64,000 bases of DNA, from NCBI GenBank assembly GCA_013287475.1, contig JABDDT010000001.1, positions 35,339-99,338 on the forward strand. Direction: 5' to 3'. The stretch is from Bacteroidota bacterium. GTDB taxonomy: Bacteria; Bacteroidota; Bacteroidia; Chitinophagales; Chitinophagaceae. Shown here piece after piece: positions 1 to 64,000 of the stretch; the first letter of the stretch is position 1; each line of letters opens with the position of its first letter. The position numbers and the translations under genes were made by a program. The notes beneath the pieces were generated by a model. It did no database searches. It was not told the DNA's origin and worked only from the letters and a program-made list of their open reading frames with translations.

Positions 1-1
1 A

Positions 2-316
2 CCACGGCACCTGGGCGTACGTGCCATTCTGGTCCGATCCTTTGCACGTATTCACGAAACCAATTTAAAAAAACAGGGGATGCTCGCTCTGACTTTTGCA
101 GATAAAGCAGACTATGATAAAATTTTGGAGGATGATGTAATTGATATTGACGGATTGACGGAATTCACTCCTGGCCACCCGCTGACCCTTGTTCTTCATC
201 ACCTGGAAGGTGAGCCGGAAGAAATTCTTGCGAATCATACTTATAATGAATCCCAGATTGAATGGTTTAAGGCTGGTGGTGCACTAAATGTAATCAGGGC
301 CGAATTTGCCAAATGA
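2..316 (+). CDS. acn: aconitate hydratase, C-terminal fragment (5' truncated by window edge)
   Basis: Frame 2 is open from the window edge: [41 protein letters not shown]..., typical aconitase C-terminal domain; the ORF track starts at an internal Met. Confidence 0.9.
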
Positions 317-1812
317 TCAAGCCTAATGCCCTCGATTTAATTAAAAAGTCTCATTTCGGATCCGGACTGAAATCAATTGTCATTGCATGTATACTTCTCT
401 TCGGAATCCGATTCATTTTTATTGCCATCATGGGCATTATGCCTCAGGATGCCTATTATGATTTCTATGCCCAACATCTGGATCTTTCTTATTATGATCA
501 TCCCCCGTTAATAGGTTATCTTCTTCGGTTTTTCACCAGTCTTTTTGGAAAAAAAGTTTACGTTTTAAAACTGGCAGATACTTTTGTTACACTTCTGACG
601 ATTATCGCTTTTTACAATCTGGCAAGAAAATTTCTTAGTGAAAACAAAACCCAGATAGCAACGGCTCTCCTTCTTTCTACATTAATGATCAGCATACTCT
701 CCCTAGTATCTACTCCAGATGTTCCCCTGATGCTTTGCTGGACGATAAGTTTAAATTTTCTGCATGAGGCCATTTTTAAGAGAAAAAATATTTACTGGAT
801 TTGGGCAGGGATCTTTACCGGGCTCAGTTTTGATTCAAAATATACCGCCATTTTTCTTATCATCGGACTGATCGGATTTTTACTTATTTCAAATTCATTT
901 AGGAAACTGATTATTTCCAGATGGCTCTTCTTATATCTGACATGTTTCGCGATTACTATTCTACCTGTTGTTATTTGGAATGCACTCAACGGATTTGCTT
1001 CATTCAAATTTCAATCTGAAGGACGTGCTCAGGAAGGGTTTCATATTGATATTATGGGATTTGCCGGGGTAATCGGTCACCAGTCCGCCATTTTGCTCCC
1101 GCTTCTGTTTTTTTCACTAGTATATTTTATATTTCGTTTTTGCAGAAAATATGGAACCCGGTTTACCCGAATACCGGCTGATCAACTATTTCTTTTGTCC
1201 TTTTTTATACCACTATTTCTTGGGTTTTTTTTTATTTCATTTTTTTACTGGGTAAAATTAAACTGGATGATGCCGGCTTATATTACAGGAATTATTTGGG
1301 TATCCAGATTCTGGAATAAAAAATGGACCCGCTTTCAGTTGATTTCTTCTCTTGTTCTTCACCTCTTGCTGGCTGTTGAAATTATATTCTATGTGGTTCC
1401 AATCCGATCTGATGATACCTGGTATGGCTGGTCAGAATTTTCCAATAAAGTTGAAACTTTACGGAAAAAATACCGGGATGCATTCATCTTTTCATCTGAC
1501 GATTATAAAACTTCGGCCATTCTTAATTTCTATTTGAATGAAACAGTTTATTCAAGGAATATCGTTGGCGAAAGAGCTTTGCAATTTGATTTTGTCGGAA
1601 CAAATCTGAATACATTAAAAGGAAAGAACGCCATTTATATTGATTCTAATCCACGTTTCTCTGATCTGAAAAATGAGAACAAAGCAGTGCCAGTATCCTA
1701 TTATTCTTATTTCGACAGTATCCTTCCTCTGGATCCAATTTTGATTGAAAAAAATGGCAGAACTGAAAGAAAGTTTTCCGTTTTCCTCTGCATCAATTAT
1801 CATCCCAAATAG
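313..1812 (+). CDS. glycosyltransferase family 39 / ArnT-PMT-like integral membrane protein
   Basis: Multi-TM protein with N-terminal '[27 protein letters not shown]' motif; 4-nt ATGA overlap with upstream CDS. Confidence 0.8.
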
Positions 1813-1971
1813 TATTAGACAAAATACCCGACATATTGTTACAAAGGAAAGTTCAAGCACATTCAACCCGTTGAGTATGCCATAATCCGAAAACTTCTGA
1901 ATTAAAGCCCAAAAAGCTTCCTGCATCCCATATGGAATATTATATTCGTTTTCGGTATGAAAACGAATCCA

Positions 1972-3366
1972 ATGAAACACCTGGTTTATTTGCCTTTATT
2001 GATGATGTTCCTGTCTTGTTCTACTTCTAAAAAACTCACTACTTCCAAAGAAGAACAACAAACACTACCTGACCTGCCACTTTCAGAATTGGATATTCCG
2101 ATTAAAATAGCAGCTGCTCCGATATTTGCGAAAGCCGAGAATTTGGTTCCCTCAGAATTCACTTCTGAAGGATGGCCCGATTTTATGCATCCCTCCTGTG
2201 ACTTCCGTTATAAATATCGTTTTGTGAGAACAAGCCTTCAGATTTCCTGTGCCAATAATATAATTAATATTCGATTTGGAGGTAATTACCAGATTAGTGG
2301 CAGTAAATGCCTTTGCACGGCTGGTATTCCGGTAACCCCCTGGATTTCCGGTAATTGTGGATTTCTGCCCCAACCTCTTCGCAAAGTAAATATGTCTCTT
2401 AATACCAACTTACAATTTCTTCCGAACTATCAGCTCCATTCAACCACAACAGTTATCCAGATACAACCCGTTGATAAATGTTCCGTTTCAGTTTTTGCAA
2501 ATGATATCACACAGTTGGTAATGGATAGCATCCGTTCTTCACTACTAACTTTTTCAACAACAATGGATCAAAACATTGCAGGATTAAATTTTGAAAAATT
2601 TAAGATGCAGCTGAAAGACAGTAGTTATAGAAAGATTGTTATTGGCAAATATGGCTATTTTCTGTTAAACCCGACTTCAGTCCGCATCGGGCAGATAAAT
2701 TATGTAAAAGACAGCTTTTCAATTTCACTGGGCTTATCCTGCAGGCCTCAGTTCAGTTCTGATCCGGTGAATCATATTCCTGAACCAGTAACCCTGCCAG
2801 CATTAATACAAACAGACAACCGAAACGGGATTCGTCTTTACATGAACATGAATTATGATTATGATTTTCTAAATAATATCTTGCGGGATAGTCTCCATAA
2901 TAAAGTTTTTGAAATTAAAGGAAGAACGATTGTTATAAAAGATGCAACGGTACACGGTATTGGAAATCACCAGTTGGAACTTCAAATTGATTTTGCTGGA
3001 AGCAACCATGGAAGTATTTTCCTGCGGGGAACACCTGTACTTGATACTGCAAAACAAACATTGAGTATACCGGATATTCAATATTCTCTTGAAGGAGAAG
3101 ATTTGGCGTTGAAAATAGCAAGAAGTTTATTCAGAAATAAAATACGTAAATCCATACAGGGCAAATCTTATCTGGACATCGAAGCACTTTTAAATGCAAA
3201 TAAATCGATGATTGATCAGCTTTTAAACAGGGAATGGATGCAGGGAATTCATTCAGTTGGTGCTTTGAAAGAAGCTAAAATCATTGGTATGTTAGTGACT
3301 CCTCAAAACATTCAGTTTCAGGTTTTTATAGCGGGTGAACTAAAATTATTGGGTGGCAACCTTTAA
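1972..3366 (+). CDS. DUF4403 family lipoprotein
   Basis: Lipoprotein signal MKHLVYLPLLMMFLSCSTSKK; overall sequence resembles DUF4403; ORF track start at 1957, Met at 1972 more likely. Confidence 0.7.
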   Translation: MKHLVYLPLLMMFLSCSTSKKLTTSKEEQQTLPDLPLSELDIPIKIAAAPIFAKAENLVPSEFTSEGWPDFMHPSCDFRYKYRFVRTSLQISCANNIINIRFGGNYQISGSKCLCTAGIPVTPWISGNCGFLPQPLRKVNMSLNTNLQFLPNYQLHSTTTVIQIQPVDKCSVSVFANDITQLVMDSIRSSLLTFSTTMDQNIAGLNFEKFKMQLKDSSYRKIVIGKYGYFLLNPTSVRIGQINYVKDSFSISLGLSCRPQFSSDPVNHIPEPVTLPALIQTDNRNGIRLYMNMNYDYDFLNNILRDSLHNKVFEIKGRTIVIKDATVHGIGNHQLELQIDFAGSNHGSIFLRGTPVLDTAKQTLSIPDIQYSLEGEDLALKIARSLFRNKIRKSIQGKSYLDIEALLNANKSMIDQLLNREWMQGIHSVGALKEAKIIGMLVTPQNIQFQVFIAGELKLLGGNL

Positions 3367-3397
3367 CATAAGATTTACGTAATTTAATAAAGATGAA

Positions 3398-4033
3398 GTG
3401 GTTGCGCTATTAACTTCACCTTGGGAAAAGGCCTTAAAACCATTGATAAACGGTAACCATCAAATTAGCGCATTAATAGCTGGATGCAGGCAAAATGACC
3501 GGGCCAGTCAGAAGGAATTGTATGAATTCCTGAAGGGGTATGCCATGAAAATATGCTATCGTTATCAACATAATCAATACCAGGTAGAAGAAATTGTTAA
3601 TGAAGGGTTCACGAAATTTTTTAAAAATATTCATCAGTTTGACGAAAATCGTCACCTCGAAACTTCCATGGCCCTGAAAGGCTGGTTTAAGAGGATCCTG
3701 GTTAATACCTGCATTGATTATTACCGTAAAAATTCAGCTTATCTCCGTGGACAAATGCTTTCTGAAGAATCAGAAAAAATAGCAGATCATGGGGAAACCG
3801 GGATCGATAAACTGTCGTATAAAGAAATCATCGAAGCAATCCGTTTATTATCACCCGCCTACAGGACAGTTTTTAATCTATTTGTAATTGAAGGTATGTC
3901 GCACGAGGAAATTGGGAAACATTTAGGAATTTCTGTAGGTGCGTCCAAATCGAATTTATCAAAAGCGAGAGAAAATCTTAGAAAAATCTTGACAAAAAAA
4001 GCTGATGTGAAAACATATGTCGAACCTATCTGA
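3398..4033 (+). CDS. RNA polymerase ECF-type sigma factor
   Basis: Sigma70 region 2/4 features (ASQKELYEFLKGYAMKICYRY, MSHEEIGKHLGISVGASKSNLSKARENLRKIL); GTG start in track. Confidence 0.85.
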   Translation: MVALLTSPWEKALKPLINGNHQISALIAGCRQNDRASQKELYEFLKGYAMKICYRYQHNQYQVEEIVNEGFTKFFKNIHQFDENRHLETSMALKGWFKRILVNTCIDYYRKNSAYLRGQMLSEESEKIADHGETGIDKLSYKEIIEAIRLLSPAYRTVFNLFVIEGMSHEEIGKHLGISVGASKSNLSKARENLRKILTKKADVKTYVEPI

Positions 4034-5498
4034 TAAAGATATTGACAGGTTGAGTAGAGAAGCGGCGGATTTTTATGAACCCGATCATTCTTCTTTATCC
4101 TGGACTAAGCTCGAGCAGAAGCTTGTAGAGCAAATTCCTGAGCGACCGCCTGATGGTTTTCGCTTTGACCGAATCAATCCATATATGTGGGGATCGGCTA
4201 TCGTATTGATTACAGGGATCTCTTTTTTCGCAATTAAAAACATTTATTATAGCAAACATTCTACACGAACAAATCAGCCGATAGTCCAGGACGTCTCAAC
4301 TTCATTATCTGATATTAAACGTGCAAATACAAGCACGATTCATTTGGATAGTGTTTCAGCCATTCATATTACTAATGCATCTCACAAAAAAAATAAAAAT
4401 TTACCAGAACAGAAAAACGGATTAGCTGATGCAGGAGTGATTTCTGGTTCTGCAGTTGAAAATAATTCAGGTACTGGAAAGGATACTTATAAAACCGAAT
4501 CAGCAAACACTAAAAATCATAATCTTAATATTACCAGGTCCAAAATAAATCCGGAAGATAATTATTCAAAAACAAAACGCAGGAATTTTAAAGCATTAGC
4601 TTCATCCGGAGTAATTGTTTCCAATGGATCAGATCTGATAAATGCTTCAAAAGACAAACCGGCGAAAAATAAGAATACACCGGAAAGTTCGAGCACTTCA
4701 AGAATTTCATCTATATCCAACGGATCTGATGATAAAAGCAGCCCCGAAAGAGTCAGAAAACAACTCAGTTTACCCTCCGTCGTTTCTTCGACGACAGCCC
4801 TGGGTAATGTGACAGGGAACGATTCACTTTTGAACCAGCTCTCTCACACAAAGGCGCCTATACCATATAGAGCCCTTCGAATAAACCGTTCTCTAAATTT
4901 TGGTTTAACGTTCGGACCAGATTATACAGATGCAGGGGGAATTTCGAATGACCAGCTTGGAAATAATATCGGAATTACGATTGGTTATTACCTTACAAAT
5001 AAATTGTCAGTAAATTCCGGTATGATATATACTAATAAATTTTATTGGGCACCCGGAAACAGTACCGGGAGAACAACTAATGGAAGAATGGCAGCATCTC
5101 CTCCGCCTATTGAATATATAAACGGCTCAGCTAATATGTGGGAACTCCCGCTGACCCTTCGATATGATTTTGCAAAAAATGAAAAAACAAAATTTTTCGT
5201 GAATGCAGGTTTCTCTTCCTATTTCATGATGAAACAAACCTATATTTATTTCTTTCATAATGGTTTGAGACCACTGGCGTATAAAATAGAAAATGATGAA
5301 CAGGTAAATTACTGGTTTAAAGTAGCTAACTTTTCATTAGGCATGGAATCTGAAATTGGAAAAGGATTTTCATTTCAGGCAGAACCTTTCCTCAAACTTC
5401 CACTCAAAAACATGGGTATTGATAATCTGAAGCTTAATAGTTATGGATTCCTATTATCTTTCCGATATTCACCGATTTTAAACAGGACAAAAAAATAA
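4017..5498 (+). CDS. membrane-anchored protein with C-terminal outer-membrane beta-barrel-like domain
   Basis: One TM near N-terminus, Ser/Asn-rich linker, C-terminal beta-strand-rich porin-like region; overlaps sigma factor gene. Confidence 0.65.
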   Translation: MSNLSDKDIDRLSREAADFYEPDHSSLSWTKLEQKLVEQIPERPPDGFRFDRINPYMWGSAIVLITGISFFAIKNIYYSKHSTRTNQPIVQDVSTSLSDIKRANTSTIHLDSVSAIHITNASHKKNKNLPEQKNGLADAGVISGSAVENNSGTGKDTYKTESANTKNHNLNITRSKINPEDNYSKTKRRNFKALASSGVIVSNGSDLINASKDKPAKNKNTPESSSTSRISSISNGSDDKSSPERVRKQLSLPSVVSSTTALGNVTGNDSLLNQLSHTKAPIPYRALRINRSLNFGLTFGPDYTDAGGISNDQLGNNIGITIGYYLTNKLSVNSGMIYTNKFYWAPGNSTGRTTNGRMAASPPPIEYINGSANMWELPLTLRYDFAKNEKTKFFVNAGFSSYFMMKQTYIYFFHNGLRPLAYKIENDEQVNYWFKVANFSLGMESEIGKGFSFQAEPFLKLPLKNMGIDNLKLNSYGFLLSFRYSPILNRTKK

Positions 5499-5501
5499 TA
5501 A

Positions 5502-5897
5502 TTATTTAAAATCCTTAACCGGATCGAACCAGAGTGGCTTGCTATCATTCCAGGATCCATTATAATTAATAAAAATTTCCTCAGCTTTCTTAATATTACG
5601 AACGGTTTTTATCCGGATTACTGATTGTTCAAAATCCATTTCATATTCGGCATTTGAATGAAAATCGTGGTTGTAGATAGATAAATAACCCAACCCTAAA
5701 CAGCATTCCGTCTCAGTCTTACCCCATAAAAAAATATAATCGTGAAGGAGGGTCTGATCCAGGAGTTTTCTTTCTTCACTATTCATGATTATGACGGGTG
5801 AAATTTCAATTAGTTTTCCGGCATCGAGGTCTTCGTTCGTAAAAACACCCCTTCCGCGCCCAGGTGAATCAGTAATAAATAAACAAGATAAAATCAT
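5502..5897 (-). CDS. SET domain-containing protein
   Basis: GRGVFTNEDLDAGKLIEISP ... YNHDFHSNAEYE ... IKKAEEIFINYN SET-type motifs. Confidence 0.75.
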   Translation of the reverse strand: MILSCLFITDSPGRGRGVFTNEDLDAGKLIEISPVIIMNSEERKLLDQTLLHDYIFLWGKTETECCLGLGYLSIYNHDFHSNAEYEMDFEQSVIRIKTVRNIKKAEEIFINYNGSWNDSKPLWFDPVKDFK

Positions 5898-5978
5898 AAT
5901 GTAATATAAACTACCGGAATCCTATAAAGTGGGCCGTTTCAAACGCAATTTATCAAGGCTTCGCTGTAAATTTGACGA

Positions 5979-7385
5979 ATGACCGTCGAAATCGAAAATA
6001 CCCCGCTTAAATATCAATTTTTGGAGGCTCTCCAATCAAACGATCTGGAATCATTACACAAGTTTCTGGATAACCAGAATATTAGTGATGTGGCGGAACT
6101 TATTTATGAATTTCCGGAGCATGAAGGTGAAATACTTGGCAACCTGAGTATTCATCGGGCAATAAGCACATTTAAAATTTTGGATTTCGCTATACAGAAA
6201 CGCATTATCCAGGAACTCTCTCCATCAAAAACTGCTGAATTACTCAACGGGCTTCCAGCAGATGACCGCACTTCCTTTTTAGAAGACCTGCCTAACGAAG
6301 TGGTCAAAGAGCTTATAAAAATGCTTGATCCTGAAGAACGCAAGATTACCTTATCTCTTTTGGGTTATCCGGAAAGCAGTGTAGGAAGATTAATGACACC
6401 TGATTATATAGCAGTTCAAAAAGATTGGACTATACGACAGGTTATCCGACATATCCGCGATGTTGGCAAAGACAGTGAAACCATCGATGTCATTTATGTA
6501 GTGGACGAAAAGGGTATTTTCATTGATGATATTAAAATCCGTGAAATCATTCTTGCTGATCCGGATAAGAAAGTCGAGGATGTTATCGACAACAGGTTTA
6601 TTTATCTTAATGTAAATGATGATCAGGAGACTGCCAACCAGGCTTTTAAAATGAATAATCGAATGGCATTGCCGGTGCTTGATAACAACAAACTTCTGCT
6701 GGGCATTGTAACCATTGATGATGTATTGTGGGTTGCGACTGAAGAATTTACGGAGGACATTCAGAAAATTGGTGGAACAGAAGCACTTGATCATCCATAT
6801 CTTGAAACCCCATTTTTTCAGTTAATCAGAAAAAGAGTGGGCTGGCTGATTATACTTTTCTTAAGTGAAATGCTGACAGCGACAGCCATGGCTTATTATA
6901 ACGACGAGCTGGCTAAATGGATTATCCTGACCAATTTCATTCCGTTAATCATGTCAAGTGGCGGTAACAGTGGCTCGCAGGCATCTACCCTCATAATTCA
7001 GGCTATGGCTCTTGGAGAAGTGACCCTTAAAGACTGGTGGCGGGTTATGCGAAGGGAAATTCTTTCCGGTTTTATGCTGGGTGCAATACTTGGTCTTATC
7101 GGATTTATAAGGATTTTTGTATGGCACTTATTAATGATCCGCGGCGTTTTTAAAGATATATACGGATTTCACTGGGATGCAATCGGTCTCTCCGTTAGCT
7201 TTTCATTGGTCGGTGTAGTTCTTTGGGGCACACTTGCGGGCAGTATGTTACCGATTATATTAAAAAAACTAGGTGCCGATCCCGCCTCTTCATCAGCCCC
7301 CTTTGTGGCAACATTGGTGGACGTCACCGGTCTCATTATATACTTTACTGTGGCCTCAATATTTATGATGAATATTTTATTATAA
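5979..7385 (+). CDS. mgtE: magnesium transporter MgtE
   Basis: MgtE N domain, CBS pair, SGGNSGSQASTLIIQAMALGEV membrane signature. Confidence 0.95.
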   Translation: MTVEIENTPLKYQFLEALQSNDLESLHKFLDNQNISDVAELIYEFPEHEGEILGNLSIHRAISTFKILDFAIQKRIIQELSPSKTAELLNGLPADDRTSFLEDLPNEVVKELIKMLDPEERKITLSLLGYPESSVGRLMTPDYIAVQKDWTIRQVIRHIRDVGKDSETIDVIYVVDEKGIFIDDIKIREIILADPDKKVEDVIDNRFIYLNVNDDQETANQAFKMNNRMALPVLDNNKLLLGIVTIDDVLWVATEEFTEDIQKIGGTEALDHPYLETPFFQLIRKRVGWLIILFLSEMLTATAMAYYNDELAKWIILTNFIPLIMSSGGNSGSQASTLIIQAMALGEVTLKDWWRVMRREILSGFMLGAILGLIGFIRIFVWHLLMIRGVFKDIYGFHWDAIGLSVSFSLVGVVLWGTLAGSMLPIILKKLGADPASSSAPFVATLVDVTGLIIYFTVASIFMMNILL

Positions 7386-7434
7386 ACCCCGAACCGATAA
7401 AAGTGATTTTATAAAATAACTTTAAAAGGTCATT

Positions 7435-9270
7435 ATGTGTGGAATTGTAGCTTATATCGGTCCAAGAGAGGCATATCCGGTTATCATGAAGGGCCTGAAA
7501 AGACTCGAATACCGGGGTTATGACAGTGCCGGAGTTGCATTGTTGGAAAAAGATCTGAGGGTTTATAAAAAACAAGGACGCGTAGCCGCTTTGGAAGAAA
7601 GTATCATAGGTCAAGACTTACATGCACACACAGGCATCGGACATACACGTTGGGCCACCCATGGTGAACCCAGCGATCGAAATGCCCATCCCCATCTTTC
7701 AGCAAGCGGGAGACTGGCAATGATTCATAACGGTATTATTGAAAATTATACCCAGCTGAAAAAAGAACTCACAAAAAAGGGATATAGTTTTAAAAGCGAT
7801 ACGGACACCGAAGTACTACTTAATTTTATTGAAGACATTCAGGAAAATAATAACTGCAGTCTTGAAGAATCATTACGCATTGCACTTAAGAGGGTGACCG
7901 GCGCGTATGTAATCGTTCTGTTGGACCGCAATCACCCAGACACTATCATTGCAGCAAGGAAGGGAAGTCCGCTGGTAATAGGCATTGGCAAAGGAGAACA
8001 TTTTTTAGCTTCCGATGCATCTCCAATCATTGAATACACCAAAGAAGTAGTGTATGTAAATGACTACGAACTTGCAATAATAAAATGTGATGAACTGATA
8101 TTAAAAAATCTGGGAAATGAAAAGATTACACCATTTGTGCAGAAACTCGATCTCGAACTGACAGCTATTGAAAAAGGTGGATATGAACATTTCATGCTTA
8201 AAGAAATATTTGAACAGCCTGAAACGATTTTCGATTGCCTTCGGGGACGATTGGATGTAACAAAAGGAACCATCACAATGGCTGGTGTTCAAAATAATAT
8301 TGACAAACTGACCAACGCAAAAAGAATTATAATAGTAGCCTGCGGGACCAGTTGGCATGCAGGCCTTATAGCGGAATATATTATTGAGGAAATTTGCAGA
8401 ATACCTGTAGAAGTGGAATATGCTTCAGAGTTCAGGTACCGTAATCCCGTGATTAATCATGGGGATGTTATTTTTGCAATTTCACAAAGTGGTGAAACAG
8501 CTGATACCATTGTAGCCATTGAGAAAGCTAAGGAACAGGGTGCTTTTATTTTTGGTATTGTAAATGTAGTCGGCTCTTCTATTGCCCGCATTTCACATGC
8601 AGGCGCTTATACTCATGCAGGGCCGGAAATTGGAGTTGCCAGTACAAAAGCATTTACCGCACAGATGGTGGTCCTGATTATGATAGCATTGAAAATAGCA
8701 TATGAAAAACAAACCTTAACAGAAGACAGGTATATTCAACTGCTTACTGAACTTCAGGCTATTCCTGAGAAAGTAAAAGAATTATTAAGGACATCCGAAC
8801 ATATCCGTAATCTGGCATTGAAATATAAAAATGTCAAAGATGCATTATACCTGGGCCGTGGTAATAATTTCCCTGTTGCATTGGAAGGAGCTCTCAAATT
8901 AAAAGAGATTTCATATATCCATGCCGAGGGTTATCCCGCTGCTGAAATGAAACATGGACCGATTGCACTGGTAGATGAGAATCTGCCTGTGATTTTTTCA
9001 GCACCAAAGAGCTTTTATCATGAAAAACTCGTCAGTAATATCCAGGAAATTAAAGCCAGGAAAGGAAAGGTTCTTGCAGTCATTAGTGAAGGGGACGAAG
9101 TAATTGAAAAAATGGCTGATGATATAATGACTGTACCTTTAGCCGATGAGTTGATTTCTCCCCTTCTTTCAGTGATTCCTTTGCAGCTATTTGCATGCTA
9201 CCTGGGAATGGCAAAAGGATATGACGTTGATAAACCTCGTAACCTGGCCAAAAGCGTAACCGTAGAATAA
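7435..9270 (+). CDS. glmS: glutamine--fructose-6-phosphate aminotransferase (isomerizing)
   Basis: MCGIVAYIG N-terminus, two SIS domains, C-terminal DKPRNLAKSVTVE. Confidence 0.98.
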   Translation: MCGIVAYIGPREAYPVIMKGLKRLEYRGYDSAGVALLEKDLRVYKKQGRVAALEESIIGQDLHAHTGIGHTRWATHGEPSDRNAHPHLSASGRLAMIHNGIIENYTQLKKELTKKGYSFKSDTDTEVLLNFIEDIQENNNCSLEESLRIALKRVTGAYVIVLLDRNHPDTIIAARKGSPLVIGIGKGEHFLASDASPIIEYTKEVVYVNDYELAIIKCDELILKNLGNEKITPFVQKLDLELTAIEKGGYEHFMLKEIFEQPETIFDCLRGRLDVTKGTITMAGVQNNIDKLTNAKRIIIVACGTSWHAGLIAEYIIEEICRIPVEVEYASEFRYRNPVINHGDVIFAISQSGETADTIVAIEKAKEQGAFIFGIVNVVGSSIARISHAGAYTHAGPEIGVASTKAFTAQMVVLIMIALKIAYEKQTLTEDRYIQLLTELQAIPEKVKELLRTSEHIRNLALKYKNVKDALYLGRGNNFPVALEGALKLKEISYIHAEGYPAAEMKHGPIALVDENLPVIFSAPKSFYHEKLVSNIQEIKARKGKVLAVISEGDEVIEKMADDIMTVPLADELISPLLSVIPLQLFACYLGMAKGYDVDKPRNLAKSVTVE

Positions 9271-9275
9271 ATTTC

Positions 9276-11528
9276 ATGAATCAGATTACAAAAACACCGC
9301 TTCGCAATCTAGGATATGATTTTATACCTGCCGAATATCTTCCCGAGGGAAAAGATGAATACTATTTGCGGAATGAACAGAATAAACCCTCTACGGTATA
9401 CCGGCATCTTAAGCTGGATGAAGTAGAGGAATTAAAAAAAAATGGAAACAATTCCGACGACTGGAGTCTCGTTATGGTCTCTGGCAATTTCCTACCAGAA
9501 CTTATTCATAACTGTAATTTCTACGGATTGGTCCGGATCGGGATCCTTGAGCCCTATTACCTTGAATTTCACAACCTCCGGAGACCTGTCGGATTTTATA
9601 ACAGCACAATAATTAGTTGCGATATTGGAAATAATGTGGTAATTGATAACGTGAGTTATTTATCTCACTATATTATCGGCAACGATGTAATCCTTATCAA
9701 CGTAAATGAAATAGAAACGACTGACCATGCCAAATTCGGAAATGGAATTTTGAAAGAAGGAGAACCTGAATCAATCCGTATAGAATTGGAAGTATGTAAT
9801 GAAAATGGCGGCCGCAGTATAATTCCATTCGATGGAATGCTTCCGGGAGATGCCTGGTTATTCAGCAGATACCGAGATGACAAGGTTCTGCAGGAAAAAC
9901 TCCGGTTTTTTAGTAATAAACAATTTGACAGCCGCCGGGGATTTTATGGTACAATCGGCGATCGTACAGTAATCAAAAATTGCAAAATAGTTAAAGACGT
10001 CAGAATAGGAACCGATGCCTATCTGAAAGGAGCAAACAAACTGAAAAACCTTACTATTAACTCTTCGGCTGAATCTAAAACACAAATTGGGGAAGGCTGT
10101 GAACTTGTGAACGGAATCATAGGTCATGGTTGCAGGATTTTTTATGGAGTGAAGGCAGTTCGATTTATACTGGCTTCCAATTCCCAGTTGAAATATGGAG
10201 CGCGGCTCATTAATTCTTATCTCGGAAACAATTCTACCATTTCCTGCTGCGAAGTATTGAATTCCCTTATTTTTCCGGCACATGAACAGCATCACAATAA
10301 TTCATTTTTATGCGCTTCCATGTTGAGGGGACAAACTAATATGGCTGCAGGTGCAACTATTGGATCCAATCATAATTCAAGAGGTGCTGACGGGGAACTG
10401 ATAGCAGGCCGTGGATTCTGGCCGGGACTCTGTGTCAGTGTAAAACATAATTCACGATTTGCTTCATTTATAATTATGGCCAAAGGAGATTACCCTGCAG
10501 AACTGGATATTCCACTACCTTTTTCCCTGGTAAGTAATGATAATTCAAAGGACGAATTATTGGTTATGCCAGCCTACTGGTTCCTTCACAATATGTATGC
10601 TCTTGCCAGAAATGCCTGGAAATATGCTGACCGTGATAAAAGACTTGAAAAAATTCAATTACTTGAATATGATTATCTGGCACCCGATAGTTTACAGGAA
10701 CTTGCAACTGCTATAGATAAACTTCAAGTGATCGTAGCCAGATCCTGGTTGAGACATAAAAATCAGGTTTCAGATAATCAAGGAAAAGGAAATGACTCTT
10801 TGAATTTATATTCAGATGATGAAGCATTAAAAATGCACGGTAAACAATTATTAGAAAACAAAGATGATACACTTAACTCTATTACATTCTTAGCTGAAGG
10901 ATTTGAAAACAGTTCACGTAAAGTGCGTATACTTAAACTCGTTAAGGGATATTCGATTTACAAGGAATTAATTATTCATTATGCGCTTGAACAAATACTG
11001 GTTAATATAAAATCCGGGAAATTTAATAATCTGGCTGATTTACAGGAATCACTGCCAGAAAATAAAATTCCTGTGACCTGGGTAAACGTCGGCGGACAGC
11101 TCATTAAAAAAACGGCTCTGGATAAAATGCTTGTCGATATTCGCAAGAACCGGCTTGACGGCTGGAAAGATATTCATCAGTTTTATTTAAATGAAGGTAA
11201 AAATTATATAACCGATAAATTGCATCATGCACTTGACATTCTATGGAAAGTGAATGATATATCCATTAAAAAAATTAAACCGGATGAATTCAAAGAACTA
11301 CTGTTTCAAAGCATGCAGACTGCAAAATGGATTACCAAAGGTATTTATACTTCAAGAGAAAAAGACTATCTGAATCCATTCCGTAAAATGGTCTATGAAA
11401 ACCAAGCCGAAATGGACCAGGTAATCGGGAAACTTGACGAAAACAGTTTTATTAAAAATCAGGATATGGCTTATCAGGAATATCAGTCCACGATTCTAAA
11501 CATTGTTGAAAAATGGAAACTTAACTAA
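9276..11528 (+). CDS. DUF4954 family protein (left-handed beta-helix repeats)
   Basis: Hexapeptide-like repeats (IGNDVILIN, IGEGCELVNGIIGHGCRIF); overall similarity to DUF4954. Confidence 0.75.
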   Translation: MNQITKTPLRNLGYDFIPAEYLPEGKDEYYLRNEQNKPSTVYRHLKLDEVEELKKNGNNSDDWSLVMVSGNFLPELIHNCNFYGLVRIGILEPYYLEFHNLRRPVGFYNSTIISCDIGNNVVIDNVSYLSHYIIGNDVILINVNEIETTDHAKFGNGILKEGEPESIRIELEVCNENGGRSIIPFDGMLPGDAWLFSRYRDDKVLQEKLRFFSNKQFDSRRGFYGTIGDRTVIKNCKIVKDVRIGTDAYLKGANKLKNLTINSSAESKTQIGEGCELVNGIIGHGCRIFYGVKAVRFILASNSQLKYGARLINSYLGNNSTISCCEVLNSLIFPAHEQHHNNSFLCASMLRGQTNMAAGATIGSNHNSRGADGELIAGRGFWPGLCVSVKHNSRFASFIIMAKGDYPAELDIPLPFSLVSNDNSKDELLVMPAYWFLHNMYALARNAWKYADRDKRLEKIQLLEYDYLAPDSLQELATAIDKLQVIVARSWLRHKNQVSDNQGKGNDSLNLYSDDEALKMHGKQLLENKDDTLNSITFLAEGFENSSRKVRILKLVKGYSIYKELIIHYALEQILVNIKSGKFNNLADLQESLPENKIPVTWVNVGGQLIKKTALDKMLVDIRKNRLDGWKDIHQFYLNEGKNYITDKLHHALDILWKVNDISIKKIKPDEFKELLFQSMQTAKWITKGIYTSREKDYLNPFRKMVYENQAEMDQVIGKLDENSFIKNQDMAYQEYQSTILNIVEKWKLN

Positions 11529-11532
11529 CCTG

Positions 11533-13638
11533 TCATTCCTTTTTGAACAATAATGAATAATGATTCCCTGTTATATTTATAGCATGAAAAATATATACAC
11601 CCCTTGATATTATTTCTCCCAGGGTTAGATAATTCCCGCCTTCCACAAGTTTCATGACACCTATTTTAATGATCTGACCTTGAACCGAACAGATCTCATA
11701 TTTCAATTCATCCGGTCGGTCAGATTGGATTAGTAACTGCCTGCAACCCGGAGAATTACTCATTCCAAGCAAATTCAGCCGGATATTCCTTCCATTCATT
11801 TTAAAAAAAACTATGTTTCCTTCATATTCATTTCCGCGAATATCTACCATTCTGATTCTAAAATAATGATCCCCCCTGACCATGAGATCGCTATAAGTCC
11901 AGCTATATTTCTTTTGCTGATTTATTGCCATGATATTTGCGAAAAGGACGGGATGGCCACTGGTTTCTTCATATATATCAAAATGGTCAGGTATTGCCGG
12001 GCTTTCTATTGTCCAGCTAAATACCGGTTTTTCTGATATTTCTTTCACATCCATTTTAATGATAGTCAAGGGTAATGGATTTTCCAGATTCAGCGTGCTT
12101 GCCAAAGTATAATCAATGGCCGTAAAATCAATATCATTGCTAATAACAGAACCCTGAATAAAATTTCCAGTGCTTGTTTCATGTCCGGCATCCTCCCATT
12201 TTCCGGATTGGAATTTTGCTATATTTAAATGTTCCGGATCAGTAACACCCCCGCTTTGTACCGAGGTAAAGGATAATTCAATTTTCGCTTTGTCGTTTAT
12301 TTCTCCATGTGCAATAACCTCCCAATATTCAAGTTTTGAAATATGATCAAGCCCGTTTCCTAACGCAGTACCAATAGAATCAGGATCCCGATGAAAATAT
12401 TCAACTGTATAATTTCCACTAGGATATTTTAGTTCAAGCCAGCGAAGGTTTTTATCCTTTCCCACTGGAAACAAAAAATGATCCTGTTGATTCATACCCA
12501 ATTTTCGCAACGGCCCTGCAACATATGATTCAGAAAGGCGGGAACTGTCGATAATAATACTGCATACCGTATCCAGTGTCAGCATTGCATCTGTTGTACT
12601 TATAATCTCTCCTTTATTCAATTCAAGTTTCCAGGGAAGTGTAAGTGGAAGACGAAGTACAGACCCGGCTGAATTATTAATGCGAAATCCAACCTGGTTA
12701 AGTATGAGGCCCGACATAGCTATTTCCTGCATTCGTTTGCCATTCAATTCCAGCCATGGATTGCCATTGGAAGATTCTGTGATGATTGCAGAGGGAGACT
12801 GATACAAATCTCCTTGTATGCGAAGAACAGAATTATCACCATTTCCGGTTGCAAGATTCAGACGGCCTCCTTCCTGAATAAAATCACCCATTACCTGAAT
12901 ATTTCCACTTATTCCACTCAGATCCATGCTCATACTAACGTTTGCACCTATGCGCAGATTTCCGCGGATTAGAAGAGGATTTGCCCCTGTACAGGTATAA
13001 TTTACCGAATTACCATAAGCAGTAGCATGCAATTCGAGACAACCATAAGTTCTGTTACTGACTGAAATAGTATAAGATGCTCTGGGCACATCAAAATCAA
13101 ATATTCCCCGTTCTGTGCCAGATGCTGTTGATAAATATTTTAATATATTGTTTGCATGGGACCCCCGGGTCTGGTGAATATAGCGTCCTCCGTCATAAAT
13201 GATAATCGAATCTGCAATTTGAAGAGACTCACCAGACGAAATTCCTGATGCGTTTCTAAAAATGGCACCGTTATGCAATTCTATACCATAACCCGGACCA
13301 GTAACCGTAAATGCACTGGCATTAATATTCGAAGAAGGCAATAAAAGCTCAATATTTCGACCAGGTGAAGGATTTATAACAAGAGTTCTTACGATAACCG
13401 CGTCGTCAGGCAACTTTACAGTGAATGAAAGCGGTACATTACTGTTATCAAGTAAAACATCATCAGTAGATCGGGGTAGACTCATGCCGGACCAATTCAA
13501 AGGATCTGACCAATTGGTATCCCCGCCAAAACCCGTCCAGTTCTTGATTTCAGCTTTAAGAAGCCCCGGAATAAATAAGGCTAAAATTATAAACCTTGTG
13601 ATCATTGCTTTACATTGATGGTCCGTCGAACACATCAT
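11533..13638 (-). CDS. secreted protein with T9SS-type C-terminal sorting-like domain
   Basis: Signal peptide, NWTGFGGDTNWSDPLNWSGMSLPRSTDDVLLDN beta-helix-type N-terminus, C-terminal GEIISRGVYIFHAINITGNHYSLLFKKE. Confidence 0.65.
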   Translation of the reverse strand: MMCSTDHQCKAMITRFIILALFIPGLLKAEIKNWTGFGGDTNWSDPLNWSGMSLPRSTDDVLLDNSNVPLSFTVKLPDDAVIVRTLVINPSPGRNIELLLPSSNINASAFTVTGPGYGIELHNGAIFRNASGISSGESLQIADSIIIYDGGRYIHQTRGSHANNILKYLSTASGTERGIFDFDVPRASYTISVSNRTYGCLELHATAYGNSVNYTCTGANPLLIRGNLRIGANVSMSMDLSGISGNIQVMGDFIQEGGRLNLATGNGDNSVLRIQGDLYQSPSAIITESSNGNPWLELNGKRMQEIAMSGLILNQVGFRINNSAGSVLRLPLTLPWKLELNKGEIISTTDAMLTLDTVCSIIIDSSRLSESYVAGPLRKLGMNQQDHFLFPVGKDKNLRWLELKYPSGNYTVEYFHRDPDSIGTALGNGLDHISKLEYWEVIAHGEINDKAKIELSFTSVQSGGVTDPEHLNIAKFQSGKWEDAGHETSTGNFIQGSVISNDIDFTAIDYTLASTLNLENPLPLTIIKMDVKEISEKPVFSWTIESPAIPDHFDIYEETSGHPVLFANIMAINQQKKYSWTYSDLMVRGDHYFRIRMVDIRGNEYEGNIVFFKMNGRNIRLNLLGMSNSPGCRQLLIQSDRPDELKYEICSVQGQIIKIGVMKLVEGGNYLTLGEIISRGVYIFHAINITGNHYSLLFKKE

Positions 13639-13690
13639 GCAAAATAATCTGGCCGGATATTGAAGTCAATACCACTTTGTGGTAGGCAAA

Positions 13691-13723
13691 CAAAAATCCC
13701 CCCTGGTTTTAGCAGGAGGGATT
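13691..13723 (-). terminator. rho-independent terminator for the 13741-13974 gene
   Basis: Minus strand AAATCCCTCCTG-CTAAAAC-CAGGGGGGATTTTT: 12-bp stem with one mismatch followed by T-tract. Confidence 0.75.
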
Positions 13724-13740
13724 TAAATCAGATATATTCA

Positions 13741-13974
13741 TTATTTCTTCACGGCTTTCTTAGCACTATCTGCCACCGCGCCAATTTTAGTTTTCGCAGT
13801 ATCTGCGACTGCTTTTATTGTAGAATCAACTTTTACCGCAGTTGAATCAACCATTTTTTTCGCAGTATCAGCGGTATTTGTTGCTGCGGAATCAACTTTG
13901 GCAGCGGCATCACCACTTCCACTGCATGAGGTCATTGCAGCAGCGATAACAAGAACTGAAAGTAATTTTTTCAT
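13741..13974 (-). CDS. small Ala/Asp/Lys/Thr-rich lipoprotein
   Basis: MKKLLSVLVIAAAMTSCSGSG lipobox followed by repetitive VDSxxxAADTAKK; own terminator downstream. Confidence 0.65.
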   Translation of the reverse strand: MKKLLSVLVIAAAMTSCSGSGDAAAKVDSAATNTADTAKKMVDSTAVKVDSTIKAVADTAKTKIGAVADSAKKAVKK

Positions 13975-14052
13975 TGAGGTTATTTTTATTGGCGGCAAAG
14001 CTACTATTTTCCACTAATAATTCAAAGCATCAAGCTTTATTAATAGCAGACT

Positions 14053-15366
14053 TTATTTCTTACGGAAGTAGATTCGTATGGGTACCCCTTCTAATGGAAA
14101 GCTCTTTCGCATTTGGTTTTCCAGATAATTTCGGTAAGGTTGTTTGATATCATCGGGATAATTACTGAAAAAAGCAAATGAAGGAACGGGCGTTGGTAAT
14201 TGGGAAACATATTTTATTTTAATTGCATTGCCGCGAACCACGGGTGCGTGATAGCTTTCGACTGCTTTCAGCATCACATCATTAAGTTTAGAAGTCGGTA
14301 TTTTCCTGCTCCGGTTTTCAAATACTTCTAAAGCCGTTTCAATAACTTTGAAAATTCGGGTCTTCTCTTTAGCGGAAATAAAGATAATCGGGAGGTCAGT
14401 AAATGGAGCAAAACGTTCTTTGAGCTTGGCCTCATAATCCCTGGAAGTATTGGTTTCCTTATCGACGAGGTCCCATTTATTCACTACTATAACAACTCCC
14501 TTTCCTTTTTTAACAGCCAGGCTGAAGATATTAAGGTCCTGAGCGGTCAGACCTTTTTCTGCATCCAGAAGTAAAAGGCATACATCGGCTTCATCCATAG
14601 CTTTGATAGCGCGGATTACAGAATAAAATTCAAGATCCTCATGCACTTTTGTTTTCCTTCTTATTCCGGCAGTATCTATTAATACAAATTCTTTATTATA
14701 CAGATTATAATGAGTATGTATACTATCACGGGTGGTACCGGCGATTTCACTTACTATAGTTCTTTCGCTTCCCACAAGAGCATTAAGCAGGGAAGATTTT
14801 CCCACATTCGGCTGCCCTATAATAGCAAATTTTGGAAGGGATTTTCCTGATTCTTCTTCATCTTCAGCTTTGGGGATGAGTTCCGCAATTGCATCCAGCA
14901 ATTCGCCGGTACCGCTTCCGCTCATGGCAGAGATAAAATAAATATTGTCGAATCCAAGGCTATAAAATTCTGCGGCCTCCAGCAGTCGATCACTGTTATC
15001 AACTTTATTCACAACGAGAAATACCGGTTTTACAGAACGGCGCAACAGGTCGGCCATTGATTCATCAAGAGTGGTAATACCCGTAACTGTGTCGGTCATG
15101 AAAATGACAGCATTGGCTTCCTCCACCGCAATCAAAACCTGCTTTTTTATTTCCTGTTCGAATACGTCGTCACTTTCAGGAACAAACCCCCCGGTATCAA
15201 TGATATTAAAATTTTTACCGTTCCAGTCTGCCACTCCATATTGTCTGTCCCTTGTTACACCACTCTGGTTATCCACAATGGCTTTGCGTTGTTCAAGCAA
15301 ACGGTTAAAAAGTGTGCTCTTACCCACATTGGGTCTCCCTGTTATTGCTACCGTAAATCCGGACAT
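14053..15366 (-). CDS. der: ribosome biogenesis GTPase Der (EngA)
   Basis: Two tandem GTPase domains (GRPNVGKSTLFNRLL; GQPNVGKSSLLNAL) and KH-like C-terminus. Confidence 0.97.
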   Translation of the reverse strand: MSGFTVAITGRPNVGKSTLFNRLLEQRKAIVDNQSGVTRDRQYGVADWNGKNFNIIDTGGFVPESDDVFEQEIKKQVLIAVEEANAVIFMTDTVTGITTLDESMADLLRRSVKPVFLVVNKVDNSDRLLEAAEFYSLGFDNIYFISAMSGSGTGELLDAIAELIPKAEDEEESGKSLPKFAIIGQPNVGKSSLLNALVGSERTIVSEIAGTTRDSIHTHYNLYNKEFVLIDTAGIRRKTKVHEDLEFYSVIRAIKAMDEADVCLLLLDAEKGLTAQDLNIFSLAVKKGKGVVIVVNKWDLVDKETNTSRDYEAKLKERFAPFTDLPIIFISAKEKTRIFKVIETALEVFENRSRKIPTSKLNDVMLKAVESYHAPVVRGNAIKIKYVSQLPTPVPSFAFFSNYPDDIKQPYRNYLENQMRKSFPLEGVPIRIYFRKK

Positions 15367-15392
15367 GTATGAAAAATATTAAAATGCAAAAA

Positions 15393-16259
15393 TTAATAGC
15401 CGTATTCCCTCAATTGCCATTCGTTGTCGCGCCATTTAGGCCTGACTTTCACAAAAAGCTCAAGAAAAACCTTTCTTCCGATAAAAGCTTCAATCTCTTT
15501 ACGAGCATCCGTTCCTAACTGCCGGATCATCTTCCCTCCTTCTCCAAGTAAGATGCCTTTTTGCGTTTCACGCTGCACAATGATGTCTGCCTGTATCTTG
15601 GTGAGTGTATCTTTTTCCTTGTATTCCTGAACTATAACTGCTGTATGATATGGAATTTCATCGCTATACAAACCGAAGATTCTCTCCCTGATTATTTCAC
15701 TTACAAAAAATTTTACAGGACGATCAGTCAAATCATCTCCATCAAAAAAAGGTTCACCTTCCGGCAGAAATTGAATGATTCGTTCCAACAAAAGATCTGT
15801 GTTGATTCTTTTAAGTGCTGATATTGCCAATACGCCATTGGTATATTTTTTATCCTTAAAAAATTCAGTTGCTAAAGCTATTTCCGGCTCAGCCATACGT
15901 TCTGTTTTATTTATCAGAACCAAGGCTGGTACTTTCAGGTTCAAACCGGAAAAAATCGTGTCGTTCTCTTCCAGGTTATCCTTTCCATCCAGCATTAACA
16001 AGGCCAGGTCTGAATCAAGAACAGCCTGCCTCACTGAATCCATCATTTTTTCATGAAGTTTATATCTGGGATCTATTATACCTGGTGTATCTGAGAGAAT
16101 CATCTGATATCCCGGAGCGGTCAGGATACCTTTGATACGGTGACGGGTAGTTTGAACCTTATGAGAAACGATAGCCAGTTTTTCACCCATTAGGGTATTT
16201 AACAATGTACTCTTGCCTGCGTTGGGCTTTCCAAACAAATTGACAAATCCTGATTTCAT
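15393..16259 (-). CDS. era: GTPase Era
   Basis: GKPNAGKSTLLNTLMGEKLAIVSHKVQTTRHRI and KH domain GEGGKMIRQLGTDARKEIEAF. Confidence 0.97.
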   Translation of the reverse strand: MKSGFVNLFGKPNAGKSTLLNTLMGEKLAIVSHKVQTTRHRIKGILTAPGYQMILSDTPGIIDPRYKLHEKMMDSVRQAVLDSDLALLMLDGKDNLEENDTIFSGLNLKVPALVLINKTERMAEPEIALATEFFKDKKYTNGVLAISALKRINTDLLLERIIQFLPEGEPFFDGDDLTDRPVKFFVSEIIRERIFGLYSDEIPYHTAVIVQEYKEKDTLTKIQADIIVQRETQKGILLGEGGKMIRQLGTDARKEIEAFIGRKVFLELFVKVRPKWRDNEWQLREYGY

Positions 16260-16402
16260 AAAACGGCTGCAAAGTTAACCATTCACAAACCAATTGACTA
16301 CTATAATAACCACTTTATGGCAGTGTTAAGGAAATGAAGATTTATCTGAATTACCGTTAAAATATATTAGCTTTGATGTTTAAACATTAAATATACAATC
16401 AC

Positions 16403-16939
16403 ATGGCAAATACGAAATGGATTATAGATCCCACGCATTCAGAAATTCAATTTAAGATACGTCACCTTATGATTACCAATGTAACAGGTTTTTTTGGAAA
16501 GTTCAAAGCTGAAATCGAAGGAGGGGGAGATCAGGACTTTTCGTCTTCAAAAATCAGTTTCACAGCTGATGTTGATTCTATTTCCACAAATAACGAACAA
16601 CGTGATGGTCACTTGAAAAGTTCAGACTTTTTTGATATAGCAAAAAACCCTACCCTGACTTTTGTCAGCACAAAACTGGAAAAGATTTCAGATGAAGAAT
16701 ACACCCTTTTTGGCAATCTGACAATGCACGGTGTGACAAAACCTGTTAAATTAAACGTTGAACACGGCGGTGTTATTACTGACCCCTGGGGTAAGACAAG
16801 AACCGGTTTTACAATCGAGGGAAAGATCAACCGTAAGGAATTCGGTCTTGAATGGAATTCTCCCACTGAAACCGGAGGATTTGTATTAGGAGAAGAAGTT
16901 AAACTCCACGCAAATGCCGAATTTGTAAAACAGGTATAA
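16403..16939 (+). CDS. YceI family protein
   Basis: WIIDPTHSEIQFKIRHLMITNVTGFFGKF YceI signature. Confidence 0.93.
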   Translation: MANTKWIIDPTHSEIQFKIRHLMITNVTGFFGKFKAEIEGGGDQDFSSSKISFTADVDSISTNNEQRDGHLKSSDFFDIAKNPTLTFVSTKLEKISDEEYTLFGNLTMHGVTKPVKLNVEHGGVITDPWGKTRTGFTIEGKINRKEFGLEWNSPTETGGFVLGEEVKLHANAEFVKQV

Positions 16940-16975
16940 TTGATTTATTCGGCGGGACCTGATATATTTGACCAC

Positions 16976-18490
16976 ATGAAAATATTTTTAGGCCTGTTAT
17001 TATCCGGATCAGTAATTTTTTGTTACGGACAGAAAAAAACCGATCCATTAGTTTTTGGAAACAGTATTAAAAGAGAAAATCTTCAAAAACATTTATATGA
17101 AATTGCAGGACCCGCCTACGAAGGAAGGGAAACTGCCACAGCCGGTCAACGCAAAGCTGCTGCTTACATTGAAAATTATTTTATAAGTCTGGGATTGAAA
17201 CCAGGTAATAAAGACAGTTTTCAGATGGCCTACCCGGTATACCAGGATAGCATCTTGTCTTCCGGAATTGCTATAAACGGAATCTCCTACACGATAAATA
17301 AAGATTTTGATACACGAATTTCCAGCGCATATTCAACTTCATTTGGTACATCAGATATTGTTTTTGCTGGATTTGGAATATCTGATTCCCTCCGCGATGA
17401 TTATAAAGGTTTACAGGTAGCAGGTAAAATTGTACTCGTTTTAAATTCTTATCCTCCGGGCCTGATACAGGCTCAAACAAAAAGAAGGGCTTTTAATCCG
17501 TACGCTAAACAGGATGCAGCCCAGGCGCATGGCGCGGTAGCTGTTTTCATTATTCAGGAAGATTTTCCGCATCTGGGTATTTCGGATAAAGGAATGATGT
17601 ACCGAAATTATTACCGTTCGAAGGTACGTCCTAATAGTTTCTACATTTCCGTTGCTATGGCGAGAAGTATTATGGGTCAGGATTATGATTTGGCAAAGAC
17701 CGGATCGTTGGGACACAAAACCTATTCTGCAAATATTTGGTTATCTATCCTGAAAGAAACGAAAATGCTCCAAAGCACGGACGTTTTGGGGTATTTGGAA
17801 GGAACTGATCTCAAAGAACAGTTACTCGTAATATCGGCGCATTATGATCACCTGGGTAAAAAAGATTCCATTATTTATTTTGGAGCGGATGATGATGGTT
17901 CCGGTACGGTTAGTCTGCTTGAACTGGCAGCGGCTTTTTCAAAAGCAAAAGCTTCCGGCAAGGGACCACGCAGGAGTATTCTTTTTCTTGCAAACTCCGG
18001 TGAAGAAAAAGGATTATGGGGATCTGAATATTATACCGACAATCCTGTTTATCCGTTGGATAAAACCACTGCGGATCTTAACATAGATATGATTGGAAGA
18101 AAAGATCCAGGGAAAAAACAGGGGGATTCGAATAATTATGTTTACATCGTAGGCGACAATAAACTAAGTACCGACCTTCATAAGATTAGTAATGACATGA
18201 ATAAAAAATATACTGGACTAGAACTTGATTATAAATTTAACGATCCGAAAGATCCGGAAAGGATATATTACCGGAGTGATCATTACAATTTTGCGCGTAA
18301 AGGAGTTCCTATTATATTCTATTTTGATGGGATTCACCCTGATTACCATAAGCCTTCCGATACGCCTGATAAAATTAATTATGACCTGATGACAAAAAGA
18401 GCAAAACTGGTTTTTTATACTGCATGGGAAATGGCCAATCGTGACGATATGCTTAAACGTGACCTTCCTTCGGTTATAGCCGAACGTTAG
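16976..18490 (+). CDS. M28 family zinc peptidase, secreted
   Basis: Signal peptide from Met 16976; SAHYDHLG, GADDDGSGTVSLLELA, NSGEEKGLWGS. Confidence 0.88.
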   Translation: MKIFLGLLLSGSVIFCYGQKKTDPLVFGNSIKRENLQKHLYEIAGPAYEGRETATAGQRKAAAYIENYFISLGLKPGNKDSFQMAYPVYQDSILSSGIAINGISYTINKDFDTRISSAYSTSFGTSDIVFAGFGISDSLRDDYKGLQVAGKIVLVLNSYPPGLIQAQTKRRAFNPYAKQDAAQAHGAVAVFIIQEDFPHLGISDKGMMYRNYYRSKVRPNSFYISVAMARSIMGQDYDLAKTGSLGHKTYSANIWLSILKETKMLQSTDVLGYLEGTDLKEQLLVISAHYDHLGKKDSIIYFGADDDGSGTVSLLELAAAFSKAKASGKGPRRSILFLANSGEEKGLWGSEYYTDNPVYPLDKTTADLNIDMIGRKDPGKKQGDSNNYVYIVGDNKLSTDLHKISNDMNKKYTGLELDYKFNDPKDPERIYYRSDHYNFARKGVPIIFYFDGIHPDYHKPSDTPDKINYDLMTKRAKLVFYTAWEMANRDDMLKRDLPSVIAER

Positions 18491-18510
18491 GTATTAAATG
18501 TTACTTATTT

Positions 18511-18738
18511 TTAATTTTTAGTCTCAGGGGCAGAAACAGGTTTTTGAGGTTCATTGAGACCACTTTCAAATTCTTGTTTTACATTATTCTTTGCATCATT
18601 GAATTCACGCATTCCTTTTCCGAGTCCTTTCATGAATTCCGGAATTTTTTTACCTCCAAATAAAACAAGTACTGCAATTACGATCAGAATCCATTCGCTG
18701 CCTCCAGGCATTGATAATAAAAACAAATGATTTGTCAT
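18511..18738 (-). CDS. tatA: Sec-independent translocase TatA/E
   Basis: [40 protein letters not shown]. Confidence 0.88.
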
Positions 18739-19037
18739 GTTAATTCCGGTTTTAATCGATAAAAGTACTCCTTAATCATCACCCTGGCAAATCCATCAAT
18801 CCCGAATCCGTTTATCTGGAAATTCAAGCCATTATTCTGATCTTTCAGACTGTTTCTTTACTCAGTCCTCAAATTAGACACCTGAAAATGATCATAACCA
18901 TTGATTCTCACATCATTGAAACCAAAATTGCGCATCCTCATGGTAAGGAAATACCCTTAGCCAAAGCAAGTTCCGATTTCAAAGACTGATTATCAGATAA
19001 TTATTTGTAATTTACCTGAAACGATTGCTCACTTAAA

Positions 19038-19481
19038 TTGGCCGGAATGAAAAAAGTATCAGATATTTTTCTTCATAAAGAAAGGAAAATAACCGCTGTC
19101 TCCCCCACGACTTCAGTTTTGGAAGCTCTAAGAATTATGTCTATCCAGAATATAGGTTCGGTGATGGTTATGGAGAATCAGGACTACCTGGGAATTATGA
19201 CTGAAAGGGATTATTCGAGAAAAGTGATTTTGAAAGGTAAATCATCAACTGACACACCCGTGTCGGAAATTATGTCGAACGACTTGCCAGCTGTTAATCT
19301 CCATGATAGTATTGAACATTGTATGCAATTGATGGCAGATAAAAATATACGATATCTCCCGGTTTTCGAACAGGATAGAATTTACGGAGTTGTTTCTATT
19401 CATGATCTGATCCGTGAAACAATCCAGCACCAGCAGGAAACAATTTCCCAATTAAAAGATTACCTGCATGCAAGCATGTAG
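19038..19481 (+). CDS. CBS domain pair protein
   Basis: Two CBS motifs (IQNIGSVMVMENQDYLGIMTERDY; NIRYLPVFEQDRIYGVVSIHDL). Confidence 0.88.
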   Translation: MAGMKKVSDIFLHKERKITAVSPTTSVLEALRIMSIQNIGSVMVMENQDYLGIMTERDYSRKVILKGKSSTDTPVSEIMSNDLPAVNLHDSIEHCMQLMADKNIRYLPVFEQDRIYGVVSIHDLIRETIQHQQETISQLKDYLHASM

Positions 19482-19507
19482 TAAAAAATTAAGACTTCGT
19501 AAACATT

Positions 19508-20179
19508 TTATCTACTGATGACCCGGGTTTCGCCATTATTAAATCCGAGAACAAGTTTGCTGGCTATTCGAATAAATAAACCATTATCCACAACACCGGT
19601 AATGGCATTTACAGCTTCGTGTAGAGCAGGAGGATCTGTAATTTCATTGAAAGAGCAATCGACAATATAGTTCCCATTATCGGTAATATAAGGCTCATTT
19701 TCCTGCATTCTTCTTTTTGTTTCACACCCCAGCAGTTGCAATTTCTCAAAAGTTCGTTGCCATCCGAAATGGACTACTTCTACAGGTAATGGAAAACTCC
19801 CTAAGGTCTTAACCCATTTAGATTCATCAGCCACTACAATCATCTGGTTACTATTGGAAGCGACTATTTTTTCTCTGAGAAGTGCACCTCCTCCTCCTTT
19901 GATTAATTGCAATTGTGCGTCCACCTCATCTGCACCATCAATCGTTACGTCGATGGTACTGATTGTTGAAAAATCGAATATAGGTATGCCCAGGCTCCTT
20001 GCGTGTTCCTCAGAACGTATGGAAGTTGCGATTGCCCTGATTTTCCAATTTTCATTTTTTACTTTTTCGCCTATTTTTTCAATTGCCCAATAAGCCGTTG
20101 AACCAGTACCCAGTCCAATCGTCATACCGTTTTCCAGAAATGAAACAGCTTTTTCAGCTGCCAGTTGTTTTGGATTCAT
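19508..20179 (-). CDS. rpiA: ribose-5-phosphate isomerase A
   Basis: GLGTGSTAYWAIEKIGE, DGADEVDAQLQLIKGGGGALLREKIV; ATG at 20179 preferred over TTG 20185. Confidence 0.95.
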   Translation of the reverse strand: MNPKQLAAEKAVSFLENGMTIGLGTGSTAYWAIEKIGEKVKNENWKIRAIATSIRSEEHARSLGIPIFDFSTISTIDVTIDGADEVDAQLQLIKGGGGALLREKIVASNSNQMIVVADESKWVKTLGSFPLPVEVVHFGWQRTFEKLQLLGCETKRRMQENEPYITDNGNYIVDCSFNEITDPPALHEAVNAITGVVDNGLFIRIASKLVLGFNNGETRVISR

Positions 20180-22302
20180 AAGCAATTTTTGGTGATTCAG
20201 ATTTAGTTTTTTCCTGGATTAGCACGAGATCGGAAATATTGATGGTGATAGGAATCAGTCCCATTTTTACAATGGCTTTCCTGCCACGTAATTCTATTAT
20301 CGTACCTGTCTGGTGACTATTTTTCATTTTTACCTGAGAACCAGGCTGAATATTTCCTTCAACCTCAATATATTTTGCATCAAATTTCTTTTTTACTTTT
20401 TCAGCTGCCGGCTTCTCTTTTCTGATTAAACAAAAGAGCCTGCATTTGTTTAATTACTTCCTCCTTATTCTCCGTTTTGCGCCAGTCGAATATGATTTGC
20501 TTCAATTTTCTTTCCATTTCTTTCAAATAACCATAGCGTTCGGCAGAGATTTTATTTTGTTCCTGAAGGATTTGCAATTGCTGTTGATGTTTTTCCTTTT
20601 CAAGGGTCTTTTGAAGTTCCAATTTCAACTTGGCATTTTCTTTAAGCATCTGTTGTAATTCCTTATCCCTTTTTTCAATGTTGCGCAGGTCCTGTTCTGT
20701 ACGGTTAAGTAATTTATCTAGTTTAAAATGTTCTTCATCCACAAGTTTGCGTGCATTGCTGATAAGGTCAGGATGAAGGCCTATCCGTTCAGCGATGGAA
20801 AATGTATATGAACTGCCAGGTTTTCCCAAAATCAACTGGTACAATGGCTGTAAGCTTTGTTCATCAAATGCCATAGCGCCATTAATAATTCCCGGTGTCT
20901 TATTGGCCATCACTTTCAAATTTAGATAATGAGTCGTTACAATTCCGAATGCATGTTTTTTCAAAAGTTCCAGCAGAATAACTTCTGCAAAAGCCCCCCC
21001 AAGATTTGGATCGCTGCCACTCCCAAGCTCATCAATAAAAAACAAAGTGCGTCCATTGGACTGCTCCATGAAATATTTCATATTGATAAGGTGTGAACTA
21101 TAGGTGCTCAGTTCAAATTCAAGGCTTTGAGTATCCCCTATATGGATCATAATCTGCTTAAAGATGCCAATAGTTGAATTTGGATGTACCGGAATCAACA
21201 AACCTGCCTGCACCATAAGTTGTAGTAAACCTACGGTTTTCATTGTAACAGTCTTACCTCCTGCATTCGGACCAGAAATAACAAGTATCCGGTTATTATC
21301 TTCCAGTTTTATATTTACAGGGACAGTTGGCTTATGAGACTTTTTATGATAGAGGAATAAAAGAGGATGAAAAGCCTGAATCAGGTGAATATAAGATCCA
21401 TCCTTCAGATTTGGATGAATTCCATTCATATCAATAGCCAGCTTGGCTTTACCAGAAATAAAATCATATTCTCCAATGATTTCATAATAAGTTTTTAATA
21501 AGGGAGCATAAACGGAAAGAATGCCAGTAAGTTCTTTAAGAATTCTGTTTACTTCACGGCCTTCTTCATGTTCAAGAGAGAAGATTTCATTATTGTGCCC
21601 AATAGTTTCCTCTGGCTCAATAAATGAGGTTTTCCGGCTGTCACTTTCTCCATGAAGGATGCCTTTTACCTGCCTTTTATGTTCGGCAAAAAGTGCCACC
21701 ACGCGGCGTCCATTAAGAAAGGCTTCTTCCGTTTCAGCAACATAACCGGCTTTGTTTAGTCTGGCAACGATCCGCTCAAATAGTCTTCGTAGTTCATTTC
21801 GTTTTCTGAACAATGAAAGTCTGATCCTTGCCAGCTCGGGTGATGCTTTATCTTTTACCTGGCCGTTTTCCTCAAGAACTTCATCTATAGACTGGATGAT
21901 TGCCTTTTCGTAATAACTGTCTTTAATAACTGTAGTAAGAGCCGGATAAGCCAGTCTTCTTTCCCGGTCGAACCAATGAAAGATCAGTCGTAACGTATCG
22001 GCCATTTTGCGAATCTGGAGAAACTGATCACCACTCAGTATAGCACCAGATAACCCCAGTAATTTAATTTCCCTGGTGAGATTAAGGTTTTCCTCATTTG
22101 GAAAATACAGATCCTTATCCAGTAAATCCTTAAATTCACTGGTTCTTTTCAGTTCAATTTCTATGAATTCAAGACGTGTATGAATCCGCAGAGAGACCGC
22201 CTTTTCTTTGGCATAAACAGATTTACATTTTTCGGCAAGTAAGTCCCTGATTTTATCGAATTCAAGCTGTCCCAGGGCGGATTCCGGGAAATATCGTATC
22301 AT
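20154..22302 (-). pseudogene. MutS2-like DNA mismatch repair ATPase, frameshifted near 20401-20424
   Basis: ORF 20401..22302 has Walker A SGPNAGGKTVTMKT and FIDELGSGSDPNLGGAFAEVIL; the +1 frame continues to a stop at 20154 as PAAEKVKKKFDAKYIEVEGNIQPGSQVKMKNSHQTGTIIELRGRKAIVKMGLIPITINISDLVLIQEK..., which matches the expected KOW-like C-terminal part. Confidence 0.75.
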
Positions 22303-22403
22303 TCAAAGCAAAGTTAAGTTAACGAACATTTAAAAGGCATCAATTGTCATATATCTTGCAATCCGGCAAATTAAATCTGCCGTATATTGATAAAGAGATA
22401 AGA

Positions 22404-23063
22404 ATGAAATTCATTATGTTAGCATCCATTTTGTTTAGCGCAATTTCGCTGGTTTCGTGTAATTCCTCATCGACGCAAAGTATGACTATGAACGAAGTAA
22501 TTATTCCTTCAGGAATAAAAACTGATACTGCTACATTCGGAACCGGGTGCTTCTGGTGTACTGAAGCTGTCTTCCAGGAATTAAAAGGCGTTTATAAAGT
22601 GACTTCGGGATATTCCGGAGGAACCGTAAAAAACCCCTCATATGAGGATGTTTGTACTGGCAGCACGGGTCACGCCGAATGCCTTCAAATAATTTATGAT
22701 CCAAAAGTGATAAGTTTTGACGAATTACTGGAAGTATTTTGGGAATCGCATGATCCTACCACGCTGAACCGTCAGGGAAATGATGTGGGGACACAATATC
22801 GAAGTGTGATTTTTTATCACAACGAAGAACAAAAGAAAAAAGCTGAAGAGTATAAAATTAAACTTGATAAGAGCGGAGCTTACAGTAATCCTATTGTGAC
22901 TGAGATTACACCGTTTGGTCATTTTTATGCTGCAGAGAACTATCATCAGGATTATTACCGCCTTCACGGTTCTCAACCCTATTGCACTTTTGTGATCAGA
23001 CCCAAAGTGGAAAAATTCGAAAAAGTGTTTAAAACCAAATTGAAGTCTACCTCACAGCCATAA
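22404..23063 (+). CDS. msrA: peptide-methionine (S)-S-oxide reductase MsrA, with signal/lipobox
   Basis: [29 protein letters not shown]; lipoprotein-like [22 protein letters not shown]. Confidence 0.95.
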
Positions 23064-23082
23064 CGATTATTTCCTGATGAAT

Positions 23083-23111
23083 AAAATACCCCAGTACAGG
23101 GGTATTTTTTT
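23083..23111 (+). terminator. rho-independent terminator of msrA
   Basis: AATACCCC-AGTACA-GGGGTATTTTTTT perfect hairpin plus T-tract. Confidence 0.88.
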
Positions 23112-23201
23112 GCAATATTAGATTATTAAACCCCTTTAATGCTCTGTTTTAGGTCTATGTAAAAATGACCGGAAAACAAAAAAAAATGAATATTAAGTAT
23201 A

Positions 23202-23226
23202 GGATTTTCCAAAATCCCTACATTTG
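23202..23226 (+). promoter_or_regulatory. candidate Bacteroidota-type -7 element (TACATTTG) with adjacent inverted repeat GGATTTT-CC-AAAATCC
   Basis: TACATTTG at 23219-23226; 7-bp inverted repeat at 23202-23217. Confidence 0.4.
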
Positions 23227-23268
23227 ATTATGCTAACCACTTTATTAACCTATTAATTATCATTTTTT

Positions 23269-23691
23269 ATGGCAAAGTCCGCTAAGAAATCAGCTAAAAA
23301 AGCAACTAAAAAAGCACCCAAAAAAGTTGCAAAAAAAGCAGCTAAAAAAGCCGCACCTAAAAAAGCTGCAAAGAAAGCAACTGGAAAAAAAGCTGCACCT
23401 AAAAAAGCCGCAAAGAAAAAAGTTGCTAAGAAAAAATCAACTCGCAAACCAAATGCAGCATTTATGGCACCACTGACTCTCAGTGAAGCATTATCTAAAG
23501 TAGTTGGTAGTAAGTCCCTTCCCAGAACTGAGATCATTAAGAAAATATGGGTTTATATTAAGAAAAATGACCTTCAGGATAAAACGAACAAACGTATGAT
23601 CAATGCTGATGCAGCGCTGAAACCCATTTTTGTAAAAGATCAGATTTCCATGTTTGAAATGGCAGGTGCTTTAAATAAACATGTAAAATAA
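23269..23691 (+). CDS. histone H1-like Lys/Ala-rich tail fused to SWIB/MDM2 domain
   Basis: KKAAKKAAPKKAAKK repeats then MAPLTLSEALSKVVGSKSLPRTEIIKKIWVYIKKNDLQDKTNKRMINADAALKPIF. Confidence 0.92.
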   Translation: MAKSAKKSAKKATKKAPKKVAKKAAKKAAPKKAAKKATGKKAAPKKAAKKKVAKKKSTRKPNAAFMAPLTLSEALSKVVGSKSLPRTEIIKKIWVYIKKNDLQDKTNKRMINADAALKPIFVKDQISMFEMAGALNKHVK

Positions 23692-23767
23692 ATTTTATTT
23701 ACCGTCGGAATTCCTGACTTCACCGCCATTATAAGGGTGGTTACCTAAGAGGTTTGCTCTATCTTTT

Positions 23768-23813
23768 AACATATCTCTATTTTTGATTTCCAAAAATAAA
23801 ATAGAGATATGTT
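23768..23813. repeat. 16-bp perfect inverted repeat (stem-loop)
   Basis: AACATATCTCTATTTT - 14 nt - AAAATAGAGATATGTT. Confidence 0.85.
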
Positions 23814-24039
23814 ACTGGATATTACACTTCCTCAGTCAATTGCGGCTTGGTTTTTCCAACTTCTCAGGACGGCTAGAACCTGGATTATGCAGGAAAAAAA
23901 CAGAAAAAACGAGAATTATTTTCTAATTAACTGAATTCCACTACAGGATCATTCCGGTGATAATATTGAAATTTATTCACCCACCTTTTTAAAAGGGGCA
24001 GTTTCATCCGGTAATCGACGTATACTTCACGATGCTTTG

Positions 24040-24083
24040 TTTGTATATTGTTCGTACATCGTTCGTATTTCGTTCGGTAAGCG
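24040..24083. repeat. four tandem degenerate 11-bp repeats
   Basis: TTTGTATATTG / TTCGTACATCG / TTCGTATTTCG / TTCGGTAAGCG. Confidence 0.8.
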
Positions 24084-24197
24084 GCGAATAAATAACAGTC
24101 GGAATACGAAAAATGTGTTTATGTATATAAGTCATGACTGCTCAGATATTGGTTTAAGGCCATATCTGCTATCGTAAGAAATGAATATAGATATTTA

Positions 24198-24217
24198 TCG
24201 CTTAAATTCGCTTAAAT
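24198..24217. repeat. two perfect tandem 10-bp repeats just upstream of sucC
   Basis: TCGCTTAAAT TCGCTTAAAT. Confidence 0.85.
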
Positions 24218-24226
24218 TTTTCCTCC

Positions 24227-25438
24227 ATGAATCTGCATGAGTACCAGGCTAAAGAACTTTTAAAAAAATATAATGTACCAGTACAGGAAGGAATTCCTGT
24301 AGATACCGCAAATGCAGCTGAAGAGGCTTACAAACAGATCAAAGTTAATACCGGCAATTCATTTGCAGTTGTAAAGGCCCAGATTCATGCCGGAGGACGT
24401 GGCAAGGGTAAAATAAAGGGAACTGAACAGCGTGGAGTGGCTGTAGCCAAAAACGCCGAGGATGTCCGCAATTTCGCATCTAATATGCTGGGCGGTACGC
24501 TGGTAACTATTCAGACTGGAGAAGGAGGCAGAGTAGTTCACAAGATCCTTGTTGCACAGGATGTTTATTATCCGGGGGCAAATCCAGTAAAAGAATTTTA
24601 CCTCTCAATTCTGTTGGATCGTGCGAAAGGTCAGAATGTATTTATGTATAGTACAGAAGGAGGTATGGATATTGAAGAAGTTGCACACAATACCCCAGAT
24701 AAAATATTTAAGGAATGGGTATTCCCCGGCTCAGCATTGCAGGCATTTCAGGCAAGGAAAATAGCTTTTAACCTTGGACTTTCCGGAGAAGCATTCAAAA
24801 ATTGCGTGAGGTTTGTCACAAATCTTTATAACGCTTATGTAGGTCTTGATTGCAGTATGCTTGAGATCAATCCTCTCTTTAAAACCAGTGACGAGAAAAT
24901 CATTGCAGTTGACTGTAAGATGAATTTAGATGATAATTCCCTCATGCGACACCCGGATCTTGAAGGGATGCGCGATATTGGTGAAGAAGATCCAACGGAA
25001 GTAGAAGCGGGAAAATATAATCTCAATTTCGTAAAACTTGATGGAAATGTGGGTTGTATGGTGAACGGGGCAGGTCTTGCCATGGCTACTATGGATATGA
25101 TAAAACTAAGTGGTGGTGAACCAGCAAATTTTCTGGACGTTGGAGGAAGCGCCAATGCTCAAACAGTGGAAGCAGGATTTCGTATTATTTTAAAAGATCC
25201 TAAAGTCAAGGCCATTCTTATTAATATTTTTGGCGGAATTGTACGCTGCGACCGTGTTGCACAGGGTGTGATAGATGCATATCATTCTATTGGTACGATC
25301 CATGTACCAATCATTGTACGTCTGCAGGGCACCAATGCAGAAGAAGCAAAAAAATTGATTGAAGAAAGTGGTTTGAAAGTACAATCCGCTATTTTGCTCA
25401 GCGAGGCAGCAGCACTTGTGAATAAAGCAGTGGCATAA
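24227..25438 (+). CDS. sucC: succinate--CoA ligase (ADP-forming) subunit beta
   Basis: MNLHEYQAKELLKKYNVPVQEG, GGRGKGKIKGT, NIFGGIVRCDRVAQGV. Confidence 0.97.
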   Translation: MNLHEYQAKELLKKYNVPVQEGIPVDTANAAEEAYKQIKVNTGNSFAVVKAQIHAGGRGKGKIKGTEQRGVAVAKNAEDVRNFASNMLGGTLVTIQTGEGGRVVHKILVAQDVYYPGANPVKEFYLSILLDRAKGQNVFMYSTEGGMDIEEVAHNTPDKIFKEWVFPGSALQAFQARKIAFNLGLSGEAFKNCVRFVTNLYNAYVGLDCSMLEINPLFKTSDEKIIAVDCKMNLDDNSLMRHPDLEGMRDIGEEDPTEVEAGKYNLNFVKLDGNVGCMVNGAGLAMATMDMIKLSGGEPANFLDVGGSANAQTVEAGFRIILKDPKVKAILINIFGGIVRCDRVAQGVIDAYHSIGTIHVPIIVRLQGTNAEEAKKLIEESGLKVQSAILLSEAAALVNKAVA

Positions 25439-25462
25439 TCAAATAACCCAATGGATTGTTGA

Positions 25463-25918
25463 TTATCCACGTTGAATTCCTTCAGGCAGCTTTTTACCCA
25501 ATACTTCTACCCTTACATGAGCAAGTCCATAACCAGTGTATTTCAATTTCTTTGCTGCTGATTTGCTAAGGTCGATCAACCTTTTATTATTTTTATACAT
25601 TCTGTCGGTAATACGCAAAACTACAGTAAGATGGTTCTGCATATTCGTAACCCGTACCCATTGGTTCAGTGGAAGTATATTGCTCGCGCCCGTTAATTTC
25701 TTCTGACTGAAAACCTCTCCATTTGCTGTTCTTCTGCCTTCAAATTTATTAGCATAAAAACTTGCCGTTCCATAATGAATTTTTTGATTACTTACTACTC
25801 GTTTCGATTTTTTTGCTTTCTGATGTTTAGATACAGTTAAGGAATTTCCCTCAGCATCCTGCGCTTTTGATCCAAGCACTGATATTAGAAAAAAAAGGAA
25901 GATGAGCGATTTTTTCAC
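25463..25918 (-). CDS. septal ring lytic transglycosylase RlpA-like (DPBB) protein
   Basis: YGTASFYANKFEGRRTANGEVFSQKKLTGAS...VRVTNMQNHLTVVLRITDRMY. Confidence 0.9.
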   Translation of the reverse strand: MKKSLIFLFFLISVLGSKAQDAEGNSLTVSKHQKAKKSKRVVSNQKIHYGTASFYANKFEGRRTANGEVFSQKKLTGASNILPLNQWVRVTNMQNHLTVVLRITDRMYKNNKRLIDLSKSAAKKLKYTGYGLAHVRVEVLGKKLPEGIQRG

Positions 25919-25967
25919 ATCGGTCGCTTTAAATGTTAGTCAGTACGCGCCAGGTCCTGTTCTGAGA

Positions 25968-27644
25968 TTAAAAAACGTTTTTATTTGCAAAATATTTTTG
26001 GATCAGAGTCCTGTCTTCATCATAAATATCTTCAAAAAAGACGATTTTACCATTTTTCCCTTCACACGTATAATAGCGAATATAAAGAGGCAGCTTATGG
26101 AATCCACTAAACATGTGCTTTTCCCCTCTGGCTATATATGCTTTAATAGTATCCGGAGGAATCCGAAGAGAATCATTCCTGACAAGGTAATTTGCGAGTT
26201 TATCCCATTCTTTTACGCGTACGCAGCCATGACTGATAGCGCGGTATGAATTTCCAAACCTCCATCGTACATTAGTATCGTGCAGGTAAACACTATATTT
26301 ATTTCTGAAATTAAATTTAATAACCCCAAGTGAATTATCATCTCCTTCACGTTGTTTAATCTGATACGGAAAATTCTTTTTGTTTAATCTTTTCCAATTG
26401 ATGGTATGCGGGTCCAATACGCTGTCGTTATTGTCAACAACCATTAGATTTTCCTTTTTAAGAAAATTAGAGTCCTTAATTATATTGGGTAGCATCTCTT
26501 TAAATATAATACTGAAAGGAACCGTCCATTGAGGCATAGTAATAAAATTCGATATTTCTCCGGTTAACACCGGGGATCGCGTTAACGGCCCGCCTACAAT
26601 TATTTTGGAAGTAAAAACTATTGTATCATGATCGATGACACGAAGATTATATCCAGGCAGATTCACCCAGACATAAGTGTCAGGAAGGGAATCAGGTAAT
26701 TGTTTATACCTGTCAAGTGTAACTGCTATCCGTTTAAATTTTTCCAGATCAGTATTGTTAAGTCTGTCAACCAGTGAATTGGATGTATACCCGGTGACTT
26801 TATATTCATATTTCTTTTGAAATCGAATAATGGCCGACCTGAATTTACCTGAACTCATGGGCGGAACTGTATCAGAAAGATTCCCCGTTTCCACCAAACG
26901 CTTCTGAAGCAAATGAAAAAAACTGATTGAATCAGTATATGGATAAGGCAGATAGGTATATGGAGCGAAAGAAGCCGAGTCAAGGAAAGCACCAATATAG
27001 GCTTTGAGCGAATCGTAACCTTTCCACTTGGGCTCGAGGTTATGAAGTACCTGTGAAACATTTCCGGACTGAAGAGCCTGATTTAAAACACCGGCATAAA
27101 AACTATCCGTCAAAACAGTATCTGTACGAAGTGTAACACTATCATAAGGAATTCGTCCCTGCTTTAGGTGCCTGGCCATAATAAAAAAAGCATCAGTAAG
27201 CAGTAGATCCTTCCGGGCCCATAAAGCAGCATTTCTGGCAGCATTCGTATCAAGTGAAAATGCTCGGTCAATAAATGCCAATATGTAATAATGATAATCA
27301 TTGGGAAATAGTCCCCATAACCGGCTGTTTTGAATAAGATTTATAAATGAATAACCCTCTGGAATCGTCCTGTTTCCTCTAAGCCAGATCGGTTGGTATT
27401 GATTAACACTGTAAAGACTATCAATAAGATCAGTATAGCTAATCTCAACCGTATCGTTAAGCTGGTGCTGGTGAACTTTCAGGTAATCTAATGTATGATG
27501 AATATCTTCAGCAGTGCTTTCAACCAATTTGACCGGATTAATTATTATATGTTTTTCAGGTATATGGTCCCGGTTATTCTTGCATTGAATGAATAAACAA
27601 CCAGTAGTCAGTAAAATCAAAAAATACGATCTACGATGTTTCAT
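25968..27644 (-). CDS. L,D-transpeptidase family protein (YcbB/LdtD-like)
   Basis: YkuD motif YLHDTNVRWRFGNSYRAISHGCVRV; peptidoglycan-binding-like region; lipobox. Confidence 0.9.
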   Translation of the reverse strand: MKHRRSYFLILLTTGCLFIQCKNNRDHIPEKHIIINPVKLVESTAEDIHHTLDYLKVHQHQLNDTVEISYTDLIDSLYSVNQYQPIWLRGNRTIPEGYSFINLIQNSRLWGLFPNDYHYYILAFIDRAFSLDTNAARNAALWARKDLLLTDAFFIMARHLKQGRIPYDSVTLRTDTVLTDSFYAGVLNQALQSGNVSQVLHNLEPKWKGYDSLKAYIGAFLDSASFAPYTYLPYPYTDSISFFHLLQKRLVETGNLSDTVPPMSSGKFRSAIIRFQKKYEYKVTGYTSNSLVDRLNNTDLEKFKRIAVTLDRYKQLPDSLPDTYVWVNLPGYNLRVIDHDTIVFTSKIIVGGPLTRSPVLTGEISNFITMPQWTVPFSIIFKEMLPNIIKDSNFLKKENLMVVDNNDSVLDPHTINWKRLNKKNFPYQIKQREGDDNSLGVIKFNFRNKYSVYLHDTNVRWRFGNSYRAISHGCVRVKEWDKLANYLVRNDSLRIPPDTIKAYIARGEKHMFSGFHKLPLYIRYYTCEGKNGKIVFFEDIYDEDRTLIQKYFANKNVF

Positions 27645-27762
27645 CTATTGAACCGGGTTTGTATAAATATTTTTGGTTATGCCCTGGCTCCAAAAATGAT
27701 ATAAGTTTGATGAACAAATCATGCATTGGCGGCCGAAAGCCTTTAAAGAAACAACTAATTAG

Positions 27763-28485
27763 ATGAAAAACAAAATAATGAAAGGAGGCTTTGAACGGGT
27801 TGTGTTTATAAGCTTTTTTTGGGCTAAAATTTCTCAGGTTGATGCTCAAAGCCTTCCAGTAAGTTCGTATGGTCTACCCTATATTAATAGTATTTCCTTG
27901 TATAAAGAAAGTCTAATAAATCATCCTGAGAAACAAATGATTTCGCTGGCAAATATTTCCGGAATTATCTTGAATTTGGTTTATGCATCCAATAATAATT
28001 TCATGCATAAGAAAATGTATGAAGGGAATGTAAAAACAACCTTTATGAGAAAACCAGCCTATGATGCCCTGGATAGTGCAAGCAGATTTCTGGCCAAACG
28101 CGGACTGGTTTTGGTTATCTATGATGCTTATCGGCCTTATTCAGTCACAGAAAAATTATGGGATAATGTTAATGATGAAAGGTATGCAGCGAATCCATCA
28201 AAAGGAAGCGGACATAACCGTGGCATTGCTGTAGACCTGACACTGGCAGAATTGAAAACGCATAAGTTATTACCCATGCCAACCGGATTCGATAATTTTT
28301 CAGATTCAGCTCATCAGGATTTTAAGATACTAGATATTCATGTCAATGCAAATCGCAATTTATTAAAGCAGGTGATGGAAAAATATGGATTCATCCAACT
28401 GCCCACGGAATGGTGGCATTTCACCTGGCCTGACAATGGTTTTGAAGTTCTTGATCTGGATTTCGACCAATTGAATACATTTTGA
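27763..28485 (+). CDS. D-alanyl-D-alanine dipeptidase, M15D/VanX-like
   Basis: VIYDAYRPYSVTEKLWD, KGSGHNRGIAVDLTL, EWWHFTW. Confidence 0.9.
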   Translation: MKNKIMKGGFERVVFISFFWAKISQVDAQSLPVSSYGLPYINSISLYKESLINHPEKQMISLANISGIILNLVYASNNNFMHKKMYEGNVKTTFMRKPAYDALDSASRFLAKRGLVLVIYDAYRPYSVTEKLWDNVNDERYAANPSKGSGHNRGIAVDLTLAELKTHKLLPMPTGFDNFSDSAHQDFKILDIHVNANRNLLKQVMEKYGFIQLPTEWWHFTWPDNGFEVLDLDFDQLNTF

Positions 28486-28538
28486 ATAATAAACCCATTT
28501 CAAAATCAGGACCTATTACAGAAGGGTTAACTGGAAGA

Positions 28539-29546
28539 TTATTGTTCTTTCAATACGCGCGGGATTTTTTGTTCCATTAATAACAGATCAGCTAAAACCA
28601 GCGCTGTTACGGCTTCCAGAACAACAGGAACACGAAGTGCGATACATAGATCATGCCTGCCTTTTACTGAAAATAATTCTCTGGTTCCAGTTTCTCTATT
28701 ATAAGTCTCCTGTTCCTTTGGTGTAGATGAAGTGGGTTTTACGGCAATTCTGAATACCAGTTCATTCCCATTGGTAATTCCACCTACAACACCGCCGGCA
28801 TGATTCGTAACAGTTCTTCCTGTTTTATCTGCGATTGCATCATTATGTTGCGATCCAAACATCCTGGCCGCAGCAAATCCGGTTCCAAATTCTATTGCTC
28901 GGATAGCTGGTATTGAGAAAACAGCATGTGAAATCAATGATTCCACACTGTCGAAAAATGGCTCTCCCAGCGAAGCCGGAAGGTTTTTAACCCGACATTC
29001 AAGAATCCCACCTACGGAATCTTTAGCTTCAATGGCTTTTTGAAGCCCTGCTTCGAGATCCTCCAGACCTGCAATTTCTTTTATCTCTGCACGGATCTCT
29101 GTTTGTACAATGTGTAATAATTTTTTAGCAATCACTCCAGCAGCTACCAGGGCAACTGTAAGCCTGCCGCTGAAATGACCGCCACCACGGTAATCTTCAA
29201 AACCCCCGAATTTTTCATGTGCCACAAAATCCGCATGACCTGGTCTTGGTATGGCTCTTAGTTTTTCATAATCACCAGAGCGTGTATTATTATTTTCAAA
29301 CAGTATGGTAATGGGTGCTCCAGTTGTTATATTGTTGAAAATTCCTGTTTTGAAAATTGGCAGATCAGACTCCTGTCTTGGTGTTGTGCCTTTTTGGATC
29401 CCCCCTTTTCTTCTTTCTATATCCGAAATAAAATCTTCCTGAGTTAGTGCCAGACCAGCAGGGCAACCATCCAGGACGAGACCAACTGCCACTCCGTGTG
29501 ATTCACCAAATATGGTCATCCTGAATAATCGTCCAAATGAATTCAT
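28539..29546 (-). CDS. aroC: chorismate synthase
   Basis: MNSFGRLFRMTIFGESHGVAVGLVLDGCPAGL; RPGHADFVAHEKFG; GGGHFSGR. Confidence 0.97.
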   Translation of the reverse strand: MNSFGRLFRMTIFGESHGVAVGLVLDGCPAGLALTQEDFISDIERRKGGIQKGTTPRQESDLPIFKTGIFNNITTGAPITILFENNNTRSGDYEKLRAIPRPGHADFVAHEKFGGFEDYRGGGHFSGRLTVALVAAGVIAKKLLHIVQTEIRAEIKEIAGLEDLEAGLQKAIEAKDSVGGILECRVKNLPASLGEPFFDSVESLISHAVFSIPAIRAIEFGTGFAAARMFGSQHNDAIADKTGRTVTNHAGGVVGGITNGNELVFRIAVKPTSSTPKEQETYNRETGTRELFSVKGRHDLCIALRVPVVLEAVTALVLADLLLMEQKIPRVLKEQ

Positions 29547-29547
29547 A

Positions 29548-30846
29548 CTAAAATATCTTATCTAATATATGAACAGAAACACCGAGACTTGTAAGATCAT
29601 TAAAAAAATCAGGATAGGATTTATTTATGGCATCAGCTTTTTCAATTTGGACCGGTCCTGCAGCCCTTAAAGCGGCAACGGATGTTGCCATAGCTATCCG
29701 GTGATCGTGCCTTGAATGAACTGTAGCGGATTTTAATTCTTCGACCCCCTTTATCCCCATTATATCATCATTGATCAGGATTTCAATTCCCAGTTTACCA
29801 AATTCCTCCTGAAGAGTATGGGCCCGGTCGCTTTCCTTATGTGCAAGCCTGCTAACTCCTCTAATAAAACTGGAACCATGACATACCGAAGCCAGAGCAA
29901 CCAACGGTGGAAAAAGGTCGGGACAATCAGTTGCATCAAAATGGAATGGCTTCAATTTTTTTCGACGGCCGTCACCTATTTGAATTTCATCGTTTCCAAT
30001 TGACATGGAAATACCTGTATCCTGTAATGCCATTAATATCGCTTTATCAGCCTGAGTTGAACCAGAATCCAAACCATGAAACACCGCCGTTCCTGCAATG
30101 GCTGCTGCCACTAAGAGGAAAGCAGTTCCACTCCAATCACCTTCTACACTATATTCTATAGTACCAGTCGGCTTTATCCAGGTTTCGGAAGAAAAATAAA
30201 ATGAATTATAGTTCCGGTTAACAGGAACCTTTAAACTAAAAGCACGCATAACCGATAACGTGAGATCGATGTAAGGCCGGCTTTTCAGATTACTCACTTC
30301 AATGGTAATATTTTTTGCATCAGAAGCTGCATAGGCCATCAAAAGACCTGTAAGAAATTGAGAGCTAAGTGAACCGTCAGTTTGAATATTTGAAGGGACC
30401 AAAGGACCCTTGATTTGAATTGGCAACCTGCCCATATTTGACCAGACTTCTACACCAAGTTTTGGGAAGACTTCATCAAAAAAATCCATTGGTCTGTTTA
30501 GAAGACTTCCTTCTCCTTCAATGGTAATCCTCGTAGGATTTAATGCAACCAATGGTGCAAACATCCGAATGCCGAGTCCGCTTTCGCCACAGTTTACAAA
30601 ATCATTTACAGGTTTTATGCCTCTGCTTTCAATGAGCAGGGAACCATCGGAAAGATTTTCAATATTTGCTCCTAATGCCCGAATAACACGGAGAGCTGCC
30701 AGGTCATCGTTGGAATGACCCGGGTTGAAAATATGGGTTTTTGCCTGGGAAATCAAAGCAGCCGCACAAGCCCTTTGCATGGAACTTTTGGAAGAAGGCG
30801 CCTGAAGGCTTCCTTTTATTTCAGATGGAAAAATAGTAACGTTCAT
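29548..30846 (-). CDS. aroA: 3-phosphoshikimate 1-carboxyvinyltransferase
   Basis: EPSP synthase features: APSSKSSMQRA, SGLGIRMFAPLVAL, HRIAMATSVAAL. Confidence 0.93.
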   Translation of the reverse strand: MNVTIFPSEIKGSLQAPSSKSSMQRACAAALISQAKTHIFNPGHSNDDLAALRVIRALGANIENLSDGSLLIESRGIKPVNDFVNCGESGLGIRMFAPLVALNPTRITIEGEGSLLNRPMDFFDEVFPKLGVEVWSNMGRLPIQIKGPLVPSNIQTDGSLSSQFLTGLLMAYAASDAKNITIEVSNLKSRPYIDLTLSVMRAFSLKVPVNRNYNSFYFSSETWIKPTGTIEYSVEGDWSGTAFLLVAAAIAGTAVFHGLDSGSTQADKAILMALQDTGISMSIGNDEIQIGDGRRKKLKPFHFDATDCPDLFPPLVALASVCHGSSFIRGVSRLAHKESDRAHTLQEEFGKLGIEILINDDIMGIKGVEELKSATVHSRHDHRIAMATSVAALRAAGPVQIEKADAINKSYPDFFNDLTSLGVSVHILDKIF

Positions 30847-30852
30847 TATAAA

Positions 30853-31884
30853 TTATCTGGCGCGGGCAATTGAATAGAGTAATTTTTCCAGGTGAGACAT
30901 GGGGATCGGTTTAATCACTGCTTTACCTAATTTTTCCAGCAATACATAATTCATAATATCCCTTGTCTTTTTTTTATCCATACGCATAATCTCAATTACT
31001 TTCCCGAAATCGACCGGAATATCAATAGGTAACCCATATTGCTGCAACAGTCCCGTTACTCGGGCTGTTTCTTTAAAATTCAGCATTTCTTCAGAAATAA
31101 GACATGCTGCTTTAATTCCAATGGATATTGCATGTCCGTGTGGTAAATGATAAACATTTTCAACTGCATGTCCAAGGGTGTGGCCAAAATTCAAAAGACG
31201 GCGTTCATTCCCTTCAAATTCATCTTGCTTTACGATAGCCGTCTTAATCATTACGTTTTTTCGAATAAGTTCGCTTAACGCTTTTTTATTTTTTCTGTAA
31301 CTGTGAATGGAATTTTTTTCGAGTTCATGAAATAACGAAGCATCTTTAATTGCAGCATGTTTGATAACTTCTGCATATCCGTTTACCCATTCCTCCACAG
31401 GGAGGGATTGTAAAAGTGACACATCATAAAATAGGAATCCCGGCTGGCGTATCACCCCGATCATATTTTTATAATTGCCAATATCTATTCCATTTTTACC
31501 GCCAATGGACGCATCCACCATTCCAAGAATAGAAGTAGGTACAAATCCAAAAGGAACGCCGCGCATATAAATAGAAGCGACATAACCTGTAATATCGGTT
31601 ACTACACCTCCTCCTACTCCTATGATGGTTGTCTGCCGGTCTGCACCAAAGCTTATAAGCTGGTCAATAATCTGATCAACAATGTATTGAACCTTGAATG
31701 ACTCCCCTGCAGGAATCTGGATGAATTTTAATCCCTTAAAATACTTTTTGTGATGATCGTAAATATGCTGGTCTGTTATAAAAATAGACCTGTCTTTCTC
31801 TACAAGGTTACCAATATTCGCAAAAGATGCATCAAAATAGCAGGTAGTTCTGGAAGCAGAAAATGAAAAAGTCTTTTTCAGCAT
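30853..31884 (-). CDS. aroB: 3-dehydroquinate synthase
   Basis: GVGGGVVTDITGYVASIYMRGVPFGFVPTSILGMVDASIGGKNGID; LNFGHTLGHAVE. Confidence 0.97.
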   Translation of the reverse strand: MLKKTFSFSASRTTCYFDASFANIGNLVEKDRSIFITDQHIYDHHKKYFKGLKFIQIPAGESFKVQYIVDQIIDQLISFGADRQTTIIGVGGGVVTDITGYVASIYMRGVPFGFVPTSILGMVDASIGGKNGIDIGNYKNMIGVIRQPGFLFYDVSLLQSLPVEEWVNGYAEVIKHAAIKDASLFHELEKNSIHSYRKNKKALSELIRKNVMIKTAIVKQDEFEGNERRLLNFGHTLGHAVENVYHLPHGHAISIGIKAACLISEEMLNFKETARVTGLLQQYGLPIDIPVDFGKVIEIMRMDKKKTRDIMNYVLLEKLGKAVIKPIPMSHLEKLLYSIARAR

Positions 31885-31899
31885 ACAATGATATATTAC

Positions 31900-32985
31900 T
31901 TAAGAATTCATCACTTTATTCTGGTGATTAATACTTTCCATGTGTACTGCGTCAAAATATTTTGTAATGAATTCCTGGCTTAGACCAAGTTTATCTCCTT
32001 TCCTGAAGGCTCTTTCCAGGATAGCGTTCCAGCGGTTTGTTTGCAGGATCGTAATATTATTATCCTTTTTATATTGTCCGATTTTTTCAGAAATCTTCAT
32101 CCTTTCACTGATGATCTGCATAAGTTCGTCATCGAGCTGGTTAATCTGCTGTCTTAATTTTTCAAGAGCCGCATGATATTCTTCTGAAGCCACATCCTCA
32201 TTACGCCAGCGTATACTGCTGACCAGTTCGCCGAGTTTGGCAGGTGTGATTTGTTGTTTGGCGTCGCTCCATGCTTTATCGGGATCGATATGACTTTCGA
32301 TAATCAGTCCGTCGAAATCCAGGTCTATCGCTGTTTGGGCAACTTCCTGAAGAATATCCCGGCGTCCGCATATATGGGATGGATCATTTATGAATAACAT
32401 TCCCGGATGACGTCGTTTCATTTCAATTGCCAGATGCCACATGGGTGCATTTCGGTATTCTGTGTTTCCGTAAGAGCTAAAACCCCTGTGAATGAGACCT
32501 ATTTGTTTTATGCCGGCTTTGGAAACACGCTCAACAGCACCAATCCAAAGTTCAAGATCGGGATTGATTGGATTCTTGATAAGCACCGGAACATCAACTC
32601 CTCTCAGGGCGTCTGCAACATCCTGTACGCTAAAAGGATTTACTGTGGTTCTGGCACCGATCCAAAGTACATCCACGTCAAAATGCAGAGCGTCTTCGAC
32701 CTGTTTGGCCGTGGCAACTTCCACAGCTACAGGAATACCCGTGATGTCCCGGGCCTTTTGCAGCCAGGCCAGTCCTTTGGTTCCTATACCTTCAAAACTT
32801 CCAGGACGGGTTCTGGGTTTCCATATGCCTGCACGCATAATATCTACTTTGCCGGTTTCCTGCAACTGTACAGCTGTTTGGATTACCTGCACTTCCGTTT
32901 CTGCACTGCAGGGACCTGAAATAATCAGCGGACGCTTTGCCCACGCTGCCTGGGTTATTTCTTTCATTGATTTTGATGCTACCAT
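31900..32985 (-). CDS. bifunctional DAHP synthase / chorismate mutase
   Basis: DAHPS class I: SGPCSAETEVQVIQTA, GIWKPRTRPGSFEGIGTKGL; C-terminal CM: LEKLRQQINQLDDELMQIISERMKISEKIGQYK. Confidence 0.95.
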   Translation of the reverse strand: MVASKSMKEITQAAWAKRPLIISGPCSAETEVQVIQTAVQLQETGKVDIMRAGIWKPRTRPGSFEGIGTKGLAWLQKARDITGIPVAVEVATAKQVEDALHFDVDVLWIGARTTVNPFSVQDVADALRGVDVPVLIKNPINPDLELWIGAVERVSKAGIKQIGLIHRGFSSYGNTEYRNAPMWHLAIEMKRRHPGMLFINDPSHICGRRDILQEVAQTAIDLDFDGLIIESHIDPDKAWSDAKQQITPAKLGELVSSIRWRNEDVASEEYHAALEKLRQQINQLDDELMQIISERMKISEKIGQYKKDNNITILQTNRWNAILERAFRKGDKLGLSQEFITKYFDAVHMESINHQNKVMNS

Positions 32986-33027
32986 GAGTATTGGTTTGTA
33001 TATCTTTTCTTAATGTGGCAAAAGAAA

Positions 33028-34692
33028 CTATCTTGTATTCGCATCATTCATACGAATCCTTCTCCCCTTGTAATTCTTGCCATCTATAGCTCTGATCATC
33101 TGGGGAGCCGATTTTCTGTCAATCTCGATCCAGCTGTTCATTTCCTTCATATCAATTTTCCCCAACACGTCTTTTCTCAGGTCGCTCATATCCAATACAA
33201 ACTGAAGAAAGCTGGCTTTATAGAAACCATCCTTAGTTCCAAGATTCACAAATAATTTTACAAAATCACCGTTTCCGGGAGAAAATGAGGGGCGCGGTGA
33301 TCTGACTGCTCCAATAGGTATACGTTCTCTTGGTCCGCGTGAAGGTGCCTCTCTTTCTCTTTGTACACGCACATTCAGGTCTTCCGCATTTTCATAATAT
33401 TTTAGAAATCGCGTAAATTCCTGAGCTGCTACTCTTTTCAATACATCCTCTTTGCTCACATCTGCAAATTTTTCTTCCATCATGGGAACATATGATTCAT
33501 AGTCCCCGTGACTGATATCTGCATTCAGTAATTTATCCATAAAATGAAAAAACTGCTTGCGACAAACATCTTTTCCGGTCGGTACTTCCACTTTATGAAA
33601 AGGTACTTGTACAATGCGTTCTATCTGACGGAGTTTTCCGATTTCTCTTGAATGGATAATCGACAAACAAACTCCAGTATTTCCAGCCCTTCCTGTCCTA
33701 CCACTTCTGTGGGTGTAGATTTCCACATCATCCGGCAACTCATAATTAATAACATGGGTAATTCCCTGCACGTCAATTCCGCGGGCCGCTACATCTGTAG
33801 CAATGAGCAGCTGCAATGATTTCTCCCTGAATTCGCCCATAACTTTATCCCGTTGCTGCTGGGTCAGATCACCATGCAATGCATCGATATCGTATCCTTC
33901 CCGTGTAAGTTTTTCAGAAATATTTTGCGCATCTGCTTTGGTGCGCGTAAAAATAATTCCGTAAATACCCGGGTTAAAATCAATCAATCGTTTTAGCGCT
34001 TCATAACGATGATGCGCATTTGTGACAAAAAACTGGTGATCTATATTTTTGTTGGCTGTATTCTTGGTACCAACAGTTATTTCCATTGGATCCTTCATAT
34101 ACTTTCGGCTTACCCTTTTAATTTCAGCAGGCATTGTTGCACTAAATAACCAGGTAGCATCCCGTTTGGGCGTATTCTGAAGAATAAATTCGATATCATC
34201 CTGAAATCCCATATTCAGCATTTCATCTGCTTCATCAAGCACCACATATTTTATCTCTTCCAGATTGATGGCTTTCCTTTCGATCAGGTCAATGAGCCTG
34301 CCTGGTGTTGCAACGACAATTTGAACACCCCTTCTTAAATCCCGGATCTGCATACCAATTGAAGCACCGCCATATACAGCCAAAACCTGAACAGCAGCCA
34401 TATATTTTTTGAAAAGTTCCAGTTCACTTACAATCTGCATACAGAGTTCTCTTGTCGGACAAACAATAAGTGCCTGGGGAAATCTTTGTTCAGCTTTCAA
34501 TAGTTGCAACAATGGCAGCCCAAAAGCTGCAGTTTTACCGGTTCCGGTTTGTGCAAGACCGACCAGGTCCTTGGTGCCACTCAATAAAACCGGAATTGCT
34601 TTTTCCTGTATGGGGGTGGGTTGGGTATACCCTAAAGAGGTTATAGCCTTCAGAAGGTTCTCCTGTAACCCAAGCCCTTCAAATGTACTCAT
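33028..34692 (-). CDS. DEAD/DEAH-box RNA helicase (DeaD/CsdA-like)
   Basis: AQTGTGKTAAF, VLDEADEMLNMGF, FSATMP, HRSGRTGRAG; C-terminal DbpA-like RNA-binding region. Confidence 0.95.
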   Translation of the reverse strand: MSTFEGLGLQENLLKAITSLGYTQPTPIQEKAIPVLLSGTKDLVGLAQTGTGKTAAFGLPLLQLLKAEQRFPQALIVCPTRELCMQIVSELELFKKYMAAVQVLAVYGGASIGMQIRDLRRGVQIVVATPGRLIDLIERKAINLEEIKYVVLDEADEMLNMGFQDDIEFILQNTPKRDATWLFSATMPAEIKRVSRKYMKDPMEITVGTKNTANKNIDHQFFVTNAHHRYEALKRLIDFNPGIYGIIFTRTKADAQNISEKLTREGYDIDALHGDLTQQQRDKVMGEFREKSLQLLIATDVAARGIDVQGITHVINYELPDDVEIYTHRSGRTGRAGNTGVCLSIIHSREIGKLRQIERIVQVPFHKVEVPTGKDVCRKQFFHFMDKLLNADISHGDYESYVPMMEEKFADVSKEDVLKRVAAQEFTRFLKYYENAEDLNVRVQREREAPSRGPRERIPIGAVRSPRPSFSPGNGDFVKLFVNLGTKDGFYKASFLQFVLDMSDLRKDVLGKIDMKEMNSWIEIDRKSAPQMIRAIDGKNYKGRRIRMNDANTR

Positions 34693-34711
34693 ACGGTTCT
34701 AAAATTTTGCG

Positions 34712-34719
34712 CAAAGGTA
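34712..34719 (-). promoter_or_regulatory. candidate -7 element (TACCTTTG) for helicase gene
   Basis: Minus strand TACCTTTG about 20 nt upstream of ATG at 34692; no convincing -33 element. Confidence 0.35.
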
Positions 34720-34814
34720 ATCTATTAAGCTTAAAGCCTAAGGCTTAAGGCTCAATGCTTAACGATAATCTGGAAATACGTCTTTTACAACAACCCTGCT
34801 AATTATTAAGTGTT

Positions 34815-35663
34815 TCATTTTAAAATTCTCCGGATTTTATTTGCATTTTCCATCAGTTGAAGTAAGTAATCATAGTTTTCCTTTTCGAGGCAACTTTTGA
34901 ATTTACGTAACTGTGTTATATGTTCATTTAAAACATCCAATACATTATCGCGATTTTGCATAAAAATAGGTCCCCACATAGCCGGGCTACTTTTCGCCAG
35001 CCTGACCGTACTTTCAAAACCACCACCTGCAAGTTCAAAAATAGCATCCTCTTCTTTTTCTTTTTCCAAGACAGTATTGGCCAGCGCAAAGGAAGTGATA
35101 TGGGAAATATGACTCACATAGGCTGCATGAACATCATGACTTTCCGCTTCCATATTCACAAGGGACATTCCCAAAATGGTATAAATATTTTCAATCAGCG
35201 CCAGGGCTTCCGGGTCAGATTTTTCTCTTTCACAGATCACACAGGAACGGCCCTTAAATGCATCGTGAACAGCTGCTTCAGGGCCACTATATTCAGTTCC
35301 CCACATCGGATGAGTTGCAACAAACCGATTTCTGTTAGGATGATCGGATACGAATTTGCAAAGGGCATATTTAGTTGATCCGGCATCAGCCACAATTTGC
35401 TTTGAAGTAACAAGGTCCAGGATAGTCTTCATTACAGGCAGTGTTACATCAACCGGAATAGCTACATATATTAAATCACTTTGTTTAACTGCCTCCTCCA
35501 ATGGTAATACTTCGTCAATGATTCCAAGTTCCAGCGCTTTGAGGGCCGAAGTGCCGCTTCGGCTCACCCCAATAACCTTTTTGACCATGGCATGATCTTT
35601 CAAACCGAGACTAAAAGATCCGCCGATCAAACCAACCCCAACTACAGTGACCGTATTAAACAT
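34815..35663 (-). CDS. tyrA: prephenate dehydrogenase
   Basis: VGVGLIGGSFSLGLKD; THPMWGTEYSGPEAA; overlaps upstream aminotransferase by 8 nt. Confidence 0.92.
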   Translation of the reverse strand: MFNTVTVVGVGLIGGSFSLGLKDHAMVKKVIGVSRSGTSALKALELGIIDEVLPLEEAVKQSDLIYVAIPVDVTLPVMKTILDLVTSKQIVADAGSTKYALCKFVSDHPNRNRFVATHPMWGTEYSGPEAAVHDAFKGRSCVICEREKSDPEALALIENIYTILGMSLVNMEAESHDVHAAYVSHISHITSFALANTVLEKEKEEDAIFELAGGGFESTVRLAKSSPAMWGPIFMQNRDNVLDVLNEHITQLRKFKSCLEKENYDYLLQLMENANKIRRILK

Positions 35664-36849
35664 GTTGAATTGGTTTTATAAATCCAGCTTTTTTTATTCT
35701 TTCCAAACTTTCAAGAATTTTTTCTTCTGGAGCACATAGACTTACCCTGATATACTTGTTACCGGCAGTCCCAAAAATGCCGCCCGGTGTTACAAATACA
35801 TTGGCATTATATAATAAAAGATCGCTCAGTGAATACCCATCAGCAATTCCATCGGGGACTTTTGCCCAAACAAAAAGTCCCCCCTGTTTTTTAGAAAACC
35901 GGCACCCCAATCCTTCAAGTAATGTTTCCACAGCTGATTTTCGAATACGGTATAATTTATTTACTTCTTCATACCAGGATGCTGGGAGAGACAAGGCTTT
36001 TGCTGCTGCAAGTTGCAGGGGAAGAAACATTCCACTGTCCATATTACTTTTAAACCGAAGTACATTTTCGATATGCTTTGATTTGGCTATCATCATACCA
36101 ACGCGCCATCCGGCCATATTGTGCGATTTACTGAGTGAGTTAAGTTCAATAACGTAATCGCAGACTCCTTCGGACTGCAATATGCTCATAGGTTCATCAT
36201 TTAGAATAAAACTATAAGGATTATCATGAACGAGCAGGACATGATTCTCTTTTGCAAATGAAAGCAATTCTTCAAAAAGATCTTTTGTTGGCATTTGTCC
36301 CGTTGGCATTTGCGGATAATTCACAAACATCAATACTGATTCCTGGCTAGTCTGTTTTTTCATGACCAATTGCTTCAATTCTTTGAAATCAGGCAACCAG
36401 TTATTCTCTTCCTTTAATTCATAAGCAACCAGATTGGCACCGGCCAGTTTTGCGGCACTCTGGTAAGTTGGATAACCCGGATTGGGAATTAATACAAGGT
36501 CCCCTTTATCCACATAAGTCATACAAATATGCATAATCCCCTCTTTGGATCCCGCCAGCGGGAGAATTTCCAGATCAGGATTTAGGTTTACATCATACCA
36601 TTCCTTGTACCAACCTGCCATCGCCTTTCTCAAAATAGGTGACCCTCTATAACTTTGATATGCATGGGTATTTGGTTTATTGCTCTCTTCATTCAATATT
36701 CTGATCACATCAGGATGAGGAGCCTGGTCAGGGCTGCCGATGCCAAGGCTTATAATATTTTTACCTTCCCTGTTGAGATCGTCTATCTCCCGTAATTTTT
36801 TAGAAAAATAGTACTCCCCAATTCCCTCGAGTCTTTGTGCTGTCCTCAT
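35656..36849 (-). CDS. PLP-dependent class I/II aminotransferase (probable aromatic/aspartate aminotransferase)
   Basis: NPGYPTYQSAAKLAGA, NSLSKSHNMAGWRVG; position between pheA and tyrA. Confidence 0.92.
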   Translation of the reverse strand: MRTAQRLEGIGEYYFSKKLREIDDLNREGKNIISLGIGSPDQAPHPDVIRILNEESNKPNTHAYQSYRGSPILRKAMAGWYKEWYDVNLNPDLEILPLAGSKEGIMHICMTYVDKGDLVLIPNPGYPTYQSAAKLAGANLVAYELKEENNWLPDFKELKQLVMKKQTSQESVLMFVNYPQMPTGQMPTKDLFEELLSFAKENHVLLVHDNPYSFILNDEPMSILQSEGVCDYVIELNSLSKSHNMAGWRVGMMIAKSKHIENVLRFKSNMDSGMFLPLQLAAAKALSLPASWYEEVNKLYRIRKSAVETLLEGLGCRFSKKQGGLFVWAKVPDGIADGYSLSDLLLYNANVFVTPGGIFGTAGNKYIRVSLCAPEEKILESLERIKKAGFIKPIQHV

Positions 36850-36947
36850 TGTTGAAAGCTTTTATAATATTTTCGATGTTAAATACTTTTAAAAATCATT
36901 ATAAACATTAAAACATATTCAGCCTGGCAGAATTTTAATTTTGCAAA

Positions 36948-37787
36948 TTATGTCTGTATTCCTTTTTTGTAAATTCCATAAATTTTTAAATCAGATATTG
37001 CAGGTTTAATAATCTCGATCACATTTTCAAATTCGTTCGTATTTTCAAATTCCATATCAGCATGAAAACTATATTTCCAGTCACTGCCGGGTATCGGATA
37101 GGATTGCAATTTGCTCAGGTTAATACCAGCATTCGCAATGAGAGTAAGCACTTTTGCGAGGCTTCCACGTGAATGATCAGTATGAAAAGTAACAGAAGCT
37201 TTATTTGCATCTTTTACAGGTTCTGAATTTTCTTTACGTTGTAATACTAAAAATCTTGTATAGTTATTTTTCATGGTATGAATATCGGGGGCGATCATCT
37301 CCAATTGAAATAAACTGGCTGCCAGGTTACTGGCGATGCCAGCGATATGCTTGCTTTTACGCTGATGAATATGTTTTGCACTCAGGGCAGTATCTTCCGT
37401 TTCAATCAGTTTCCAATCGAATTGGTTTAGATAATCCAGACATTGCAGTATGGCCATCGGATGGGAATGTACTTCCTTTATGTCTTTAAGTGTTATGCCC
37501 GGATTCACTACCAGATTCTGTCGGATCTGCAAATAAATTTCACCCGAAATCACCAGGTCACTATTCCGAAGCAGTGAATAGTTGGGAAGAATGCTACCTG
37601 CAATGGAATTTTCTATAGCCATTACCGCAGCATCACAAAGGCTTGGATCAGTTACTGATTTCACTACTTCCTGGAAGCGGGCACATGCCAGAATATTGGT
37701 CTTTTCGCCAAAAAAAATTCTGACTGCTTCCTGATGAAAACTTCCTTCATATCCCTGAATGGCTACACGTTGAATAGGTTGCTGCAT
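36948..37787 (-). CDS. pheA: prephenate dehydratase
   Basis: IQGYEGSFHQEAVRIFF, ENSIAGSILPNYSLL, ACT domain GSLAKVLTLIANAGINLSKLQSYPIPG. Confidence 0.95.
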   Translation of the reverse strand: MQQPIQRVAIQGYEGSFHQEAVRIFFGEKTNILACARFQEVVKSVTDPSLCDAAVMAIENSIAGSILPNYSLLRNSDLVISGEIYLQIRQNLVVNPGITLKDIKEVHSHPMAILQCLDYLNQFDWKLIETEDTALSAKHIHQRKSKHIAGIASNLAASLFQLEMIAPDIHTMKNNYTRFLVLQRKENSEPVKDANKASVTFHTDHSRGSLAKVLTLIANAGINLSKLQSYPIPGSDWKYSFHADMEFENTNEFENVIEIIKPAISDLKIYGIYKKGIQT

Positions 37788-37791
37788 ATGA

Positions 37792-37821
37792 TAAAAAAAA
37801 ATCCCGGCTTTTGACCGGGAT
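37792..37821 (-). terminator. attenuator terminator upstream of pheA
   Basis: Minus strand ATCCCGG-TCAAAAG-CCGGGATTTTTTTT: 7-bp GC-rich stem, 7-nt loop, U8-9 tract ending about 5 nt before pheA ATG. Confidence 0.9.
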
Positions 37822-37842
37822 TCTATTGTTAAGTTCTAAAAA

Positions 37843-37935
37843 TTACCTGTTGATTAACAAAAGCATGCCCGGTTTGCTTCTAAAGTAGAAGAAAAAATAA
37901 AAACCAAAATAACGGTATGCTTTTCTGTTGACCAT
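37843..37935 (-). CDS. Phe/Tyr-rich attenuation leader peptide (30 aa)
   Basis: ATG-initiated ORF MVNRKAYRYFGFYFFFYFRSKPGMLLLINR*; 10 of 12 consecutive residues are Phe/Tyr; lies between a TTTG-N16-TATTTTTG promoter and the terminator hairpin. Confidence 0.88.
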   Translation of the reverse strand: MVNRKAYRYFGFYFFFYFRSKPGMLLLINR

Positions 37936-37944
37936 ATATCTCTT

Positions 37945-37972
37945 CAAAAATAAATCATTCCAGTGATACAAA
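37945..37972 (-). promoter_or_regulatory. predicted Bacteroidota promoter for aromatic amino-acid operon leader
   Basis: Minus strand TTTG (37972-37969), 16-nt spacer, TATTTTTG (37952-37945); leader ATG begins at 37935. Confidence 0.65.
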
Positions 37973-37999
37973 AAATTTATTTTCAGGGCCTGGATGGTA

Positions 38000-38575
38000 T
38001 TATAAGTTGTTTAATCTTTTCTCCTGCAAGGAACTTACCAGTTTAAAAAGATGAAAGGGCTTATAAATTCTCCAGTCAGGCTGCTCTATGAGACTGATGT
38101 AACGATCCAGTTTGGCCCTGCGAAAATCATACTGGGTCGGTTCTGGCATATTAATGCAGACAACCCAACCTTGCCTGTCTTCCACGTCTTCTCTCCATTC
38201 TTCATAATAATCTTTATCGCCGCTATGGAAATTCAGTACGTTTTCTGCGATTAGAATAAATTTAAAAATTCCTTCTGCCATGAATTTATCAGCTACTTCT
38301 CTTTTGAGGCTCATTATATCATTTTCAATTGCGTCATTCCATTCACCGATCAGTTCAATAATTACATATTTTTCTTCATAATCGGCTAATAACACTTTTA
38401 AATAAAGCGTTCGTGAGCCAAATTCATCCCATTGAGGATGAATTAAATAATTATAGATCGCCTGAGTAAATTCAAATTCTGAATAAATACGTCCGAAGAA
38501 GGGTGAACGTTCGTCTTCCTCACTAATATAAATGTGTCGCCAGTTATAATATGGTTCAATATCATGCATATTCAA
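38000..38575 (-). CDS. conserved hypothetical protein
   Basis: 191-aa ORF with no strong overlapping competitor; acidic globular composition. Confidence 0.7.
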   Translation of the reverse strand: MNMHDIEPYYNWRHIYISEEDERSPFFGRIYSEFEFTQAIYNYLIHPQWDEFGSRTLYLKVLLADYEEKYVIIELIGEWNDAIENDIMSLKREVADKFMAEGIFKFILIAENVLNFHSGDKDYYEEWREDVEDRQGWVVCINMPEPTQYDFRRAKLDRYISLIEQPDWRIYKPFHLFKLVSSLQEKRLNNL

Positions 38576-38621
38576 ATTCCTGATACATTTGCAAATTCCT
38601 ATTTATTTTTTAATGTACTTC

Positions 38622-38664
38622 ACTCCCATACTCCCACACTCCCATACTCCCATACTCCCATACT
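38622..38664. repeat. five tandem 8-bp ACTCCCAT-type units
   Basis: CCC runs at 38625, 38633, 38641, 38649 and 38657, exact period 8. Confidence 0.9.
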
Positions 38665-38670
38665 TTCAGT

Positions 38671-39489
38671 TTACTTCCTTCTGCTTTCAGCTGCTTTTTT
38701 AACACTCCCGAATTGAAGCAAAAGTTTTTTTGCTGTTTGATAATCGGTAATTCCTGTCTGATTCATAAGCATACTTGTACCTCTTTCTATTAGTTTGGTA
38801 TTGGTGAGCTGCATATTGACCATCCGCGTATCTTCCACCCTTCCTATTCGGATCATCACAGTTGTAGAAATCATATTCAGAACAAGTTTCTGCGCAGTGC
38901 CGCTTTTCATCCGGGTGCTGCCGGTAACAAACTCCGGACCTACTATCACTTCCACAGGATAATCAGATGCTGCTGCCAGCGGTGTACCCGGATTACAAGT
39001 TACACACCCAGTAGTTATACCTTTCTGCCGGCATTTTTCCAGTGCACCGATAACATAAGGGGTTGTACCGCTGGCGGCTATTCCAATGACCACATCTTTT
39101 TCATTTACTTCAAATTCGGAGAGATCAAGCCATCCCTGCTCACGGTCATCTTCGGCATTTTCTACAGGTGTACGAATTGCTTTTTCTCCTCCTGCAATCA
39201 GTCCGATGATCAAACCATAAGGCATCCCATAAGTAGGCGGAATTTCACTGGCATCAAGAATACCCAATCGGCCACTTGTACCGGCTCCAAGATAAAATAA
39301 GCGGCCGCCGCTGAGCATTTTATCGGTGACGATTTCTGTAAGTTTTTCAATCTGAGGTATAGACTGGGAGACCGCCAGGGGCACCTGTTGATCTTCCCTA
39401 TTAATAAAAGTGAGAAGCTCACGTGTGCTCATTTTTTCCAGATGTCGGTAAGGACCCTGCTCTTCTGTTATCTTTTCAAAGTCCATCAT
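38671..39489 (-). CDS. murQ: N-acetylmuramic acid 6-phosphate etherase
   Basis: LGAGTSGRLGILDASEIPPTYG; SGTTPYVIGAL; GSTRMKSGTAQKLVLNMIST. Confidence 0.96.
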   Translation of the reverse strand: MMDFEKITEEQGPYRHLEKMSTRELLTFINREDQQVPLAVSQSIPQIEKLTEIVTDKMLSGGRLFYLGAGTSGRLGILDASEIPPTYGMPYGLIIGLIAGGEKAIRTPVENAEDDREQGWLDLSEFEVNEKDVVIGIAASGTTPYVIGALEKCRQKGITTGCVTCNPGTPLAAASDYPVEVIVGPEFVTGSTRMKSGTAQKLVLNMISTTVMIRIGRVEDTRMVNMQLTNTKLIERGTSMLMNQTGITDYQTAKKLLLQFGSVKKAAESRRK

Positions 39490-40328
39490 TTATTTTTATG
39501 ATAAGCAATCAATCCATCCATTGGCTTTCTTAAAAACTTACCAATTTCCCAGCCAAATGATTTACAAAGTTCTTTCAGAATATCCTGAAACCCAAAAGCA
39601 ACACTTCCTGTAAAATAAATTGGTATTTTCCCGGCTTCAGGATAACGAGCCAGATGTATAGAAAAAAAATCAAAAAGTCCGTCCTCAATAATATTTTCTA
39701 TCATATAATGTCCGCGGTTTTCAGCCAGAAATATCGTGAAAGAAGCAATATACCGATTGGGCAATGGTTTTTTATAAACTGAGTCGAGTATATCTGAAAC
39801 TGTTACACTATATTTTTTACGAAATTTATTATGCAATTCAGCATCGAAAATTTTGTATAATAAATATTGAAGCACTTTTTTCCCGAGATAGGCCCCGCTG
39901 CCTTCATCTCCCAATACATAACCAAGTCCAGGGCTATTACGAATAATTTTCTTTCCATTATAATAGCCAGAATTACTGCCCGTTCCCAATATTGCAACGA
40001 GGCCTTTGTTTTTTCCGCAGAGTGCTCTCGCAGCGCCTGTCAGATCATGTTCAATTTCAATCCATGCTTTCGGGAACACTTTTTTAATGGCTCTTCGCAC
40101 CAGAGCCCTGTTTGAAGCAGAAGCACAACCAGTTCCGTAAAAATATATATGAGTAGGCTTATTTTTATTTAATGCCGGTAAAAGTTCATTCTGCATCAAT
40201 GCCACAAGTTGCAATTCATTTAGGAAATAAGGGCTTGCACCCTGGGTATTTATGAATTGTTTCCGGCCATTTGATATAAAACACCATTCACATTTGGTAG
40301 AACCACTATCCGCAATCAGTATAGGCAT
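39486..40328 (-). CDS. BadF/BcrA-type ATPase, probable N-acetylglucosamine kinase
   Basis: IADSGSTKCEW, AILGTGSNSGYYNG, GYVLGDEGSGAYLG; overlaps murQ start by 4 nt. Confidence 0.88.
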   Translation of the reverse strand: MPILIADSGSTKCEWCFISNGRKQFINTQGASPYFLNELQLVALMQNELLPALNKNKPTHIYFYGTGCASASNRALVRRAIKKVFPKAWIEIEHDLTGAARALCGKNKGLVAILGTGSNSGYYNGKKIIRNSPGLGYVLGDEGSGAYLGKKVLQYLLYKIFDAELHNKFRKKYSVTVSDILDSVYKKPLPNRYIASFTIFLAENRGHYMIENIIEDGLFDFFSIHLARYPEAGKIPIYFTGSVAFGFQDILKELCKSFGWEIGKFLRKPMDGLIAYHKNK

Positions 40329-40446
40329 ATTAACTTTTTAAAGTTTTCGGGGCGAAGGTATATTGTTTATGGTGTAAGGTAAATATACCATCAGTTACAG
40401 ATCATTTCTTTGCTAAATTTGCAGCACATCAGGTGAAATCAAATAC

Positions 40447-42063
40447 ATGAAAAAACTGAACTTCTGGCTGCCCCTTTTATTCGCTGTGGTTATGATTCTG
40501 GGAATGTTAATCGGATTCAGACTTTATCCAAGTACCAGTACCGGAGGATTTTTTAAAACAGGAAAACTGAGTCCCGTCCAGGAAGTGCTGGATATCATCA
40601 ATGATAAGTATGTGGATTCTGTTCAGGAAGATTCATTGAGCGAAGAAGCAATCCAGGGTTTACTTTCCCACCTGGATCCGCATTCCTATTATATTCCGGC
40701 TGTTGACCAGGTAGAAATGAATGAAGACCTGCAGGGCAATTTCCAGGGAATTGGCGTGGAATTTCAAATATTAAATGACACCGTAAATGTAACCAATGTG
40801 ATCAGCGGGGGGCCCAGTGATAAAGCAGGACTCCAGGTTGGGGACCAGATCATCCGGGTAAATGATTCCGTTGTCGCAGGTAATGGTATTACTGCAGAAA
40901 AGATAAAAAAATTGCTGCGTGGGCCTGGAGCAAGCATGGTAAATCTGACTATGTTTCGGGATCATGTTCCCAAACAATTCACGATCCTGCGTGGGGTGAT
41001 TCCCTTGCCTGCTTTAGATGCAGCGTATATGATTGACAAAGAATCGGGTTATATCAGGATCAACAAGTTTTCCAGAACCACTTACCAAGAATTTATGGAG
41101 GCCTTAGAGCCATTAGAAAAACAAGGTATGAAAAAACTTGTTTTAGACATCCGGGGAAATGGTGGTGGTATCGTGGATGAAGCTGTGAATATGGCTGATG
41201 AGTTTCTTGGTAATGATGAATTGATAGTTTATACGGAAGGAAGGAAAAGCCCAAGAAAAGAATATCATGCCCAAAGACCCGGAAGTTTTGAAACCGGGAA
41301 ACTCATACTCCTGGTGGATGAAGGAACAGCATCAGCCAGTGAAATCCTTGCAGGTGCCTTGCAGGACTGGGATAGGGCAAGTATAGTTGGCCGCCGGACT
41401 TTTGGCAAGGGTTTGGTACAGGAGCCTTTCGAATTGAATGACGGAAGCGAACTTCGTCTGACAATTGCCCGATATTATACTCCATTGGGGCGAAGTATCC
41501 AAAAACCATATAATAAAGGCCGTGAAGCTTATAATGAAGAAGTGATCGATCGTTTTCACAATGGTGAGGTAATTCATGGAGATACTTCCAATATTCACTC
41601 CGGGCCTGTTTTCAAAACGCCATCAGGCAGACTGGTTTACGGAGGTGGAGGAATCACTCCCGACTTTTTTGTGGCCCTTGATACAACACAAATTTCAAGG
41701 AATGTAAGCGCACTATATATCAGCGGAGATTTGAATAACTTTATTTACGAATATTTTATTCGTCACCAGGCCGAGTTAAAACAGTTCCAATCACCTGCGG
41801 CATTTTATACCGGTTTCAAAAAAGATGCTGAAGTATGGAATGAACTTCTTGCTTATACAAAAAAGGATTCTATCAATCTGGAGGGTATTGATCCTGTGAA
41901 CCGAAGCCAGGTGGAAATAAGAGTGAAGGCCTTTCTCGCGAGATTTATCTGGCGTACTCAGGGCTATTTTTATATAATGAACCAAACAGACCCTGTTTTA
42001 ATAAAAGCAATGGAGTTATTGGAAGCCAACAACTCCATTCCAACAGCAGTGAAGACCAATTAA
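40447..42063 (+). CDS. S41 family C-terminal processing peptidase
   Basis: PDZ domain GGPSDKAGLQVGDQIIRVND; catalytic GTASASEILAGALQDWDRASIVG...TFGKGLVQ. Confidence 0.95.
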   Translation: MKKLNFWLPLLFAVVMILGMLIGFRLYPSTSTGGFFKTGKLSPVQEVLDIINDKYVDSVQEDSLSEEAIQGLLSHLDPHSYYIPAVDQVEMNEDLQGNFQGIGVEFQILNDTVNVTNVISGGPSDKAGLQVGDQIIRVNDSVVAGNGITAEKIKKLLRGPGASMVNLTMFRDHVPKQFTILRGVIPLPALDAAYMIDKESGYIRINKFSRTTYQEFMEALEPLEKQGMKKLVLDIRGNGGGIVDEAVNMADEFLGNDELIVYTEGRKSPRKEYHAQRPGSFETGKLILLVDEGTASASEILAGALQDWDRASIVGRRTFGKGLVQEPFELNDGSELRLTIARYYTPLGRSIQKPYNKGREAYNEEVIDRFHNGEVIHGDTSNIHSGPVFKTPSGRLVYGGGGITPDFFVALDTTQISRNVSALYISGDLNNFIYEYFIRHQAELKQFQSPAAFYTGFKKDAEVWNELLAYTKKDSINLEGIDPVNRSQVEIRVKAFLARFIWRTQGYFYIMNQTDPVLIKAMELLEANNSIPTAVKTN

Positions 42064-42455
42064 AGCACTTGATTGTCCGGCAATTGTTTTCTTTCAATCT
42101 TATAAGACATGATTAGACCGATTCCTCCCCCAATGGCAATCAGGGCAAAGTAAATAGGTACATTGGCGTCATCGTTCCCAAAACCATGTGCTGCATGTAT
42201 TCGAACGCTATATAAAAAGAAATTGTCCATGAGATAAGCAATAAATAACCCGATACCGGACCCCACCAGTAACAGACCCCACTTGAGATTACGGAAAGGG
42301 GCCGGACGTCTTTCCAGTTTCAATTTCGGATCGAGGCCCTTCTCAATCATGGCCATATTTTCCTTGTTATTGATATACCTGATGCCGAAAATCAATGCAC
42401 AAATAGAAAGACTGCTAAGAATAAGCCAAAAAAATACCAGTTGATCGGGTCCCAT
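42060..42455 (-). CDS. small integral membrane protein (DUF6249-like)
   Basis: About 3 TM segments, ENMAMIEKGLDPKLKLERR motif. Confidence 0.65.
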   Translation of the reverse strand: MGPDQLVFFWLILSSLSICALIFGIRYINNKENMAMIEKGLDPKLKLERRPAPFRNLKWGLLLVGSGIGLFIAYLMDNFFLYSVRIHAAHGFGNDDANVPIYFALIAIGGGIGLIMSYKIERKQLPDNQVL

Positions 42456-42543
42456 ATACTTTTTATTTAATTTTTATCAATTGTTTTCTACCCCTATCAG
42501 ACTACACCATTTGGGCTTAGGTTACAAGAACTGACAGTTTTTT

Positions 42544-42574
42544 ACACTCCCACACTCCCATACTCCCATACTTT
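42544..42574. repeat. three tandem ACTCCCAC/T units
   Basis: ACACTCCCACACTCCCATACTCCCATACTTTC in a divergent intergenic region. Confidence 0.85.
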
Positions 42575-42628
42575 CTTTAAATGTACCTTAGCCTGTAACC
42601 ATGATCTAATATATAACGTCTTATCCTT

Positions 42629-43219
42629 GTGGTAATAAGCGGGCAACCAGATGACCAGATCATTGACAGGATCCTTAAAGGGGAGCAGTCTGTGTTTGCT
42701 TTGTTGGTAGAAAAGTACAAAAATTATGTCTTCACCCTTGTTCTAAGGTTTACTGAGAACAGGGAAGATGCTGAAGAAATTGCCCAGGATGTTTTTGTAA
42801 AAGCATATCGCTCATTGGCTGATTTTCGCGGGGACTCAAAATTCAGTACCTGGTTATTTACCATTACCCGCACAACCTGTCTTAGTTTTTTAAGAAAGAA
42901 AAAACTGGATATTATTTCTCTTGACAATGAAAGAAACGGCATCCAGGCAGAAAACAGGGAATCAGGTTTCAGTGCCAATGGAATTGAACAAAAATCAAAG
43001 CATACCATGCTGAATCAGGCCATTTCAATGCTTAGCCCTGACGACGCCCAGGTACTCAATCTTTTTTATAAAGGTGATCAGACTCTTGAGGAAATAGGTA
43101 AAATAATGCGCCTGGATCCTAATACTGTAAAAGTGAAACTTCACAGGGCAAGACAACGTCTAAAGGAAAAGATGGAAAAACATTTTTCTCATGAAGTACG
43201 GGAAATATATGCGGATTAA
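42629..43219 (+). CDS. RNA polymerase ECF-type sigma factor
   Basis: RFTENREDAEEIAQDVFVKAYRSLADFRGDSKFSTWLFTITRTTCLSFLRKKK. Confidence 0.93.
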   Translation: MVISGQPDDQIIDRILKGEQSVFALLVEKYKNYVFTLVLRFTENREDAEEIAQDVFVKAYRSLADFRGDSKFSTWLFTITRTTCLSFLRKKKLDIISLDNERNGIQAENRESGFSANGIEQKSKHTMLNQAISMLSPDDAQVLNLFYKGDQTLEEIGKIMRLDPNTVKVKLHRARQRLKEKMEKHFSHEVREIYAD

Positions 43220-43268
43220 GGGAGAATTAAAACATTCTTATGGATATTTTATTATTAAAAGAAATGAT

Positions 43269-43805
43269 ATGGAGCAAGAAATGGAAAAACTTATTTGGGA
43301 ATATATTGACGGACTTGCCGATGCAACCTTGAAAGCGGACATTTCAAAGCATATTGCGGAAGATCCGGTCTGGCACAATAAATATATCGAGCTGATGAAC
43401 ATTCATGAAATGCTTCAGAAAGAAGATCTTGAAATGCCCTCTCTTCGCTTTACTAAAAATATTATGGAAGAAATCGCTCATTTACATGTAGCGCCTGCAA
43501 CAAAAAATTATATCAATAAAAATGTGATCCGCGGGTTTATGGCTTTTTTCCTGGTCATGATCGGAGGATTATTTATCTATTTTATCGGACAGATTCATTG
43601 GAGCAGTAATTCAACAGGTAATCTGATACCTGCATATAGTCTTAATGCCAATAAAGTAAACTGGAGCCTTCTATTAAATAATACTTATGTAAATATTTTT
43701 ATTGGCATCAACGTTATGCTTGGTCTTATACTTGTTGATAAATATATGCAGGGAAAGAAAAATTCCAGGGATGCTGGTCGCCTGACCAAAGGGGACAGTG
43801 CCTAA
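43269..43805 (+). CDS. putative membrane anti-sigma factor partner
   Basis: MEQEMEKLIWEYIDGLADATLKADISKHIAEDP N-terminus plus two TM helices; follows sigma gene. Confidence 0.65.
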   Translation: MEQEMEKLIWEYIDGLADATLKADISKHIAEDPVWHNKYIELMNIHEMLQKEDLEMPSLRFTKNIMEEIAHLHVAPATKNYINKNVIRGFMAFFLVMIGGLFIYFIGQIHWSSNSTGNLIPAYSLNANKVNWSLLLNNTYVNIFIGINVMLGLILVDKYMQGKKNSRDAGRLTKGDSA

Positions 43806-43824
43806 TCATTTGTACATTTGCTTC

Positions 43825-45192
43825 ATGGATATAAAAAATAATATTCTTGAAACGATCGGCAATACGCCACTTATCCGCTTAAATAAAATTACACGGGATA
43901 TTCCTGGTATCGTCGTAGCCAAAGTTGATTATTTCAATCCCGGTAATTCCATTAAAGACCGGATGGCTGTAAAGATGATTGAAGTAGCCGAACAGGAAGG
44001 CAAACTTAAACCTGGTGGAACTATTATTGAATGCACCAGTGGAAATACAGGAATGGGTTTGGCTTTGGCAGCCATCGTAAAAGGATATAAATGTATTTTT
44101 ACCACGACAGATAAACAATCGAAAGAAAAATCCGATATTCTTAAAGCCGTGGGTGCTGAGGTAATTGTTTGCCCAACAAATGTCGAACCAGATGATCCAC
44201 GAAGTTATTATTCGATTGCCCGGAGACTAGCCAAAGAAATTCCAAATTCCTTTCATTGCAATCAATACGATAATCTTGCAAACCGGCTTGCTCATTATGA
44301 AACCACAGGCCCTGAAATCTGGAAACAAACAGAAGGAAAAATCACACACCTTGTTTGTACCGCGGGAACTGGTGGTACAATTACAGGAACTGCGATGTTT
44401 TTAAAGGAGAAAAATCCCGCCATTCAGATATGGGCAATAGATGTTTTCGGATCACTGCTTACAAAATATTTCAATACGGGAGAGATTGATATGAATGAAG
44501 TTCATCCATACGTGTCAGAAGGCTTCGGAGAAGATTTTATTCCAGAGAACTATGATATGTCTGTAATCGACCATTTCGAGCAGGTTACCGATAAAGCCGG
44601 CGCAATAATGGCCCGTCGTCTCGCTAAAGATGAAGGATTATTTTGTGGATACAGTGCTGGTAGTTGTTTGCAGGGATTAATTCAATTAAAAAATAAATTA
44701 AAAAAGGATGATCTGGTCGTTTGTATTTTTCATGATCATGGCAGCCGATATGTCGCAAAAATCTATAATGATCAATGGATGATGGAACGGGGATTTCTTG
44801 ACGTTAAAACTTTTCGAGATATAGTCAATTCGCGTGGTATTAGCACACTGGTAACAATTAATCCTGAACAAACAGTTGGCGAAGCTTTTGACAGAATGAA
44901 GGAATTGCATATCGAAAATATTCCTGTTGTAAAGGAAGGCATTCCAATAGGCGCTGTAAGTGAAAGTGGATTATTCAATATCATCATAAGCAATGGATCC
45001 GATATCAGACATAAAAAAATTCACGAAGTAATCGAAGCTCCATATCCAGTAGTTTCTTATGATACACCAGTTGAAAGAATCAACTCACTCATAAGTAAAG
45101 AGAATGGCGCCGTGCTCGCAAAAGATGATAGTGGTAATTTTCATATAGTTACAAAGTATGATGTGCTCCAGTCTTTTACTAACAAGGCATAA
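43825..45192 (+). CDS. cystathionine beta-synthase-like PLP enzyme with C-terminal CBS domains
   Basis: NTPLIRLNKI, VDYFNPGNSIKDRMA, ECTSGNTGMGLALAA; two C-terminal CBS motifs. Confidence 0.93.
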   Translation: MDIKNNILETIGNTPLIRLNKITRDIPGIVVAKVDYFNPGNSIKDRMAVKMIEVAEQEGKLKPGGTIIECTSGNTGMGLALAAIVKGYKCIFTTTDKQSKEKSDILKAVGAEVIVCPTNVEPDDPRSYYSIARRLAKEIPNSFHCNQYDNLANRLAHYETTGPEIWKQTEGKITHLVCTAGTGGTITGTAMFLKEKNPAIQIWAIDVFGSLLTKYFNTGEIDMNEVHPYVSEGFGEDFIPENYDMSVIDHFEQVTDKAGAIMARRLAKDEGLFCGYSAGSCLQGLIQLKNKLKKDDLVVCIFHDHGSRYVAKIYNDQWMMERGFLDVKTFRDIVNSRGISTLVTINPEQTVGEAFDRMKELHIENIPVVKEGIPIGAVSESGLFNIIISNGSDIRHKKIHEVIEAPYPVVSYDTPVERINSLISKENGAVLAKDDSGNFHIVTKYDVLQSFTNKA

Positions 45193-45339
45193 ATTTCGAT
45201 ACTGCACGTAAATCTACGATTCGGAGAATTCGTTAAACTACCAGCTTCAGTGTAAATCATGAACTGTTAAAATCAGGCAAAAAGGCTATTGTTGTTAATA
45301 TGTGTATAAGTTAATTTTGATAGTGAAGTTGATTGATAA

Positions 45340-45720
45340 ATACTCAATCCCGACATATCCAAAAACCGACCAAAGTTCTTATATCCAATATCCGACAGAA
45401 TTTCCAAGTAAAATCCGATATCAGTCAACTTCTTTTTTTCTTACCCTGAGAAACCGAATCCGATCCTATTTGAAAGACCCTGATCCTATTTTGAAAACCT
45501 GTCCTGTAAGAAAAACCTGAACCCTTCCCAAGAAATCAAACCTGTCCTGTAGAAACCATTTCCTATTCCGAAGCGGAGATCCAAATCCTGTAAAAACCTG
45601 ATCCCGGCTCTGGAACCGACCTTATTCCTTAAATCTGATCCTTGAAACAACCACCCTGAAGTCCAATTCCATGGGGAAACCGGTAACAGTTCCAGTACTC
45701 GATTTTAAAACAAACTGTTT
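45340..45720. other. strand-biased intergenic region with degenerate ACCTGTCCTGTA-type repeats
   Basis: AAACCTGTCCTGTA at 45495-45508 and 45538-45551 (43-bp spacing) plus related CCTGATCC and TCCTGTAAAAACCTG variants; no convincing ORF. Confidence 0.5.
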
Positions 45721-45729
45721 ATCCCGCGT

Positions 45730-45765
45730 CCTCCTGCTAAGTTTTTTATATAATTTAGCAGGAGG
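45730..45765. repeat. 11-bp perfect inverted repeat
   Basis: CCTCCTGCTAA - 14 nt - TTAGCAGGAGG. Confidence 0.85.
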
Positions 45766-45828
45766 TACCCATAGGAGGCTAAAGGCAGTAGCTTTTAGTT
45801 TAAATAAATGATCTTTGTCCAAAGATTA

Positions 45829-46938
45829 ATGATGAATTTTTCATTCGACGTTAACACGCCGGATAATAATCAATCTAATAAGCCTTCCCGGAAGAAACCC
45901 ATTTTCCCAGTAAATGATTTACTTCGGAATTATCTCCAGCTCCATGGTCGTGAAGTGAAATTACCCGTTTCATATAATGACCTGCTGCATGTTGCTTACG
46001 CAGTTCCTTTAAAAGATAAAAATGGTAAAGACAGTTTATGGGAAACCGTTTCATATGACATGCAACACTGGCAATATATCCGGTCAGGACTCGTAAAAAT
46101 GTATGCTATATTAAAAACTGAAGGTGACCTGACTTTCAGTAAACATCTTGATGTAGCCCGTGTGGATTTCTGCAGTTTTGCCAACTCAAGTCCTTTCAGG
46201 ATACGAATCGTTAATAAATTTAACGACAACTACGATCATTTTTATATCAAACAGGCAGATTCATCTCGAGTATACGGCCTCGAACTGGAGCATTTGTTGT
46301 CTCCAAACCGTATCAGCTTTTTCACTCATCAGCAAACATTGATAGAAGACCATATACCCGGAATCCCTGGTGATATCTTTATTATGCATTATTTAAATGA
46401 GCCAATAACCAACAGGATCCGGTTTGCTAAAGAGTTTGTGAAATTCAACGAACGTTGTTTTGTGCGTTTACTGGGTGATATGCGATCTTATAATTTCGTT
46501 GTAGATATCACTCCGGATATTGAAGATTTCCAATATCGTATCCGGGCCATAGATTTTGACCAGCAGTCTTATGAAGGAAGAAAAAATATTTATCTGCCAC
46601 AATTTTTTAAAGAGAATAAATCTCTGGTTGAAATCTGTATTAAATATTTAAACCAGGATTCCATTACCCAGTATCAAACAGAAGAAAGGACAATGATGGC
46701 ATTTCGTGTTGCTTCTTCAAGATTCAGATTAATGCACCTGCTTAATATTATGTCGACCGATAATATTTCAACACAGGAAAAGCTTATACAATTACGTGAA
46801 GAGCTTGCATCGGAATTCCATGCCCCTGTATTTCTAAAATGCCGATCAATGGGCCAGCTGGTTAAAAGGCAGTTAAAACAAACTCTCCAAAAAAATCTCG
46901 CACTGATCCAAAAAAACCTGGGAAAATTCCAGGACTGA
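45829..46938 (+). CDS. conserved hypothetical protein
   Basis: Long ORF without overlapping competitor; no recognised family. Confidence 0.75.
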   Translation: MMNFSFDVNTPDNNQSNKPSRKKPIFPVNDLLRNYLQLHGREVKLPVSYNDLLHVAYAVPLKDKNGKDSLWETVSYDMQHWQYIRSGLVKMYAILKTEGDLTFSKHLDVARVDFCSFANSSPFRIRIVNKFNDNYDHFYIKQADSSRVYGLELEHLLSPNRISFFTHQQTLIEDHIPGIPGDIFIMHYLNEPITNRIRFAKEFVKFNERCFVRLLGDMRSYNFVVDITPDIEDFQYRIRAIDFDQQSYEGRKNIYLPQFFKENKSLVEICIKYLNQDSITQYQTEERTMMAFRVASSRFRLMHLLNIMSTDNISTQEKLIQLREELASEFHAPVFLKCRSMGQLVKRQLKQTLQKNLALIQKNLGKFQD

Positions 46939-47058
46939 AAGATTTCTAAGATTCAGATTACGTATAGATTAAATTTTAGATGATTTTCAACGAATCCGCC
47001 CTGCTGGTGCGGGCCGGAACCCGTATCTTTGCATCCTTAAAACTTGAAATACAATCTC

Positions 47059-48126
47059 ATGGCAAAATTCAAAGCCGGTGTTTTATTTGGCGAAGAGCTG
47101 GAAGCTCTTTATCAGGATGCAAAAGAAAATGAATTTGCCATACCTGCAGTAAATGTTACCGGAACCGACACCATCAATGCAGCACTGGAAGGGGCAGCAA
47201 AAGTAAACTCCCCCATCATCATTCAATTTTCAAACGGAGGCGCCCAGTTTGTTGCAGGAAAAGGAATGCCTAACGATAAATTACAAGCAAATATTTATGG
47301 AGGCGTTTCAGGCGCTCTGCATATACATACAGTAGCAAAATATTACGGAGTTCCGGTTATCGTACATACCGATCATGCTGCTAAAAAATGGCTTCCCTGG
47401 ATAAGCGGATTACTGGACGCGGGCGAAGCATATTATAAAGAAAATAAACAACCTCTTTTCAGCTCACACATGCTGGATCTTTCGGAAGAGCCTCTGGAGG
47501 AAAATATTCATACTTCTGTTGAATTCTTTAAACGTATGAAGCCCCTCGGCATGGCAATAGAAATAGAACTCGGTGTGACGGGAGGAGAAGAAGATGGAGT
47601 AGATAACAGCGGAGTAGAGAATGATAAGTTATATACACAACCAGAACATGTTGCATATGCTTTTTCAGAATTAAGTAAAGTTGGAAACTTATTTGGGGTT
47701 GCTGCCGCATTCGGGAATGTGCATGGAGTATACAGCCCGGGGAATGTGGAACTTCGTCCGGTAATTCTCAAAAACAGCCAGGATTATATTGAGAAAAAAT
47801 TAAAAACAAAACCAAAACCTGTTTATTTCGTTTTTCATGGTGGTAGCGGTTCACCTCAAAATCAAATTCGCGAAGCTATCAGTTATGGTGCCATTAAAAT
47901 GAACCTTGATACAGATTTGCAATGGGCTTTCTGGGAAGGCGTTCAAAAATACTATAAGAAAAATGAAGCATACCTTCAGGGTCAGCTGGGTAATCCGGAA
48001 GGCGAACAAAAGCCCAATAAAAAATATTATGATCCACGAGTCTGGCTTCGTAAAGGGGAGGAAAGTTTCATAAATCGATTACAAACTGCTTTTGAAGATC
48101 TGAATTGCATAAATCGTAATGCATAA
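47059..48126 (+). CDS. fbaA: fructose-bisphosphate aldolase class II
   Basis: FAIPAVNVTGTDTINAALEGA, HTDHAAKKWLPW, FHGGSGSPQNQIREAISYGAIKMNLDTD. Confidence 0.97.
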   Translation: MAKFKAGVLFGEELEALYQDAKENEFAIPAVNVTGTDTINAALEGAAKVNSPIIIQFSNGGAQFVAGKGMPNDKLQANIYGGVSGALHIHTVAKYYGVPVIVHTDHAAKKWLPWISGLLDAGEAYYKENKQPLFSSHMLDLSEEPLEENIHTSVEFFKRMKPLGMAIEIELGVTGGEEDGVDNSGVENDKLYTQPEHVAYAFSELSKVGNLFGVAAAFGNVHGVYSPGNVELRPVILKNSQDYIEKKLKTKPKPVYFVFHGGSGSPQNQIREAISYGAIKMNLDTDLQWAFWEGVQKYYKKNEAYLQGQLGNPEGEQKPNKKYYDPRVWLRKGEESFINRLQTAFEDLNCINRNA

Positions 48127-48146
48127 ATTCTAAATCTTCTTTTTAG

Positions 48147-48182
48147 AATGGTGAAGGTGGGATTTCTACCGCTTTCACCATT
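48147..48182 (+). terminator. probable terminator after fbaA
   Basis: AATGGTGAA...TTTCACCATT hairpin followed by ATTATTTT. Confidence 0.6.
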
Positions 48183-48302
48183 ATTATTTTGGCACCTTCC
48201 ATCGCTTGTAATCCAACGACCATTCACCCTGCGGCACAACCTTACATCAAAGCTTTAGCCTTTAAGCTTTTAGCTTTAGTCTTATTTCCATATTTTCAGC
48301 GA

Positions 48303-50846
48303 ATGAAATCAATCATAGCCTTGTTTATAAGCATGACATTCGCCGGTATTTGTTTTTCTCAACAAACCCCCGCCAACCCTGTTGTTAAAAAACCTGTTAC
48401 GGTTACAGGCACCATAATTTCACCTCTGCCTAAAACCAATCCCAAACCTTATAAAGAAGTAATCACAGAAAAAGCGGTAACACAATACGGACTGTTCACG
48501 GTACATAAAGTGGAGGATAAATGGTATTTCGAAATTCAGGATTCACTATTCAATCGTGAGATCCTGGCTATTACGAGGTTTGGCAAGTCTCCTGCCGGCA
48601 GCCGTTCTTATGGTGGCGAGAAAGTAAATGAGCAGACCATTCGCTGGGAAAAAGGTCCTTCAGATAATGTTTTTTTACGCGTTATGACCATCGTAAGTGT
48701 GGCTCCGGATTCTACTCAGCCCATCGCAATGGCAGTAAGGAACTCAAATGTTGATCCGATTGCAGCTGCTTTTGATATCAAGGCTTATGGGAAAGATTCG
48801 AATAGTGTAGTGATTGACGTTACAGATTTTTTTAAACTGGATAATCAGCCGGTTAGCCTGAGTCCGGATCTTAAGAGAAGATATAACCTGGGCGGAATTT
48901 CTTCTGAACGCTCTTATATTTCCTATATGCACAGTTACCCCCTCAATACTGAAGTGCGGTCTGTTAAAACGTTCAGTTCTTCATCCGGACCCGGTAATCT
49001 TAATACGGGAATTCCTTCCAGCAGTTTACCGGCAGCAGATGTTGCAGGTGCCGTAACAATGGAACTTAATAACTCATTCATCATGTTGCCTTCTATTCCT
49101 ATGCGGAAAAGGATTTTCGATCCCAGGGTCGGATATTTTGCAAGTGAATATTCTGTTTACAGTGACACTTCACAGAAAACTGAAACAAGAACTTTTATTC
49201 ACCGTTGGCGGCTGGAACCAAGGGAAGAAGATATGGTGCGTTGGAAAAAAGGTGAACTTGTGGAGCCAAAGAAACCCATCGTTTTTTATATTGATCCCGC
49301 AACACCAAAACAATGGAGACCTTACCTGATAGCCGGGATCAATGACTGGCAATCTGCTTTTGAAAAAGCAGGATTCAAAAATGCAATTGTGGGAAAGGAA
49401 TGGCCTGAACAAGATACTACGATGAATCTTGAAGATGCACGATTTTCTGTTATCCGGTATTTCGCATCTGACATTGAAAATGCTTATGGTCCCAATGAAG
49501 CGGATCCAAGGACTGGTGAAATCCTCACAAGTAATATCGGCTGGTATCACAACGTAATGAAGCTTTTGCACGACTGGTATATGATCCAGACCGGCGCGGT
49601 AGATCCACGAGCGCGCAGAATGATTTTTGACGACAGCCTGATGGGAACATTAATACGTTTTGTTTCTTCTCATGAAATCGGGCATACACTTGGACTACGC
49701 CACAATATGGGCAGCAGTAGTCAAACCCCGGTTGAAAAGCTGAGAGATAAGGCCTGGGTGGAAGCCAACGGACATACTGCTTCTATCATGGATTACGCAC
49801 GTTTTAACTATGTAGCGCAACCAGAAGATCGTATAGGACCAAAAGGATTATATCCGCGAATCGGCCCTTATGATAAATGGGCAATTCAATGGGGATATAA
49901 ATTAATACCAGATACCAAAACCGATGAAGAAGACAGAAAAGTACTAAACCACTGGATCATAGACAGCCTGAAAACTAATCCCAGATTATGGTTTGGCGGT
50001 GAAGCCCAGAATTTTGATCCAAGATCTCAAACAGAAGACCTCAGCGATAATAGTGTAAAAGCCAGTGAATACGGAATTCTCAATCTTAAAAAAATCATCA
50101 CAAAGTTGCCTGAATGGACAAAAGAAGAAGCAGACACTTATGATAATCTGGAAGACATGTATACACAACTCATTGGACAATTTAGCCGGTATATGAATCA
50201 CGTTGCAAAAAATGTTGGAGGAATTTATGAAACATTCAAAAGTGTTGAACAACCGGGAGACGTTTATGAACCAACCCCAAAATCTGTTCAGCAGCAGGCT
50301 GTGATTTTTCTTCAGAATCAATTATTCGATACACCTTACTGGCTTCTTGATAAAAATATTTTGAATAAAATCAGCAGTCCTTCTTCTTCTGAAATGATTG
50401 CAAATACCCAAAGCAGTGTATTGAATTCGCTGCTTTCTTCTTCCCGGTTGTTCAGAATGGAAGCCGTTTCTGATCGATTTGGTAAAGCTACAGTATACGA
50501 TCCGGAAGACCTTGTAACCGATCTGGAAAAAGGTCTTTGGAATGAACTTAATAGCACAAAAGCTATAGAGCCTTTAAGGAGAAATTTGCAAAAACAATAT
50601 GTGGAAATAATGATATCCCTAATGAATCCTTCGGCACCCGTTATACCTGCCGGAATACCCCGAGGATTGATTATTTTTTTCGGCGCAGATATCAAAAATA
50701 CAGATATCCCATCCATTGCCCGGGGGCATCTGGCTGCATTAAACAAACGAATATTAACAGCAGCAAATTTATCTACTGATAAACTAACCAAATATCATTT
50801 ACAGGATATCGCGGAAAGAATCAGACAGGCTCTTTATCCTAAGTAA
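48303..50846 (+). CDS. zinc-dependent metalloprotease (DUF5117/DUF4953 type), secreted
   Basis: Signal peptide from Met 48303; SSHEIGHTLGLRHNMGSS metzincin-like motif. Confidence 0.9.
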   Translation: MKSIIALFISMTFAGICFSQQTPANPVVKKPVTVTGTIISPLPKTNPKPYKEVITEKAVTQYGLFTVHKVEDKWYFEIQDSLFNREILAITRFGKSPAGSRSYGGEKVNEQTIRWEKGPSDNVFLRVMTIVSVAPDSTQPIAMAVRNSNVDPIAAAFDIKAYGKDSNSVVIDVTDFFKLDNQPVSLSPDLKRRYNLGGISSERSYISYMHSYPLNTEVRSVKTFSSSSGPGNLNTGIPSSSLPAADVAGAVTMELNNSFIMLPSIPMRKRIFDPRVGYFASEYSVYSDTSQKTETRTFIHRWRLEPREEDMVRWKKGELVEPKKPIVFYIDPATPKQWRPYLIAGINDWQSAFEKAGFKNAIVGKEWPEQDTTMNLEDARFSVIRYFASDIENAYGPNEADPRTGEILTSNIGWYHNVMKLLHDWYMIQTGAVDPRARRMIFDDSLMGTLIRFVSSHEIGHTLGLRHNMGSSSQTPVEKLRDKAWVEANGHTASIMDYARFNYVAQPEDRIGPKGLYPRIGPYDKWAIQWGYKLIPDTKTDEEDRKVLNHWIIDSLKTNPRLWFGGEAQNFDPRSQTEDLSDNSVKASEYGILNLKKIITKLPEWTKEEADTYDNLEDMYTQLIGQFSRYMNHVAKNVGGIYETFKSVEQPGDVYEPTPKSVQQQAVIFLQNQLFDTPYWLLDKNILNKISSPSSSEMIANTQSSVLNSLLSSSRLFRMEAVSDRFGKATVYDPEDLVTDLEKGLWNELNSTKAIEPLRRNLQKQYVEIMISLMNPSAPVIPAGIPRGLIIFFGADIKNTDIPSIARGHLAALNKRILTAANLSTDKLTKYHLQDIAERIRQALYPK

Positions 50847-50996
50847 TCCGGATTGAACCTTTACTTTACGAGTAGGTCTTGGTCCGATGGGTTTGTGATT
50901 GACTACTGTTTCATACATACATCCACCAATAAGCCCGATCAGAACAAGTATGAAAAGGATCAGCCAAATTTTTTCGCTACGAGAAAACTTTTGCAT
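50799..50996 (-). CDS. small single-TM hypothetical protein
   Basis: MQKFSRSEKIWLILFILVLIGLIGGCMYETV; overlaps convergent gene end by 48 nt. Confidence 0.45.
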   Translation of the reverse strand: MQKFSRSEKIWLILFILVLIGLIGGCMYETVVNHKPIGPRPTRKVKVQSGLLRIKSLSDSFRDIL

Positions 50997-51045
50997 ATTT
51001 AAACTATTATAAAATATTATTGATTAATTATTTAATCTTTAATAT

Positions 51046-52728
51046 TTATCTGGTGAGCAAATCCATGATCGGTGTGCCAATGTTACCATCAGGTGTCTGG
51101 ATATGCAAAAGAGTAGCAAGGGTTGGCGCTATATCTGTCATGTTAACACGGGCTGCTGATGCGCCAGAATGAATATCCCATCCCATAAAAATCAGCGGGA
51201 TATGTGTGTCATAAGGGTTCCATGTGCCATGAGTTGATCCCGTCCTGGCATAAGATTCAAGCCATCCAGGTTGAAAAATAACCTGAACCTGTCCGCTTCT
51301 TTTAAAATTATATCCGTTGATGATCATGGTTTTGACAAGTTCCGGTATGGGAGCATCCTGGATCTTTTCAATATCCACTACATAAGCCACACCGGGCTGC
51401 TTTTTCAAATAATCCACAACTAGTTTTTTGATAGCGTCGAAGTCAGCATTATAAGCGGCAATTTTTTCCATATCGAAATTGATTTGGTAATTACCACCGG
51501 AACGGATTACTTTAAAATAACCAAGTTTCTGCTGTATGAGCTGGTCAAGGCTATTCAGGATATTCATGTTTGCAAAATAATCAGCGGGCATCCGGTTCGC
51601 CTGCGAATATCCCACTGCGTGAGATACTCCATGATCCGCTGTCAGAAAAACTAAATATTCACCTTTCCCTACTTTCTTATCGAGATAAGAAAAAAATGTC
51701 GCAAGATCAAGATCCAGCCGCAAATAGGTATCCTCGATCTCCACTGAATTGGGTCCGAATAAATGTCCAACATAATCTGTCGATGCACAGTTAATTGTCA
51801 GGAAATCCGTTGCTGTACCCTGCCCCAGCTGATAGGCATCCAAAATGGTTTTTGCAAAATCAAGCGTTAAAGAATTTCCGAAGGGAGTTGAACGAAAAGA
51901 TGCATGATTTTTTGCATAAGCAGACTTAATATTATGCGGAAATACAGGCAATAATTCACCCGTCAGTTTTCCCTCGTATGATTTATTGTCAGAATCGCTT
52001 TCTATATATGTATTGATCGGATAAAGCGTGTTCCATTCACTGTTTGTGAAATGCTCAATATTTTTCTGCTTATTGAAATTTTCAACAGCTTCAGGAAGTC
52101 TTTTCATATAATACGAGCTGCTGATAAAATTACCACTGGAATCGTCCATCCAGAATGCAGCGTTGGCAGTATGTCCTGCAGGCAGAATAGCGGCCCTGTC
52201 TTTCAAAGAGATGCCAACCACACGCGACTGATAATTTGTTGCCATACGCAATTCATCAGTAATGGTTGAAACAAGCAGATTTCGGGGAGACATTTTTCCA
52301 TCGGGCGCATATTCAACACCGACCGATTGCACAGTACTATCTTCTGTGCAATAAACATGAGCACCCGTTAATTGATCCACCCAGTCATTACCCGTTATAC
52401 CTGAAATGGATGGCACAGAACCAGTAAAAATACAGGTATGACCAACGGCGGTAAAAGATGGTAAATAATTTATGTATGTATTCTCGCAGGAAAAGCCTTC
52501 TTTCAACATCCTTTTAAAGCCATCTTCACTGTACCTGTTATAATAACGGTAAAGAAAATCCCAGCGCATCTGATCTACAACAATGCCTACAACCAGCTTA
52601 GGCCTTGCAATTGATGAATTTGCCGGTTGTGCCCAAACATGAAATACCTGGCATATACCGAGCGCAATAAAAAAAAAGAATTTCCTCATATTCAATAAAG
52701 CTTTAAACAAAGGTATCTTCATTTGCAT
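51046..52728 (-). CDS. alkaline phosphatase family protein (PafA-like)
   Basis: GIVVDQMRWDFLYRYYNRYSEDGFKRML; YLPSFTAVGHTCIFTGSVPSISGI; TADHGVSHAVGY. Confidence 0.92.
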   Translation of the reverse strand: MQMKIPLFKALLNMRKFFFFIALGICQVFHVWAQPANSSIARPKLVVGIVVDQMRWDFLYRYYNRYSEDGFKRMLKEGFSCENTYINYLPSFTAVGHTCIFTGSVPSISGITGNDWVDQLTGAHVYCTEDSTVQSVGVEYAPDGKMSPRNLLVSTITDELRMATNYQSRVVGISLKDRAAILPAGHTANAAFWMDDSSGNFISSSYYMKRLPEAVENFNKQKNIEHFTNSEWNTLYPINTYIESDSDNKSYEGKLTGELLPVFPHNIKSAYAKNHASFRSTPFGNSLTLDFAKTILDAYQLGQGTATDFLTINCASTDYVGHLFGPNSVEIEDTYLRLDLDLATFFSYLDKKVGKGEYLVFLTADHGVSHAVGYSQANRMPADYFANMNILNSLDQLIQQKLGYFKVIRSGGNYQINFDMEKIAAYNADFDAIKKLVVDYLKKQPGVAYVVDIEKIQDAPIPELVKTMIINGYNFKRSGQVQVIFQPGWLESYARTGSTHGTWNPYDTHIPLIFMGWDIHSGASAARVNMTDIAPTLATLLHIQTPDGNIGTPIMDLLTR

Positions 52729-52729
52729 A

Positions 52730-52759
52730 TTGTCCGGTTACGTAAATGCATTATTTTTG
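52730..52759 (+). promoter_or_regulatory. canonical Bacteroidota promoter TTG-N19-TATTTTTG upstream of the SPT-like gene
   Basis: TTG at 52730-52732 and TATTTTTG at 52752-52759, 30 nt before ATG. Confidence 0.65.
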
Positions 52760-52789
52760 CATCAATTTTAACCAATTGTAGTTTAACAT

Positions 52790-54046
52790 ATGGCAGATAT
52801 TTTTGAAAAGCTGACAAGACACAAAGGACCAATCGGACAGCATCGGGACAGAGCGCATGGTTATTTTGCATTTCCAAAACTGGAAGGTGAAATTGGTAGC
52901 AGAATGAATTTTCGTGGAAAAGAAATGATCGTGTGGAGTCTGAATAATTATCTGGGACTTGCTAACCATCCGGAAGTAAGAAAAGCGGATGCGGAAGGTG
53001 CAGTTGTATATGGTCTTGCTTCACCTATGGGTGCCCGTATGATGAGTGGAAACAGTAACCAGCATGAACAGCTTGAAAAAGAACTTTCTGAATTTGTTGG
53101 AAAGGAGGACACCGCACTGCTGAATTACGGTTACCAGGGTATGGTAAGTATTATCGATGTGTTATGCGGGAGACATGACGTGATAGTTTATGATGCAGAA
53201 TGTCATGCTTGTATTATCGATGGTCTTCGTTTACATGCAGGCCATCGTTATGTTTTCAAACATAATGACCTCAACGATTTTGAAAAGCAGATTCAACGGG
53301 CAAATGCACTTGTTGAAAAACAAGGTGGAGGCGGAGTTCTGGTAATTACTGAAGGAGTATTCGGAATGGCAGGAGATCAGGGAAAACTAAAAGAAATTAC
53401 AGCGTTGAAATCTAAATACAAATTCAGGTTGTTGGTAGACGATGCACATGGTTTTGGAACACTTGGGAAAAAAGGCGCAGGAGCGGGAGAAGAACAGGGT
53501 GTTCAGGATGATATTGATTTATATTTTTCGACTTTTGCAAAATCCATGGCCTCGATAGGCGCTTTTGTATCTGGTGAAAGACCGATTGTAGACTATATCA
53601 GGTACAATATCAGGAGTCAGATTTTTGCTAAAAGTTTACCAATGGCAGTCGTACTTGGTAATCTCAAAAGACTGGAATTATTGAGGAATAATCCATCGTT
53701 GAAAGAAAAGCTGTGGAGTAACGCACTGAAACTGCAGGCTGGACTCCGCAAAAAGGGATTCGATATAGGAAAGACGGATTCTGTTGTTACACCAATTTAT
53801 ATGAAAGGGGACGTTCCGGAAGCAACCGCTATGGTAATGGATCTTCGGGAGAATTACGGCATTTTCTGCTCTATAGTAGTCTATCCCGTTATTCCTAAGG
53901 GCCATATCATTTATCGTCTGATACCTACTGCCTTGCATACGGATCTGGATATTGAGGTTACCCTGGCTGCATTTGAAGCCACAAAAAAGAAGCTGGATAT
54001 AGGGGATTATAAAGTAGAGGCTATTCCAGATATGGCTGAAGCTTAA
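52790..54046 (+). CDS. alpha-oxoamine synthase family PLP enzyme, probable serine palmitoyltransferase
   Basis: WSLNNYLGLANHPEVRKAD, DDAHGFGTLGKKGAG, FSTFAKSMASIGAFV. Confidence 0.85.
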   Translation: MADIFEKLTRHKGPIGQHRDRAHGYFAFPKLEGEIGSRMNFRGKEMIVWSLNNYLGLANHPEVRKADAEGAVVYGLASPMGARMMSGNSNQHEQLEKELSEFVGKEDTALLNYGYQGMVSIIDVLCGRHDVIVYDAECHACIIDGLRLHAGHRYVFKHNDLNDFEKQIQRANALVEKQGGGGVLVITEGVFGMAGDQGKLKEITALKSKYKFRLLVDDAHGFGTLGKKGAGAGEEQGVQDDIDLYFSTFAKSMASIGAFVSGERPIVDYIRYNIRSQIFAKSLPMAVVLGNLKRLELLRNNPSLKEKLWSNALKLQAGLRKKGFDIGKTDSVVTPIYMKGDVPEATAMVMDLRENYGIFCSIVVYPVIPKGHIIYRLIPTALHTDLDIEVTLAAFEATKKKLDIGDYKVEAIPDMAEA

Positions 54047-54197
54047 TGAGTTATAAATAAATTTAAGCAGGTTGAACATAAAAACCTGCTTTTTTCGTTT
54101 TTATACTTGATAACTGCGGTTTTTAAGGTCATTTTGTATTTTAGTAAATACTGACAGAGCATTGTTTAATACCCGCTCCTATTAGATTCTAAACCAA

Positions 54198-54644
54198 ATG
54201 CTCCCGCGAAAAACTATATTCAGTTTGCTTATAATGGCATACTGCCATTGTTACGGTATTGATCAAAAGCCAGCCAAAGATTCCAGTACGGTTACCATTA
54301 CCCTGCAAAATGCTTCGGATAAACTTTCAAAAATTGATTCTGTTTTTGTGATATTTGATCGCTATGATTTGCGGGGAGCAGGTGTAATAAAAAAAGTTTT
54401 TTATCCCAACATAGATAACAAGATCCAGGTCAGTATACCCAAAGGAAAATATTATATAAATATATTTTGTCTCGGAATTTATAACAAGGAAAGTTTTGAC
54501 CGTGTGGTGTATGCAAAATCTAACAAAAATCATAATATCTTCCTCAGGCTACAGGCTTCTGCATTATTCCATCAGGGAGGGGCTCATATTCCTGCAGATC
54601 ATTTTGATCCCTCACATCTGGCAATTCTTAATTTTGCCAAATAG
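54198..54644 (+). CDS. hypothetical secreted protein
   Basis: Signal-like N-terminus MLPRKTIFSLLIMAYCHCYG; beta-rich body. Confidence 0.55.
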   Translation: MLPRKTIFSLLIMAYCHCYGIDQKPAKDSSTVTITLQNASDKLSKIDSVFVIFDRYDLRGAGVIKKVFYPNIDNKIQVSIPKGKYYINIFCLGIYNKESFDRVVYAKSNKNHNIFLRLQASALFHQGGAHIPADHFDPSHLAILNFAK

Positions 54645-54675
54645 TTTAACACACCCTGAATAGTCAAATAATAAA

Positions 54676-54696
54676 GCCTCCTTATTGAAGGGAGGC
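54676..54696 (+). terminator. stem-loop downstream of 54198-54644 gene
   Basis: GCCTCC-TTATTGAAG-GGAGGC; no strong U-tract. Confidence 0.4.
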
Positions 54697-54865
54697 CGCA
54701 CTAATCAAATACCATTAACCATTAAACCTTATCCTATGAAAAGTCAAATATAAAATATTAGGGGTAGAAACTGTGTTTCACCAATTAAAAAAATTTATTT
54801 ACGAGGCTTATATTGATGCATATCAACTTAATTCATCTACTTTGTAAATTCAACCAAAACACAGG

Positions 54866-55426
54866 ATGCGAAAAGTAGTTGTAGCTATAACAGGTGCCAG
54901 TGGCTCATTGTATGCGAGTATTCTCATAGAAAAATTATTGGCTATCCGTTCCCAGTGGGAGACTGTTTCCATCGTAATGACTAAAAATGCACGCGAAGTT
55001 TGGGAAACTGAACTGGGCAATCAATCTTATAAGGATTTACCCTTAGATATCTTTGAACCTGATAATTTCAAAGCCCCGTTCGCTTCCGGATCAGCCAGGT
55101 TTGATACGATGATTATTATTCCCTGTTCTATGGGTAGTTTGGGAAGAATTGCTGCTGGTATATCCAGCGATCTGATCTCCAGAGCGGCAGACGTGATCTT
55201 AAAAGAAAGAAGAAAATTGATTTGTGTGATCAGGGATAATCCCTATAATCTTATCCATATACGAAATATGGAGACAATCACGCTGGCGGGGGGGATTATA
55301 TGTCCGGCTTCACCTTCATTTTACAGTAAGCCGGCTTCTATTGAAGAAGTCGTTTCCACAGTAGTCGATCGCGTCATTGACCTGGCGGGTTTTGAACTTA
55401 AAAGCTTTAGATGGGGAGAGAGATGA
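54866..55426 (+). CDS. ubiX: flavin prenyltransferase UbiX
   Basis: MRKVVVAITGASGSLYASILIEKLL; PCSMGSLGRIAAGISSDLISRAADVILKERRKL. Confidence 0.95.
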   Translation: MRKVVVAITGASGSLYASILIEKLLAIRSQWETVSIVMTKNAREVWETELGNQSYKDLPLDIFEPDNFKAPFASGSARFDTMIIIPCSMGSLGRIAAGISSDLISRAADVILKERRKLICVIRDNPYNLIHIRNMETITLAGGIICPASPSFYSKPASIEEVVSTVVDRVIDLAGFELKSFRWGER

Positions 55427-55537
55427 AGTAAGGGAGTATGGGAGTATGGGAGTGTTCAATAATTTATTAGTCCTTTTTCGACTATAGCTACTCGTTAGTA
55501 AAAATCTCTCATTCCCATACTCCCATACTTTCTTCAT
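55423..55537. repeat. inverted pair of ACTCCCAT-family arrays between convergent ubiX and lolA-like genes
   Basis: ATGAAGTAAGGGAGTATGGGAGTATGGGAGT ... ATTCCCATACTCCCATACTTTCTTCAT. Confidence 0.88.
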
Positions 55538-55541
55538 GTCG

Positions 55542-56192
55542 CTATTGAGTCAAATTTACTTCCTCCACTCCCGGATGTTTGGATTTATCGAATACAAAAC
55601 TGGCATCAGAGATATTCAGGTTACCGCTCAGGCTATCGATATTATAAATATAACGGCTATTACTTTTGTCCAGGAATTTGCCCGAGCTGACCAGGTGGGA
55701 TTTCTTATCTACATATAAGTAAATCTTATGAAAATTCTGTGTTTTATCAGTAGGTGTCATTTCGATTTCCACTACCGTCTTAGTTCCCATTTTCTGTTCG
55801 CCATTCACCTTATAAATGAAATCTTTGTCATAAAAATTGGTCAGCAGTTTTTGAGGTGAAATCGTGCTGGAACCGGGGTCAACCTTAGTTATTGTTACTT
55901 CGTTAGCTGATTTATCGTAAGTCCAAATTGTTTTACCATCAGAATAAATCTCCTGACCTGTAATTTGAACATAATATTTGTTTCCTTTCATCAAAACCGT
56001 CCCTTTCTTAGTACCCTGTGGAGTACCCTGTGCATCCTGTAACTGAAGTGTAAATACAGCCTTTATAGTTTTATATGATTTTATTTTAGCCGAAGCCTGA
56101 TCCAAAATCATTTTTGCGTCAGGGTCATTATTCTGGGAATAGCAGGTTGATAATGCAAAAAAGCCATTTAAGAAAACAAGCAACATTTTCAT
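55542..56192 (-). CDS. outer-membrane lipoprotein carrier LolA-like protein
   Basis: Signal peptide; ILDQASAKIKSYKTIKAVFTLQLQDAQGT...GTVLMKGNKYYVQITGQEIYSDGKTIWTYDKSANEV. Confidence 0.88.
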   Translation of the reverse strand: MKMLLVFLNGFFALSTCYSQNNDPDAKMILDQASAKIKSYKTIKAVFTLQLQDAQGTPQGTKKGTVLMKGNKYYVQITGQEIYSDGKTIWTYDKSANEVTITKVDPGSSTISPQKLLTNFYDKDFIYKVNGEQKMGTKTVVEIEMTPTDKTQNFHKIYLYVDKKSHLVSSGKFLDKSNSRYIYNIDSLSGNLNISDASFVFDKSKHPGVEEVNLTQ

Positions 56193-56276
56193 ACATGAAA
56201 ATTGATAATAAAGGGGTGCAAGATATGTCATTCAAATTGCAATCGTTATGCCATCCATGTTAAAAGTACCTGACGG

Positions 56277-58757
56277 CTATCCGTTCATATGTGCAAGAAA
56301 TATTGAAAGTTCAGCATCCGTTTTTATTATTACTTCCCTTGCCTTGCTTCCCTGATTTGGTCCAACCACACCAGCAGCCTCCAGCTGATCCATCAATCGC
56401 CCAGCCCTGTTATAACCAAGTTTCATCCTGCGCTGTATCAAAGAAGTTGAACCCACCTGATTCTGAACAATAAGGCGGGCAGCATCCTCAAATAGCGGAT
56501 CACGGCTATTGGCATCAAAATCTCTGGCATCCAAATCCTTCTCATCCACATATTCAGGTAGTAAAAAAGCTTGAGGATAGCCCTGTTGTTTCCCGATAAA
56601 ATCTGCAATTTCCTCTACTTCAGGGGTATCAACAAAAGCGCATTGCAGGCGTGTTATTTCGCCATTATAAGATACCAACATGTCCCCTTTGCCAATGAGC
56701 TGTTCTGCACCACCGGTATCAAGGATGGTCCTTGAATCTATTTTTGAAGAAACTTTAAATGCAATTCGAGCAGGGAAATTAGCCTTTATAGTTCCGGTAA
56801 TTATATTGACCGATGGTCTCTGTGTTGCAATGATCAGGTGTATACCAACAGCTCTTGCCAATTGTGCCAGTCGCGCTATGGGCATTTCAATTTCTTTTCC
56901 TGCAGTCATAATGAGGTCGGCAAATTCATCTATAACAAGGACTATAAAAGGTAGATACTGGTGCCCCTTTTGCGGACTCAGTTTTCGTTTTGTAAATTTA
57001 TCATTGTACTCCCTGATATTTCGGGTACCCGCTTCTTTCAGCAAATCGTAACGGTTGTCCATTTCTATGCAAAGTGCATTTAAAGTATAAACCACTTTTT
57101 TTGTATCAGTAATAATGGGTTCTTCCTCTCCTGGCAATTTAGCTAAAAAGTGTTTTTCAATTACCCTGTATAAACTGAGTTCTACTTTTTTTGGATCTAC
57201 CAGAACAAGTTTCAGTTGTGAAGGATGTTTTTTATATAAAAGTGAAACCAGGATAGCATTTACTCCGACAGATTTACCCTGGCCGGTCGCTCCGGCCATC
57301 AAAAGATGCGGCATAGTTGACAAATCGACTATAAAATTCTCATTATTGATCGTTTTTCCAATAGCAATCGGAAGGTTAAAGGTGCTATACTGGAATTTAT
57401 CTGAAGCCAGTAAAGTGCGCATACTCACAAGAGTTTTCTTAACATTCGGCACTTCTATTCCGATGGTCCCCTTACCCGGAATCGGAGCGATAATTCGAAT
57501 ACCCAGGGCAGACAGGTTTAATGCAATATCGTCTTCCAGGTTTTTAATCCTTGATATTCTGACACCGGGTGCCGGTACAATTTCATATAAAGTTACTGTC
57601 GGACCAACGGTTGCACTGATCTTATGAATATCTATATCATAATTTTTCAGTGTACTGATGATCTGGTTTTTATTATTTTCCAATTCCGCAGGATCCTGAA
57701 TTATGCGATCGTTACCATGAGCCTGTAACAGATCCAGGGGTGGAAATTTATAGGATCTTAAATCCAGAGTAGGTTCATAATCCGGCATGGCATCGGATTT
57801 AATTATATTTCCATCTTCGTTTATTTCATCAGGAATCGTTTCAGGAACTTTTTTAATTTCCAGTTCGAGTGGGTTAGTTTCTGGAATATTTTTTTTCAGG
57901 GGTTTCAGTGCTGCAGGAACGAGGGGAAATTCTTTCTTAACAGGTTCTTCCCTTATGAAAACTGAGTTGGAATCGGTAAATGATTCTTCTTTAGCAATAA
58001 TTAAAGGAAAATCTTCCTCGTTTTTTAATCTATTTTTTTTATCTCTTAAAAAAGGTTCTTCAATAAAAAGTGCAGCACCTGATTCTTTATCAGGTTCCTG
58101 TTCAGGAATAAAATCCGCATTCTTATTCTTTAGGGCTGATTCGGGCAATTTGAATTCAGGATTAAAACGCCAGATGAAATATGCCAGAAAGCAGGCAAAT
58201 AATACGCAGGCTGTCCCAATTTTGCCCAGGAAACGTATCATCCATTCACAGGTCATGTCGCCAAATGCACCCCCCCATGGAAAAGAGGCTCCATGAAAAA
58301 TAAAAGCCAGTGTAGTGGATAAATAAATAAGTCCGATCAATACATAGCGCAGATTGCGTTTGATAGAAAAATATTTCTTCGCAAACAACCAGTTAATCCC
58401 GGCAATAAAAAAAAACGAACAGATAAAATAACTTGCCAAACCGAAACCTTTATAAAAAAACAAATGTGAAATATAAGCGCCGAGATTTCCGAGCAAATTT
58501 GCCACTTTAATGTCACGTGATGGAGCGAGGATCGAAATGCCACGGAATACCTTATCCTGGTCTTCCCGCCAGGTAAACAAATAAGAAGTAAAAGAAATAA
58601 ATAAAAATATGGATATTAATAAAAATGCAGCTCCGGTGATCTTATGCGTCCGCTCATCACGGATTACCTGAGAAACAGTAAGTTTGGCTTCCTTTTCTGT
58701 TTTCAGGGAAGACGGACCGGAAGAATGGTTTTTCTTTGATTTTGAACGCTGAGCCAT
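56277..58757 (-). CDS. ftsK: DNA translocase FtsK/SpoIIIE
   Basis: 4-TM N-terminus; GATGQGKSVGVNAI, PIARLAQLARAVGIHLIIATQRPSVNIITGTIKANFPARIAF; gamma domain. Confidence 0.96.
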   Translation of the reverse strand: MAQRSKSKKNHSSGPSSLKTEKEAKLTVSQVIRDERTHKITGAAFLLISIFLFISFTSYLFTWREDQDKVFRGISILAPSRDIKVANLLGNLGAYISHLFFYKGFGLASYFICSFFFIAGINWLFAKKYFSIKRNLRYVLIGLIYLSTTLAFIFHGASFPWGGAFGDMTCEWMIRFLGKIGTACVLFACFLAYFIWRFNPEFKLPESALKNKNADFIPEQEPDKESGAALFIEEPFLRDKKNRLKNEEDFPLIIAKEESFTDSNSVFIREEPVKKEFPLVPAALKPLKKNIPETNPLELEIKKVPETIPDEINEDGNIIKSDAMPDYEPTLDLRSYKFPPLDLLQAHGNDRIIQDPAELENNKNQIISTLKNYDIDIHKISATVGPTVTLYEIVPAPGVRISRIKNLEDDIALNLSALGIRIIAPIPGKGTIGIEVPNVKKTLVSMRTLLASDKFQYSTFNLPIAIGKTINNENFIVDLSTMPHLLMAGATGQGKSVGVNAILVSLLYKKHPSQLKLVLVDPKKVELSLYRVIEKHFLAKLPGEEEPIITDTKKVVYTLNALCIEMDNRYDLLKEAGTRNIREYNDKFTKRKLSPQKGHQYLPFIVLVIDEFADLIMTAGKEIEMPIARLAQLARAVGIHLIIATQRPSVNIITGTIKANFPARIAFKVSSKIDSRTILDTGGAEQLIGKGDMLVSYNGEITRLQCAFVDTPEVEEIADFIGKQQGYPQAFLLPEYVDEKDLDARDFDANSRDPLFEDAARLIVQNQVGSTSLIQRRMKLGYNRAGRLMDQLEAAGVVGPNQGSKAREVIIKTDAELSIFLAHMNG

Positions 58758-58772
58758 GACGACAAAGATATG

Positions 58773-59168
58773 TTAAGTAGATCTTCTCCTCCTAACAGCC
58801 AAAGCTAAAAAAATCCATCCGAGGATAAATCCAACACCGCCTACCGGTGTCAGAATTCCCAGAAAAACGGGGATGGTGCTTCCGTTGGTTAACAGTACGG
58901 ATATAATATATAAAGAGCCACTGAAAAGAAGTATACCTGCTATAAAACAAAAGCCTGCACGGTTTATCTGGTAACCCGGAAACTTTTCACCAAGAATTCC
59001 TGCAGCCAACAATGCAAATACGTGGTAAAACTGATAACGAACTGCTGTATCATAAATTTCAAGTGCCGGATCCGGCATCAGATGTTTCAATTGGTGGGCA
59101 AGCATCGCACCTGCTACAACTGCCAGGGCACCAAAAATGGAAGCCAGTACAAGAAATAGTTTATTCAC
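58773..59168 (-). CDS. DUF423 domain membrane protein
   Basis: ALAVVAGAMLAHQLKH..., RYQFYHVFALLAAGIL, FSGSLYIISV. Confidence 0.88.
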   Translation of the reverse strand: MNKLFLVLASIFGALAVVAGAMLAHQLKHLMPDPALEIYDTAVRYQFYHVFALLAAGILGEKFPGYQINRAGFCFIAGILLFSGSLYIISVLLTNGSTIPVFLGILTPVGGVGFILGWIFLALAVRRRRST

Positions 59169-59189
59169 AAAAAGATATTTAGAAAAATT

Positions 59190-59690
59190 TTATTGTAATA
59201 AACTAATAAAAGATTCAAGCTCTGTGTTTTCTTCAAGTACCATCAGGTCTGCCTGCTCATAATACATTTTACGTTCACCCAGTTTCCGAATAATATATGC
59301 TCGAAGTCCGGCTTCAGTTATTCCCTTTAATAGAGGCCTGGACATTTTTTCGTTAAGAAGCCGCTGGTTTAATGCTTCCAGTGAAGTATTCAGCCAAAGC
59401 ACTTTCCCACTCTTTTTCATAAAATCTATATTATTAAAAAAACAAGGAGTACCACCTCCGGCTGACAAAACAAAATTTTCTTCCCGGTTTATCAAATCCT
59501 CCAGCGTTTGTTTTTCCATATAACGAAAATATTCTTCACCCTTGATTGCAAAAATTTCAGAAATACTCATGCCTTCATTATTTACAATCACAGCATCAAG
59601 GTCATAAAACGGAATTTGTAATTTCGCGGCAATCCTGGTACCCCAATGTGTTTTACCTGAACCCATAAACCCAATCAAAAATATTCTCAT
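59190..59690 (-). CDS. aroK: shikimate kinase
   Basis: IFLIGFMGSGKTHWGTRIAAKLQIPFYDLDAVI; FVLSAGGGTPCF. Confidence 0.93.
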   Translation of the reverse strand: MRIFLIGFMGSGKTHWGTRIAAKLQIPFYDLDAVIVNNEGMSISEIFAIKGEEYFRYMEKQTLEDLINREENFVLSAGGGTPCFFNNIDFMKKSGKVLWLNTSLEALNQRLLNEKMSRPLLKGITEAGLRAYIIRKLGERKMYYEQADLMVLEENTELESFISLLQ

Positions 59691-59776
59691 AATTATTTAA
59701 TAAAATTCAACCTGTTTAAAAAACGCCGGTTACATATCCTACATTGATAATCGATGACCAATACACAGTCTGCGAT

Positions 59777-60961
59777 TTACGTAAATGCATTAAAACCGGT
59801 TACATCCATTCCCGTAATCAACAAATGAACATCATGTGTTCCTTCATAAGTCAGAACACTTTCCATATTCATAAGATGCCGCATGATCGGATATTCACCG
59901 GTAATACCCATTCCACCCAGCATCTGCCTTGCTTCCCTCGCTATATTTGTTGCAATTTCGCACCCGTTCCTTTTCGCCATGGACACCTGCGCCGGAGTAG
60001 CTCTTTTTTCGTTCATCAGCATTCCCAGTCTCCAATTCAATAATTGAGCCTTAGTGATTTCAGTAATCATTTCTGCCAACTTCTTTTGTTGCAGCTGGAA
60101 ACCACCAATAGGTCTTCCGAATTGAATTCTTTCTTTACTATACCTCAGAGCCGTATCATAACAGTCCATGGCAGCACCTACTGATCCCCATGCAATACCG
60201 TATCGCGCTTTCGTTAAACAGCTTAACGGGCCTTTTAATCCGTGGATATCAGGAAACAGGTTTGTTTTGGGCACTTTGACGTTATCGAAAACCAGTTCCC
60301 CTGTGGCTGAAGCCCGCAGGCTCCATTTCCCATGGGTCACTGGTGTGGTAAAACCTTCCATTCCCCTTTCTACAACCAGACCCCGGATATCACCCTGCTC
60401 ATCCTTTGCCCAGACCACAGCAACCTGGGCAAATGGCGCATTACTTATCCACATCTTACTTCCATTTAATACCACATGATCACCCGCATCTTTAAAATTA
60501 GTCAGCATGCCTGCCGGATTAGAACCATGATCAGGTTCTGTAAGGCCAAAACAGCCCAGCCATTCGCCTGTTGCAAGTTTTGGTAATATCCTCTTCTTCA
60601 TTTGTTCCGGTCCGTAAGCATGAATAGGAAACATTACAAGAGATCCCTGCACTGAAGCTGTAGACCTGACACCACTGTCTCCTCTTTCAAGTTCCTGCAT
60701 CATCAGACCGTAGCTGATATAATCAAGACCTCCTCCTCCATAGGATTCAGGAATGGTAGGACCAAAACAGCCCAAATCGCCCAGTTGTTTCACAATCTGG
60801 GTGGGAAATGCCGCTTTTTGTGCATATTCTTCAATTATTGGACTAATTTCTTTCTTAACATAAGAACGTACAGATTCCCTGATCAATTTATGCTCCTCAG
60901 TAAGTAAGTCGTCCAACTGATAGTAATCGGGGCTTTGAAAAACATCGGTTTTGGCAGGCAT
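59777..60961 (-). CDS. acyl-CoA dehydrogenase (glutaryl-CoA dehydrogenase-like)
   Basis: FGLTEPDHGSNPAGMLTNF, RYGIAWGSVGAAMDCYDTALRYSKERIQFGRPIGGFQLQQKKLAEM; Met at 60961 preferred. Confidence 0.92.
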   Translation of the reverse strand: MPAKTDVFQSPDYYQLDDLLTEEHKLIRESVRSYVKKEISPIIEEYAQKAAFPTQIVKQLGDLGCFGPTIPESYGGGGLDYISYGLMMQELERGDSGVRSTASVQGSLVMFPIHAYGPEQMKKRILPKLATGEWLGCFGLTEPDHGSNPAGMLTNFKDAGDHVVLNGSKMWISNAPFAQVAVVWAKDEQGDIRGLVVERGMEGFTTPVTHGKWSLRASATGELVFDNVKVPKTNLFPDIHGLKGPLSCLTKARYGIAWGSVGAAMDCYDTALRYSKERIQFGRPIGGFQLQQKKLAEMITEITKAQLLNWRLGMLMNEKRATPAQVSMAKRNGCEIATNIAREARQMLGGMGITGEYPIMRHLMNMESVLTYEGTHDVHLLITGMDVTGFNAFT

Positions 60962-61070
60962 GATGATAGAGTTGGATGCGAAAATACTCAAAAAGGCCAA
61001 AGCCGGGGCTTAAGGTGTATAGCCACTCCAGTCTTCCATCAGGCTCATAAAATTTAAACTCCGTTTTTGA

Positions 61071-61085
61071 GCACCGAAACGGTGC
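61071..61085. repeat. short perfect inverted repeat in divergent intergenic region
   Basis: GCACCG-AAA-CGGTGC. Confidence 0.7.
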
Positions 61086-61203
61086 ACAACACATTCAACA
61101 TAACCCATTTATCCTTAATTAATTATTATTAGGACAGAGAATGTTAAAACCGGATGCAACATCCTGCTTTTCTTTGTGTACTTATAATAGTAACAAAATC
61201 CGG

Positions 61204-61764
61204 ATGTTGGAACTAACCAAAAGCATACAACATGACGAGCTGGTTGAACGGTGCAGGCAGGGCGACCGGCGAAGTTATGGTGAACTATATCAGAAATATT
61301 CCAAAGCCATGTATAATACCAGTCTCAGGATTGTGAATCATACAGCCGACGCAGAGGACGTGCTACAGGAATCATTTGTGGATGCGTTTGCAGCGATAGA
61401 AAGTTTTGCTTACAAATCAACATTCGGAGCCTGGCTGAAGAGAATTGTGATTAACAAATCCATTAACTCTCTCAGAAAAAGAAAAATGGAAATTATAGAT
61501 ATCGAAAAAACCAGTGCCTTGCATATACCAGAAGAAGATAGTTTCGATGAAGAAGGACTGAAATATAAAGTGGAAGAAATTAAAAAAGCAGTGAAAGAAT
61601 TGCCAAATGGATACAGGACAGTTATCAGTCTTCACTTATTCGAAGGATATGACCAGGAAGAGATTGCAGAAATACTTCAGATAACACATGCCACCGTCAG
61701 AACACAATATATGAGAGCAAAACAAAAATTATTATCACTCATTAAAGAAGGAGGCTTATCATGA
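61204..61764 (+). CDS. RNA polymerase ECF-type sigma factor
   Basis: MYNTSLRIVNHTADAEDVLQESFVDAFAAIESFAYKSTFGAWLKRIVINKSINSLRKRK. Confidence 0.93.
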   Translation: MLELTKSIQHDELVERCRQGDRRSYGELYQKYSKAMYNTSLRIVNHTADAEDVLQESFVDAFAAIESFAYKSTFGAWLKRIVINKSINSLRKRKMEIIDIEKTSALHIPEEDSFDEEGLKYKVEEIKKAVKELPNGYRTVISLHLFEGYDQEEIAEILQITHATVRTQYMRAKQKLLSLIKEGGLS

Positions 61765-62471
61765 GCAGCCCATTGGAAAAATTTATTCTTGAAAACCGGG
61801 ATAATTTTGATGCAGAATCACCGAATCCCAGGGTATGGGAGAAGATAAATGAAAGGATGAACCCGGAAACGGATAAACCCATACCCATTCGTACCATGTC
61901 TTTCAAGCGTTGGATGGCTGCTGCAGCCGCTGTCTTGCTGATTGCAATATCCGGTACTCTTTATTATTCATTACGTAAGAATAAAATTCAGCCATCTGTG
62001 GCTGGAATTAATGACCGTCGTAAAGAATCTTCGAATCGCCCGGCTGGTATAAATCCGCCACCAGATTCACCTGTACAGGTTACAGGAACAATTCCGGAAA
62101 GAAAAGTTCCCGATGCACAGGACCAGGTAATAACCAGTAAAACAGATAATACATCTCCTGATAATGGAGACAGTAAAGAAATGTATTACTACACAAAGCT
62201 GATTGAACTCAAACACGAAGAGCTCAAAACACTTGAAAAGGATGAGCCACTCCTATACAGACAGTTCTCTGGTGACGTGCAAAAACTTGACAGTGTATAC
62301 CATACCCTCAAAACCCAGTTACCGAACAATTCCAACCGGGAGCAGGTGATCGAAGCGATGATATCAAATCTTCAGCTTCAGATCGGATTATTGAATAAAC
62401 AGTTGGACATAATTAAAAAAATCAAACATTCTAAAAAAACAGCGTATGAAAATGCTTATAAATCCGTTTAA
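61761..62471 (+). CDS. single-TM membrane protein, putative anti-sigma factor
   Basis: Overlaps sigma gene stop; central TM WMAAAAAVLLIAISGTLYYSL with C-terminal coiled-coil-like domain. Confidence 0.65.
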   Translation: MSSPLEKFILENRDNFDAESPNPRVWEKINERMNPETDKPIPIRTMSFKRWMAAAAAVLLIAISGTLYYSLRKNKIQPSVAGINDRRKESSNRPAGINPPPDSPVQVTGTIPERKVPDAQDQVITSKTDNTSPDNGDSKEMYYYTKLIELKHEELKTLEKDEPLLYRQFSGDVQKLDSVYHTLKTQLPNNSNREQVIEAMISNLQLQIGLLNKQLDIIKKIKHSKKTAYENAYKSV

Positions 62472-63462
62472 AGGTTTCGTTCTTCTGGCCTTTGCGCTGG
62501 CCCCTTTACTGAGTAAGGCCAATAATGGAGATGAAGTCGAAAAGAAAAGGACAATCTCCAAATCCTATAATGTAGGCCCTGAGGACAGGCTATCTATCGA
62601 AAATTCATTTGGTAATGTAACCGTTACTACCTGGGACAAAAACGAAATCCAGATCGATATTGAAATCGGTGTGCACGCTTCTTCCGAAGAAAAAGCGCAG
62701 AAAATGATGGGTCTGATCAACGTGAAAGATAACCAGGGCGGTCATGAAATCAGTTTTAAAACTGATATTGGACATATGTCAGGAAAAGATAACTGGAGTA
62801 AAAATGAGGATACAAGAAAATTTTATGTGGACTATAAAATAATTATGCCCTCCAAAAATCCCCTTCGAATTGAAAACAGCTTTGGAAAAACTATTATCCC
62901 GGATTTTGACGGAAGTGCCAGCATCACCAGTAAGTTTGGAGAACTATCAACCGGCAAATTGCCCAATGCAACACTTGTCCATGTGGAATTTGGCAAAGCG
63001 GAAATTGGTAGGTTAAATAATGCAGACGTCATATTGAAGTTCAATGGCAACTCAAATGTTGCGGGTATCGGAGGAACTTCAAAAGTAGATGTGCAATTCT
63101 GCAGTAAAGTAAATATCGCAGTAGATAATGCCCTCAGCTCATTGACCCTTTTTCAATCCTATTCAACCATCAATCTGAGAGTATCCAATAATTTATCTGC
63201 TCAGTTTGATGTATATACGAATTTCGGAAGTTTCAATAACAGAACGGAATACAATATTAATGAAGACAGGGATGATGAATCTTCAGGTCCCAAATTCGAT
63301 AAAACTTATACAGGTAAAGCCGGAAGCGGGGCTGCGAAAATTAAAATCAAAAGCAGTTTCGGAAGTGTCCGATTAGTAAATATGGGCGATAAATCTGTAG
63401 ACAAGGAAAACAATGACGAAGATGATGATAAGGATTCAGATAAATCAAAAGTGAATTTGTAA
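62446..63462 (+). CDS. secreted beta-helix-like protein (DUF4097-like)
   Basis: Signal peptide; repeated NSFGNVTVTTWDKNEIQIDI / KSSFGSVRLVN strands. Confidence 0.6.
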   Translation: MKMLINPFKGFVLLAFALAPLLSKANNGDEVEKKRTISKSYNVGPEDRLSIENSFGNVTVTTWDKNEIQIDIEIGVHASSEEKAQKMMGLINVKDNQGGHEISFKTDIGHMSGKDNWSKNEDTRKFYVDYKIIMPSKNPLRIENSFGKTIIPDFDGSASITSKFGELSTGKLPNATLVHVEFGKAEIGRLNNADVILKFNGNSNVAGIGGTSKVDVQFCSKVNIAVDNALSSLTLFQSYSTINLRVSNNLSAQFDVYTNFGSFNNRTEYNINEDRDDESSGPKFDKTYTGKAGSGAAKIKIKSSFGSVRLVNMGDKSVDKENNDEDDDKDSDKSKVNL

Positions 63463-63479
63463 CGGATCGGGGAAAGTTG

Positions 63480-64000
63480 TTAGTGAAGATACCCGGCCAT
63501 TTCAGTGGCATATCCGGACGCAACCAGAGCAGCCTTTTCTGCAAAATCCTCTTCGGATCCTGCATAAATAATTCCCCGGCTTGCGTTCACCAATAAACCT
63601 GCGTCTTTATTTAATCCGTTTAAAGATATTTCTTTCAGGTTCCCGCCCTGTGCACCCACTCCGGGAACCAGATAAAAATGATCAGGAACGAGCATACGTA
63701 TATGAGCAAACCATTCTGCCTGTGTTGCACCGATTACGAACATCAAATTTTCGGTTGTACCCCACTGTGAGGCTTTGCGGATGACAGATTCAAAGAGCAT
63801 CCTGCCATCGCAGGATTGCAATTCAAAATCAGAAGCACCGGAATTGGAAGTGAGACCAAGCAGGATCGTCCACTTGTCTTTATATTCCAGAAAAGGTCTG
63901 ACACTGTCTTCTCCCATATAAGGGGCTACCGTAACTGCATCAAAAGATAGTGTTTCAAAAAAGGCACGGGCATAGAGCGAGGCGGTATTACCGATATCCC
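63480..64000 (-). CDS. pyrF: orotidine-5'-phosphate decarboxylase (5' truncated by window edge)
   Basis: LLGLTSNSGASDFELQ, MFVIGATQAEWFAHIRMLVPDHFYLVPGVGAQGG, NASRGIIYAG. Confidence 0.93.
   Translation of the reverse strand, partial: DIGNTASLYARAFFETLSFDAVTVAPYMGEDSVRPFLEYKDKWTILLGLTSNSGASDFELQSCDGRMLFESVIRKASQWGTTENLMFVIGATQAEWFAHIRMLVPDHFYLVPGVGAQGGNLKEISLNGLNKDAGLLVNASRGIIYAGSEEDFAEKAALVASGYATEMAGYLH

Follow-up and report, generated by a model that had tools for sequence, protein, structure and literature searches.

Results

Organization of the pheA locus

The DNA analysed here, referred to as the window, is a stretch of 64,000 nucleotides from a 74%-complete genome of Chitinophagaceae type. 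Its minus strand carries an operon-like run of genes in the order pheA, PLP aminotransferase, tyrA, DEAD-box RNA helicase, DAHP synthase/chorismate mutase, aroB, aroA and aroC (Table 1), which covers nearly all steps of the pathway, beginning with the first committed one and ending in Phe and Tyr. A gap of 122 bases is found 5' of the helicase gene, and the single transcript suggested by the arrangement is putative. The first-pass annotation of this DNA had named pheA, the aminotransferase and tyrA as the controlled genes. All three were recovered, and the run extends past tyrA to the helicase and the genes from DAHP synthase/chorismate mutase to aroC.

Table 1. Features of the attenuator region and the genes around it, in window coordinates.
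Feature	Position	Strand	Details
Hypothetical gene	38000-38575	-	5' of the promoter
Promoter, Bacteroidota sigma-A type, predicted	37945..37972	-	TTTG 37972-37969, N16, TATTTTTG 37952-37945
Leader peptide ORF	37843..37935	-	MVNRKAYRYFGFYFFFYFRSKPGMLLLINR, then stop (37845-37843); 30 codons; 6 Phe, 4 Tyr
Segment 1	37912..37930	-	CAACAGAAAAGCATACCGT; partner of segment 2, duplex -13.0 kcal/mol
Segment 2	37854..37873	-	ACCGGGCATGCTTTTGTTAA; within leader ORF, common to 1:2 and 2:3
Segment 3	37814..37832	-	TTAACAATAGAATCCCGGT; inner antiterminator arm and terminator 5' arm
1:2 core pairing	37924-37917 with 37866-37859	-	AAAAGCAT with ATGCTTTT
2:3 outer pairing	37873-37868 with 37819-37814	-	ACCGGG with CCCGGT
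2:3 inner helix	37860-37854 with 37832-37826	-	TTGTTAA with TTAACAA
Intrinsic terminator (3:4)	37793..37821	-	ATCCCGG-TCAAAAG-CCGGGAT-T8
pheA, prephenate dehydratase	36948..37787	-	First structural gene, ATG at 37787; NCBIfam PRK11898, E 7.8e-55, under model cut-off
PLP aminotransferase	35656..36849	-	NCBIfam aminotransferase families
tyrA, prephenate dehydrogenase	34815..35663	-	NCBIfam PRK08507, over cut-off
DEAD-box RNA helicase	33028..34692	-	Between tyrA and DAHP synthase; NCBIfam CshA-like, E 1.7e-143, under model cut-off
DAHP synthase/chorismate mutase, aroB, aroA, aroC	28539..32985	-	NCBIfam; same orientation

The aminotransferase gene comes after pheA in nearly all loci of the family. 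The helicase gene is also linked to the operon in the family (L002-L081): it directly follows tyrA in about 40 loci, the window among them, and in about 16 others it sits just 5' of the leader in the same orientation.

A promoter, a leader ORF, pairing segments and a terminator had been placed upstream of pheA by the first-pass annotation, and direct reading of the minus strand located all of them at the proposed positions. A short ORF rich in codons for the product amino acids thus precedes pheA and tyrA, an intrinsic terminator sits between this ORF and the first structural gene, and the antiterminator uses the 5' arm of the terminator and competes with a 1:2 helix.

The leader open reading frame

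Ten of the 12 residues in the leader block YRYFGFYFFFYF are aromatic, as read directly from the minus strand and as originally claimed. This is far above chance: when the region upstream was shuffled 1,000 times with dinucleotides preserved, no ORF exceeded 7 aromatic residues in 12. The leader RNA folds with a z of -3.3 relative to shuffles.

A PheA scan of genome contigs gave 80 relatives, mostly labelled Chitinophagaceae. One was excluded because its contig starts too close to pheA, and the other 79 together with the window form the 80 upstream regions scanned. An ORF with at least 7 aromatic residues in 12 was present in 79 of the 80, the window included, and a script detected a hairpin-plus-T terminator in 77 of those 79 leaders. 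Conservation of the aromatic run, which had been put forward as a check, was thus observed in the family and, as described below, in 14 families of the class. Residues on either side of the aromatic block are conserved as well (KAYR ... RPGMLLL), because the pairing segments are encoded there, and deviant leaders (e.g. ANT...RVVFAK in L032) preserve the pairing with different bases (GCAAATACA with TGTATTTGC).

In the aromatic block most C bases occupy the third codon position and most A bases the second, and Phe and Tyr codons are retained while their last base varies between T and C. This base bias is as would be expected of kept Phe (TTT/TTC) and Tyr (TAT/TAC) codons, rather than of a mere U-rich tract. 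The third-position freedom, which is expected of translated sequence, also bears on the idea that a factor acting in trans, either an RNA-binding protein or an uncharged tRNA in T-box fashion, binds the leader RNA while the peptide is not read. RNA-binding regulators of Bacteroidota are poorly known, which leaves some room for such a factor. However, nothing in the window matched Rfam at the gathering threshold, T-box riboswitches included, and a permissive Rfam search of the leader gave no T-box match either. We give this explanation hardly any weight.

The leaders contain on average 5.7 Phe and 3.8 Tyr. The excess of Phe would suit an attenuator that senses one amino acid, mostly Phe, with the Tyr codons as tolerated neighbours. 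This would be a sub-case of the attenuator reading set out below and does not exclude it, but both residues are kept in leaders across families and the controlled genes produce both amino acids, and we consider sensing of a single amino acid rather unlikely.

Three helices compete and covary

The antiterminator had been described as the 6-bp pairing ACCGGG:CCCGGT. This pairing is present, but the extent was too short: together with the inner TTGTTAA:TTAACAA helix the antiterminator has 13 bp.

Covariation in the three stems had likewise been suggested as a check, and all of them covary in a plain MAFFT alignment of 77 leaders. The 1:2 helix was 78% paired with both-side changes at 7 of 8 pairs, the 2:3 helix 86% with changes at 9 of 13, and the 3:4 helix 98% with changes at 7 of 9. 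Leaders of the ANT type, such as L032, are one column off in segment 2 of this alignment, and the helix counts there are therefore conservative. For all three helices both the percentage paired and the covariation score exceeded those of column shuffles and of partners slid by 1 to 3 columns. At one inner 2:3 pair, for instance, A-T occurs in 21 leaders, G-C in 20 and A-A in 4, while A-C and G-T do not occur.

Arms from the same genome were also compared with arms exchanged between dissimilar genomes, a test that is independent of any single alignment. Within the family the cognate arms paired more strongly for 1:2 (p=6e-9), 2:3 (p=5e-13) and 3:4 (p=3e-14), although shared ancestry is partly left in both these and the covariation statistics. 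The 23 leaders of other families gave p=3e-5 for 2:3, and their cognate 3:4 arms also paired more strongly than swapped ones. For 1:2 in these leaders the cognate arms were initially no better (p=0.8), because segment 1 had been cut too short; with a lengthened segment 1 the test gave p=1e-5, a value that is partly post hoc since the lengthening followed inspection of the sequences. A tree-based test of independent compensatory changes was underpowered, as well-supported branches offered only 1 to 5 independent changes per pair, a number too small to reach significance.

These data also bear on another explanation, in which the terminator merely ends the hypothetical gene upstream and a U-rich tract incidentally gives rise to the aromatic ORF. 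That gene, for which an NCBIfam search gave no match, shares the strand of the element and stops 28 nt short of the promoter, and the local intergenic DNA is A+T-rich. A plain terminator, however, has no need of covarying 1:2 and 2:3 helices. Furthermore, such ORFs are absent from the shuffles, and leader, frame and pairing segments are kept in 79 of 80 leaders and outside the family. The explanation is in our view extremely improbable.

Proposed mechanism

From the comparative sequence evidence we consider it highly probable (roughly 0.9) that the element attenuates transcription by a ribosome-coupled mechanism in response to Phe and Tyr supply. The aromatic run, the competing helices and the gene association all support this reading, which the first-pass annotation had already offered. 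We infer that the leader is translated, that ribosomes stall in it, that transcription terminates there in vivo and that Phe and Tyr are each sensed.

RNA polymerase would start about 5 nt before the leader ATG, with a ribosome trailing behind. When Phe-tRNA or Tyr-tRNA is short, the ribosome would stall within the aromatic block, a run of 12 codons immediately 3' of segment 1. This would leave segment 2 free to pair with segment 3 through both the outer and the inner 2:3 helices, which would take away the 5' arm of the terminator and let the polymerase proceed into pheA and the genes behind it. With ample supply the ribosome would reach the leader stop codon and cover the inner antiterminator arm, so that 3:4 could form and transcription would end before pheA. 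In an untranslated leader, segment 2 could be tied up in the 1:2 helix, which would likewise permit 3:4.

Folding with a ribosome mask points in the right direction, although the account is incomplete. When the mask places the ribosome early in the block, 2:3 is predicted to form (P 0.97) as long as segment 4 has not yet been transcribed. A ribosome positioned at the leader stop abolishes the inner 2:3 helix and leaves only the outer pairs, after which the terminator prevails. A ribosome at a late position in the block (P-site codon 17) fails to release segment 2 cleanly in the model. At equilibrium the full leader prefers the terminator in every case, and read-through must therefore be kinetic, decided by timing. 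In pre-terminator RNA without a ribosome 2:3 wins in the model, and the basal, translation-free level is thus uncertain.

In the window 5 nt separate the end of the T tract from the pheA ATG, which places the hairpin across the ribosome landing region. The leader could accordingly be imagined to act on translation of pheA, by sequestering its start site or through re-initiation of ribosomes, and not on termination. Sequestering requires a fixed spacing, yet the distance from hairpin to pheA varies from 0 to about 150 nt in the family, with hairpin and U tract kept. Control of translation is thus improbable, and we retain transcription attenuation as the working model.

A predicted nearly leaderless start

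A very short 5' UTR had been predicted for the leader transcript, and a promoter-proximal leader start proved to be general in the family. The predicted transcription start of the window is at about 37940, some 5 nt 5' of the leader ATG. Among the family leaders, 77 of 79 have a promoter motif within 60 nt of the leader start, with a median of 7 nt from the end of the box to the start and at most 9 nt in 66 of the 77. In comparison, the spacing for longer ORFs of the same loci peaks at 15-19 nt (18/40) and is below 10 nt in 6 of 40. Given that the TAnnTTTG box of F. psychrophilum is placed at -12 to -5 in its transcriptome report (PMC9723704), the predicted 5' UTR is near 3 nt in the family (5 in the window). 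For reference, leaderless mRNAs make up 5.5% in the same report, and 3.7% of the 5' UTRs of B. thetaiotaomicron are below 10 nt (PMC7366714). The spacing from box to leader is longer in most other families; the nearly leaderless start is therefore a Chitinophagaceae trait and not a requirement.

Distribution in the phylum

A class sample of 149 genomes contained 40 with a PheA match at the sensitivity used, and 38 upstream regions were taken. A clear aromatic leader was found at 23 of these pheA loci, from 14 families, and two further regions (L091 and L099) contain likely leaders. The families with no element directly 5' of pheA include f13, f24, f25, f26, f54 and f16. In family f49 the leader was present at all 22 PheA matches, from 21 genomes.

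A covariance model built from the 77 family leaders matched 44 of 61 family genomes, with possible overlap with the training set for some of them, and in a set of 200 genomes from across the phylum it matched 41. Nineteen match loci were inspected: 16 lie just 5' of pheA and 3 just 5' of DAHP synthase, and every one has an aromatic leader. The association with these genes rests on the 19 loci, as the rest of the phylum matches are mostly weak. Two f17 genomes without a pheA-proximal element have a match about 3.5 kb further upstream, and locus inspection revealed that in one of them (G124, locus L162) the distant element heads DAHP synthase. Attenuators of the same kind head DAHP synthase instead of pheA at L164 and L165 as well.

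Tandem attenuators, with two aromatic leader ORFs in series 5' of pheA, were seen in f49 (L120, L121, L122, L125 and L135/L141), f2 (L095) and f36 (L116). A terminator after each leader was found by script in L121, L122 and L135/L141, and by eye in L095, L086/L125 and L116. Two adjoining weak covariance matches in G184 (C53, 333546-333691 and 333709-333842; E 0.002 and 0.009) are perhaps another tandem. The window has a single attenuator only.

Tentatively, and with odds that we put slightly below even, these elements may constitute a phylum-wide Bacteroidota RNA family, distinct from the enterobacterial Phe_leader, that co-senses Phe and Tyr and has pheA or DAHP synthase as its target according to how the operon is arranged, being nearly leaderless in Chitinophagaceae and forming a tandem two-step gate in some other lineages. 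Such a family, if real, would imply that transcription and translation are tightly coupled in Bacteroidota, where Shine-Dalgarno sites are hardly used.

Relation to known attenuators

The pheA and trp attenuators of Escherichia coli are the classical ribosome-coupled cases, the former with a leader rich in Phe alone, and in the trp, his and thr leaders a stalled ribosome selects antiterminator or terminator. The window element shares with E. coli pheA (pheL; RF01859) an aromatic leader peptide, three competing helices and an intrinsic terminator before pheA, but its leader is rich in both Phe and Tyr, its segment 2 lies inside the leader ORF, there is almost no 5' UTR and the promoter is of another type. 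Compared with trp, his and thr the stalling choice is the same, whereas the amino acids differ and no sequence relation was seen. RF01859 (Phe_leader) was the best Rfam family for this element in a permissive search and aligned end to end; its 28 bits fall short of the gathering score, which is 55, and by Rfam's own rule the element is not a member.

Leader-peptide attenuation is documented mainly in Proteobacteria and Actinobacteria, and the authors of a 2010 survey were aware of no example in other groups prior to the Firmicutes cases that they added (PMC2965389). The 2021 transcriptome of F. psychrophilum gave clues to such attenuation before amino-acid operons, and a structured 5' element before pheA, conserved within Flavobacteriaceae, was reported there as having no Rfam match (PMC9723704). 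This element precedes the same gene in the same phylum as ours; the main-text section of that report mentions pheA without leader sequence, helices or covariation, and its families do not extend beyond Flavobacteriaceae. A serial arrangement of two attenuators with short ORFs, resembling that of some relatives here, is described for Salmonella mgtCBR (PMC3641672), which responds to other signals and differs from the single attenuator of the window.

The mechanism is thus long known, and the finding extends the printed F. psychrophilum hint. New with respect to the openly accessible literature are the leader, the three covarying helices, the range in the phylum, the nearly leaderless start in Chitinophagaceae and the tandem forms. 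A covarying, phylum-wide Bacteroidota example would give annotators an RNA family missing from Rfam and explain the likely regulation of aromatic genes in many species, and it offers a reporter for how closely ribosomes trail RNA polymerase in Bacteroidota.

Other amino-acid leaders

HisG and IlvD were looked for and not found in the 74%-complete genome of the window. The same genome has a Thr/Ile-rich leader, MNHPASHITHIPFITRISGGIISITRTTL, 5' of thrA (L145; contig C5, minus strand, about 786-697), and similar Thr-rich leaders were observed in many family genomes (L166-L181). They mostly have no obvious U-tract terminator, and four of the loci gave no Rfam match at E 0.05. Often they end in a hairpin, ACAACCC-GTTAA-GGGTTGT, followed by a recurring CATATCA...GGGC...GCTG stretch.
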